39,513 bases of DNA from Candidatus Nitrosotalea bavarica (lineage in GTDB: Archaea; Thermoproteota; Nitrososphaeria; Nitrososphaerales; Nitrosopumilaceae), in NCBI RefSeq assembly GCF_900167955.1, contig NZ_FUYK01000014.1, positions 1-39,513 of the forward strand. The letters run 5' to 3'. Shown piece after piece: positions 1 to 39,513 of this stretch. The first letter of the stretch is position 1. Each line of letters opens with the position of its first letter. Both the position numbers and the translations under genes were made by a program. The notes under the pieces were generated by a model. That model made no database searches. It was not told the DNA's origin and saw only the letters and a program-made list of their open reading frames with translations.

Positions 1-64
1 CATAAAACCCTTTGATAGACCAAATGTTGCACTTGTTATAAACAAGGTAATAAGGTCGAGATAG
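1..64 (+). CDS. 3' end of a gene, possibly a response regulator receiver domain (partial)
   Basis: Reading from base 2, an open frame gives about 20 residues ending at TAG 62-64. It opens with the sequence IKPFDRPNVALVINKVI. All four complete receiver proteins in this window carry a K-P-F after strand 5 followed by a last helix of this kind (QKPFSLEFLVKKL, NKPFTLQALITQI, KKPFKLEALIDTL, YKPFSIHNIKKVL). This could therefore be the last helix of a fifth receiver whose body lies outside the window. The stretch is short and the assignment rests on that pattern alone. Confidence 0.4.
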   Translation, partial: IKPFDRPNVALVINKVIRSR

Positions 65-184
65 ATTATTTCATCAAAAGATTGATTGTCATAAATTTTT
101 TTAAAATTATTTTATGCCATACCTAAGATGAAATAGCGATCAGGGATAGGCAAATAGCCTACCTTCACCATGGGAGGTTTGGGA

Positions 185-820
185 ATGGTAGGGGCATTGA
201 GGGGCAGACTGCCTGATATTAAAGAAAAATTAATTGTATTTGGAGTAATTACTGGCATTTTCCTTCCTCTTAGAATGATCTTTTATAATTATTTCTCAGC
301 ACACTGGATAGGGAGTCTGGGTCTTGTCTCTTCACTCATGTTTGTACTGATACTTTTAGCACATAAAAGAAAGATTGGACGATTTGGTGACTTGTTTTTG
401 AATCAAATGACAAAGACAATTAAAGGCAAATCTGGGAAAGTTGCAATAGTTTTTTCCTTGGTACTGATAGCTTACTTTGGTAGTACACTTGTGTGGATTG
501 AACGAGGAAATACAGTCTACTCTGATGAGAAACATCTTGTTTCACAAATGCTCTTTTTAAATTATGGTCAAGAAAAAATGAATGCAAATGACATACATAA
601 AATTTTGAATCTTAGACCTGGTAATACTTTGATTGATGCCTCCAATGTCAACTATGTTGACCAAGTCATCTCAATGACTTATGCGATAATGAATGATATG
701 ATGGGTGGTTGGATGGTTAACCTTGATATGATACTTCTTGTTGAACAATTAGAATTTTTAGGATTCATTATAATTTATAGAAGAATGTATACTCCTTCAA
801 AAATCTTGTTGGCAAACTAG
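185..820 (+). CDS. Hypothetical membrane protein
   Basis: I do not recognise the family. The product (about 211 residues) has a hydrophobic segment near the N-terminus, a second shortly after it (IGSLGLVSSLMFVLILLAH), a basic loop, a third segment (KVAIVFSLVLIAYFGSTLVW), and a soluble region of about 90 residues ending in one more hydrophobic stretch. An in-frame ATG exists at 170, but GGGAGGT at 172-178 lies about 7 nt before the ATG at 185. That is a strong Shine-Dalgarno match, so I place the start at 185. It converges with the UspA gene. No function is suggested by neighbours. Confidence 0.6.
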   Translation: MVGALRGRLPDIKEKLIVFGVITGIFLPLRMIFYNYFSAHWIGSLGLVSSLMFVLILLAHKRKIGRFGDLFLNQMTKTIKGKSGKVAIVFSLVLIAYFGSTLVWIERGNTVYSDEKHLVSQMLFLNYGQEKMNANDIHKILNLRPGNTLIDASNVNYVDQVISMTYAIMNDMMGGWMVNLDMILLVEQLEFLGFIIIYRRMYTPSKILLAN

Positions 821-853
821 TTGTAGGATGGGATTGTATTTGAATTTCAGAGT

Positions 854-1285
854 TTATTTCACAAGTAATATTGGACATATTGCATGTTGTGATACTCCCA
901 CAGATACACTTCCCATTAGTAATGGTTTGAATCCAGTTTGACCTCTGGTACCCATTACTACAAGATCAACTTTGTTAGAATTGACAAAAGTTACTATTGC
1001 CTCAACTACTGAAGTACAGGAAATTGCATGAGCCACAATTGTAATTTTACTTGCAGCTGCCATCTTTTGTAATTTAGTCAATTCTGTAATTGCATTTTCC
1101 TTTAGACTTCCTATTGCCGTGGCATGCTCAGACGTGTAAAATGGTTCATCTTCAGAAGGCTGATACAAACAAGTAGCAATTGTAATTTTTGAGCCAAATT
1201 TCAGAGCGATTTCTAACGCTGTATGAAATGCATGTTTTGAATAATTCGATCCATCGTACGGCACAAAAATGTGGCTAAAGGTCAT
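854..1285 (-). CDS. Universal stress protein (UspA family)
   Basis: A single UspA domain of about 143 residues. The N-terminal strand and acidic turn (IFVPYDGS) and the C-terminal nucleotide-binding signature G-x2-G-x9-G-S (GTRGQTG, then MGSVS) are both present, so this is the ATP-binding type. UspA proteins are small cytoplasmic dimers linked to stress responses; the ligand role here is unproven. A GTG at 1294 would add three residues, but the ATG at 1285 puts the usual short N-terminus right before the first strand, so it is preferred. It is divergent from the histidine kinase that follows. Confidence 0.9.
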   Translation of the reverse strand: MTFSHIFVPYDGSNYSKHAFHTALEIALKFGSKITIATCLYQPSEDEPFYTSEHATAIGSLKENAITELTKLQKMAAASKITIVAHAISCTSVVEAIVTFVNSNKVDLVVMGTRGQTGFKPLLMGSVSVGVSQHAICPILLVK

Positions 1286-1448
1286 ACTATTCACTACTCA
1301 TAGTGTATTGTTGTATGAAATTAGTATAGAAATAACTTAGCTTGTTTACCGTGAAAAATTAAACCCGTTCAATTTCTAACGCATTTTTGTTTGTTTGAAA
1401 TGCACAACCATAAGGGTTAATGTAGCTCATTGGTGATTTAATATTGGA

Positions 1449-2543
1449 TTGTCACAGCCTCAGCCTGAGCAACAAAAGCCGTCTCTTATAGAGGACCTTA
1501 GTGTACTGACAGGTAGGGCCTTCAAGGAATTAGATGCGACTAGACGTGAACTTCAAGAAAAGGAGACAAGGTTAACGATTATTGCAAGCGAATCCATGGA
1601 GAAAATAAAGGAACTCTCAGGCATTAATCATGATTTACAAGAAAAGGTAGGATTTTTACTTGACATTAGTGCCTCTTTGAACAAAAAAAATGACGAATTG
1701 ACAAGATCTAATCTTGAACTTGAGAAACAAAAGGTGCATTATGATCAGATGACTCGGGATTTGAAATCAAAACTAGATCAAGTTCTATCAAAAGAAAAAG
1801 AACTATCTATGCAGCGAGACTTTCTTGCAAAACAAGTAGATGAAAAAACTCAGGACTTGATTAGGGCAGAAAAGTTTACGGTGATAGGCGAATTGGCAGC
1901 AAGACTTGCCCACGACTTAAGAAATCCTCTATCCATTGTTAAAAATACTATGGATATAATGAGAGCTAAACCAACTATGAGAATTGATGAAAAATTGCAG
2001 CATTTTGGAAGATTTGATAGATCTATTCAGAGAATGACACATCAGATAGACGACGTATTAAATTTTGTAAAGAGATCAGACTTGATGTTGGAACAAACAT
2101 CTCTTCTTTCAATACTTGATGGCGCTATTGGTAATATTTTGATTCCTCCTGGAGTTAAAATATCTAAACCATATGCGGATGTTCAAATAAACTGTGATTC
2201 AAGAAAACTTGAAGCTGTCTTTTCTAACATGTTAAGTAATGCAATACAATCTATGGAAGAGAATGGCGAGATAAAAATACGTGTAACAGATTTGGATTAT
2301 TCTGTACAAATTGAATTTGAAGATACAGGTTCTGGAATTCCTACGGCAATACAATCTAAAATATTTGATCCGTTATTTACGACCAGGCAGACTGGTACTG
2401 GTTTGGGATTATCCATATGTAAGAACATAGTGGAACAACATGGAGGAACATTGACAGTTAAATCGCCACCAACTATTTTTACAATAAGATTGCCAAAAAA
2501 TATTGTGCCAAAATATGAAGTAAGAAATCTATATACGCAATAA
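1449..2543 (+). CDS. Soluble sensor histidine kinase (HisKA-HATPase) with coiled-coil N-terminus
   Basis: The 364-residue product has no membrane segment. Residues about 25-140 are a long charged heptad-like coiled coil, and the kinase core follows. The phospho-accepting His155 lies in ARLAHDLRNPLS; the N box is around Asn264 (NMLSNAIQSM), the G1 box is DTGSGIP (292-298) and the G2 box is GTGLGLS (316-322). It should autophosphorylate on His and pass phosphate to one of the nearby stand-alone receivers. The core closely resembles the kinase at 23448 (shared FTT[RK]QTGTGLGLS and VKSPPT[IV]FTI), so the two are paralogues. The start is TTG at 1449; the first in-frame ATG is about 50 residues in and would cut the coiled coil. 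Confidence 0.9.
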   Translation: MSQPQPEQQKPSLIEDLSVLTGRAFKELDATRRELQEKETRLTIIASESMEKIKELSGINHDLQEKVGFLLDISASLNKKNDELTRSNLELEKQKVHYDQMTRDLKSKLDQVLSKEKELSMQRDFLAKQVDEKTQDLIRAEKFTVIGELAARLAHDLRNPLSIVKNTMDIMRAKPTMRIDEKLQHFGRFDRSIQRMTHQIDDVLNFVKRSDLMLEQTSLLSILDGAIGNILIPPGVKISKPYADVQINCDSRKLEAVFSNMLSNAIQSMEENGEIKIRVTDLDYSVQIEFEDTGSGIPTAIQSKIFDPLFTTRQTGTGLGLSICKNIVEQHGGTLTVKSPPTIFTIRLPKNIVPKYEVRNLYTQ

Positions 2544-2567
2544 TCTGATATATTTTTCACTAGAAAA

Positions 2568-2870
2568 TTATTGTTGGTTTTTTCCGCGCATTATATGAAT
2601 TACTTTTCCATCGTCTAAGGTATATCGTACAGAAATTATCTTGTCTAATGGAATATCATAGTTTGAATTCTCTGAGTTTGTTTGAGAGTCAGAATATTTT
2701 TCTTCAGAAATGACACTATTTGATTCAGGTGCTGGTTTGAATTGCTCAAAAAGCATCTTAGATATTGCGACTCGGATTAATTCTTGTCTAGTATATCCAC
2801 CTTTTTTACATACATCATTAATGCTTTGGACCATTGCATGTGGAAGATTTAGTATTATGGTGTCTGTCAA
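2568..2870 (-). CDS. Ribbon-helix-helix (CopG/MetJ-like) DNA-binding protein
   Basis: The first 45 residues fit an RHH fold: a short strand (TIILNLP), helix (AMVQSINDVCKKG), turn, and helix (TRQELIRVAISKML). A Ser/Asn/Glu-rich linker leads to a C-terminal part of about 30 residues (SVRYTLDDGKVIHIM). RHH proteins act as dimeric repressors or activators through the strand. Translation must begin at TTG 2868-2870: an in-frame stop lies just upstream, and the first ATG (residue 13) would remove the DNA-binding strand. It sits downstream of the kinase and receiver genes on the same strand and could be their output regulator; that link is inference. Confidence 0.7.
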   Translation of the reverse strand: MTDTIILNLPHAMVQSINDVCKKGGYTRQELIRVAISKMLFEQFKPAPESNSVISEEKYSDSQTNSENSNYDIPLDKIISVRYTLDDGKVIHIMRGKNQQ

Positions 2871-2954
2871 TTATTAATATTATTGATTTTCTATAGATAA
2901 GTTACTCTGCAATTTTTTTAAATAATTACGTCCAAAATGGAATAAACTGTGATT

Positions 2955-3359
2955 TTAACGCATATTTTTTAGCGCATAGCCATTTTCAAGCTTTTTTACC
3001 AAAAACTCTAACGAGAATGGTTTTTGGATTATCTCTACAGAGTCTTTTAGAATAGTAGTGGCATCATCCAAAACACCATTTCCAAAGGCTGAGACAAAAA
3101 TTATCTTCTGATTTGGTCTTAATTCTAGGATGTCTTTTGCCACTCTTACGCCATTTTTCTTGGGCATTACAAAATCAAGCAATACGACATTAAACGGTTC
3201 ACTGCCATCATGACTCTCTTCTAGTCTCTTCTTGTACAGTTCTACGCATTCTTCGCCATCTCTTGCTATGGTTATACTGTGTTGATGTTTTTCAAAGATT
3301 TTCTTATACTGTAATCCTGCAAATTGATTGTCTTCAGCTGCAAGTATGTGTAAACCCAT
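2955..3359 (-). CDS. Stand-alone response regulator receiver protein
   Basis: A single receiver domain of 134 residues with no output domain. The acidic pocket is in AAEDN, the phospho-accepting Asp62 is in VVLLDFVMP, the switch Ser90 is in IIFVSAF, and Lys113 is in IIQKPF. The gap between the DGEEC turn and Asp62 is 28 residues, about 9 longer than in the canonical receiver at 22980. It lies 55 nt downstream of the membrane kinase at 3415-4887 on the same strand, so the two are probably a pair. With no output domain, it must signal through protein contact or onward phosphotransfer. Confidence 0.92.
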   Translation of the reverse strand: MGLHILAAEDNQFAGLQYKKIFEKHQHSITIARDGEECVELYKKRLEESHDGSEPFNVVLLDFVMPKKNGVRVAKDILELRPNQKIIFVSAFGNGVLDDATTILKDSVEIIQKPFSLEFLVKKLENGYALKNMR

Positions 3360-3414
3360 GTGCAGTCTTAATTGATTTGTATGATTAAGATTAGTGTGTT
3401 CAATCTAAACGCAC

Positions 3415-4887
3415 TCAGTTCAATATTTTCTGATGTAATTCTCGTGCATTTAGATGTCTCATTATTGGAATAGTAAACTTGATGGTAGCACCGGATTCTT
3501 TGTTATTATATGCAAAAATGTGCCCTCCATGTGCGTTAATTATTCCTCTGCACAAATATAATCCCAATCCATTGCCCTTCCAGGATTCTGTCTTGGGTCC
3601 TCTTGTAGCAAATTTATTAAATAATTTTGGTAATATGTCTGGATGAATTCCAGATCCGCTATCGCTTATAGTAACTTCAATCAAGTTTTTTTCCAAATCC
3701 TGTTGAGTGATAACTTGTATGATGCCTGCCTCTGTAAATTTTAATGCGTTATTAATTAAATTATGAATCACCTGACCAACTCTTACCCGGTCAGCTTCTA
3801 CTTCGATTCCTTTTTCTACATTTGTTTCAATCTTTATCTTTTCATTTGATCTGTATGATGATGCTATCTCCAACAACAAGTCACTAAGGTTAAATTTTTC
3901 ATATGACAATTGTAGAATTCCATTATCAATTCTGCCTATGTCCAGAATTCTATTGGCGACTTCTTCTAACTGTCGTGCCTGTTTTGATATGCCTGCAAGA
4001 GCTTCTTCCATTCCTATATCTCCATTTTGTGCAAGTTCCACAAAACCGTATATCGGATGAAGTGGACTCTTTAATTCATGTGATGCAATGTTGATAAAAT
4101 CATCTTTTAAGACGTTTATTCTCTCTAGTTTCCTATTTGCTTTCTGTAGGGATTTTGTTTTTCTAATTACTTCTTGTACAAGATCCTTGTTGATTAGATT
4201 CAAAAAATATCCTAAGGCCAGAGAAATAATTCCTGCCGATATTATAATTACAGCCTGTAATGTGACTGATTTTTGCTTACTTTCATCTGCTTTATTTTCC
4301 AATGCATCAGTAAGATTTTGAATGCCACCATCCAACATTGATATCTTTAGGTTCAATTGATTCTGTTTGGTTTCTAATGCTGTCTGCATTGTAACTGAAT
4401 CTTTCAGATTATCATCACTCTGAGATTCTAAAATTTGAGTCGCTTTTTGTACATATTGTGAATGAATTGATTCAATTTCATTTAGATTTGCAATTATTGA
4501 GGAAAGTTCTTTATTTGTATCATAATCAAGTCCATAATTTAGATAGCTATTTGTCAATTCATTTATTTTTTTAATCTGATAATCAAATTGATTACTGTAT
4601 GATTCAAACTGACTCTTTGAAAATTCATAATTCTTGGAATTGTCAATTTTCTGGTATATTGTAGTATCATCAAAACTTTGGTATTGCATTTGTTGTATTG
4701 TATATATGTGAGATATTCCCTGTGTTATTGGAATATTCAAATCTGATAATACTTTCATCTGGTTTGTAATTGCATATGTTGTAAATATATTGAGGAATAT
4801 GGCAAGACCTAACATCATTATGATCATTGCAATAGATATACCAATTCTCAGACTTGTACTTGTTTTATGATTATCCATACTCATCAT
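3415..4887 (-). CDS. Membrane sensor histidine kinase
   Basis: 490 residues. TM1 spans about 14-36 and TM2 about 208-229; between them is an extracytoplasmic, mostly helical domain (about 45-205, four-helix-bundle character). A short coiled linker follows, then HisKA with His270 in NIASHELKSPLHP, an N box around Asn376-380 (HNLINNALKF), G1 DSGSGI (409-414) and G2 GNGLGLY (438-444). The sensed signal is unknown. Receiver genes flank it on both sides in the same direction (5017-5514 upstream, 2955-3359 downstream), suggesting one kinase serving two receivers. Two ATG codons are adjacent at the start; either is possible. Confidence 0.93.
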   Translation of the reverse strand: MMSMDNHKTSTSLRIGISIAMIIMMLGLAIFLNIFTTYAITNQMKVLSDLNIPITQGISHIYTIQQMQYQSFDDTTIYQKIDNSKNYEFSKSQFESYSNQFDYQIKKINELTNSYLNYGLDYDTNKELSSIIANLNEIESIHSQYVQKATQILESQSDDNLKDSVTMQTALETKQNQLNLKISMLDGGIQNLTDALENKADESKQKSVTLQAVIIISAGIISLALGYFLNLINKDLVQEVIRKTKSLQKANRKLERINVLKDDFINIASHELKSPLHPIYGFVELAQNGDIGMEEALAGISKQARQLEEVANRILDIGRIDNGILQLSYEKFNLSDLLLEIASSYRSNEKIKIETNVEKGIEVEADRVRVGQVIHNLINNALKFTEAGIIQVITQQDLEKNLIEVTISDSGSGIHPDILPKLFNKFATRGPKTESWKGNGLGLYLCRGIINAHGGHIFAYNNKESGATIKFTIPIMRHLNARELHQKILN

Positions 4888-4949
4888 CTAAATCTAGTAT
4901 CTCTTGAGTTGTCTGCCAAATAATATGTCACTTGAATAACGTCTGTAAA

Positions 4950-4988
4950 CTTGTTTGTATGTCCTTATGTGTGTAAAACAGACAAACA
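4950..4988. repeat. Inverted repeat TTGTTTGT / ACAAACAA before the kinase gene
   Basis: An 8-bp perfect inverted repeat has arms at 4950-4957 and 4981-4988, separated by 23 bp. It lies in the 129-bp gap between the receiver gene (5017) and the kinase start (4887). The same two arms recur before the TrmB region at 15291-15311. It could be an operator for the kinase gene. In AT-rich DNA, chance cannot be excluded. Confidence 0.35.
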
Positions 4989-5016
4989 ATTTCATTCTAT
5001 TTCCTATGTGTTGTTT

Positions 5017-5514
5017 CTAACCTGTTCTACTCGGTCCTACTGGAACTGAAGTCCCTTCATACTCGTCCCATTCCTTGAATCCTTGTCTAGCTCTTATGCG
5101 CCACATGTGTAATGGCCAACTCTCGATTTGTGTAATTAATGCCTGTAATGTAAATGGTTTATTCATAAATTCTACATTTTCTTTAATCTCTCTGAATTTT
5201 CTTATGACTGCTTTACCCCCACCTGTTATGAAAATTATTCGTTGTTTGGGATTTATTGCCTGTATCTCTTTTGCCACATCTATTCCGTCCATTCCGGGCA
5301 TGAAATGATCAAGTATGACTGTATCAAAATATAATTTGTCTGCCTTATTTCCATTAATGCCGTATTTTACAAATTCTTTATAGGTCTGTATGCATTCTAT
5401 CCCATCCCTTGTAGTTGTTACAATATGGCCTCTTGCCTCTAATGCCATTTTGTAGGCATCTGCCAATTCCTTGTAGTCTTCAGCTACTAGTATTCGTAGG
5501 AACCATTCATTCAT
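5017..5514 (-). CDS. Stand-alone response regulator receiver protein
   Basis: A receiver of about 165 residues. Numbering from the ATG at 5514, the phospho-accepting Asp69 is in VILDHFMPG, the switch Thr97 is in IIFITGG, and the conserved Lys119 is in MNKPF. The acidic pocket is in LVAEDYK. About 13 extra residues precede strand 3 (around EFVKYGINGNKADKLY) relative to a CheY-like receiver. The C-terminal tail of about 35 residues (HMWRIRARQG onward) is not a recognisable output domain. A TTG at 5526 would add four residues. It precedes the membrane kinase on the same strand and is likely one of its partners. Confidence 0.9.
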   Translation of the reverse strand: MNEWFLRILVAEDYKELADAYKMALEARGHIVTTTRDGIECIQTYKEFVKYGINGNKADKLYFDTVILDHFMPGMDGIDVAKEIQAINPKQRIIFITGGGKAVIRKFREIKENVEFMNKPFTLQALITQIESWPLHMWRIRARQGFKEWDEYEGTSVPVGPSRTG

Positions 5515-5602
5515 TATTGGTATCAAGAAGAATTAATCATATAGTATCTTGTATGTTCAGAGTAAACATTTCTGTTTTGGCTCAAAATTCTATTATTCTG
5601 TT

Positions 5603-6841
5603 TTATATATTTGCGATGGGTTTGATATATTTTGTAAAACCTATTTCATTTTTTAAGAGTTCGATGTATCTGGCATCTAGAGAAAACATGTGATTGAGGA
5701 TTTTGGGTATGTCTTCCTCTTTTCCTTGTTTAAGCATACTCTTGGATTTGTAATATAACATGCTAACATCATTTGGATTTAATTTTAATCCTAAATCATA
5801 GATTTTTATGGCTTCTTCATGTCGTTCTAAAGAAGACAGGATCTTACCTGCTTGTAATAGTGTGTCTTCATACTGTGGATTTTGTTGTATTATAGATTGA
5901 TAACACTGCAATGCTTCTTCAAATTTGGAAAGTGATTCTAGTGCAACTCCTTTGTTGTATGACGCAGACAGATGTTTTGAATTTACATCTAGTACTTGAT
6001 TAAAACATGTAATTGCATCTTCCAAGAGGCCCATCCTGAATAATGACATGCCTTTATCGTATGAATCTGATCTCTCTAACAATGATTTCTTGTGAAATAA
6101 TGCCGATGCATGATCTGGTTTTAAATTTAAAACAAATTCATAGCATTCCATTGCTTCTTCAAACTGTGACAGTGATTCTAGTAGTGATTCTAGTGCAACT
6201 CCTTTGTTGTATGACGCAGACAGATGTTTTGAATTTACATCTAGTACTTGATTGAAACAAGTGATTGCCTCTCTAAAATGGCTCATTTCAAGTAAAAGTA
6301 TGCCTTTATCACATAATGATGAAACATGTTTGGGCTCTATTGTAATTATTTTATCTAGCGCTTCTATTGCTTTTTCATATTGTCCTGATCTTGCATCTAG
6401 TACACTTTTGTTATATAATGCAGACACATGTTCTGGTTTTATTTGTAATACTAATTCATAGCACTCTGTTGCTTTTTCAGGAAGTTTTGATAATTCAAGT
6501 AATACTGCTTTACTGTATAAAATATTTGCATCGCATGAGTTTAGAGCTAAAAGAAAATCAATTTTTTCTAGTGCTTTTGAATATTCATTAAAGTTGTAAT
6601 AAAAATTTGCCAAACCAAAAAATATCATGTCAAAATTTGGCTGAGATTTTATTTCATTAGTGGCGGATATTTTGATTATTTTTTCATATAACGAAATCAT
6701 TGGCAAGTGTTTCTTCTGAGTTTCAATGGAAATGTCGACTTTGTTTAAATTGAAATCTTTCTCAAACCCAAATTTAATAAATACCTTCTCCATCATTTTT
6801 GTTACAAGATTTAATTGAATCTGCCTTTTCTCATTTTTCAA
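5603..6841 (-). CDS. TPR-repeat protein
   Basis: 412 residues made almost entirely of tetratricopeptide repeats, with about ten degenerate to good copies (for example YNKSVLDARSGQYEKAIEAL and FEEALQCYQSIIQQNP). TPR solenoids are cytoplasmic protein-interaction scaffolds; no partner is evident. A 71-bp exact direct repeat (5931-6001 and 6183-6253) encodes the same segment twice, and a 12-bp tandem duplication adds an extra LESL before one copy. This looks like recent expansion of the array. The start is TTG 6839-6841, preceded by AGGTGAAAGGAAA, a reasonable Shine-Dalgarno, and there is no earlier in-frame ATG. It sits in a receiver/kinase run, which suggests but does not prove a signalling role. 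Confidence 0.88.
   Translation of the reverse strand: MKNEKRQIQLNLVTKMMEKVFIKFGFEKDFNLNKVDISIETQKKHLPMISLYEKIIKISATNEIKSQPNFDMIFFGLANFYYNFNEYSKALEKIDFLLALNSCDANILYSKAVLLELSKLPEKATECYELVLQIKPEHVSALYNKSVLDARSGQYEKAIEALDKIITIEPKHVSSLCDKGILLLEMSHFREAITCFNQVLDVNSKHLSASYNKGVALESLLESLSQFEEAMECYEFVLNLKPDHASALFHKKSLLERSDSYDKGMSLFRMGLLEDAITCFNQVLDVNSKHLSASYNKGVALESLSKFEEALQCYQSIIQQNPQYEDTLLQAGKILSSLERHEEAIKIYDLGLKLNPNDVSMLYYKSKSMLKQGKEEDIPKILNHMFSLDARYIELLKNEIGFTKYIKPIANI
5931..6001. repeat. 71-bp direct repeat, copy 1 (inside TPR gene)
   Basis: This stretch is identical to 6183-6253, 252 bp (84 codons) away, so the reading frame is kept. The flanks are similar but diverged (taaaacatg against tgaaacaag after the repeat). 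Identity at third codon positions shows recent duplication or gene conversion. Confidence 0.85.
6183..6253. repeat. 71-bp direct repeat, copy 2 (inside TPR gene)
   Basis: Second copy of the repeat at 5931-6001. It is preceded by a 12-bp tandem duplication of agtgattctagt (6171-6182 and 6183-6194) that inserts four residues (LESL) in frame. This fits polymerase slippage. Confidence 0.85.
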
Positions 6842-6992
6842 GATTTCCTTTCACCTATACTCAATTATGCTAAAAAATTTCTTAGTCATTGTAACAAGTA
6901 TGTGCAAGTGATTTAAAAACACGTGATTGTTTAGATGAGATAAGCTTTCAATTCAAGTTACGTATCAAACTGAGCGCATGACTGGATTTGAT

Positions 6993-7445
6993 TTATTCTC
7001 CAATTTGGCAATCTGATAATGGCATTGCCATGTTATCAAATAACTTACTGAGATCTCCTGTTTTTACTGTACACATGACATGAAGAATAATTGTATTCAA
7101 ATCCGTTTGATTAGTTTGTGTGGCGTTATTGAGCTGAGATTTGATAAAATCACGAGTAAGGTTTGCCATGTCTCCTGGCGTAAAGGAAATGGTGGAATTA
7201 AAGTTCTTTGTGGCGTTGGCATTCAAGAATTCTTGTAGTTTGTCAAGAGTAAGATTCAATGTGGCATTATCTCCGAGCATTTTTTCTAATTGTGCTGGAG
7301 TCATACTTATGGCATTATTTCCAGTCATCTGGGCCAATTGCTCTGGGCTAATTTTCAATGTAGAATTCTGTGCTGTTGTATTATTGAGATATTGCTCCAA
7401 TGTAGAATTATTTCCCAAGATCTTCTCCAATTGAGATGGTGACAT
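6993..7445 (-). CDS. 3' part of a split secreted protein (SPEQL-repeat region)
   Basis: 150 residues built of repeats of the form [IM][ST]P.QL..M.G.N.TL (ISPEQLAQMTGNN, MTPAQLEKMLGDN, MSPSQLEKILGNN) plus a Cys-containing tail. It has no signal peptide of its own. It starts two bases after the stop of the beta-propeller gene and continues that gene's C-terminal repeats in another frame, so it is almost certainly the separated end of one ancestral gene of about 535 codons. The ATG at 7445 could allow reinitiation, but a product made that way would stay in the cytoplasm. Many N-x-S/T sequons suggest the original was exported. Confidence 0.65.
   Translation of the reverse strand: MSPSQLEKILGNNSTLEQYLNNTTAQNSTLKISPEQLAQMTGNNAISMTPAQLEKMLGDNATLNLTLDKLQEFLNANATKNFNSTISFTPGDMANLTRDFIKSQLNNATQTNQTDLNTIILHVMCTVKTGDLSKLFDNMAMPLSDCQIGE
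7326..7349. repeat. 24-bp repeat that dates the frameshift (copy 1)
   Basis: catctgggccaattgctctg plus ggct is identical at 7326-7349 and 7469-7492. Both copies encode SPEQLAQM on the minus strand, but in different frames. The spacing is 143 bp, one short of a multiple of three, so one base has been lost between them. Confidence 0.8.
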
Positions 7446-7447
7446 GT

Positions 7448-8599
7448 TCAGAGTAGGATCCTTCTTAACATCTGGGCCAATTGCTCTGGGCTCATCTTTA
7501 ACAATGTACTATTTCCAATTATGTTGGAAAGCTGCTTAGGCGTTATTTTTATTGTGTTTGGAGGGGTTGCAAGATTACCTAATGTCTGATTCAGATTATC
7601 CAATGGAAGGGTTGAATTATTTCCGGATGATGGCACATCAATAATCTCAAGATTACTTGAAAACAAACTTGATACGTAGATCTTGTCTGTAATGGGATTT
7701 ATTGCAATATCACGTGCAGAAATTCCTGACTTGAATTGATTTACAACGGTATTTGTATTACCATCTATTTCAAAAATCTCTCCTGTTTGTTCACTTGTTT
7801 GATAAATTTTGTTTGTTAATGGATTTGTAACAATTCCCCATGAACCTGCGTCAGTTGGTATGCTTGCTATGATTTGATTATCGGTTCCATTGATTACTGA
7901 TATAGTGCCTGCACCCCAATGGCTCACATAGATGAGGTTGGTGAGAGGATTTACTGTGATTCCCCACGGGCCTCCATCTAGCGGTATGTTGCCAATTACT
8001 GAGTTCTTGGTGCCATCTATGATGGAAATTGAGTTTGAAAGACTGTTTGCAACATAGACAAGATTGGTTGTGGGGTTTACAATAATTCCCCATGGGCCGT
8101 TTTGAACTTGGATATTTGAAATTACATTGTTTGTAGAACCGTCTATTACTGAAACTGAATTTGAAAGTAGGTTTGTAACGTATATTCTATTAGTTGAAGG
8201 ATTAACTGATATTCCCCAAGGGTTGCTTTGTACTGCTATGTTTGCAATAATTGTATTTGTACTTCCGTTTATTGCCGTGACATGATTGTTTAGTCTGTCT
8301 GTAACATAGATGATATTTGTTATCGGATTTACATCAACTCGTGCTGCACCAGTATTTGAAAAAAGCGAATTACTTCCAAGATGTATGGAATTTGTGATTG
8401 TATTTGTAACCCCATCTATTACAGAAATATTGCTTGTGACTGAACCTGTTACGTAGATTTTATCAGTTGTTGGGTTTACTCCAATTCCTCTACTTCCCCA
8501 TCCTGTGTCTATACTAGTTATTTCTCCATAGGAGTAGTGAATTAGAGCACTTAGGGATATCGTAATTACTAGAATGGTCACATACCACATTTGCTTCAT
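7448..8599 (-). CDS. Secreted YVTN-family beta-propeller protein (5' part, frameshifted)
   Basis: 383 residues. A signal peptide (hydrophobic core VTILVITISLSALIH, then YSYG) is followed by about seven YVTN blades of around 42 residues, each with a pattern like GI.VNP.TN.IYV...SN.ISVIDG. After residue 330 a linker leads into SPEQL repeats (ITPKQLSNIIGN, MSPEQLAQML), and the frame then ends abruptly in RRILL. YVTN propellers are typically extracellular or S-layer-associated surface proteins in archaea. The end looks like a frameshift product (see findings). It is followed two bases later by the 6993-7445 frame. Confidence 0.85.
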   Translation of the reverse strand: MKQMWYVTILVITISLSALIHYSYGEITSIDTGWGSRGIGVNPTTDKIYVTGSVTSNISVIDGVTNTITNSIHLGSNSLFSNTGAARVDVNPITNIIYVTDRLNNHVTAINGSTNTIIANIAVQSNPWGISVNPSTNRIYVTNLLSNSVSVIDGSTNNVISNIQVQNGPWGIIVNPTTNLVYVANSLSNSISIIDGTKNSVIGNIPLDGGPWGITVNPLTNLIYVSHWGAGTISVINGTDNQIIASIPTDAGSWGIVTNPLTNKIYQTSEQTGEIFEIDGNTNTVVNQFKSGISARDIAINPITDKIYVSSLFSSNLEIIDVPSSGNNSTLPLDNLNQTLGNLATPPNTIKITPKQLSNIIGNSTLLKMSPEQLAQMLRRILL

Positions 8600-8818
8600 T
8601 TAACTAAATTTCGCCTTCTTGATAGATAACATAATCTGCAATAAAGTGCCTGAGAGAAGTTCCGATTTGGCATATTGTTGACCATTGGGAAAAATCAAGA
8701 ACTGAGAATCTCTGCATGTCTTTTGGGAATGATAGGCAAGGTCCTCAGATCTTACATGGTCTATGTAATACCTTTAGATTAGTCTGTGTTTGTTTAAACT
8801 AGACAAGCTAGACAAATG

Positions 8819-8826
8819 AGATATAT
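8819..8826 (+). promoter_or_regulatory. Probable TATA box of receiver gene 8850
   Basis: GATATATG is centred about 27 nt before the ATG at 8850, the spacing expected for a leaderless archaeal transcript. This supports the ATG over the TTG at 8841. A little upstream (8797-8814) there is a near-tandem 9-mer, CTAGACAAG CTAGACAAA. Confidence 0.4.
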
Positions 8827-8849
8827 GCCATATCAAACATTTGGGATTC

Positions 8850-9359
8850 ATGAATGTTCTGATAGCTGAGGATGAGAAAGATCTCTTGGATCAATATGTA
8901 GATGCCCTAGAAGAAAAAGGACACAAGGTAACAGCCTCTAAGAATGGTGATGAATGCTTGAAGATTTACCGTATAGAAGAATCTCACAATACACCTGATG
9001 ATACAGTACCTCCTTTTGATGCAGTTATTTTAGATTATCAAATGCCAATTAAAAATGGACTTGAAACTGCAAAAGAAATTCTAAAAATAAATCCTCATCA
9101 GAGAATTATATTTGCTTCAGGTTATGTTCAAGAGACTTTCTTTGAATCTGTCAAAAGTCTCAAACAAATAACTGAGATAATGAAAAAACCCTTCAAACTT
9201 GAAGCATTGATAGATACATTGGAGGATAAGGACATCTATTCTAAACTAGAACAATTGAATGTGGACATATCAGCAATCAAAGAATTAAATCCGTCGCATG
9301 CACAAATTAAAGCATACTTTGATGTCCTGTGTCAGTTGCAAAAGGGCAGGACATTCTAG
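8850..9359 (+). CDS. Stand-alone response regulator receiver protein
   Basis: 169 residues from the ATG at 8850. The receiver carries the acidic pair in IAEDEKD, phospho-accepting Asp62 in AVILDYQMP, switch Ser90 in IIFASGY, and Lys113 in MKKPF. Like the receivers at 2955 and 5017, it has a long insert before strand 3 (IEESHNTPDDTVPPFD). The tail of about 45 residues after the receiver (LEQLNVDISAIKELNP) looks helical and is not a known output domain. A TTG at 8841 would add three residues, but the TATA box spacing favours the ATG. It has no kinase immediately adjacent. Confidence 0.9.
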   Translation: MNVLIAEDEKDLLDQYVDALEEKGHKVTASKNGDECLKIYRIEESHNTPDDTVPPFDAVILDYQMPIKNGLETAKEILKINPHQRIIFASGYVQETFFESVKSLKQITEIMKKPFKLEALIDTLEDKDIYSKLEQLNVDISAIKELNPSHAQIKAYFDVLCQLQKGRTF

Positions 9360-9399
9360 CAATTTATTTGATTGAGATCTACTTGTGTTAAAACTAGTT

Positions 9400-10389
9400 T
9401 TAGCTGTTACAAAAGTTTCCAGCAGGCTCCACATCATTATATAATTTTTGTAGGGCATTGATATCACATTCTGATATGTATGAATGACTAGTCGTGATTG
9501 ACTCATGCATAAGATCTTGTGGATTATCTGTATATGGTAATCCCAGAGCATGTCCAAATTCATTTCTAACTATCGATTCCAATTGGCTGTCAGTCAATTT
9601 GTTTGAATCAAATATTGTAATGAATACCTTTAGAATTTGGTTTCCATCCACTATTGTTCTTGTGACCCCCGAATATCCATCCTCAGATTTAACTGTAGAG
9701 AGTGTCACCACTATGTCGCCTTCACTGTTGTTCGATTGGATAAGATTGAATTTTTCTGGTACATTATACTTGGTGTTGGCATATACTGACTGAACTGCTC
9801 CTTGCCATCCTTTGAAATATTCTGATTTCATTGCTGATGCAGACTGGTAGAGAAGAGAGCTGTCATCCGTAATTCCATCTGTTGACATTATGGCGTTTTC
9901 CACATCTTGGATTTTTTGATCACTGACTTGAGCATGGTTCTTAATATTCACAGTTAATGGGGCGCCACTTATGATATTCCAATGTTTGTAATTGCCCACG
10001 GTATTACCTTGAAGATCTTCTATCACATAATGTGTCTTTATGGTTATACTTTGTTCAACAGGTGTGATTGAGTAATTTGTTGCTACAAAAAACAACAATA
10101 CTACAACTACTGGCAATATCAACAATTCAACTTTAAGTATGGTCTTTGCACTAAGTTTCTGGATTCTCTTTTTAATTGTGATTATCTCATGTGAAATTGT
10201 ATTTTGTTTTCTCATTAGTTCGCTAATTTCTTGCTCTGGCACTGCAAAAATCATTTCTGATTTTGAATTATCAAAAATTTCTAGCAATTGTATCTGTTCG
10301 GTGGTTTTGTTTAATTCGCTTGTTAGGTATCCCAGCTGTCGTCTTAATTGCTTAATCGAGTGTTCCTTGTCCGTCATTCTTTGTGTCAT
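9400..10389 (-). CDS. Membrane-anchored matrixin-like protein with degenerate zinc motif
   Basis: 329 residues: a cytoplasmic coiled coil (about 8-80), one transmembrane segment (about 85-104, VELLILPVVVVLLFF) and an extracellular domain resembling archaeal matrixins. The zinc-binding region reads NEFGHALGLPYTD (276-288) with a downstream Met-turn DLMHE around Met294. The metzincin consensus is HExxHxxGxxH/D; here the first ligand is Asn276 and the third is Tyr286, each one base from a His codon (AAT and TAT against CAT). Glu277 and His280 remain. It may be an inactive, binding-only homologue. It lies 17 nt downstream of the CBS gene on the same strand, probably co-transcribed. Confidence 0.75.
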   Translation of the reverse strand: MTQRMTDKEHSIKQLRRQLGYLTSELNKTTEQIQLLEIFDNSKSEMIFAVPEQEISELMRKQNTISHEIITIKKRIQKLSAKTILKVELLILPVVVVLLFFVATNYSITPVEQSITIKTHYVIEDLQGNTVGNYKHWNIISGAPLTVNIKNHAQVSDQKIQDVENAIMSTDGITDDSSLLYQSASAMKSEYFKGWQGAVQSVYANTKYNVPEKFNLIQSNNSEGDIVVTLSTVKSEDGYSGVTRTIVDGNQILKVFITIFDSNKLTDSQLESIVRNEFGHALGLPYTDNPQDLMHESITTSHSYISECDINALQKLYNDVEPAGNFCNS

Positions 10390-10406
10390 GTTGTTATGTC
10401 ATACTC

Positions 10407-11294
10407 CTAAGCAAAGGTTGTAATCAAATCCCATGGTGTTAATACGTTATTCTGAGTCATTACGAAAGCATTTTTCATACTTAACATAATTTTGCACATT
10501 TCAGGTACCGTGATATTATCTGGAATTATACGACCGCTTTTCAAATTTAACGTACTTATATTTGAATCAAGAAAGTTATCGATTCCATCTAGGTAATTTA
10601 ATTCAGATATTTTCTCAAAGATTATCTGAGGTGTTACAAATAATGGGGTGTGTTCTAATATGACAACATCCGTGTTGTTTTTTAGCATCTCTCTTATCAG
10701 AAAATCTACCGTATCTTCTTTTTGAAATGTTACTATTTTCTTTGATGGCATGTCTGAAACTTTTATTGCTGTATCACAAAGTATTCCTACTTCTAACAAG
10801 CGTCTTGCAGAAATAGTTGAAAATTCACCATCCGTTGTTTGAATTAGTGCGAAATCTCTGCCAAGGTAATTCATTTTATTTAACAGATCGTCGACTCTTG
10901 TTTTTGGTGATATTATGTCAATGCCTTTGTTCATTACCTCATGAACTGCATGTTCTGAGAAAAATTCATGGTTTGGATTTTCATAAAGGCCTTGTAATAC
11001 TTCTTTACTTCCCATCATACCAATTGGAGCGTCCGATTCCATCACTACTAGATTATTGGTGTGAGATGTAAGAAATCTAACAAGCATTGATGTGGCCACC
11101 CATACTTTTTCTTTACTTTCAATTGTTGCCATTGAAGAATAGACCAACAGATGTGGCATGATTTCTTCAATAGTGCATTGGTTTAGATTTTTTCCCAGTG
11201 TTGAGGGAGAAAAAAGTATGTCATTATTTTTACTCTGACCTTTTATTTTTCCATGCCATTTATTTTGTAAATCTGACAAGAACTTGTTATTCAT
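10407..11294 (-). CDS. CBS-domain protein
   Basis: 295 residues with at least one clear CBS pair (about 125-230: VHEVMNKGIDIISPKTRVDD, then VSDMPSKKIVTFQKEDTVDF), preceded by another CBS-like unit (about 38-105, TIEEIMPHLLVYSSMATIES). CBS modules bind adenine nucleotides and act as energy or ligand sensors. There is no attached enzyme or transporter domain. GGAG, 9 nt before the ATG at 11294, is a good Shine-Dalgarno. The gene leads a likely two-gene operon with the matrixin-like gene, and a perfect inverted repeat lies about 90 nt upstream of its start. Confidence 0.8.
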   Translation of the reverse strand: MNNKFLSDLQNKWHGKIKGQSKNNDILFSPSTLGKNLNQCTIEEIMPHLLVYSSMATIESKEKVWVATSMLVRFLTSHTNNLVVMESDAPIGMMGSKEVLQGLYENPNHEFFSEHAVHEVMNKGIDIISPKTRVDDLLNKMNYLGRDFALIQTTDGEFSTISARRLLEVGILCDTAIKVSDMPSKKIVTFQKEDTVDFLIREMLKNNTDVVILEHTPLFVTPQIIFEKISELNYLDGIDNFLDSNISTLNLKSGRIIPDNITVPEMCKIMLSMKNAFVMTQNNVLTPWDLITTFA

Positions 11295-11383
11295 TATTGA
11301 TTACTCCTAGGTATGAGGAAAGTTGATTTGAAAGACTTGCAGATTTCATTATTTTTAATTAAAACTTTCAAATGATAATTTTT

Positions 11384-11406
11384 AGTATGTTCGCATTGAA
11401 CATACT
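11384..11406. repeat. Perfect 9-bp inverted repeat upstream of the CBS gene
   Basis: AGTATGTTC (11384-11392), a GCATT spacer, then GAACATACT (11398-11406). It sits between the end of the large Ig-like gene and the CBS operon, about 90-110 nt before the CBS start. No T-run follows it on the minus strand, so it looks more like an operator for a dimeric regulator than a terminator. Confidence 0.5.
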
Positions 11407-11477
11407 TGTGTTTGATTTATTATTACAACTCCCTGTATCTAAAATTTGAATTCTTTATCTGTGTCAAAAACTATGTC

Positions 11478-14060
11478 TTATCGGGATTTTATGCCTGTCC
11501 TTGGTTGAGTTTTACGCGAAAGTAGGCTGTTCTTCTTTACCAGTACTCCGCCTACGGCTATTGTGCCAAGTACCAGTATTGGTAATGTGTCTATTCCGTT
11601 GATTTTGAATAATTTCAATATTGATTGGACTCCTGCTGATGATGATATGTTAGATTTAATTGTGCTAGACCCATTTGTACTGGAACCATTTATGCTGGAA
11701 CTATTTGTTCTCAATCCCGTCGAATTGGATTCTGTTTCATTAATTCTTACCATCTTACTAATGTGAGCTGTAATGTATCCTAAACCTGTGGCATTGGTAT
11801 CAAGACTAATGGAACTAACAGCATTGGGAAGCAAAACAATGTTTGCAGTGCCATTCTGATTTGTCATGCTGTCACTAGATTGGATAATGGCACCATTTAC
11901 TTTCCACCGGATGTTCATATTCTTTAATGGTTCTCCATGATTCTGAGCTGTAACACTTGCAACAAATGTTTCTCCGGGCAAAGCTGATTTTGGCGCAATT
12001 ATTTTCAACGTTGGAGAAAGACTATCTACTACAACCTTGTTTGTTAAAAGGGGCAAGTTATCTGCTATGATGGATGCTTGTGCAGTACCTATGGAATTTG
12101 GTGTTACATCAAATGTTGTATAATACTGTCCTTTTGAAATTGTTACATTATCAGGAAGTGACAAAACTTGATTATTAGTTGAAACTAATTTTAAAGTGAT
12201 ATCTTTTTGAGCAAATACTGGATTTGAATTTGAATCTAAAATCTGAACTGATATGGTATTTGGCATGTTAAGAAAAACTGGGTTGGCATAATCTAGCATT
12301 ACTTGAGAAGCCGAAGTGCTGGTTGTCTTGAGATTTAATGATGTGTGATAATTGCTCGCAATAAAAGTAAGGGTTGACGAACCATCCTTTAACGAACTGG
12401 CTTCTGCCATTACTGTGGAGTCTTCCCTATGTATGGCAGTTTGCGGGATTGAAAAATAATCATTAGCCAATATATTGAGATAGGAATCACTTGAAAAATA
12501 TGTCACTGCACCTGAAGAATCCTTTAGGTATGCAGCAATAGGAACATCACTGCTACCAAGTATATTTGGAACCATGGACTGTGCTACGAGATTAAGTGAA
12601 TTGCTACTGGGTAAGAACATGGTTGGGTAAGCAATTTGATCATTATACGTGACAACATGTAGTGATACTGTACCTGTAACACCGCTACTTGCGAGTGGTT
12701 GTGGGGTTGTAGTTACTGTTACGCCTGGTGTGGTAGTTCCCGTATTGGTATTTGAGGCTAATGTGATGGTTGAACTGGTTGTACCTGGCAATAGTGGCGG
12801 AATACTTGTGCCAACCTTAGCAAACACTAGGGCAACCCCCGTCCCTTTATTCATAATAACGTTATCCACTGAAATTGCATCTGGATCTGATGAGTCTATT
12901 TCTATCTGGAGATCATGACTTGCTAATACTGGATTTCCACTCGGATCTTGTAAATGTACAACACCTATCAACTCATCATTTCCAGTGGCCAGTATTGGTA
13001 AAATACTCAGTACCGCTGATTTGTCATCATAAAATTTACCTGTAGCAGTAGTTACAGATCCAGTTTCTGGATTAACATATCCATTTGGAGCAGATGCGGT
13101 TACCCCAAAAGTTGCATTAGCTCCTGCCTTTACAGCTAAGTTGGTGTATCCCCAATAGGAGCCTTTCTTTATTACAATTGGATCATATGCTGTAACATAA
13201 TGTAAGATGGGACTTGAGTTTGTCTCATTATTGCCTGGATCATGGATGTTCACCGGAATTGTAATATCTTCTTTTGCAGGCATTAGATTGCCTGATGAAT
13301 CTGTTAGTTGTGCGACTACATACCCTATGGATGCCTGATAACTATTGATCTCTTGAGGATACACATACATCTGAATCTGCGGAGAGCCAGTTTGGATGAC
13401 TGTTACAGTGGAACCTGCAGATTGTAATGATTCTGCAGATGCAAATATTTGTGAGGTACCTGATTCTTTTACTTCGAATTTACCAATTCCATAATACGTT
13501 CCAGCCTTTACAAGAATTTGTGGGTCGGTCAATGTCAACACTTTACTGTTAGATGTTGTGAGACTGATGAGAATGTCGCTATCTGTAATTGCAGGGGACC
13601 CGTCATTATTTGCCAGTTCTACTGTAAAATATCCTTCATGTGGACCATTAACTGAAAAAGTTGAAGGGGTGGATTGCACTAGTAATTTTGCAGGATAATT
13701 ACTATTTCCATAAACTGTTATGGGTATTTCACTTGAAGAAAATCCTGGAGCTCCTAATTCAATTGTTGCACTACCAGGATTTGATGTAATTAATTTTATG
13801 TTCGTACTGAAACCGTCATTATTATTTTCAACTCCGATTATTTGTAATACTGATGAATCACTTGAAGAATATATCATATTTTGAATTTTTTGTGGCGATA
13901 CATGACCATTATGTAATGCATAAACCTGTAGTGTGCCCTCTGAATTCTCAATTAGTTTTTGAGGAATTAATCTAACTCCAAAACTGTATACATCATCTGC
14001 ATAAGCATTCATCATTCCAACACTGGCCAATACAATTAGCATTAGGACTATGGCTTTCAA
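11478..14060 (-). CDS. Large Ig-like cell-surface protein with C-terminal membrane anchor
   Basis: About 860 residues: a signal peptide (KAIVLMLIVLASVG, then NAYA), then a chain of beta-rich Ig-like modules of around 100 residues (repeated phrases such as DITIPVNI, DITLKLVSTNNQVLSLPD, KGQYYTTFDV). A Ser/Thr/Asn-rich stalk with many N-x-S/T sequons (about 790-820) is followed by a C-terminal transmembrane segment (LPILVLGTIAVGGVLV) and a basic tail. This is the architecture of an archaeal surface or adhesion protein; the ligand is unknown. A GTG at 14075 is possible, but the TATA-like tract at 14083-14093 is about 26 nt before the in-frame TTG at 14060, which fits a leaderless start and gives a cleaner signal peptide. 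Confidence 0.8.
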   Translation of the reverse strand: MKAIVLMLIVLASVGMMNAYADDVYSFGVRLIPQKLIENSEGTLQVYALHNGHVSPQKIQNMIYSSSDSSVLQIIGVENNNDGFSTNIKLITSNPGSATIELGAPGFSSSEIPITVYGNSNYPAKLLVQSTPSTFSVNGPHEGYFTVELANNDGSPAITDSDILISLTTSNSKVLTLTDPQILVKAGTYYGIGKFEVKESGTSQIFASAESLQSAGSTVTVIQTGSPQIQMYVYPQEINSYQASIGYVVAQLTDSSGNLMPAKEDITIPVNIHDPGNNETNSSPILHYVTAYDPIVIKKGSYWGYTNLAVKAGANATFGVTASAPNGYVNPETGSVTTATGKFYDDKSAVLSILPILATGNDELIGVVHLQDPSGNPVLASHDLQIEIDSSDPDAISVDNVIMNKGTGVALVFAKVGTSIPPLLPGTTSSTITLASNTNTGTTTPGVTVTTTPQPLASSGVTGTVSLHVVTYNDQIAYPTMFLPSSNSLNLVAQSMVPNILGSSDVPIAAYLKDSSGAVTYFSSDSYLNILANDYFSIPQTAIHREDSTVMAEASSLKDGSSTLTFIASNYHTSLNLKTTSTSASQVMLDYANPVFLNMPNTISVQILDSNSNPVFAQKDITLKLVSTNNQVLSLPDNVTISKGQYYTTFDVTPNSIGTAQASIIADNLPLLTNKVVVDSLSPTLKIIAPKSALPGETFVASVTAQNHGEPLKNMNIRWKVNGAIIQSSDSMTNQNGTANIVLLPNAVSSISLDTNATGLGYITAHISKMVRINETESNSTGLRTNSSSINGSSTNGSSTIKSNISSSAGVQSILKLFKINGIDTLPILVLGTIAVGGVLVKKNSLLSRKTQPRTGIKSR

Positions 14061-14184
14061 TTCTAAAAATAACACTTTAAAATATAATATAAGATGGTGT
14101 ATGATCTTTCTGAACGAATCTAGATTTGTTTTAGATCTAATTTAATTAAATGGAATTTTGAATTTGATGAAACTATGCTGTATC

Positions 14185-14997
14185 TCATGCTGTTTGGTAT
14201 ACCGTTTCAATAGGTTTTGATTTCTTCCACAAGTGTTCACAGAGACTGAAGATATTGTTTACTATCTCGGTGGAATTTGTATGTACAATTGAATCTGCGT
14301 CATCGTTTAAATCCATTGTTCCTTTCATGGAGCCTGACATTACAATTTGTTTATCTTTTTCTGCAACCATCCTTCCCTTCGATGGTAGTTTTCCCAATCT
14401 TGTTTCAGTAGCACCCAATTTTTGTACTAGACTAATTGCTTGTTTATTTTCTGCTTCTGTGATTATTCTAACCTCTCCACCTCTTTTGATACAATCTTTA
14501 ATCTTTTCTGGGATTGCTGTATGATACATTCTCATTATGTCTTCTACAGTGCTCACAAAGTATACTACATCTGTTGCTTCATTTACCAGTTTACCTATTC
14601 TTGCATAGATGTTTGATCTACCTTGTATGATGGAAAATGATGACATGGAATTGTCTGGAGTTGGACGCTTCAATTCTTCAAGACTTGCAACAACTTGTTT
14701 TGAAAGTTTTCCCATTGTTGTAATCTCATCTTGTTTTTTCTGTATGATTCCATTAAATGCCTCTTCAGGATTTACTGCTTTGCATATGGTTGGGTTTGAA
14801 AGCGTTGTTGTAATCAATCCTAGATTTCTCAATTTTGTAAGCGCTCTGTATGTCTTGCCTCTGTCAACATCAAGTTTAGAAGACAGACTTCCAACTGTTA
14901 CCTCTCCTGTTCGAAGTAAACCCAGGTAAATCTTGGCGTCATCTCCCTCTAGACCAAAATATTTTAGAGTTGAAAATAGATCTTCTTCGGTATTCAA
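14185..14997 (-). CDS. TrmB-family transcriptional regulator
   Basis: 270 residues. The N-terminal winged helix-turn-helix (about 8-75; LEGDDAKIYLGLLRTGEVTV, then VDRGKTYRALTKLRNLGLI) is of TrmB type. A short coiled region leads to a C-terminal domain (about 115-265) resembling the TrmB phospholipase-D-like fold (STVEDIMRMY, GGEVRIITEAEN). TrmB regulators sense small molecules and repress or activate transport and metabolism genes; the ligand here is unknown. The start is TTG 14995-14997, supported by GGAGTG (15005-15010) seven nt upstream. The TTG overlaps the TGA of a small upstream frame. Confidence 0.85.
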   Translation of the reverse strand: MNTEEDLFSTLKYFGLEGDDAKIYLGLLRTGEVTVGSLSSKLDVDRGKTYRALTKLRNLGLITTTLSNPTICKAVNPEEAFNGIIQKKQDEITTMGKLSKQVVASLEELKRPTPDNSMSSFSIIQGRSNIYARIGKLVNEATDVVYFVSTVEDIMRMYHTAIPEKIKDCIKRGGEVRIITEAENKQAISLVQKLGATETRLGKLPSKGRMVAEKDKQIVMSGSMKGTMDLNDDADSIVHTNSTEIVNNIFSLCEHLWKKSKPIETVYQTA

Positions 14998-15257
14998 GGT
15001 AAAACACTCCTAAAATTGTAAAATTTCTGATCGTTATTACATGTTAAATCATAACACAATGTATTTTCTTCTTCAAAATTAGGCATGTAACTGTTTTCTA
15101 TATGAAAATCAGGTGCACTCATAGCGATCATTGTAGATCGTTTACTGTTGTTGTTGGTATATAAGCAGATTGCTACTTTGGTGTCCCTGTTTAGTCTAAT
15201 GCTGTTGACAATTGCTGGCTGAGAGATGTTTTTAGTTGTTGTTGAGATTGAAGTCAT
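14994..15257 (-). CDS. Possible small protein upstream of the TrmB gene
   Basis: An 87-residue frame from the ATG at 15257 (or 107 residues from a TTG at 15317). I recognise no domain. Its TGA overlaps the TTG start of the TrmB gene (TTGA, 14994-14997), the arrangement of translationally coupled genes, and its 3' end contains the TrmB Shine-Dalgarno. Against it: Ser/Thr/Asn-rich composition, no obvious fold and weak start evidence. It may be only a chance frame. Confidence 0.25.
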   Translation of the reverse strand: MTSISTTTKNISQPAIVNSIRLNRDTKVAICLYTNNNSKRSTMIAMSAPDFHIENSYMPNFEEENTLCYDLTCNNDQKFYNFRSVLP

Positions 15258-15290
15258 AGAGAAGTTACGACTAGACCACGATATGAGTAG

Positions 15291-15311
15291 TTGTTTGTAA
15301 AAAACAAACAA
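15291..15311. repeat. Inverted repeat TTGTTTGT / ACAAACAA
   Basis: Perfect 8-bp arms at 15291-15298 and 15304-15311 with an AAAAA spacer. The same arms occur at 4950-4988, and TTGTTTGT also occurs at 1387-1394 before the soluble kinase. It lies upstream of the TrmB gene and could be an operator or hairpin. Confidence 0.35.
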
Positions 15312-15317
15312 ACGCAA

Positions 15318-15780
15318 ACAAGGTGAATTTCCACAGTCTGTTATCTATTTTTTGCAAACTCCCTTCTGGATTGAAAAAGGCACATTCGTATTATTGCAAT
15401 ATACATCATAATGGCATAATATGCCGACTACTGAAAAATCTGTTTATTTTTTATAGACATACATCATCTAATAGAGGTGGAATACCATCATATATTGAAT
15501 TGATGGGGACGAAATTATTAGATGCAGATCTATACCGAACCCCCGTCAGTTCTCCATAAATTTTAGCTGATCTTACATTATAGAAATTAAATCATATCTT
15601 TACATCTGTTTGTAGAATTGTTATTTCAAGATATTTTTTAATATGTGTACTAATTCTATTTTATATCTAATGTAATTGCACACGTATTAGTTTTATTTTA
15701 CATTTTGACAACGAGTTTCCCATTCATGTAAAAAAAGATTGTATTGATAAACCACTCCAAATAATTGAGGCATATCGGTA
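15318..15780. other. Intergenic region without a supported gene
   Basis: About 460 bp of AT-rich DNA between the TrmB area and the preflagellin peptidase gene. A 78-codon plus-strand frame (15323-15559) has no recognisable domain, signal or ribosome site, and I do not support it. I see no RNA gene or repeat here. Confidence 0.6.
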
Positions 15781-15807
15781 AATAAATTTGAGATGCCTAA
15801 ATTTATT
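15781..15807 (+). promoter_or_regulatory. Palindromic promoter element before the preflagellin peptidase gene
   Basis: AATAAATTT (15781-15789), a 9-bp spacer, then AAATTTATT (15799-15807) form a perfect inverted repeat. The right arm is TATA-like and centred 25 nt before the GTG at 15828, so it can serve as a TATA box for a leaderless mRNA. The left arm may be an operator half-site. Confidence 0.45.
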
Positions 15808-15827
15808 CTAGTTGTGGATTGTGATGT

Positions 15828-16523
15828 GTGATAATGTTTGATGTTAATGGTATTAGAATTATTTTAGCAGTAATAATGCTTGGTATTGCATCTTATACTG
15901 ATATTAAAAAGAGAGAAATAGATGATAGGATATGGATGATTTTTGGTGGTTTGTCATTTATTCTTTTGTTTTTTATGCCAAATATTTACAATTCATTTTG
16001 GATGGTTGGAATATATTTGATTGTCGCCCCTGTTGCATTGATTGTGTGGAGATTTGGTTTCTTTGGGGGGGCAGATGCTTTCGCACTCATTGTTTTAGCA
16101 GCTCTTGCTCCTGGTTCTACATTTGTAGAATCTCAAGTAAATCCATTTACAACTCTGACTAATACGGTGATACTTTCTATCATACCAGTAGTGATAAACG
16201 TGCTAAGAAACGTTATTGCATTAATTAGACATGATGATATTTTCAAGGGCTTTGAAAATGAAACACGAAAGAACAAGATTTTTGCCATGTTTATAGGACA
16301 TCGTTCAAAACATCCGCGGTTTAGTTTTTCCATAGAAACACTGGAAGGAAACGTGAAAAAGATGAATTTCGGAATGAAGAATGCTGATAGTACGGAGTTT
16401 TGTTCTTCCTCTGACACTTGGGTTACACCCGGAATCCCATACATGATCTATATTTTCGGAGGGTTTGTGATTCAACTGGTTTTTGGGGATATTATATTTA
16501 ATACAATTAGAATATTTCACTAG
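15828..16523 (+). CDS. Preflagellin/prepilin peptidase (A24 family, FlaK/PibD type)
   Basis: 231 residues, multi-spanning. Both catalytic aspartates of the GxGD aspartyl peptidases are visible: the first in SYTDIKKREID (about 22-32) and the second in the GGAD motif of FFGGADAF (about 78-85), each at a membrane boundary. The enzyme cleaves the class III signal peptides of archaellins and type IV pilins at the inner face of the membrane. A hydrophilic insert of about 70 residues (140-210) precedes the last membrane segment. GTG at 15828 fits the TATA spacing; an ATG lies six bases later. No pilin or archaellin substrate gene was seen in the window. Confidence 0.85.
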   Translation: MIMFDVNGIRIILAVIMLGIASYTDIKKREIDDRIWMIFGGLSFILLFFMPNIYNSFWMVGIYLIVAPVALIVWRFGFFGGADAFALIVLAALAPGSTFVESQVNPFTTLTNTVILSIIPVVINVLRNVIALIRHDDIFKGFENETRKNKIFAMFIGHRSKHPRFSFSIETLEGNVKKMNFGMKNADSTEFCSSSDTWVTPGIPYMIYIFGGFVIQLVFGDIIFNTIRIFH

Positions 16524-16590
16524 TCTCATTCTATGCCTATTGAGTGAGTCATCTAAGGTTTATTAGATATATCAAGAGAACGTTTTGTGT

Positions 16591-16974
16591 ATGAAACTAA
16601 AGATTGCCATGATAATTTCTGTGATATCGATAGTAATGCTTTGTATTTATGGCCTTGACGTTATTGCAGCCAACGGTGGAAAGACCGGATTTCTGCCAAT
16701 GAACGTATCTGAAAGAGGTTCTATCTTTGGAATTATTCCTTCTATACTACTGATAATTTCTTTTTTCATAACTCGAAAAGATCCTTCAAAAAAATTAGGT
16801 GTTCTGATAACAATTGGGGGCGCACTGATAATTGTAGGTACTGGAATAATACTTGCATTGCAAGGCAGCCAGGCTCAAGATTCCCGTGGCGTACGAGAGT
16901 TTGGTGCAGTCTTGGGAATTGGAATCATAATTGCCATATTGGGTATAATTAAAATAAGAAGAAGTCAAAGTTGA
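16591..16974 (+). CDS. Hypothetical four-TM membrane protein
   Basis: 127 residues with four hydrophobic segments (about 5-23, 44-59, 68-87 and 103-120) separated by short loops; the second and third are joined by a basic turn (TRKDPSKK). I recognise no family. A TTG two codons upstream (16585) is possible, but the ATG at 16591 is preferred. It follows the preflagellin peptidase gene by about 65 nt on the same strand; a shared role is not evident. Confidence 0.65.
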   Translation: MKLKIAMIISVISIVMLCIYGLDVIAANGGKTGFLPMNVSERGSIFGIIPSILLIISFFITRKDPSKKLGVLITIGGALIIVGTGIILALQGSQAQDSRGVREFGAVLGIGIIIAILGIIKIRRSQS

Positions 16975-17042
16975 CTTTTCTCAATATTGATTCTAGATGT
17001 TAGTGCGGAAATCTTCAAAGACTGGCTTGAATAATTAAAACT

Positions 17043-17174
17043 ATGACAAATTGTACTAAATGTGGTAAGAGTACAAGTAAGGTGTGCGATTGTGAACACA
17101 CTCTGGATGAAGAGTATTGTGTGGAATGCTACACTGAATTGCATTATTATATTACTGAGAAAAAATCGGAATAA
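17043..17174 (+). CDS. Small cysteine-rich (putative zinc-binding) protein
   Basis: A 43-residue product with paired cysteines CTKC, CDC and CVEC, followed by TELHYYITEKK. The spacing suits one zinc site. The frame is compact, starts with ATG and ends 71 nt before the nucleotidyltransferase operon on the same strand. It is similar in style to the small Cys-rich gene at 29110. Function unknown. Confidence 0.55.
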   Translation: MTNCTKCGKSTSKVCDCEHTLDEEYCVECYTELHYYITEKKSE

Positions 17175-17245
17175 AACGCTAATTTTGATGATCCTGAAGA
17201 TGGTTTTCCCAAATCTTTTAATTCAAATCTATTAACTCTAATTTT

Positions 17246-17935
17246 GTGAAAGCGATACTTCTTTCAGGAGGGTTTGGTAAACGACTCAAACCTTTGACTG
17301 ACTATTTACCAAAACCGCTAATACCTCTTTGCAATTATCCAATTATTGAATGGCAAATACGTTACTTTAAGAAGTTTGGAATAAAAGAGATCATTGTCTG
17401 TGCAGGGTATAGAGCAGAACAGATAAGGAAACACCTCGAAAGTAAGAATCTTGGCGTCCAATTGGAATATTCTATTGAAAAAGAACCTCTCGGGACTGCT
17501 GGCGCCATAAAAAAAGCTATCAAATACATTGACACTGATGACTTTTTTGTAGCAAACGGTGATGTAATAACAAATCTTGATTTGAGAAAATTAAAGATGC
17601 ACAGAAATTCTGTTGCGGTTATACCTCTTCGAACTACATTTGGAATTGTACATCTAAATGGTGTGAAAGTTGAAAGATTTGAAGAAAAACCTGAGATGTT
17701 TGATTATTGGATGAATGCAGGAATTTACTATCTGAATAAAGACGTTGTAAGACATCTTCCTAAAAATGGCAATCTTGAAAATACCACCTTCCCAGTTCTT
17801 GCAGCACGCCGTACATTGAATGCCATAAAATATTCCAATGTTTTTTGGAAATCTGTTGATTCTTACAAAGATATGGAGGATTGTGAATCTCTTATTATAG
17901 CCAATCATTATGAAAAATTTCTATCTACCAAGTGA
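17246..17935 (+). CDS. Sugar-phosphate nucleotidyltransferase
   Basis: 229 residues of the NTP_transferase fold. The N-terminal signature is LLSGGFGKRLKPLT followed by PKPLIPL (Gly-rich nucleotide loop and Lys-Pro), and the metal-binding Asp is in ANGDVITN (about 103-110). An enzyme of this family joins NTP and a sugar-1-phosphate to make an NDP-sugar (mannose-1-phosphate guanylyltransferase or glucose-1-phosphate thymidylyl/uridylyltransferase type). The exact sugar cannot be read from sequence. It lacks the C-terminal left-handed beta-helix of larger members. The GTG start at 17246 is the only sensible start. Its TGA overlaps the next gene's GTG (GTGA 17932-17935). Confidence 0.88.
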   Translation: MKAILLSGGFGKRLKPLTDYLPKPLIPLCNYPIIEWQIRYFKKFGIKEIIVCAGYRAEQIRKHLESKNLGVQLEYSIEKEPLGTAGAIKKAIKYIDTDDFFVANGDVITNLDLRKLKMHRNSVAVIPLRTTFGIVHLNGVKVERFEEKPEMFDYWMNAGIYYLNKDVVRHLPKNGNLENTTFPVLAARRTLNAIKYSNVFWKSVDSYKDMEDCESLIIANHYEKFLSTK

Positions 17936-18912
17936 GTAGTATGAGACTTGGGTTTAGTCTAGGTTCTCTCTTGTCTGTTGAAGAGATATTTGATTGTGCT
18001 AAGGCGTTAAACAAATATTCTGCGGATTCTATCTGGATCCCAGAAACATGGGGGATGGATTGTAGTTCAATTTTGTCTGGCATTTCCAACGTGTCAAAAA
18101 CCCCCAAGTTGGGCTCATCTATTATCAATATTTACTCAAGAAGCCCTGCTTTGATAGCCATGTCTGCTGTAACTATTGATACTTTGTCAAATGGTAGATT
18201 TATTCTGGGCTTGGGCACAAGTAGTAAATCAATTATTGAAGACTGGCATGGTTTTGAATTTAAAAATCCACTACAGAGAATGCGTGAATATGTCAAGATA
18301 ATACGCCTCATAGTTTCGGGAGAAAAAATATCTTACAAGGGTGAATTTTATAACCTAAAGAACTTTGGTCTGTTAATCACGCCTCCTAGAAAAGAAATTC
18401 CAATCTATCTTGCAGCAATAAATGAAAAAATGGTAAACCTTACTTGGGAGATTGCCAATGGCGTCATATTCTATCTAAGACCATTGCAAGAATTAAAGAA
18501 TACAATTAAAAAAATGCAATCCAAGAAAAAAATTGATGTTGCATGTCAGTTGATAACCTGTGTTTCAGAGGATTCTGAAAAAGCAATTACACGCTCAAAG
18601 CAAACAATTGCGTTTTATGTTTCAGTAGGAAAAATTTATCGCGAATTCTTGGCATCTAATGGATTTCAAAATGAGACGGTAGAAATATTTGAAGCGTACA
18701 AGAAAAATGGTTTGAAGAACAACTATGAACTTGTGACAGACGATATGATGAATTCTTTATCAATAAGTGGAACTCCTGAGGATATTAGAAAAAAAATACT
18801 ACAGTTTGTAGATGTAGGAGTGGATTTGCCCATACTTCAATTCAATCCTGTTGGAAATGTGCGAGAATCTTTTGAACTACTTACCAGAACACTTGCAAGT
18901 GATATGACATGA
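17932..18912 (+). CDS. Luciferase-like (LLM) oxidoreductase, probably F420-dependent
   Basis: 326 residues of the bacterial-luciferase-like TIM-barrel family: RLGFSLGSLLSVEEI at the start, DSIWIPETWG (about 33-42), the conserved NGRFILGLGTS (about 87-97), and a segment like RMREYVKIIRLIVSGE. The archaeal members closest in style use coenzyme F420 (methylene-H4MPT reductase or F420-dependent dehydrogenase type), and Nitrososphaerota make F420. The substrate is unknown. GTG 17932 overlaps the preceding TGA; an ATG three codons later is an alternative. Its own stop overlaps the thiolase start, so the genes are translationally coupled. Confidence 0.85.
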   Translation: MSSMRLGFSLGSLLSVEEIFDCAKALNKYSADSIWIPETWGMDCSSILSGISNVSKTPKLGSSIINIYSRSPALIAMSAVTIDTLSNGRFILGLGTSSKSIIEDWHGFEFKNPLQRMREYVKIIRLIVSGEKISYKGEFYNLKNFGLLITPPRKEIPIYLAAINEKMVNLTWEIANGVIFYLRPLQELKNTIKKMQSKKKIDVACQLITCVSEDSEKAITRSKQTIAFYVSVGKIYREFLASNGFQNETVEIFEAYKKNGLKNNYELVTDDMMNSLSISGTPEDIRKKILQFVDVGVDLPILQFNPVGNVRESFELLTRTLASDMT

Positions 18913-20018
18913 AAAAAGTAGCAATTGTTGCAACAGGTCTTACTAAATTCAATAAAACTGAAAAATCCTTAGATTCTATAATGCTGTCTTCTATTAAATC
19001 ACTATTTGAAAACACTAGAAATTTAGACCAGAAAGATATCGATGTAGTACTTACCTCTACAAATGCAAATAAAAATTATTTGGCAAATATAATATCAGAG
19101 TTATCTGGAATTAAACCAAAAATATCTCACTCGGTTGAAAGTTTGTGTAATTCTGGAACAAATTCCCTAGTTTCTGCATGTGCATATGTATCCTCTGGAC
19201 TGTCAGAGACTGCTCTTGTTGTAGGGGGTGAGAAGACCGACAGTCCAGGTCTTGTTTTAAATTGGGATATGTCAAGGGGAGAATTCAAGCATCCCATTTT
19301 TTGGGCATCTATGTTTACAAGTGCGCATATGAGAAAATACAACACAAGTCTTGAAGATCTTGCATATGTATCTATTAAAAATCATAACAATGCACTAGAT
19401 AATCCATATGCATATTTTGAAAAACTATTTTCCCTTGACGATGTAATGCATTCAAAAAATCTCACTGAAAATATAAGACAATTAGATTGTTCTATGCCAT
19501 GCGATGGCTCGGCGGCAGTTTTAATCTGCTCAGAAGAAAAAGCGATGAAATACACTGATGCCCCTATCTGGATAACAGGAATTGGTCAGAAGACTATCTC
19601 TGCAAGTTTTACAAAAAATAATGATTTGACATCAATGGAATCAACAAAGACTGCAGTTGCAGATGCATACAAAATGTCTCACAAGACTTCAAAGGATGTA
19701 GATGTTGCGGAGCTTCACGATGCATTTAGTGTATGTGAAATTATTGAATTGGAGGACATGGAGTTTTGCCAAAAAGGACATGGCGCAAAATTTGTTCGAG
19801 AACTCTATGATACAGGTAATAAAAAAATAAATCCGAGAGGGGGATTGATTGGTGCAGGACATCCGCTAGGTGCAACAGGGATAGCTCAAGTGGTTGAAAT
19901 TTATCAGCAATTAAGTGGAAAGGCCCAAAAAAGACAAGTATCTAGTGCAAAAACAGGCCTTGTACATAACATGTCTGCAGGATCTACATCATCAACTGTA
20001 TTGGTATTGGAATCATGA
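18909..20018 (+). CDS. SCP-x-type thiolase (acetyl-CoA acetyltransferase-like)
   Basis: 369 residues. The nucleophile Cys80 is in VESLCNSGTNSL; His270 is in AELHDAFSV, and His318 is in GAGHPLGATG. The second catalytic Cys of classical thiolases is absent: the corresponding C-terminal loop reads LVHNMSAGSTSS. That pattern, together with the DUF35 gene next door, is typical of archaeal SCP-x/lipid-transfer-like thiolases that work as a complex with a DUF35 protein. It would catalyse condensation or cleavage of a beta-ketoacyl-CoA. The window's HMG-CoA synthase lies 14 kb away and is of the long type, so a role here other than acetoacetyl-CoA for mevalonate is possible. ATGA overlaps occur at both ends. 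Confidence 0.87.
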   Translation: MKKVAIVATGLTKFNKTEKSLDSIMLSSIKSLFENTRNLDQKDIDVVLTSTNANKNYLANIISELSGIKPKISHSVESLCNSGTNSLVSACAYVSSGLSETALVVGGEKTDSPGLVLNWDMSRGEFKHPIFWASMFTSAHMRKYNTSLEDLAYVSIKNHNNALDNPYAYFEKLFSLDDVMHSKNLTENIRQLDCSMPCDGSAAVLICSEEKAMKYTDAPIWITGIGQKTISASFTKNNDLTSMESTKTAVADAYKMSHKTSKDVDVAELHDAFSVCEIIELEDMEFCQKGHGAKFVRELYDTGNKKINPRGGLIGAGHPLGATGIAQVVEIYQQLSGKAQKRQVSSAKTGLVHNMSAGSTSSTVLVLES

Positions 20019-20335
20019 CTAGATTCGAAGACGAATTAAAAAATAACAATTTTGTTTGTAGTGAATGTGTCAAATGTAAGCATCTTGTATGGCCCCCAAG
20101 TGATTATTGCAATAAATGCTTTGGAGATGTCATATGGAGACCTGTTTCAAAAAAAGCAACACTTGTCGAATTTTCTAGCAAGGATGGAAAACTCTTCTGT
20201 ATTGGTGAATTTGAAAACAATATACGTGTATTTGGAACTCTAGAGGGAAATTCTAATTTGATTAGAGGACAAAATCTGACACTAAAATATTGTAATTATG
20301 ATGAAATGCCAAAATTTGTTTTTCAGACTGACTAA
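20015..20335 (+). CDS. DUF35 (zinc ribbon + OB-fold) thiolase partner
   Basis: 106 residues. The N-terminal rubredoxin-like zinc ribbon has C18-x2-C21 (CVKC) and C32-x2-C35 (CNKC), with the usual PPSDYC between. A C-terminal OB fold follows (ATLVEFSS, IGEFENNIRVFGTLEG, LKYCNYDEMP). In methanogen thiolase/HMG-CoA synthase complexes, DUF35 proteins bridge active sites and bind CoA. Here it overlaps the thiolase gene by ATGA and ends the four-gene operon, so it is very likely the thiolase's partner. Confidence 0.87.
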   Translation: MTRFEDELKNNNFVCSECVKCKHLVWPPSDYCNKCFGDVIWRPVSKKATLVEFSSKDGKLFCIGEFENNIRVFGTLEGNSNLIRGQNLTLKYCNYDEMPKFVFQTD

Positions 20336-20352
20336 ACTAGATAATTATATCA

Positions 20353-20688
20353 TCAAGGAAATTTGAGATTGGATTTCTCTAATTCTAAAATTGGGATGTA
20401 TAAAGACATCCCATCTGTTCCTATCTTGTCAACAAAATGGAAATCTCCAGTAAGCCTCTTCAATTCTATCAATTTCTTTGTAGGCGGGTCGTTGCTTACA
20501 ATATAGTGTATGACATTTCCGCCTATCGTTCCTGTCTGTATGAAAATAATGTTCTGATTGTTATGATTCAAATGATACATCAAAGGTACCGCACCTAATA
20601 CTGATTGCGACGAATATAGAATTACTTTTAGGAGATCCCCATATTCTTTGTATTTCAAGTATGTGATTTGGGCATCGTTTGTTGACAT
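20353..20688 (-). CDS. Hypothetical protein
   Basis: 111 residues with no recognised domain. It alternates short hydrophobic beta-like strands (LLKVILYSS, IIFIQTGTIGGNVIHYIVSN, LYIPILELE) with charged loops, and has no signal peptide or membrane segment. It starts at ATG 20688, converges with the DUF35 gene 17 bp away and is divergent from the resolvase gene. It is probably a real small soluble alpha/beta protein. Confidence 0.55.
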   Translation of the reverse strand: MSTNDAQITYLKYKEYGDLLKVILYSSQSVLGAVPLMYHLNHNNQNIIFIQTGTIGGNVIHYIVSNDPPTKKLIELKRLTGDFHFVDKIGTDGMSLYIPILELEKSNLKFP

Positions 20689-20881
20689 GTTTCTATTGCT
20701 CTAAATAATGACATATTAATGCTGAGGATGTCCCAAGTAGTTTTTTGAAATAATTTGATTTCTATGAATATTCTTAGATCGAGAGTGAAAAAGACACATG
20801 TTACAAAAAATACCCGTCAAGGTGTTACTATAATTACCATGAAGTCTATATCACCAAAATTCTCTAATCTTATTACGAGAC

Positions 20882-21475
20882 ATGGTAACTTCTGTTGAAC
20901 AAACTGCATTGAATGGTATGGAACCCAAACTTCGTAAGAAAAAAAGTAGAAAAACTAATCAACGTATTGCAAGAACTAGAAGACAACGAGGATACAATTG
21001 GGAAGATACGCTTGTTAAAAGATTCAACGTACTAGAAGGATGGAAAGCCTTTAGACTTGGGTCGCCTAGCGTTGGACTGCCTGATATACTAGCAGTAAGT
21101 ACCAAGGAAAATACAATTTACACAATAGAGGCAAAATCTGGCACAAATACCACCTTAAGAGTACCTTTTGATCAGATACTGCGTTGTTTGAAGTGGATAC
21201 ATACCTTTGAGTTATACAAGACACGAAAAATGATTATTGCTTTCAAATTCTCATCCAAGAAAAGAATCGGAACTGGAAAATATGAACATAGAGAGCTTCG
21301 AGAATTTTTTAAAATATGGGATGAACAATATCCTGTAACTGATTTTATTTGCACATATGAGGGAGACACATACGCAATGGTTGAAGGTAAAAGAAGTCCG
21401 CTGAAACTCGAGGATGGGATAATGCCTTTTATTAAAAAACAAGTGCCAACTAAACCGAATACTTCTTTAATATGA
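20882..21475 (+). CDS. hjc: Hjc-type Holliday junction resolvase-like nuclease
   Basis: 197 residues. The PD-(D/E)xK core is complete: RGYNWE (Glu41), GLPDILAV (Asp68) and TIEAKSG (Glu83, Lys85), with VPFDQILR after it. This matches archaeal Hjc, which cuts four-way DNA junctions as a dimer during recombination repair. Two differences from the usual 120-140-residue enzymes are a very basic N-terminal extension of about 35 residues (KLRKKKSRKTNQRIARTRRQ) and a longer C-terminal part. It could therefore be Hjc or a related archaeal PD-(D/E)xK nuclease. It is followed 18 nt later by a small unknown gene on the same strand. Confidence 0.8.
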   Translation: MVTSVEQTALNGMEPKLRKKKSRKTNQRIARTRRQRGYNWEDTLVKRFNVLEGWKAFRLGSPSVGLPDILAVSTKENTIYTIEAKSGTNTTLRVPFDQILRCLKWIHTFELYKTRKMIIAFKFSSKKRIGTGKYEHRELREFFKIWDEQYPVTDFICTYEGDTYAMVEGKRSPLKLEDGIMPFIKKQVPTKPNTSLI

Positions 21476-21493
21476 TATTGTACTAATAAAATT

Positions 21494-21853
21494 ATGAGCT
21501 TTGAAGATTTTGTGGATGAACGCAGCTTGGTAAGCAGGGATGCACTAGCCACAAAGGAGATAAAACTAAAATTACTTGAAGTTGAAGATGATACATCGGA
21601 CCACATTTGGAGATTTGGAGTCAGAGTTAAAGTAAAAAGAATTCTCATTACCATAAAACACATCAATACGCAACAGATCGAAGAAGGTGAATGTGACCTA
21701 CATGTTATTGAAAAAGAAATGAAGGAGAAAAGACACTATAGTTCTACAAACAGATGGGTTCCAACAACTGATATCAAGAATGGATATATTGTAAATTCCA
21801 GGCATGCCTCATTGCTTGGCGATGCAGTAGCACTGGACTATATTACAATCTAG
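21494..21853 (+). CDS. Hypothetical protein downstream of the resolvase
   Basis: 119 residues with no domain I recognise. It is charged and soluble, with beta-rich stretches (WRFGVRVKVKRILITIKHI, GYIVNSR). It starts at ATG 21494, 18 nt after the resolvase gene, so the two are probably co-transcribed. Its stop overlaps the stop of the convergent flavin-reductase gene by 4 bp. A link to DNA repair is only a guess from position. Confidence 0.6.
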   Translation: MSFEDFVDERSLVSRDALATKEIKLKLLEVEDDTSDHIWRFGVRVKVKRILITIKHINTQQIEEGECDLHVIEKEMKEKRHYSSTNRWVPTTDIKNGYIVNSRHASLLGDAVALDYITI

Positions 21854-22743
21854 ATTAGGGTAGATATCAAATTGTCATTAATGGAATGCGTCCATTTCAT
21901 TACTTTTGTTGATTTTTGGTTTTTCCCTTGGAATAGTACAAAATTTATTCTTTGGATGTTTTTACCATTCTTCAGAATTAATCTCTTCATGATTGGAATA
22001 TCACTAACTTGTATCTCTAATCCAGTATGTTTTAGAAATTCTATGAGATGATCTCTCTGATTTGCGCCGGGGGGTGGAATGCTAAATGGAATCATGTTCA
22101 ATGCAGTTTTTGATTTGGATATAACTAGGATTTTGTTTTTTGATTCTACTATGACTCCGACACATTTTACAACAAATTTTTCATGTGCAATATTTTTAAA
22201 ATATTCCAACATGTCTTCAGATACATTGACTTCTACTCTGTCCTGTTCTATAGTAGAGCCTAAGCCAAAATATCGTCCCCTATGATATATTAGTGGATTT
22301 TTAGAATCATCATGTCTAATGTCTACAACCTTGCCTACTATCATGATATGATCTCCTAGTTTTTGCTTTCTGACTAGCTTACATTCCGCATTAATTGTAC
22401 AACCTGAAATTAGAGGCGTCTTGATTTTTTGGGGTTTGACAAATTTGAAGATGCTTTTTATTTTTAATTTGTCTAACTCTATTCCAGAATATCCCCCCGC
22501 GATATTTACTGCAGTGGTTTGTTTTTGTGAAGCTACGTTTATTCCAAATTCTTTTGTTTTTTCTATGTTCTTCAATGTTTTAGATCCTTCGTGAATAAAT
22601 GCTCCAATTAACATAGGTTGGTACGAAATCTGCATTACCCATTCTGCAGTCATAACATTTGGTCCATTAATGCCTCTAGATGTGATCATGGTAAGACCCG
22701 TGCTAAAATACCTCTCTGACTTGCCGGGGGATTTTCTATTCAA
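21850..22743 (-). CDS. Flavin reductase-like protein fused to a Nudix-like domain
   Basis: 297 residues. Residues about 1-165 match the flavin-reductase-like FMN-binding fold (STGLTMITSRG, TAEWVMQISYQPMLIGAFI, EFGINVAS, HIMIVGKVVDI). Residues about 190-297 form a second domain resembling a Nudix fold (FVVKCVGVIVESKNKILVIS; then PPPGANQRDHLIEFLKHTGL where the Nudix box would be). The catalytic glutamates of the box (REXXEE) are missing, so the second half is probably a binding domain. The start is TTG 22741-22743; the next ATG, at residue 19, would truncate the first strand. The gene stands alone on the minus strand. Confidence 0.78.
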   Translation of the reverse strand: MNRKSPGKSERYFSTGLTMITSRGINGPNVMTAEWVMQISYQPMLIGAFIHEGSKTLKNIEKTKEFGINVASQKQTTAVNIAGGYSGIELDKLKIKSIFKFVKPQKIKTPLISGCTINAECKLVRKQKLGDHIMIVGKVVDIRHDDSKNPLIYHRGRYFGLGSTIEQDRVEVNVSEDMLEYFKNIAHEKFVVKCVGVIVESKNKILVISKSKTALNMIPFSIPPPGANQRDHLIEFLKHTGLEIQVSDIPIMKRLILKNGKNIQRINFVLFQGKNQKSTKVMKWTHSINDNLISTLI

Positions 22744-22979
22744 CTTGCTTATTTGACGTCTTTCGGGTAATTGTTCTTTGTATCGTGTGTTGTTTACTGT
22801 TGGAGTCCATTATTTTGACATTAAATTAGGCACAAATTACAAAACTACTGGAAATGTGGATGTAAAGTACTGTGAATGTGGGACTGGTCGTACACGCTAC
22901 TATACAGTGCATTTTTGCGTTCCAACTATTCTAAATCCATATCAACATTTTGGTTTTCAACCAGTAAGGAAACATGCAA

Positions 22980-23348
22980 TCACGATGTATTGATATTGTA
23001 CTGTTCTAATACTTTTTTTATGTTATGAATGCTAAATGGTTTGTAAATAATCGTTTTAATTTTTAGTTCACCTAACTTTTGATATGTTTCCAGTGAAAGA
23101 TCAGCTGTTACTGCTACAATCTTTGCAGTAGGATTAATTTTTAGAATTTTTTCAATGGCATAAAGACCATCGGTTTTTGGCATCATGAGATCAATAAAAA
23201 TAACATCTGGAACATATGTTTTATAGAGACATACTGCTTCGCTGCCGCTAAAACCCCTTCCTATTACTTGTAGTCCAATAAGTTCAAGAATGTCAGAAAA
23301 AACCTTGACAGTATTCGCATCGTCATCCACAACTATACAGGTAATCAT
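22980..23348 (-). CDS. CheY-like response regulator (receiver only)
   Basis: A 122-residue canonical receiver: VVDDD acidic pocket, phospho-accepting Asp53 in FIDLMMP, switch Thr81 in IVAVTAD, and Lys103 in IYKPF. Unlike the three receivers in the first 10 kb, it has no insert before strand 3. It is divergent from the histidine kinase at 23448 with about 100 bp between them, making them a natural pair. TTTAAATAA-like DNA around 23366-23376, about 23-25 nt before the ATG, could be its TATA box and implies a leaderless mRNA. Confidence 0.93.
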   Translation of the reverse strand: MITCIVVDDDANTVKVFSDILELIGLQVIGRGFSGSEAVCLYKTYVPDVIFIDLMMPKTDGLYAIEKILKINPTAKIVAVTADLSLETYQKLGELKIKTIIYKPFSIHNIKKVLEQYNINTS

Positions 23349-23447
23349 ATAATTCCAAGACGGAGTTTATTTAAAAAGATTCGGTTAAACAGTGTTTAGG
23401 AGGATTTGATTTCAAATATAATTCTCTTAAAAAATTAATTTCTTAAT

Positions 23448-24977
23448 ATGTGGCATCACGTATCTTACATTTTGATGAGTTTTAAGATAAAATTAGTTAT
23501 AGGATTTTTAGCCATTGCTTCTGTCATGATTACATATGGCTTATTTGTTAACGAAATGAAAAAAATTCCATTAAACTATGAATTAATTTCGGAACAAGAA
23601 GGACAAGATCGCATATTAAATTCCATAGGGGGAAACTTGTCAGAACCATTTGGAATAAGAGAGACTCTGAGAGAAAATGTGATAAATGTAACCGGGGACA
23701 TATTGGCGATTAATTCTACGATATTAGGAAAAGATCCCGTGACAAATGAAATAGTTTTTGATAATACTCATACATTTTTTGTTGACAGGGCTACCAGAAT
23801 GCATCAGTCAATGAATGAATATTTCACCTTTCCTCCAAATGTTCAAAAAGTAGATTATGATTTTTTCCATCCAATGATATTCTCCAAGACTTCTTTTGTT
23901 TTTGAGAAAGAAGACAGTATATACGGTCTTGACGTATATGATTTCTCGTGTAAATATAGCGGGGTTGATGTGTCTTCAGACCATCCAGAATTTCCGTCTA
24001 AGAAAATATTGTCTGATGGAGGTTGTACAATCTCAGTTGAACCTGCAACTGGAACTACGGTTTCTTTTTCTAAATACTGGGATGACTATTTTGTAAGTGA
24101 TGGAAATAGAGGGGCAACGGTAGAGATGGGTGGAAAACACACCACCGAATATTCCGAAAATATTTTAGTTAATACTGCAAAATCTACAAAGACCCTATAT
24201 TTTTTTCTTGATTTAGTTTTTCCAAGTTTGATTGCCATAGTAGGAATTGCAATATTATTTGTCATACTCTTATTTGACAAGACAAAAAATCAAGCTAAAA
24301 TCATCCTCCAAACACAAAATGAAGTGATAAAAAAAGAAAAACTATCCGTAATAGGTGAGCTTACTGCAAGACTTTCACATGACCTCAGAAACCCATTAAG
24401 CGTAATCAGATTATCAGTTGAAGGAATAGAGATGCGAATTAATAACAAATCTGACCCAAAACTTGATGAATATATTCCAATAATTAATGACGCAGTATCT
24501 AGAATCAATCACCAGATTAACCAAGTACTAGGATTTGTTAAAACAATACCCTTGGACAAAAAACTAGTCTCAATTTTCAACATTTTAGGCGATTCTATTA
24601 AAAGCATAAACATCCCAGAAAACACCACTATCACACTGCCAGAAAATGACTTTTCTCTCATGGCAGATAAAATTCAGTTATCAGTTGTATTTACCAATAT
24701 TTTGTTAAATGCAATCGAGGAAATAGGAAAAAACAAAGGAATTGTAACAATACGTAGTAAGAGTGAAAAAAACAATCTGATCATAGAATTTGAGGATTCG
24801 GGGGATGGAATATCGAAAGAAAATATCAGTAAAATATTTGAGCCATTGTTTACCACCAAACAAACTGGTACTGGTTTAGGTCTTTCCAGCGTTCGTGCCA
24901 TAGTAGAATCCCATGGTGGAACTATATCTGTCAAATCACCTCCTACTGTTTTTACAATAACACTTCCACAAAAATAG
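23448..24977 (+). CDS. Membrane sensor histidine kinase
   Basis: 509 residues: TM1 about 13-33, an extracellular domain of about 215 residues, TM2 about 252-276, a short linker, then HisKA with His311 in ARLSHDLRNPLSV. Asn421 marks the N box, DSGDGIS (450-456) is G1 and GTGLGLS (474-480) is G2. The extracellular part (FVDRATRMH, FSKTSFVFEKEDSIYGLDVY, VEPATGTTVSF) weakly resembles the DUF3068/PorA-type fold; I am not certain. The kinase core is a close paralogue of the soluble kinase at 1449. ATG 23448 is taken as the start; an ATG at 23475 would still keep TM1. Its partner is probably the divergent receiver. Confidence 0.92.
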   Translation: MWHHVSYILMSFKIKLVIGFLAIASVMITYGLFVNEMKKIPLNYELISEQEGQDRILNSIGGNLSEPFGIRETLRENVINVTGDILAINSTILGKDPVTNEIVFDNTHTFFVDRATRMHQSMNEYFTFPPNVQKVDYDFFHPMIFSKTSFVFEKEDSIYGLDVYDFSCKYSGVDVSSDHPEFPSKKILSDGGCTISVEPATGTTVSFSKYWDDYFVSDGNRGATVEMGGKHTTEYSENILVNTAKSTKTLYFFLDLVFPSLIAIVGIAILFVILLFDKTKNQAKIILQTQNEVIKKEKLSVIGELTARLSHDLRNPLSVIRLSVEGIEMRINNKSDPKLDEYIPIINDAVSRINHQINQVLGFVKTIPLDKKLVSIFNILGDSIKSINIPENTTITLPENDFSLMADKIQLSVVFTNILLNAIEEIGKNKGIVTIRSKSEKNNLIIEFEDSGDGISKENISKIFEPLFTTKQTGTGLGLSSVRAIVESHGGTISVKSPPTVFTITLPQK

Positions 24978-25224
24978 AATTCCTAATTCAAAAAAGGATG
25001 GACCGAGCCGAACATGCTACTATATGGTTTATTTTTGTATTCCATAGCTCCTACTTTTCTATTGAATCACAGTGTTAACATATTATTTTGTGAGTTTTAA
25101 GTAACAATCTCTTTGATTATGAAGTTCAAATTTGCATGATCCCACATAATGAGGGGGAATAGAGATAGAGCCTGAGAAATGTCACTAATTTTTGTAGTTT
25201 AAAAAGTCTATTTTCATATCCAAC

Positions 25225-25743
25225 TTATAGTCGGAGCTTTGTATAGAAATCAAGAAATGCTTCAAGATCTATTGGCTCATCCAAAATCTCTGCCATCTCT
25301 TCTGCCCTATTTGCTACCAAAATACATTGTTGCCTAAAATTATCCTCGTTAAATTCTATAACAATTATTTTTGCGTTGACGTCTTGAACATCATTTAACA
25401 ATCCAGCACTAACCAAAAGTATAGATTGCAATCCTTTTCCCTGCGCATACCCTATTTCTTGATTAATCAGACTTGAATTAATGAAATTTGTTGTAGAAAT
25501 TAAAACAAAACAGACTGATGAACTAATTGTTTCTTTGATGTGAGTTGAAATAAAACTACCATGAGATTCATTATCTACCAGATGTGCCCCAAATCCTTTT
25601 TCATAAAGCACGAATTCTAAGATACGTGCCTTTTCATGATCCTCTTTACTATAACAGACAAATACCTTAAATTTTCGTCTTATTTTTTCTTGTTTTTCCA
25701 AGTTATTGGGATTCAATTCGTACTTGCTCCATTTCTGTAACAA
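25225..25743 (-). CDS. TIR-domain protein
   Basis: 172 residues, essentially one TIR domain (about 25-140) with a short helical tail. Seen are box 1 FKVFVCYSKEDHEKA, a middle segment with SHIKE-type character (FISTHIKETISSSVCFVLIS), and the helix NSSLINQEIGYAQGKG, in which Glu96 sits where catalytic TIR domains have their NAD-cleaving glutamate. Prokaryotic TIR proteins are often NADases or cyclic-ADP-ribose producers in defence; others are scaffolds. No effector such as a SIR2 or SLOG protein is beside it. A TTG start at 25743 overlaps the upstream zinc-ribbon gene by 41 bp; a TTG at residue 10 is an alternative. Confidence 0.78.
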   Translation of the reverse strand: MLQKWSKYELNPNNLEKQEKIRRKFKVFVCYSKEDHEKARILEFVLYEKGFGAHLVDNESHGSFISTHIKETISSSVCFVLISTTNFINSSLINQEIGYAQGKGLQSILLVSAGLLNDVQDVNAKIIVIEFNEDNFRQQCILVANRAEEMAEILDEPIDLEAFLDFYTKLRL

Positions 25744-25930
25744 ATTTTTTTAAATCATATTTGCCAAATACAATGACATAACAATAAATGCAATATCTTT
25801 TTCTGCTATTGCTAAAAACTACATCTCCTTTTTTATGCCACTTTTCACATTTAGGACATTGACCGTAATGATCTGCGCCTTGCATTTTTGTAAATGCCCT
25901 GTAAAGATGTTTTCGTCCCTTGAGTTTCAT
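25703..25930 (-). CDS. Small zinc-ribbon protein overlapping the TIR gene
   Basis: 75 residues with one zinc ribbon: CPKC (Cys25, Cys28) and CIYC (Cys47, Cys50), in a basic context (KLKGRKHLYRAF, KWHKKGDVVFSNSRKRY). The C-terminal helix (KKFVTEMEQVRIES) runs over the start of the TIR gene. I do not recognise the family. It lies immediately upstream of, and overlaps, the TIR gene, so the two are expressed together and may act together. Confidence 0.65.
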   Translation of the reverse strand: MKLKGRKHLYRAFTKMQGADHYGQCPKCEKWHKKGDVVFSNSRKRYCIYCYVIVFGKYDLKKFVTEMEQVRIESQ

Positions 25931-25998
25931 ACCAACTCACTTTTTTTTTACATGAATACCTGTACTACCGCATAAAACATTTGAGCATAAAAGAAAAC

Positions 25999-26313
25999 TC
26001 AGATTACGCCAACTTCCTGCATCGTAATCATGCCGTTGTCATCAACTATCTCTTTGATCTCAGGTAGAACCTTTTCGAGTTTTTGTAGTTCATCTATTGC
26101 TTCGATAACAAGTGGCATGTTGACAGATATGCCTTCTTGATGAATGTCAGAATTTCCTCTTTTACCATAGCCTGATACCCCCGTCCAAGCAGTGGCACCA
26201 GATATTGATCCTTTTTTCAAGATTTCAAGTATCAGGACATGTACACGTTTTCCTCTTACAGTATCGTTCTTTTTGATTCGTATGACAAGTGACCACATTT
26301 TCATGGTTCTCAT
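25999..26313 (-). CDS. DUF190 protein (fluoride-operon partner)
   Basis: 104 residues of the DUF190 family, a PII-like fold: WSLVIRIKKNDTVRGKRVH, then ILKKGSISGATAWTGVSGYG, then PLVIEAIDELQKLEKVLPEI. DUF190 genes are commonly next to crcB/fluC, and its ATG overlaps the fluC stop (ATGA). It is presumed to modulate the fluoride channel or response, but its biochemical role is not established. It is the last gene of the riboswitch-controlled operon. Confidence 0.87.
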   Translation of the reverse strand: MRTMKMWSLVIRIKKNDTVRGKRVHVLILEILKKGSISGATAWTGVSGYGKRGNSDIHQEGISVNMPLVIEAIDELQKLEKVLPEIKEIVDDNGMITMQEVGVI

Positions 26314-26711
26314 TTTAATCCCTCACTAACTATCGCGGTTACCAGTGCTTTTCCTCCAAATATTGCACCAAGCGACAGTCCAACATTTGTAATCACATTG
26401 AGTGCAATCATAGAATATTGTTTGTTATCTATCATGTTTGATGATTCCAAGGCAAATGAAGACATTGTAGTAAAGCTACCGCAGAAACCTATTGCAGCTA
26501 GTAATGTATATTTTTGATCAAGATTCCATTGTGGTGATAATACTGCAAATGCACCTAGTATGAAACTTCCAATGACATTTACAATTAATACATTTACAGG
26601 TAATGCACCAAGGATTAATGGTGATTTTGTAATCCCATATCGGAGAAATGTTCCGAAAAGTCCGCCTACTGCAAGAAATGCTATTTCAATTCCCTTCATA
26701 GGTATGATCAT
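26310..26711 (-). CDS. crcB: CrcB/Fluc fluoride channel
   Basis: 133 residues, four transmembrane helices. Fluc signatures are clear: GGLFGTFLRYG near the N-terminus, NVIGSFILGAF in TM2, and GFCGSFTTMSSFALE in TM3, which carries the polar track and the Na+/F- pore residues. Fluc proteins are dual-topology dimers that let fluoride leave the cell. A single gene suggests a homodimer. ATGA overlaps occur with the gene before (26708-26711) and after (26310-26313), so all three genes are translationally coupled. A fluoride riboswitch heads the operon. Confidence 0.93.
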   Translation of the reverse strand: MIIPMKGIEIAFLAVGGLFGTFLRYGITKSPLILGALPVNVLIVNVIGSFILGAFAVLSPQWNLDQKYTLLAAIGFCGSFTTMSSFALESSNMIDNKQYSMIALNVITNVGLSLGAIFGGKALVTAIVSEGLK

Positions 26712-27880
26712 TTTTCATCAAATCTGTCTGCCCAGTGTTTTCTTGCCTCATACTGGAATGATGGTGGTGTGCTGTTGTCTACTCCTCTCTTGAGTGCAGC
26801 TTTTGTCGTTCTACTGCTCCACCAGAAAACACCTATAGCTATTACTACTGCAAATCCTGCCATCGAATAGATAACCTGAGCAGAATAATTTCCTGTCGAG
26901 TTTATTCCACTGCCCTGTGGTGCTTGAGGGCTAGAACCAAAGTATTCAACGCCATTTATGTCTGCCACTGCCACATAACCGTCGATTTGTATGCTGGCAG
27001 AGCCTGCTCGTTCAGTGTAGCTTACTGGATAATCCACGTCTGCATTAAGATCAGCATTTTTAACAGTGTTTAACATGAGTCCCTCGCTTATGTTGCTCTC
27101 ACCAGTAGCGTATGTCGAAATGGTTATTTTTTGTCCCTTGTACCCAAGTGAATTAGTTTCTACAAGTGTATATGCAGGATCAAACAAGTGTTGCCATTTT
27201 GATATGGGATCACTCATGAGATCGTTTGATGACATTAATGGAATTTCAAATAGATTCTCTGCATTAGACCCTTTTATCTTGCTGTAAAGATCAGGGAATT
27301 GTTTTTTTATAAAATCAATCGGAGAGTTGATGTCAAACTGTCCATAATTTGAAATGTTTACCAGTACTGGATCCTGTATAGTCAGCCCCCTCCACTGGGT
27401 ATCAAGAATGGCTGCACTATCGCCACTTGCTGGTCTTAGCACATAGTTTGATACAGTTGGAATAAATGTTATTTTATAATCGATGTGGGTTTCAGTATCA
27501 GTTGTATACAGTGTTGCATAATATGTAATGTCAACGTCCGTAATATTTGCGCCACTCTTGAGTTCTTCTATATTTTCAGAAGTAAGACTTTTGACAAGTG
27601 ATTGCTTTATCGGATCAGACGGGCTAAGGTAAAATGTCATGGAGGCGTTTTTACCATTTAACATATTTTTTATCTCTCCGCCATTAGGATAATCAATTGC
27701 ATATGTCCTTTCAAATTGAAATGATGGTTTTGCAGTAGCAGATGTCGTGCTGAGTTGTGCAGCAAAATCTACTGCACTTACAGGAGCTATGAATCCTGTT
27801 ATTATGATAACTGCAAATATTATTGAATAGACTAGATTTTTGTACCAGCCCAATTTTTGTTTTTTATTTTTTGTGTTCAT
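26708..27880 (-). CDS. Unknown anchored membrane protein, first gene of the fluoride operon
   Basis: 390 residues. An N-terminal signal/anchor (NLVYSIIFAVIIITGFIAPV) is followed by an extracellular domain of about 280 residues rich in beta strands and with several N-glycosylation sequons. One C-terminal transmembrane helix (about 331-352, YSMAGFAVVIAIGVFWW) and a basic cytoplasmic tail of about 40 residues follow. I do not recognise the family. Its stop overlaps the crcB start by 4 bp, and its own leader contains the riboswitch, so its expression should rise with fluoride. The start ATG 27880 has AGGT six nt upstream. Confidence 0.75.
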   Translation of the reverse strand: MNTKNKKQKLGWYKNLVYSIIFAVIIITGFIAPVSAVDFAAQLSTTSATAKPSFQFERTYAIDYPNGGEIKNMLNGKNASMTFYLSPSDPIKQSLVKSLTSENIEELKSGANITDVDITYYATLYTTDTETHIDYKITFIPTVSNYVLRPASGDSAAILDTQWRGLTIQDPVLVNISNYGQFDINSPIDFIKKQFPDLYSKIKGSNAENLFEIPLMSSNDLMSDPISKWQHLFDPAYTLVETNSLGYKGQKITISTYATGESNISEGLMLNTVKNADLNADVDYPVSYTERAGSASIQIDGYVAVADINGVEYFGSSPQAPQGSGINSTGNYSAQVIYSMAGFAVVIAIGVFWWSSRTTKAALKRGVDNSTPPSFQYEARKHWADRFDEK

Positions 27881-27882
27881 TT

Positions 27883-27912
27883 GTCTACCTATTTAATTTC
27901 CATTAGGTAGAC
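27883..27912 (-). promoter_or_regulatory. RBS-sequestering hairpin (riboswitch expression platform)
   Basis: On the minus strand, GTCTACCTA (27904-27912) and TAGGTAGAC (27883-27891) are perfect 9-bp arms around a 12-nt loop. The second arm contains AGGT (27887-27890), six nt before the ATG at 27880, so the hairpin would hide the ribosome site. The GTC of the first arm (27910-27912) is also the 3' end of the riboswitch pseudoknot strand, making the two structures mutually exclusive. Confidence 0.75.
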
Positions 27913-27971
27913 ATTATCAGCACCTTTCTTGGGCAGTTTAGGAGTTTTATTCCAAGGCTAATGTCATAGCC
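27906..27971 (-). ncRNA. Fluoride riboswitch (crcB motif)
   Basis: Read on the minus strand: stem GGCT (27968-27971) with AGCC (27956-27959); its loop ATGACATT; a 15-nt insert that can form GGA/TCC; TAAACT (27935-27940); stem GCCC (27931-27934) with GGTGC (one bulged U); TGAT; then AATGTC (27910-27915), which pairs exactly with GACATT (27960-27965) of the first loop. Order, conserved bases (AUG, AAACU, UGAU, CUAC) and pseudoknot match the fluoride aptamer known from Thermotoga petrophila. The gene context (crcB and DUF190) agrees. The insert before AAACU is the main difference. Confidence 0.85.
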
Positions 27972-27994
27972 TTCTTCTGTTAGATTAGAGTGTA

Positions 27995-28003
27995 CAAATA
28001 AAG
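27995..28003 (-). promoter_or_regulatory. TATA box of the fluoride operon
   Basis: CTTTATTTG on the minus strand is centred about 27 nt before position 27972, so transcription should begin right at the first base of the riboswitch stem (27971). This supports the riboswitch boundaries. Confidence 0.5.
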
Positions 28004-28102
28004 TTTCCTAAATGAAGATCTGGTAAGATACAGGATTTGACTAGAAATTCTTCTCTGTGTTAAGTTGGGGGCTTGAAATTTTAATTCAGCGCCTCATCTG
28101 TT

Positions 28103-28297
28103 TCATTTTGAATCTAATTTAGACAAAACCTTGTCATAAATTTTGATATTTTTTCCATCGGAAATGTTCTTTTTCATGTACCAGAGCGTACCCTTACCTA
28201 TCCCGAGCCTTTTCCTCTCATCAGGAGTCATTTTCATTATCTTTTTCTTTATTTCTACAGTATCAATTATTCTTGGTATAGTTACGTCTAATTCCAT
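28103..28297 (-). CDS. Small basic protein with a GIGKGTLWYMKK motif
   Basis: 64 residues: MELDVTIPRIIDTVEIK, then a helix (KKIMKMTPDERKRLGIG), then KGTLWYMKKNISDGKNIKIY and DKVLSKL. From memory, a similar segment (G[IF][SG]KGTL.YMK.N, then a K.L.. tail) occurs at the C-terminus of some archaeal Cas1 proteins and other archaeal DNA-related proteins; I could not check this. It looks like a small DNA-binding unit, or an orphan C-terminal fragment. Its ATG shares the CATG at 28295-28298 with the divergent broken frame on the other strand. Nothing else of a CRISPR locus is present. Confidence 0.5.
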   Translation of the reverse strand: MELDVTIPRIIDTVEIKKKIMKMTPDERKRLGIGKGTLWYMKKNISDGKNIKIYDKVLSKLDSK

Positions 28298-28678
28298 GGT
28301 TGAATGGAAAGATACTGTTTCAGAAGGTCATTATTTTGATATCCCGTTAAAACTCAATCAAAAATAGTTCCAGAAAAACCCTTTCTTTTGAATTATACGG
28401 TTCAAATTGGATATAACCATACTCATGGAATCATGATTGATTATTATCCCATACTTGAATTACAAAATAATGTAAAAAAGATTGTAGATAAACGCACAAT
28501 TCTTTTGAATGGTAATGTTACAGCTCAATTCAATATAATGTTAGAACAAGGAATTAACACATGGTCTTTAGGAATAAAACCATTAAACTCAGACATACCT
28601 ATAATTATTCATCATGAAATATTTGATGAAATCTATCGTGATACCCAAAATAGACATTTTTTACAGAAAACTTTATGA
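28296..28678 (+). pseudogene. Apparent frameshifted gene of unknown function
   Basis: From ATG 28296 a short frame gives MVEWKDTVSEGHYFDIPLKL and stops at TAG 28365-28367. A second frame then runs from about 28370 to 28678 (PFLLNYTVQIGYNHTHGIM, then ELQNNVKKIVDKRTILLNGN). Adding one A to the CAAAAAT tract (28358-28366) joins them smoothly as LNQKIVPEKPFLLNY, giving about 127 residues. The joined product is beta-rich and of unknown family. It may be a pseudogene, a sequencing error in a homopolymer, or a fragment; the start overlapping the opposite gene is also suspicious. Confidence 0.4.
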
Positions 28679-28682
28679 AAGC

Positions 28683-29045
28683 ATGATGGCGAGTGCATGC
28701 ATGATAATTCAGGAAATCACCATAAATGGTAGAAAATACCGTCTAACCCTGACCGATCAGGTGCTTTCCGATGTTCGCAGGCTAAAGGCACTATACAATG
28801 CAGCATATGAAGATCCTGAGAGTTTTGATGAGGTGAGCTCTGCCATATCTAATACTATTACTCTGATAGCAAGTGCTGTAGAACCTGAGGTTTCTGACAG
28901 TGATCTTGACGGCTTGATTCAGGCTGTCATGAAGGCAGTAGATGAGAAGAGCAAAGAAACCGAGGAAGCAAAGGCAAAACACATGGAAGACAAGAAAAAA
29001 TCCGGAAAGAAACCTTCTGTAAAACCTAAAAAATCAAAAAAATAA
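28683..29045 (+). CDS. Hypothetical protein with lysine-rich tail
   Basis: About 120 residues, no recognised domain. The body (IIQEITINGRKYRLTLTDQ, then DVRRLKALYNAAYEDPESF) begins with a strand and becomes helical; the last 35 residues are highly charged and Lys-rich (KKKSGKKPSVKPKKSKK), suggesting nucleic acid binding. Start candidates are ATG 28683, 28686 and 28701; the last would begin MIIQEITING, directly at the first strand, and may be the true one. Frames reaching further upstream run into the broken gene and are unlikely. Confidence 0.6.
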   Translation: MMASACMIIQEITINGRKYRLTLTDQVLSDVRRLKALYNAAYEDPESFDEVSSAISNTITLIASAVEPEVSDSDLDGLIQAVMKAVDEKSKETEEAKAKHMEDKKKSGKKPSVKPKKSKK

Positions 29046-29109
29046 CATCTATTGTTTGTCCAAGAAGAACCCTCATATTGGTTAAATTTGATAACTCCTC
29101 AGAAGAAAG

Positions 29110-29223
29110 ATGCAAACTCATTGTGAATGTGGTATTTGTGGTCATTTATCTGAAAAGGAATGTATCTCAAAAGAATGCAAATGTTGTATCAACTTTCACA
29201 TGCGTTCGGGTCCAAAAAAATAA
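29110..29223 (+). CDS. Small cysteine-rich (putative zinc-binding) protein
   Basis: A 37-residue frame with seven cysteines and three histidines in HCECGICGHL, ECISKECKCC and NFHMRSG. This could hold one or two zinc ions. The compact size and dense Cys/His content make chance unlikely. Function unknown; it lies alone between the Lys-rich protein gene and threonine synthase. Confidence 0.6.
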   Translation: MQTHCECGICGHLSEKECISKECKCCINFHMRSGPKK

Positions 29224-29289
29224 CGTATTCTAGTTTATACTTTTTTTATGTAACGGCAAAGATTTTGTCTAAATTTAAAATCCTTTAGA

Positions 29290-29299
29290 TTTAAATAAG
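29290..29299 (+). promoter_or_regulatory. TATA box of the threonine synthase gene
   Basis: TTTAAATAAG is centred about 26 nt before the ATG at 29320, implying a leaderless mRNA. Confidence 0.55.
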
Positions 29300-29319
29300 A
29301 TTCAACTAAGTTTTCCATA

Positions 29320-30651
29320 ATGTCACCTACTGCATTCTTAAAATGCGTAGATCCAAACTGTGGTCTTCAATATCCTGTAACTGATATTAGAATAGAATGT
29401 GAAAAAGGACACTTACTTGATGTAAAATATAGTACAATTCCTCCTACTACGTTAAAAGATGTATTCTATAAACGCAGAAATCACACTAATAATATTTTCA
29501 ATGAAAGCGGAGTCTGGCGTTTCCGTGAATTGTTAAATTTTTGTCAAATTGATACTGAAGACATTGATCAGTGTTCGAAATACTTAGTATCACTTGATGG
29601 TGCAGAGGGACGACTCTCAAAACCATATCACATGTCTAGGGTTTCAGATTATGTCGGAGTAAAGAATCTCTTGCTTCAACCAGAAGGATACAATCCGAGT
29701 GGATCATTCAAAGACAATGGTATGACAACTGCAGTAACACATGCTAAACTTGTTAAAATTAAAAAAATAATATGTGCCTCAACTGGTAACACATCAGCTT
29801 CAGCTGCAATGTATGCTGCAAACGAGAAGATGGAGTGTGATGTATACATTCCTGCAGGAGAGGTTGCACCTGGAAAGCTTAGTCAGGCATTTCAATTTGG
29901 GGCTCAAGTTGTAGAAATTAAAGGAAATTTTGATGATGCACTATCAACTTCATTACAACAGGCAGGAAAAATTGGCGGATATACTGTAAACTCTGTAAAT
30001 CCATTTAGAATCGAGGGACAAAAAACAATTGTTTTTAGGGCATTGGAATCCTTGGATTGGAATCCTCCTGATTGGATAGTTTATCCTGGAGGCGCACTTG
30101 GAAACACGTCAAGCTGTGGAAAGGCATTGATGGAGTTATATGAATGGGGGTGGATTAAGAAAATTCCAAGACTTGCAGTTGTAAATTCAGAAGGTGCCAA
30201 CACTTTATACAATTTGTATAATGGTAAGTTTGAAAATACTGAACTACGATGGAATAAAGGAAAATCTGATACTGGCTTGATTAAAAGATATTATGAATAC
30301 ATGGATAAAAACAAGATTAGGCCCAAGACAAAAGCTACTGCCATACAAATTGCAAAACCTGCCAACATTCTCAAGGGATTGCGAGCACTTGATTTTACAA
30401 ATGGCATTGTAACCCAAGTATCCGACAAAGAGATGCTTGATGGAATGGCACTAGTAGGCCTCAATGGATTTGATTGCGAAATGGCATCAGGAGCTGTTCC
30501 TGCTGGCGTTAAGAAATTACTTGAAGAGGGAATAATACAGAAAGATGAAACAGTCGTAGGAATACTAACAGGCAGGCAAAAAGATTCTAGCATACCTGTA
30601 GATTATCACAAAAACCCACAAAACAAATTTGCAATACCGCCTAGAACCTAA
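29320..30651 (+). CDS. thrC: Threonine synthase
   Basis: 443 residues. This PLP enzyme converts O-phosphohomoserine to threonine and phosphate. The PLP-binding Lys131 lies in NPSGSFKDNGM, followed by ASTGNTSAS (phosphate/substrate loop), and the Gly-rich phosphate-binding PGGALGNTSS is seen later. A zinc-ribbon-like N-terminus (Cys9, Cys14, Cys27, His31) precedes the fold, as in many archaeal members. The ATG at 29320 agrees with the TATA box. Its TAA overlaps the stop of the convergent CNNM gene by 3 bp. No other threonine pathway gene is adjacent. Confidence 0.92.
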   Translation: MSPTAFLKCVDPNCGLQYPVTDIRIECEKGHLLDVKYSTIPPTTLKDVFYKRRNHTNNIFNESGVWRFRELLNFCQIDTEDIDQCSKYLVSLDGAEGRLSKPYHMSRVSDYVGVKNLLLQPEGYNPSGSFKDNGMTTAVTHAKLVKIKKIICASTGNTSASAAMYAANEKMECDVYIPAGEVAPGKLSQAFQFGAQVVEIKGNFDDALSTSLQQAGKIGGYTVNSVNPFRIEGQKTIVFRALESLDWNPPDWIVYPGGALGNTSSCGKALMELYEWGWIKKIPRLAVVNSEGANTLYNLYNGKFENTELRWNKGKSDTGLIKRYYEYMDKNKIRPKTKATAIQIAKPANILKGLRALDFTNGIVTQVSDKEMLDGMALVGLNGFDCEMASGAVPAGVKKLLEEGIIQKDETVVGILTGRQKDSSIPVDYHKNPQNKFAIPPRT

Positions 30652-31904
30652 CTGCTTGGCATTTTTTCTACCTTTATGCGACTTGCTTGATTGTTTACTG
30701 CTTCTTCTACTGTCATCTTGATTGATTCTATTATTACTCTGTCTCCTTGTTTTGGAATGTCTTTTAATTTGTCATGTAATAATGCGTTCAAAGTAGAATA
30801 ATCCTCTCCTTGTGGAATGTCTGACTTGAGTATCTCATTTACCGTATCTATCTCAACATCGCCATTAGCTAACATTGTATTTTTGTCCAGCATTTTGAAA
30901 TTAAGCTCTTCTAAATCTGTCTCGTCCATTATCTCTCCAACTATCTCCTCTAGTAAATCTTCAAGTGTAACACACCCTTCAACTCCGCCAAACTCGTCTA
31001 CAACTATTGCTATGTGGGTTTGTCTACCTTGCATCTCTCGAAGTAATTTGCTAATTCTCTGTTCTTGTGATACGAAGATTGGTTTTCTGCTCAGGGATTC
31101 TAAAGTAAGCATTTTTTCATCCTTTTCCAAATGTTTTAACAAATCTCTTACATTGAGTATACCAACAATCTGATCAGGTGTATCTTTGTAAATTGGTATT
31201 CTTGAATACCCACTTTTACTTATCAACGGCATCGCATCAAAAAGTAGAGTCTTTGCTGGAAGCATGAACATCTTTGTTCTTGGAGTCATGACTGCACGAA
31301 TGACAATGTCATCAAACTTGAGTGCCCCGTGAACAAGCTCACGCTCATGTTTTTGCAACGCCTTGTCTTCCAAGCCTTGTTCTATTACACTGTAAATTTC
31401 TTGCTCAGTAATTGGTGGTGGTTGGTGTGAACTTCCAACTACTTTTAGTATTGTATTTGTGATCTTTTCAAAAAGTAGCACAAAGGGATAAAACACATAA
31501 CTGAAAACAAGTATGACTCTACTGACCTTTAAAGAGATTTTGGTTGCATTTGCATTACAATATGCTTTTGGAGTAATTTCGCCAAATACTAGAAGTACAA
31601 ATGTCATAATGCCAATAGCTATTGCAAGACCATTGTCTCCAAAAATCCCTAATGACACCTCTGTAGCAAGTGCAGATGATCCTACATTGACCAAGTTTGT
31701 TCCAAGGTTCAAAGTTGCAAGCATCCTGCTTGGATTGGATTTTAATTTGTAAAGTGATGTTGAGCCTTTTACTTTTTCTTTTACAAGTTGATTGACCTTT
31801 GCTTTGCTTATGCCAATTAATGCAATCTCTGATCCGCTAAAAAATCCCGATAATCCCACCATGATTGCAAGTATTGTGACATCTAAAGTCAGGTTTGGCA
31901 TCAT
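30648..31904 (-). CDS. CNNM/CorC-type transporter (HlyC/CorC family)
   Basis: 418 residues with the full family order. The N-terminal CNNM membrane domain has about four hydrophobic helices (about 5-150, start LDVTILAIMVGLSGFFSGSE, conserved SGSEIALIGIS). A CBS pair (about 200-320) contains VMTPRTKMFMLPA, SRIPIYKDTPDQIVGILNVRD and HIAIVVDEFGGVEGCVTLED. A C-terminal CorC/HlyC domain (about 335-412) contains GDVEIDTVNEIL. Members are linked to Mg2+ or other divalent cation efflux, gated by ATP binding to the CBS domains. The exact ion is not shown by the sequence. Confidence 0.9.
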   Translation of the reverse strand: MMPNLTLDVTILAIMVGLSGFFSGSEIALIGISKAKVNQLVKEKVKGSTSLYKLKSNPSRMLATLNLGTNLVNVGSSALATEVSLGIFGDNGLAIAIGIMTFVLLVFGEITPKAYCNANATKISLKVSRVILVFSYVFYPFVLLFEKITNTILKVVGSSHQPPPITEQEIYSVIEQGLEDKALQKHERELVHGALKFDDIVIRAVMTPRTKMFMLPAKTLLFDAMPLISKSGYSRIPIYKDTPDQIVGILNVRDLLKHLEKDEKMLTLESLSRKPIFVSQEQRISKLLREMQGRQTHIAIVVDEFGGVEGCVTLEDLLEEIVGEIMDETDLEELNFKMLDKNTMLANGDVEIDTVNEILKSDIPQGEDYSTLNALLHDKLKDIPKQGDRVIIESIKMTVEEAVNNQASRIKVEKMPSS

Positions 31905-32088
31905 TATCTGGTACCTCTATTGATAGAGTGCATGCTTAACACGGATGTTAAATTATTAGTTTTAATCGTTAAATTTTTCAACATGATTGAGAACAAAGTA
32001 TTGTGTATGTAATCTTCTACAATGTCTCTTTTATAAGTTCATATTAATAGAATGTCATTCTAGCGGCACATCGTCATGTAATGTGGAA

Positions 32089-33138
32089 TTATTTATTTGC
32101 AAAGTGTTCTTCGAGGAGTTTTTTCTTTTCTGCCATGTGGAATAATTCCTCGGTATGCTTGAATGCCTCATCTCTTTTTCTGTTAAACAATATGGCCTGC
32201 ATTAAGAGATGATTCTCAGGTACTACTATGCCTGTTTGATCATCAGAATACGTCATTTTGATGACATCATCTTGAACTTCGATTACATCTGCATGAATGT
32301 GAATCATGTTGGTATCTTTGAAATTAAATTTCATAGTCTCTGCAAAATCTCTAATGTCCTTTGTTCCCTTTGCTGTGTATAATGTTGCAATTCCATATTC
32401 GTTTTTATACAAATCCAGAATCTCTTGCACATTTGGTGCAGTCCCATCAAATCTAATGTCCATCAAATGAACATGCATCTGTCTTGTTGGAACCTTTAGT
32501 ACGCGAATAAACAATGGAGTGTCTGCACCCATATAGCTCTTTACGTCCTCATTGTGGTGTGGTTTTCTAGTCCATTCAATTGAATCTTTCACAGGAGTCT
32601 TGACGTCTTCAAGGTCTGCCCATCTTCTTATCAATGTGGCATCAAACCGTCTTATCTTTTTACCATATTTCTCTTTGAGAGGTTGTAGTATTCTTCCCAT
32701 TCCAGTTACATTGCAGCTTCCCTGCATGACATATTTTTCATTAAATGTTTTTTCGTAATTTACCCTTGAGTTGAATATTAAATTTGCAACAGATTCAGAA
32801 CCACCTATTTTTTCACCTCCTTGAAAAATAGCTCTGACATTTTTTGGCTCATAAAGTGTTTTTTTGTTTGTATATCCCATACCGCCTGGGGCTGCATCTA
32901 TTACCAGATCACACTCTGAAATTACATCCTCTAATGAGCCAGATATTTTATAATTTTTAAAAGAATCCATCTTTGCCTTTGGGACATATACGTGAAATCC
33001 TCGAGAAATAGCATCTGCAACCTTTTCATCAGGAGAGTACTTGCCTACTCCTACTAATTCTATGTCTTTATCATCTGCAATAAACTGAGTTATCCGACTA
33101 CCGATGGAACCATAACCATTGACAAAAACCTTTTTCAT
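32089..33138 (-). CDS. gap: Type II (archaeal) glyceraldehyde-3-phosphate dehydrogenase
   Basis: 349 residues. The Rossmann start VNGYGSIGSR binds NAD(P); the catalytic Cys142 is in QGSCNVTGMGR; the archaeal signature GFHVYVPK is present near residue 48. It interconverts 1,3-bisphosphoglycerate and glyceraldehyde-3-phosphate. In an autotrophic ammonia oxidiser, the expected direction is gluconeogenic, which fits the FBP aldolase/phosphatase gene at the right edge. The C-terminal helix (KKKLLEEHFANK) is complete. The TATA box at 33161-33169 implies a leaderless mRNA starting at the ATG 33138. Confidence 0.95.
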   Translation of the reverse strand: MKKVFVNGYGSIGSRITQFIADDKDIELVGVGKYSPDEKVADAISRGFHVYVPKAKMDSFKNYKISGSLEDVISECDLVIDAAPGGMGYTNKKTLYEPKNVRAIFQGGEKIGGSESVANLIFNSRVNYEKTFNEKYVMQGSCNVTGMGRILQPLKEKYGKKIRRFDATLIRRWADLEDVKTPVKDSIEWTRKPHHNEDVKSYMGADTPLFIRVLKVPTRQMHVHLMDIRFDGTAPNVQEILDLYKNEYGIATLYTAKGTKDIRDFAETMKFNFKDTNMIHIHADVIEVQDDVIKMTYSDDQTGIVVPENHLLMQAILFNRKRDEAFKHTEELFHMAEKKKLLEEHFANK

Positions 33139-33160
33139 AGTTTTCTGACAAGAACGCCCA

Positions 33161-33169
33161 TTTATTTGG
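33161..33169 (-). promoter_or_regulatory. TATA box of the GAPDH gene
   Basis: CCAAATAAA on the minus strand is centred about 26 nt before ATG 33138. With the divergent DsbA promoter at 33189-33197, it makes a compact bidirectional promoter of about 80 bp. Confidence 0.5.
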
Positions 33170-33188
33170 ATTACCCTTTCAACAAGGG

Positions 33189-33197
33189 CTAAATAAT
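33189..33197 (+). promoter_or_regulatory. TATA box of the DsbA-like gene
   Basis: CTAAATAAT is centred about 25 nt before the TTG at 33218, supporting a leaderless transcript that starts at a TTG codon. Confidence 0.5.
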
Positions 33198-33217
33198 CTA
33201 AAACTATTATTTGATCA

Positions 33218-33931
33218 TTGAATATTCATCTGCCATCAATAGGAATTGGGGTGGGAGTTGTAATTGCAGTTGTTGTCATTGTTTTTTTCATGTTTGGACA
33301 AGGCACTCAAAAACAGACTGTGTCATTACCACCGATTCAAACTCAGGGCCAAGGCAATGCCACAACTGGACAAGCATCAATACATTTGTTGATTGATAAT
33401 ACTTCTCCAATACTAGGATCAAAAAATGCTCCAATTACAATGATAGAGTTTGGAGACTATCAGTGCTTTTACTGCCACCAATTCTATAATAGTACAGAGC
33501 CAGATATTGTGAAAAATTATATCAACACAGGTAAAGTTAGGATGGTCTTCAAGGATTTCACCATAATCGGTCAGGATTCTGTAAATGCGGCTCATGCCTC
33601 ACACTGTGCGCAAGAACAGGGGAAATTCTGGGATTATCATGATGCTTTATACAATAACTGGGCCGGAGAAAATACCGGCTGGGCATCATCGGATAACTTG
33701 TTAAAGTTTGCAAAGCAAGTTGGACTAGATCCAAATATGTTTAATCAGTGTATGACTCAATCCAAGTATATTTCTGTAGTTGAGGGAAGTCTATCCAACG
33801 CAAAAGACCTTGGGTTGACAGGAACGCCTGATTTTTTCATCATTTTACCTGACCATACTGTGACCAAAGTGGTAGGAGCACAACCATTCCAAGTTTTTGA
33901 CAATATATTCAAATCGCAGCTAAAGTCATAA
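33218..33931 (+). CDS. Membrane-anchored DsbA-like thiol-disulfide oxidoreductase
   Basis: 237 residues: an N-terminal membrane anchor (about 8-26, GIGVGVVIAVVVIVFFMF), a Gln/Thr-rich linker, and a DsbA/thioredoxin_4 domain. The active site is C83-F-Y-C86 in FGDYQCFYCHQF, and the cis-proline loop is GTPDFFI near residue 208. It should act outside the cytoplasmic membrane, forming or isomerising disulfides in exported proteins; this family is expanded in Nitrososphaerota. A third Cys pair member (HASHCAQEQG, Cys130 region) is also visible. TTG 33218 is the start, in agreement with the TATA box. Confidence 0.9.
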   Translation: MNIHLPSIGIGVGVVIAVVVIVFFMFGQGTQKQTVSLPPIQTQGQGNATTGQASIHLLIDNTSPILGSKNAPITMIEFGDYQCFYCHQFYNSTEPDIVKNYINTGKVRMVFKDFTIIGQDSVNAAHASHCAQEQGKFWDYHDALYNNWAGENTGWASSDNLLKFAKQVGLDPNMFNQCMTQSKYISVVEGSLSNAKDLGLTGTPDFFIILPDHTVTKVVGAQPFQVFDNIFKSQLKS

Positions 33932-34002
33932 AATTTTAAACATTTTCCCATAAAATGACAAAAAATGTCAATCTTTGGGATCATTTTAGATTCTCAAAAT
34001 CC

Positions 34003-34008
34003 TTATAT
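34003..34008 (+). promoter_or_regulatory. TATA box of the HMG-CoA synthase gene
   Basis: TTATAT is centred about 26 nt before the TTG at 34032, again fitting a leaderless transcript with a TTG start. Confidence 0.45.
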
Positions 34009-34031
34009 CTGTAATTGGAAAGCTGAAGCTA

Positions 34032-35426
34032 TTGGCTGCAGGTATAGACGACATAGCCCTCTACGTTCCTAGATTGTTTGTGGATGCCAGAGACTTTGCA
34101 AAGGCTCGTGGTATGGACCCAGACAAGCTCCAAAAAGGTCTAGGCGTATCTCGAATGGCAATTGTAGATACCAATCAAGACCCGGCATGTATGGCTGCAA
34201 ATGCTTGCCTTAGAATAATGGAACGAAATAAGATTGCTCCAAAAGATGTTGGAAGATTATACGTTGCTACAGAATCATCACTTGACGAATCTAAAGCAAT
34301 GAACTCCTATGTGATTGGAATGTTAGAACAAGTCTATGGGAATGATTCCTTTGGACATTGTGGTGGAATAGAATGCAAATTTGCATGTGTTAGTGGGTCA
34401 TATGCTTTGTACGATAATGCTAATTGGATAAGAGCAGGTGAGGCAGAGGGAAAGTCTGCCATTGTGGTGGTGTCAGATATTGCAAAATATGACATGGGTT
34501 CTAGTGGTGAATATACTCAGGGAGCTGGTGCCATTGCAATGCTGTTAAATGACAACCCGCGAATTATGACCTTTGATCCCAAAGTTACTTCAACTTCAAT
34601 TAAAAATGAATATGACTTCTACAGACCATTTGGAAAAGAGACTCCAATTGTCAATGGACAGTATTCTAACTTGCTTTACATGATTCAGGTCAAAAAGGCA
34701 TTGATGGCATACAAAGAAAAGGCACTCTCAACTGGAATAATAAAACTAAAGGAAGGAGAGTCAATTTTGGATTATATTGATTTTATCAACATGCATCTTC
34801 CATACAGCAACATGGGAAAAAAAGCACTGACATATCTTCTAAGACATGAGTGGCGTAGCTTGCCTCGCTGGAAGGGAATCATAGAAAAAATGGGAATGCC
34901 GGAACCTGCACCAAAAGATCCACGTGGAACAATAGAATCAATACTTGCAGATGAAGAGTTTATGCAAAAAGATCACGAGTTTACTAAACGATTTACACAA
35001 ACTGAGGAATTCCAAGAAGCATATGATTCCAAACTTGCAAGTTCTCTTGTTGCAGCAAGTACGGTAGGAAATATTTACACTGCTTCACTTTACATGGGCT
35101 TTAGAAGTTGCCTAGAATTTGAATTCCAAAAGGGTACAGATCTAGATGGTAAGAGATTTGGGTTTGGCTCGTATGGAAGTGGTAGTAGTGCAATGGTCTT
35201 TAGTGGTGTTATAATGCCAACCTACAAAGAAATTGTCAAGAACATGAACTTGGAGGCAGAAATCGGTGACAGGAGAAAAGTATCATTAGAAGAATATGAG
35301 CAGATTCATGAAAGTAAACTTGGTCCAACTGAGAACATTCTTGAGGGCAAAAAAGAGTTCATACTGGTAGGAGTAGGAAGTAGTCCAGAACTTCGGGGGC
35401 AGCGTAAGTATGTGTTTAAAGACTAG
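34032..35426 (+). CDS. Hydroxymethylglutaryl-CoA synthase (long, eukaryote/bacteria-like type)
   Basis: 464 residues. It condenses acetyl-CoA with acetoacetyl-CoA, the first committed step of the mevalonate pathway for archaeal lipids. Catalytic residues are Glu81 (ATESSLDESKA), Cys119 (CKFACVSGS) and His255 (NMHLPYSNMG), with a Gly-rich FGSYGSGSSAMVFSG near the end. Most archaeal HMG-CoA synthases are about 350 residues and partner a thiolase and a DUF35 protein; this one is about 110 residues longer, with an insert (about 275-340), and stands alone. The start is TTG 34032 by TATA spacing and by the beginning of the fold (GIDDIALYVP). Confidence 0.93.
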   Translation: MAAGIDDIALYVPRLFVDARDFAKARGMDPDKLQKGLGVSRMAIVDTNQDPACMAANACLRIMERNKIAPKDVGRLYVATESSLDESKAMNSYVIGMLEQVYGNDSFGHCGGIECKFACVSGSYALYDNANWIRAGEAEGKSAIVVVSDIAKYDMGSSGEYTQGAGAIAMLLNDNPRIMTFDPKVTSTSIKNEYDFYRPFGKETPIVNGQYSNLLYMIQVKKALMAYKEKALSTGIIKLKEGESILDYIDFINMHLPYSNMGKKALTYLLRHEWRSLPRWKGIIEKMGMPEPAPKDPRGTIESILADEEFMQKDHEFTKRFTQTEEFQEAYDSKLASSLVAASTVGNIYTASLYMGFRSCLEFEFQKGTDLDGKRFGFGSYGSGSSAMVFSGVIMPTYKEIVKNMNLEAEIGDRRKVSLEEYEQIHESKLGPTENILEGKKEFILVGVGSSPELRGQRKYVFKD

Positions 35427-35499
35427 CCCATAAAATCGATCCTGACGATCAAAGCAAATCAACAAAAAGGATATAAAATCAGAAATACTGTCACATAGC

Positions 35500-35622
35500 A
35501 TGAAAGACCGTTCAATGCCTGTTTGTTTTACAGCTGAACAATATGCAAAGATTGAGCAGATTGCAAAGCAAAAGGGCATGTTAAACGCAGGCCAGCTTCT
35601 CGAAGAAGTACTAGGCCAATAA
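35500..35622 (+). CDS. Small ribbon-helix-helix-like protein
   Basis: 40 residues: SMPVCFTAEQYAKIEQIAK, then KGMLNAGQLLEEVLG. A strand followed by two helices fits a minimal RHH unit. It starts at ATG 35500 and ends at TAA 35620-35622. The sense of the residues argues against chance, but the size is at the lower limit. Confidence 0.55.
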   Translation: MKDRSMPVCFTAEQYAKIEQIAKQKGMLNAGQLLEEVLGQ

Positions 35623-35693
35623 ACCGAGAACGAACGTTCTCATTTTCTTTCCTTTATGATAACTATTTAATGGATTTAGTTTCATTTTAAAAC

Positions 35694-36104
35694 ATGGGAT
35701 TATTCTCAAAAAAACCTGTTATTTGCAATATTTGCAAAAAAGAGATAGCACATAAACACAAGCCGAAAAGTGAGTGGCAAATTGAGGGTCCGCTTTGCGG
35801 GGATTGTTATGTTATCCAGATGAAAAAATTCTATGAACTAAGTTTGAGACAAAAGTGTGTCACTTGTGGCATGGAAAAAGATGTTCCAGATTTATGGGAA
35901 CCACGATATCAATGGGATATGACTGGTTTGTTGTGTAAGACATGTTTTAACAAAAAGGATCTTGAATTTAAAAATCAAAAATCATTTTGTACAGTATGTC
36001 ACAAAACACTTGGCATGATACGATATAATCCGAAAAAACAATGGATACTTGATGGCCAACTGTGCAAAGAATGTTGGGATGTAAACAAGGCAAAGATGGG
36101 CTAG
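35694..36104 (+). CDS. Protein with three tandem zinc ribbons
   Basis: 136 residues with three similar units of about 43 residues. Each begins with CxxC (CNICKKEI, CVTCGMEK, CTVCHKTL), has a [KQ].[QE]W....G.LC core, and closes with CxxC (CGDC, CKTC, CKEC). Each unit should bind one zinc. The family is unknown to me; nucleic acid or protein binding is likely. It starts at ATG 35694. A C2H2 finger gene follows within 3 nt, so they are co-transcribed. Confidence 0.75.
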   Translation: MGLFSKKPVICNICKKEIAHKHKPKSEWQIEGPLCGDCYVIQMKKFYELSLRQKCVTCGMEKDVPDLWEPRYQWDMTGLLCKTCFNKKDLEFKNQKSFCTVCHKTLGMIRYNPKKQWILDGQLCKECWDVNKAKMG

Positions 36105-36106
36105 CG

Positions 36107-36307
36107 ATGCACATATTCAAAAAATTCAAGTGTGATATATGTAGTGAAAAATTTAGACAACAAGAATACTTGATGCAACATCAGCAGGTATATCATAGTG
36201 ACAAGATATATGATTGTAAAAAATGCAATATGAATTTCTCAAGTATGGAAGAGATGCGAACTCATATGCAAAGATCACACACTTATCGCGGAAAAAGAGA
36301 TTCTTAG
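36107..36307 (+). CDS. Two-finger C2H2 zinc-finger protein
   Basis: 66 residues with two classical C2H2 fingers, both spaced C-x2-C-x12-H-x4-H: CDICSEKF, then HQQVYH; and CKKCNMNF, then HMQRSH. Such fingers are rarer in archaea than in eukaryotes and probably bind nucleic acid here. ATG 36107 comes two nt after the triple-ribbon gene's stop; longer upstream frames overlap that gene and are not needed. The stop overlaps the rpoP stop by 3 bp. Confidence 0.8.
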   Translation: MHIFKKFKCDICSEKFRQQEYLMQHQQVYHSDKIYDCKKCNMNFSSMEEMRTHMQRSHTYRGKRDS

Positions 36308-36513
36308 AAAGCCTTTATTGTTTTTACTACTGGTGGTCTGACCTTTGTAAATACTCTAAAACCACAGATGCATTTTATTTCTGGCAGTCGTGACAATTCA
36401 GATTGTGACACATTAGTTCCACAACGCATGCAAGAATAGTACACACTAAATGTTACTGGTTTTTCTTCTACCGGTATTTCCTCTGCTTGTATTTCTGGAG
36501 TTGGTTCAGACAT
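36304..36513 (-). CDS. rpoP: DNA-directed RNA polymerase subunit P (Rpo12)
   Basis: 69 residues. After an acidic N-terminal extension of about 27 residues (PEIQAEEIPVEEKP), the Rpo12 fold is clear: zinc ligands in YSCMRCG and CICG, then the hallmark RPPVVKTIKA at the C-terminus. Rpo12 joins the Rpo3/Rpo10/Rpo11 assembly platform of archaeal RNA polymerase. It is 13 nt downstream of S10 on the same strand, a typical archaeal order. Confidence 0.9.
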   Translation of the reverse strand: MSEPTPEIQAEEIPVEEKPVTFSVYYSCMRCGTNVSQSELSRLPEIKCICGFRVFTKVRPPVVKTIKAF

Positions 36514-36526
36514 TTTATATCGAAAT

Positions 36527-36835
36527 CTATTTCAAAGTAAGTTCAATGTATACGTCGTTTGGAATTTTGATTCTCATTAATTGTCTTATTGCTCTGTCAT
36601 CTGCACCCAAGTCTATCACTCTTCGATGAATTCGCATTTCCCATTTTTCATAGGTATTTGTTCCTTGACCGCATGGTGACTTTCTTGTAACAACGTTTAA
36701 TGTTTTTACTGGTAACGGTGTAGGACCTTTTACTTTGACACCTGTCTTTTCCCCTATTCCCTTGATTTCTGTGCAGACCCCGTCCAGTCTTTGAAGACTC
36801 GTGCTTGTTAATTTGATTCGGGCTGTCTGTGTCAT
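36527..36835 (-). CDS. rpsJ: 30S ribosomal protein S10 (uS10)
   Basis: 102 residues, complete. Family signatures are TARIKLTSTSLQRLDGVC at the start, the loop GPTPLPVKTLNVVTRKSPCG, and YEKWEMRIHRRVIDL. uS10 sits in the head of the small subunit. The gene begins 9 nt after the EF-1 alpha stop and precedes rpoP, so the three form an operon. Confidence 0.97.
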   Translation of the reverse strand: MTQTARIKLTSTSLQRLDGVCTEIKGIGEKTGVKVKGPTPLPVKTLNVVTRKSPCGQGTNTYEKWEMRIHRRVIDLGADDRAIRQLMRIKIPNDVYIELTLK

Positions 36836-36844
36836 TCAGGTCCC

Positions 36845-38155
36845 TTACTTGGTGTATTTCTCAGTAATTTCCTTTACGATACCTGCTGCAATTGTTGCAC
36901 CCATATCTCTTAAGGCGAATCTTCCCATTTCTGGAAATTCTCCGAATGTTTCAATACACAATGGTCTTACTGGCTTGATTCTAACGATTGCAGAATCTCC
37001 GGCCTTTAAGAATTTTGGATTTTCTTCTTCGATTGCACCAGATTGTGGGTTGATTTTTGCTTCGAATGCAACTATGGTTGCTGCAACTTGAGCTGTATGT
37101 GCATGCATTACTGGTGTATAACCAGGCGAAATTGCTGTTGGATGGTGAATAACTATGATCTGAGCTCGGAATTCTTTTGCCACGTTCGGTGGTGCGTCAG
37201 CTGTTCCGATAACATCCCCTCTGTGGATATCTTTCTTTTCAATACCTCTCAAGTTGAATCCAATGTTGTCACCTGGTTCTGCAGATGACATTTCAGTGTG
37301 GTGTGTTTCAATTGACTTGATTTCTCCAATTGCTCCTGATGGCATGACAACTATTTTCATACCTGGTTTTGCAACTCCGGTTTCGACACGTCCTACTGGG
37401 ACTGTACCTACACCGGTGATTGTATAAACATCCTGAACTGGAATTCTGAGTGGTTTACCTGTTGGCTTGTCTGGCATCTTGAATTCATCAAATGCTTCGT
37501 ATAGTGTTTTACCTGTCCACCATGGCATGTTTGGTGATTTCTTGACCAAATTATCGCCCTTCCAACCTGAGACTGGAATGATTGCTACATTTTCAAGCTT
37601 GTAACCTACTGATTTTAATAATTTCTCTGCTTTTTCTTTTGCTGCCTTGAACGCTGCTTCTGAAAAGTTACTATCATCCATTTTATTGATTGCAACTGCG
37701 AGTTGTCCCACACCTAATGTTCTAAGTAAGAAAGCGTGTTCTCTTGCTTGTCCGCCTGGTGCGGTTGCAGTATCTGTTTCACCTTCTTTGGCTGATAAGA
37801 CTAACACTGCACAGTCTGCTTCTGAAGCTCCTGTGATCATGTTTTTGATAAAGTCTCTGTGACCTGGTGCATCAATTAATGTGAAGAAGTATTTCGGAGA
37901 TTCGAATTTTTGAAAAGCTAAATCGATTGTAATACCTCTCTCTCTTTCGTCTTTGATATTGTCCATGACCCATGCATATTTGAAAGTGTCACCTTTTCCG
38001 GTCTTCTCGGATTCGGCTGCATGTTGGGCTATGGTTCTTTCATCAACTAAGCCCAATTCCATTAAAAAGTGACCCATGGTTGTAGATTTACCGTTATCGA
38101 TGTGTCCTACGACAATCATGTTCAAGTGAGGTTTTCTTGCTGCTGCTGTACTCAT
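36845..38155 (-). CDS. tuf: Translation elongation factor 1 alpha (aEF1A)
   Basis: 436 residues, complete. GTPase motifs are VVGHIDNGKSTTMG (G1), DAPGHRDF (G3) and INKMD (G4); domains 2 and 3 follow (TITGVGTVPVGRVETG, then IVRIKPVRPLCIE). It delivers aminoacyl-tRNA to the ribosome. The G1 loop has DNGK where most archaea have DHGK and eukaryotes DSGK. It is the first gene of the EF1A-S10-rpoP operon and is divergent from FBP aldolase/phosphatase. There is no intein. Confidence 0.97.
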   Translation of the reverse strand: MSTAAARKPHLNMIVVGHIDNGKSTTMGHFLMELGLVDERTIAQHAAESEKTGKGDTFKYAWVMDNIKDERERGITIDLAFQKFESPKYFFTLIDAPGHRDFIKNMITGASEADCAVLVLSAKEGETDTATAPGGQAREHAFLLRTLGVGQLAVAINKMDDSNFSEAAFKAAKEKAEKLLKSVGYKLENVAIIPVSGWKGDNLVKKSPNMPWWTGKTLYEAFDEFKMPDKPTGKPLRIPVQDVYTITGVGTVPVGRVETGVAKPGMKIVVMPSGAIGEIKSIETHHTEMSSAEPGDNIGFNLRGIEKKDIHRGDVIGTADAPPNVAKEFRAQIIVIHHPTAISPGYTPVMHAHTAQVAATIVAFEAKINPQSGAIEEENPKFLKAGDSAIVRIKPVRPLCIETFGEFPEMGRFALRDMGATIAAGIVKEITEKYTK

Positions 38156-38268
38156 GTAGGATGTTACTTGAGAAGGGCTTTATTAGCATTTTCATTTTTT
38201 AATTTTTTTTACATTAAAAATTGAATTATTTTCTGACTCGATCATTTAGATCAACTTTTTTCACATGG

Positions 38269-38275
38269 TATAAAT
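38269..38275 (+). promoter_or_regulatory. TATA box of the FBP aldolase/phosphatase gene
   Basis: TATAAAT is centred 28 nt before the ATG at 38300, fitting a leaderless transcript. Confidence 0.55.
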
Positions 38276-38299
38276 CGAACTATTTTATCATCATCAATA

Positions 38300-39513
38300 A
38301 TGAAAATTACAGTAACAGTAATCAAAGCTGATGTTGGCGGAATAGGTGGACATACAAGACCAAGTGATGGCCTACTTACCGCTGTGAAAAATCTTGTAAA
38401 GCCACAAGTAAGAAAAGATGGTAAAGGACTTCTAATTGATTCCTATATCGGATATTGTGGAGATGACATTCACATCGTCATGACTCATACAAAGGGCGTT
38501 AATAATTCTCAAGTTCATGGACTTGCGTGGCATGCATTTGAAGCTGCAACTAGAGTTGCAAAAAGCGAAGGACTGTACGGTGCAGGCCAAGATCTACTGA
38601 AAGATTCATTCTCTGGAAATGTGAAAGGCATGGGACCAGGTGTCGCAGAATTGACATTTGATGAGAGACCCAATGAAGCATTTACAATTTATGCCGCAGA
38701 CAAGACAGAACCTGGAGCATTCAACTATCCATTTTACAGAATGTTTGTTGATGCATTATCAAATACAGGACTAATTGTAAATCAGAACTTGGCAAAAGGT
38801 GTCAAGATATCAGTAATGGATGTCGAGAAAGGAAAAATTGCAACACTAAACATGTGGGAAGACAAGCCAACACTTGAAGCTGCACTGATGTATCCTGGAA
38901 GATATGTGATATCTACTGTAGATACCAAGGACAATCAGCCAATTTTATCTGCATCAACTGACAGACTACACAATATAGCGGGAACCTATGTTGGAAAAGA
39001 TGACCCAATATGCATAATACGAACTCAGAAAGACTTTCCGGCAACAGAAGAAGCAGGGGCTGCATTTAACAATCCACATCTCGTAGCAGGAAACACGAGA
39101 GGTAGTCACCATATGCCCTTGATGCCAGTGAAAATAAATTCTCCAGCAAGTATCAACTATGCAATTCCAATCGTATCTGCACTTGTGTTTTCAATGCACA
39201 ATGGTGTGCTAATAGGTCCAATTGATGGGTTTGCAACTGCAGACTGGGATTATGTTAGAAACATTGCAATGAAAAGAGCAATTGCAATTAGAAGCCAAGG
39301 ATTTGTCCATCCTGCAACACTTGTTCCAGATGAGCTAGAATATGGTGTAGGATACAAGGCAAGAATGAGTGTATTGTGGAGTAAAATGAGACCAATTCCA
39401 GGTTCACATCCAAATGTAAAGCCGGGACAAAAATCAAATCAAAATAATATACCAGGTCAGAAACCACAACAAGGACAAAGACCACAACAACCAGGTCAGA
39501 AACCACAACAAGG
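38300..39513 (+). CDS. fbp: Fructose 1,6-bisphosphate aldolase/phosphatase (partial at right edge)
   Basis: At least 404 residues, stop not reached. This bifunctional archaeal enzyme condenses triose phosphates and then dephosphorylates FBP to fructose-6-phosphate, driving gluconeogenesis one way. Diagnostic segments are IKADVGGIGGHTRPSDG, YCGDDIHIVMTH, GMGPGVAELTFDERPNEAF, NTRGSHHMPLMPV and GPIDGFATADWDYVRN. The catalytic domain ends around residue 370. An unusual hydrophilic tail then begins, rich in Pro, Gln and Gly with repeats of PGQKPQQ, still open at the window's end. Usual members are about 365-385 residues, so the tail is extra. Confidence 0.95.
   Translation, partial: MKITVTVIKADVGGIGGHTRPSDGLLTAVKNLVKPQVRKDGKGLLIDSYIGYCGDDIHIVMTHTKGVNNSQVHGLAWHAFEAATRVAKSEGLYGAGQDLLKDSFSGNVKGMGPGVAELTFDERPNEAFTIYAADKTEPGAFNYPFYRMFVDALSNTGLIVNQNLAKGVKISVMDVEKGKIATLNMWEDKPTLEAALMYPGRYVISTVDTKDNQPILSASTDRLHNIAGTYVGKDDPICIIRTQKDFPATEEAGAAFNNPHLVAGNTRGSHHMPLMPVKINSPASINYAIPIVSALVFSMHNGVLIGPIDGFATADWDYVRNIAMKRAIAIRSQGFVHPATLVPDELEYGVGYKARMSVLWSKMRPIPGSHPNVKPGQKSNQNNIPGQKPQQGQRPQQPGQKPQQ
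39452..39513. repeat. 39-bp-period repeat encoding a Pro/Gln tail
   Basis: ccaggtcagaaaccacaaca plus agg occurs at 39452-39474 and again at 39491-39513, a period of 39 bp (13 codons). The intervening DNA is a diverged half-copy. It codes for PGQKPQQ units at the end of the FBP aldolase/phosphatase gene and may continue past the window. Confidence 0.8.

Follow-up and report, generated by a model that had tools for sequence, protein, structure and literature searches.

Work by Baker (2012) is reportedly the reference for the fluoride riboswitch, or crcB motif. To our knowledge, the mechanism of switching has been worked out for few archaeal riboswitches. The crcB motif was reported in bacteria and archaea from the outset, and formate-hydrogenlyase targets were noted in 2010 (Weinberg 2010, PMC2864571). 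A translational fluoride riboswitch has been demonstrated in hyperthermophilic archaea, as Speed 2018 is cited in PMC11077080. PMC11077080 calls the constant stems of the aptamer P1 and P3 and puts J1/2 between the two, and a hairpin is given for 31% of crcB RNAs in the R2R paper (PMC3023696).

The leader RNA described here lies on an archaeal contig of 39,513 nt, analysed as a whole and referred to as the window; all features located by window coordinates are on the minus strand. Both the riboswitch class and the optional hairpin are known already, and the element is common in its own lineage. Of the leads obtained, the islands with several switches and TFB (general transcription factor B) genes in sister genomes are the most interesting.

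Aptamer, inserted hairpin and transcript start

The Rfam fluoride model (RF01734) matched positions 27980-27901 over its full length (model 1-64) with 37.5 bits and an E-value of 5.2e-07 (cmscan, 39.5-kb window), 3.5 bits above the gathering score of 34 bits, and no other Rfam family reached its own cut-off in the window. Repeating the search on the local stretch only gave an E-value of 2.7e-09, and the 1.55-Mb genome contained this single copy. The modest score is probably due to the insert between P1 and AAACU. P1 (27956-27971) was read as a GGCU AUGACAUU AGCC hairpin in which 27971-27968 pair with 27959-27956, two further A-U pairs could lengthen the stem, and the loop provides the 5' pseudoknot strand GACAUU (27965-27960). 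The exact complement of this strand, AAUGUC (27915-27910), completes a 6-bp pseudoknot. P3 (27920-27934), supported by the Rfam match and by folding, pairs 27934-27931 with 27924-27920 and leaves U27922 bulged, and the AAACU, UGAU and CUAC bases were all in place. The leader folded at -27.9 kcal/mol (z = -5.2 against dinucleotide shuffles), a value that, like the other RNA folding energies given here, ignores pseudoknots. Homologous leaders showed compensating changes in the pseudoknot, which appeared as GACATT/AATGTC, GGCATT/AATGCC and GGCATC/GATGCC.

A first-pass annotation had proposed a fluoride riboswitch with the complete crcB aptamer order, an exact 6-bp pseudoknot, both stems and one bulged base in the second, and had named a covariance-model search and a comparison of related leaders as checks. 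The structural details were all recovered; the Rfam match was significant, and the pairing in related leaders was kept through compensating changes. On these sequence grounds, the element is a genuine fluoride riboswitch and adds a new member to a known class.

A TATA-like box (CTTTATTT, 27996-28003) precedes the aptamer. Across 92 leaders of the order, the comparison set, which includes this one, the strongest upstream A/T signal fell at -30 to -26 from the first P1 base; transcripts should therefore begin at or beside the aptamer, and the annotation, which had the TATA box set the start at the first aptamer base, was right in kind. Its assignment of the host to the ammonia-oxidising archaea also agreed with the genome, which encodes an archaeal AmoA (354 bits). 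The aptamer lies in the 5' UTR of a three-gene fluoride-resistance operon that begins 20 nt downstream and encodes a 390-aa membrane protein, CrcB and a DUF190 protein with 4-nt overlaps. The riboswitch had been placed ahead of crcB, which is correct, but crcB (PF02537, 82.8 bits) is the second gene and not the first.

The insert occupies 27939-27955 and contains the mini-hairpin P2, in which GGA (27953-27951) pairs with UCC (27943-27941). This stem had been predicted within a 15-nt insert; the stem stands, and the length is 17 nt when counted from P1 to AAC, or 14 nt in the Rfam alignment. Inserts of at least 12 nt were present in 79 of the 92 leaders. Pairs were scored by anchoring the first six and the last six bases, with no structure fitting. 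Among 66 distinct inserts of 12-35 nt, pair 3 was formed in 65, pair 4 in 63 and pair 5 in 58, the last against 26.3 expected by shuffling; the types found for pair 5 were C-G (25), A-U (21), U-A (6) and G-C (3), plus G-U. Because pair 5 is kept through several pair types and above the shuffled level, the predicted hairpin is real as judged by covariation, and the annotation's extra mini-hairpin gains the support of pairs 3-5.

The same annotation had called the mini-hairpin unusual, a view that does not survive comparison: the insert occurs in those 79 leaders, similar hairpins can be read in several Sulfolobales-like leaders and in one other thermoproteotal family (group names putative), and the R2R paper gives the 31% cited above (PMC3023696). 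No such hairpin was found in the Bathyarchaeia-like leaders examined (group name likewise putative). In a contig scan for GGCGATG aptamers carrying inserts of 8-32 nt, which gives no fair measure of insert frequency in bacteria, nearly all of the matches listed were due to chance. A matching pseudoknot was present in two of those listed only, an Omnitrophota MAG, whose insert is unpaired, and the thaumarchaeal MAG 13_1_40CM_4_38_7, in which the hairpin is present. The naming of the constant stems as P1 and P3 suggests an optional, omitted P2 at the site of the insert.

Expression platform and proposed switching

Right behind the aptamer, a 10-bp hairpin (27882-27913) was predicted at -13.4 kcal/mol (z -5.35), in which UGUCUACCUA (27913-27904) pairs with UAGGUAGACA (27891-27882). 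The 3' pseudoknot strand shares four of its six bases with the 5' arm, and this putative OFF-state hairpin and the pseudoknot therefore exclude each other; the 3' end of the hairpin lies 1 nt ahead of the AUG at 27880. The hairpin contains AGGU (27890-27887), 6 nt ahead of the AUG, a short, 4-nt match to the 3' end of the 16S rRNA of the same genome (GGATCACCTCCT). The arrangement is that of a platform sequestering the Shine-Dalgarno sequence, with a hairpin (27913-27882) that covers the ribosome-binding site and is exclusive with the aptamer. The U-run of a terminator-type platform was absent, as the stem is followed by an A-rich tract.

The helix competing with the pseudoknot was found in 78 of the 79 P2-bearing leaders, compared with 2-13 (about 7) in 20 shuffles of the downstream bases; such shuffle tests ignore the shared ancestry of the leaders, although separate genera show several of the same pair types. 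When bases of the loop, the 3' strand and the downstream copy were read as triplets, A-T-A (36), G-C-G (34), G-T-A (5) and A-T-G (2) were obtained, and all 77 scored triplets kept both alternative pairings, with G-U counted. Swapping the downstream parts between two types lowered the pairing from 8.3/7.9 to 6.8/5.2. The start codon nearly touched the hairpin in most leaders. The 13 leaders lacking P2 have a GCGAGCGG-like element further downstream, whose predicted partners are the P3 5' strand and the conserved CCGC. This alternative OFF pairing, with the element before the start codon, was observed in L045, L050, L066, L072, L076, L078, L088, L101, L106, L107, L110 and L111.

The AUG next to the switch opened a long gene in 40 of 61 scorable leaders and an ORF of fewer than 60 codons in 21. 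For 12 of these 21, the next gene (crcB, TFB, AsnC or TIR) followed at an exact 4-nt overlap, and in most others it began -17 to +3 nt from the stop. The coupled short ORFs argue that the switch acts on translation and that its effect is passed on by coupling. In genome G262, the leader ORF before crcB closely matches residues 1-16 of the 390-aa protein (MNTKNQKQKLGWYKNL), as though all of the 390-aa gene except its start had disappeared. An A-rich coding start (MNTKNKKQK-like) is common to unrelated proteins and leader ORFs (27846-27880, L062:600, L032:4467 and L033:1916); perhaps such starts are retained as RNA sequence that leaves the site of initiation open.

We consider it highly probable, with strong support from the comparison of leaders, that the element is a fluoride riboswitch turning translation ON by exchange between the pseudoknot and the ribosome-site hairpin. 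Transcription would start at the aptamer. Without fluoride, AAUGUC and CUACC would pair with UAGGUAGACA just before the AUG, and the resulting 10-bp hairpin would hide the SD-like AGGU and crowd the start codon, leaving the operon untranslated. Fluoride and Mg2+ would hold AAUGUC in its pseudoknot pairing with GACAUU of the P1 loop and so free the GACA further downstream, which repeats the loop-strand sequence, and the ribosome could start at 27880; crcB and the DUF190 gene would then be translated by coupling across the 4-nt overlaps, and CrcB would export fluoride from the cell. The aptamer, both alternative pairings, their covariation and the operon overlaps are read directly from the DNA, and fluoride binding, translation as the controlled step and the ON direction are what we infer.

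The riboswitch could be real but transcriptional, acting by leader termination or RNA polymerase pausing as in Bacillus cereus; the best-studied fluoride riboswitches are transcriptional, and the OFF hairpin is long enough for a terminator stem. However, no U-run follows it, and the 30 nt that come next consist of A-rich coding sequence, which speaks against termination. The distance of 1 nt from the AUG, the near-touching start kept in most leaders and the short leader ORFs coupled to the following gene point the same way, and transcriptional control appears unlikely. Translational control remains our preferred reading.

The two other alternatives considered concern the RNA itself and are less probable still. 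A score barely over the cut-off and the U bulge in P3 would be compatible with an aptamer that has decayed and lost ion binding, but every conserved position and the exact 6-bp pseudoknot are present, the element is linked to crcB, and it has been kept with compensating changes in 28 of the 37 genomes of the genus; a fluoride-blind aptamer is accordingly the least credible of the explanations weighed here. The linker could be merely variable and the mini-hairpin in it due to chance: in this genome it has only three pairs, and the flanking pairs 1, 2 and 6 were formed no better than in shuffles across the clade. Against this, the 66 inserts, despite their range of lengths, retain pairs 3-5 in the form of several pair types, and the Sulfolobales-like leaders have similar hairpins, so that a chance origin is very improbable.

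Linked genes and multi-riboswitch islands

The first gene of the operon (26708-27880) encodes the 390-aa protein, with an N-terminal signal/TM helix, an extracellular domain and a C-terminal TM helix, and the product is probably membrane-anchored and extracellular. It had no match in Pfam, NCBIfam or PADLOC and no sequence relative in the PDB, and its AlphaFold model (pLDDT 72) gave no significant PDB structure match. Of 400 genomes of the order, 276 encoded homologues. Those 66-87% identical are the riboswitch-linked ones, with one more (G345) at a contig edge, and a second copy elsewhere in the same genome (G000:C15:285933-287048, L261) is 40% identical; the protein is thus a paralogue that the fluoride operon has recruited. 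Sister genomes have in this position a protein of about 500 aa with a cupredoxin domain (PF00127) or a short ORF. The cupredoxin-domain membrane protein stands between riboswitch and crcB in several of them, for example at L062:600-2135.

The CrcB/Fluc fluoride channel (133 aa, 26310-26711; PF02537 cut-off 32.9 bits) and the DUF190 protein (104 aa, 25999-26313; PF02641, 72.9 bits) each start with a 4-nt overlap on the preceding stop. After a gap of 255 nt, the next gene downstream (25225-25743) encodes a 172-aa TIR_2-domain protein (PF13676, 38.3 bits), for which weak ThsB-like PADLOC matches were recorded. In two sister genomes, G183 and G279, relatives of this protein (cluster c8) are preceded by fluoride riboswitches, a hint that its role may lie in stress and not in defence against phages.

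RF01734 matches were found in 85 of the 400 genomes of the order (71 above the cut-off) and in 22 of its 66 genera. One group of leaders (at L036-L042, L044, L060 and L087) drives a 368-aa sodium/proton-antiporter-like protein in place of CrcB, often with a UspA-like protein following it.

Two genomes of the same genus contained islands of 20-25 kb with multiple fluoride riboswitches: seven in G183 (C37, 54-75 kb; L032-L033, 54369-75414) and eight in G279 (C57, 26-48 kb; L034-L035, 22812-47715). These were the only Rfam matches there, and five of the 15 scored below the gathering score, with E-values up to 8e-4. The genes behind them encode CrcB-DUF190, ferredoxin, AsnC-like, TIR, MFS and DUF6659 proteins and three TFBs, besides a six-gene operon resembling complex I or group-4 hydrogenase (NADHdh, 49-kDa, 20-kDa and Proton_antipo_M families). 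The islands also contain an enolase or enolase paralogue, a HAD phosphatase, UspA and a second DUF190; enolase is a classical target of fluoride. In the tree, two of the three island TFBs are sisters (97/95) and the third is apart or unplaced. TFBs are numerous in the genus, and the island TFBs are therefore extra copies. As a tentative possibility, an entire stress regulon of the genus may share the fluoride riboswitch as its control element; fluoride would then release the translation of an alternative TFB, which would reprogram transcription. A TFB as fluoride riboswitch target was not found in the literature searched, nor was a description of such an RNA-to-initiation-factor cascade, and searches combining fluoride with Thaumarchaeota, ammonia-oxidising archaea, TFB or Nitrosotalea returned nothing on the present system.

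The pairings of both states, the start codon and the coupled leader ORFs are all legible in 79 leaders that show compensating changes, and the mechanism can therefore be tested directly in vitro. The findings suggest that fluoride is a stress met by ammonia-oxidising archaea, and linkage to the switch nominates the 390-aa membrane protein, the cupredoxin-domain protein, the TIR protein and TFB as candidate fluoride-resistance genes.

Comparison with described fluoride riboswitches

Compared with the RF01734 class, the RNA has the same aptamer order, pseudoknot, conserved bases and crcB context, and it differs in nothing within the aptamer core; it has in addition the optional hairpin. The 31% of crcB RNAs with such a hairpin share the aptamer and the extra element, the position of which in those RNAs is presumed (PMC3023696). 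In the same source, the crcB RNA of Acidothermus cellulolyticus (Figure 6) is likewise a proposed ON switch in which the ligand frees the Shine-Dalgarno sequence; that RNA is bacterial, and the likeness drawn here is one of proposed mechanism. The riboswitch of Speed 2018, as its citation in PMC11077080 conveys it, comes from another lineage, the hyperthermophilic archaea, and resembles the present one in kind of control: both are archaeal, and the translational, fluoride-inducible control demonstrated there is that predicted here.
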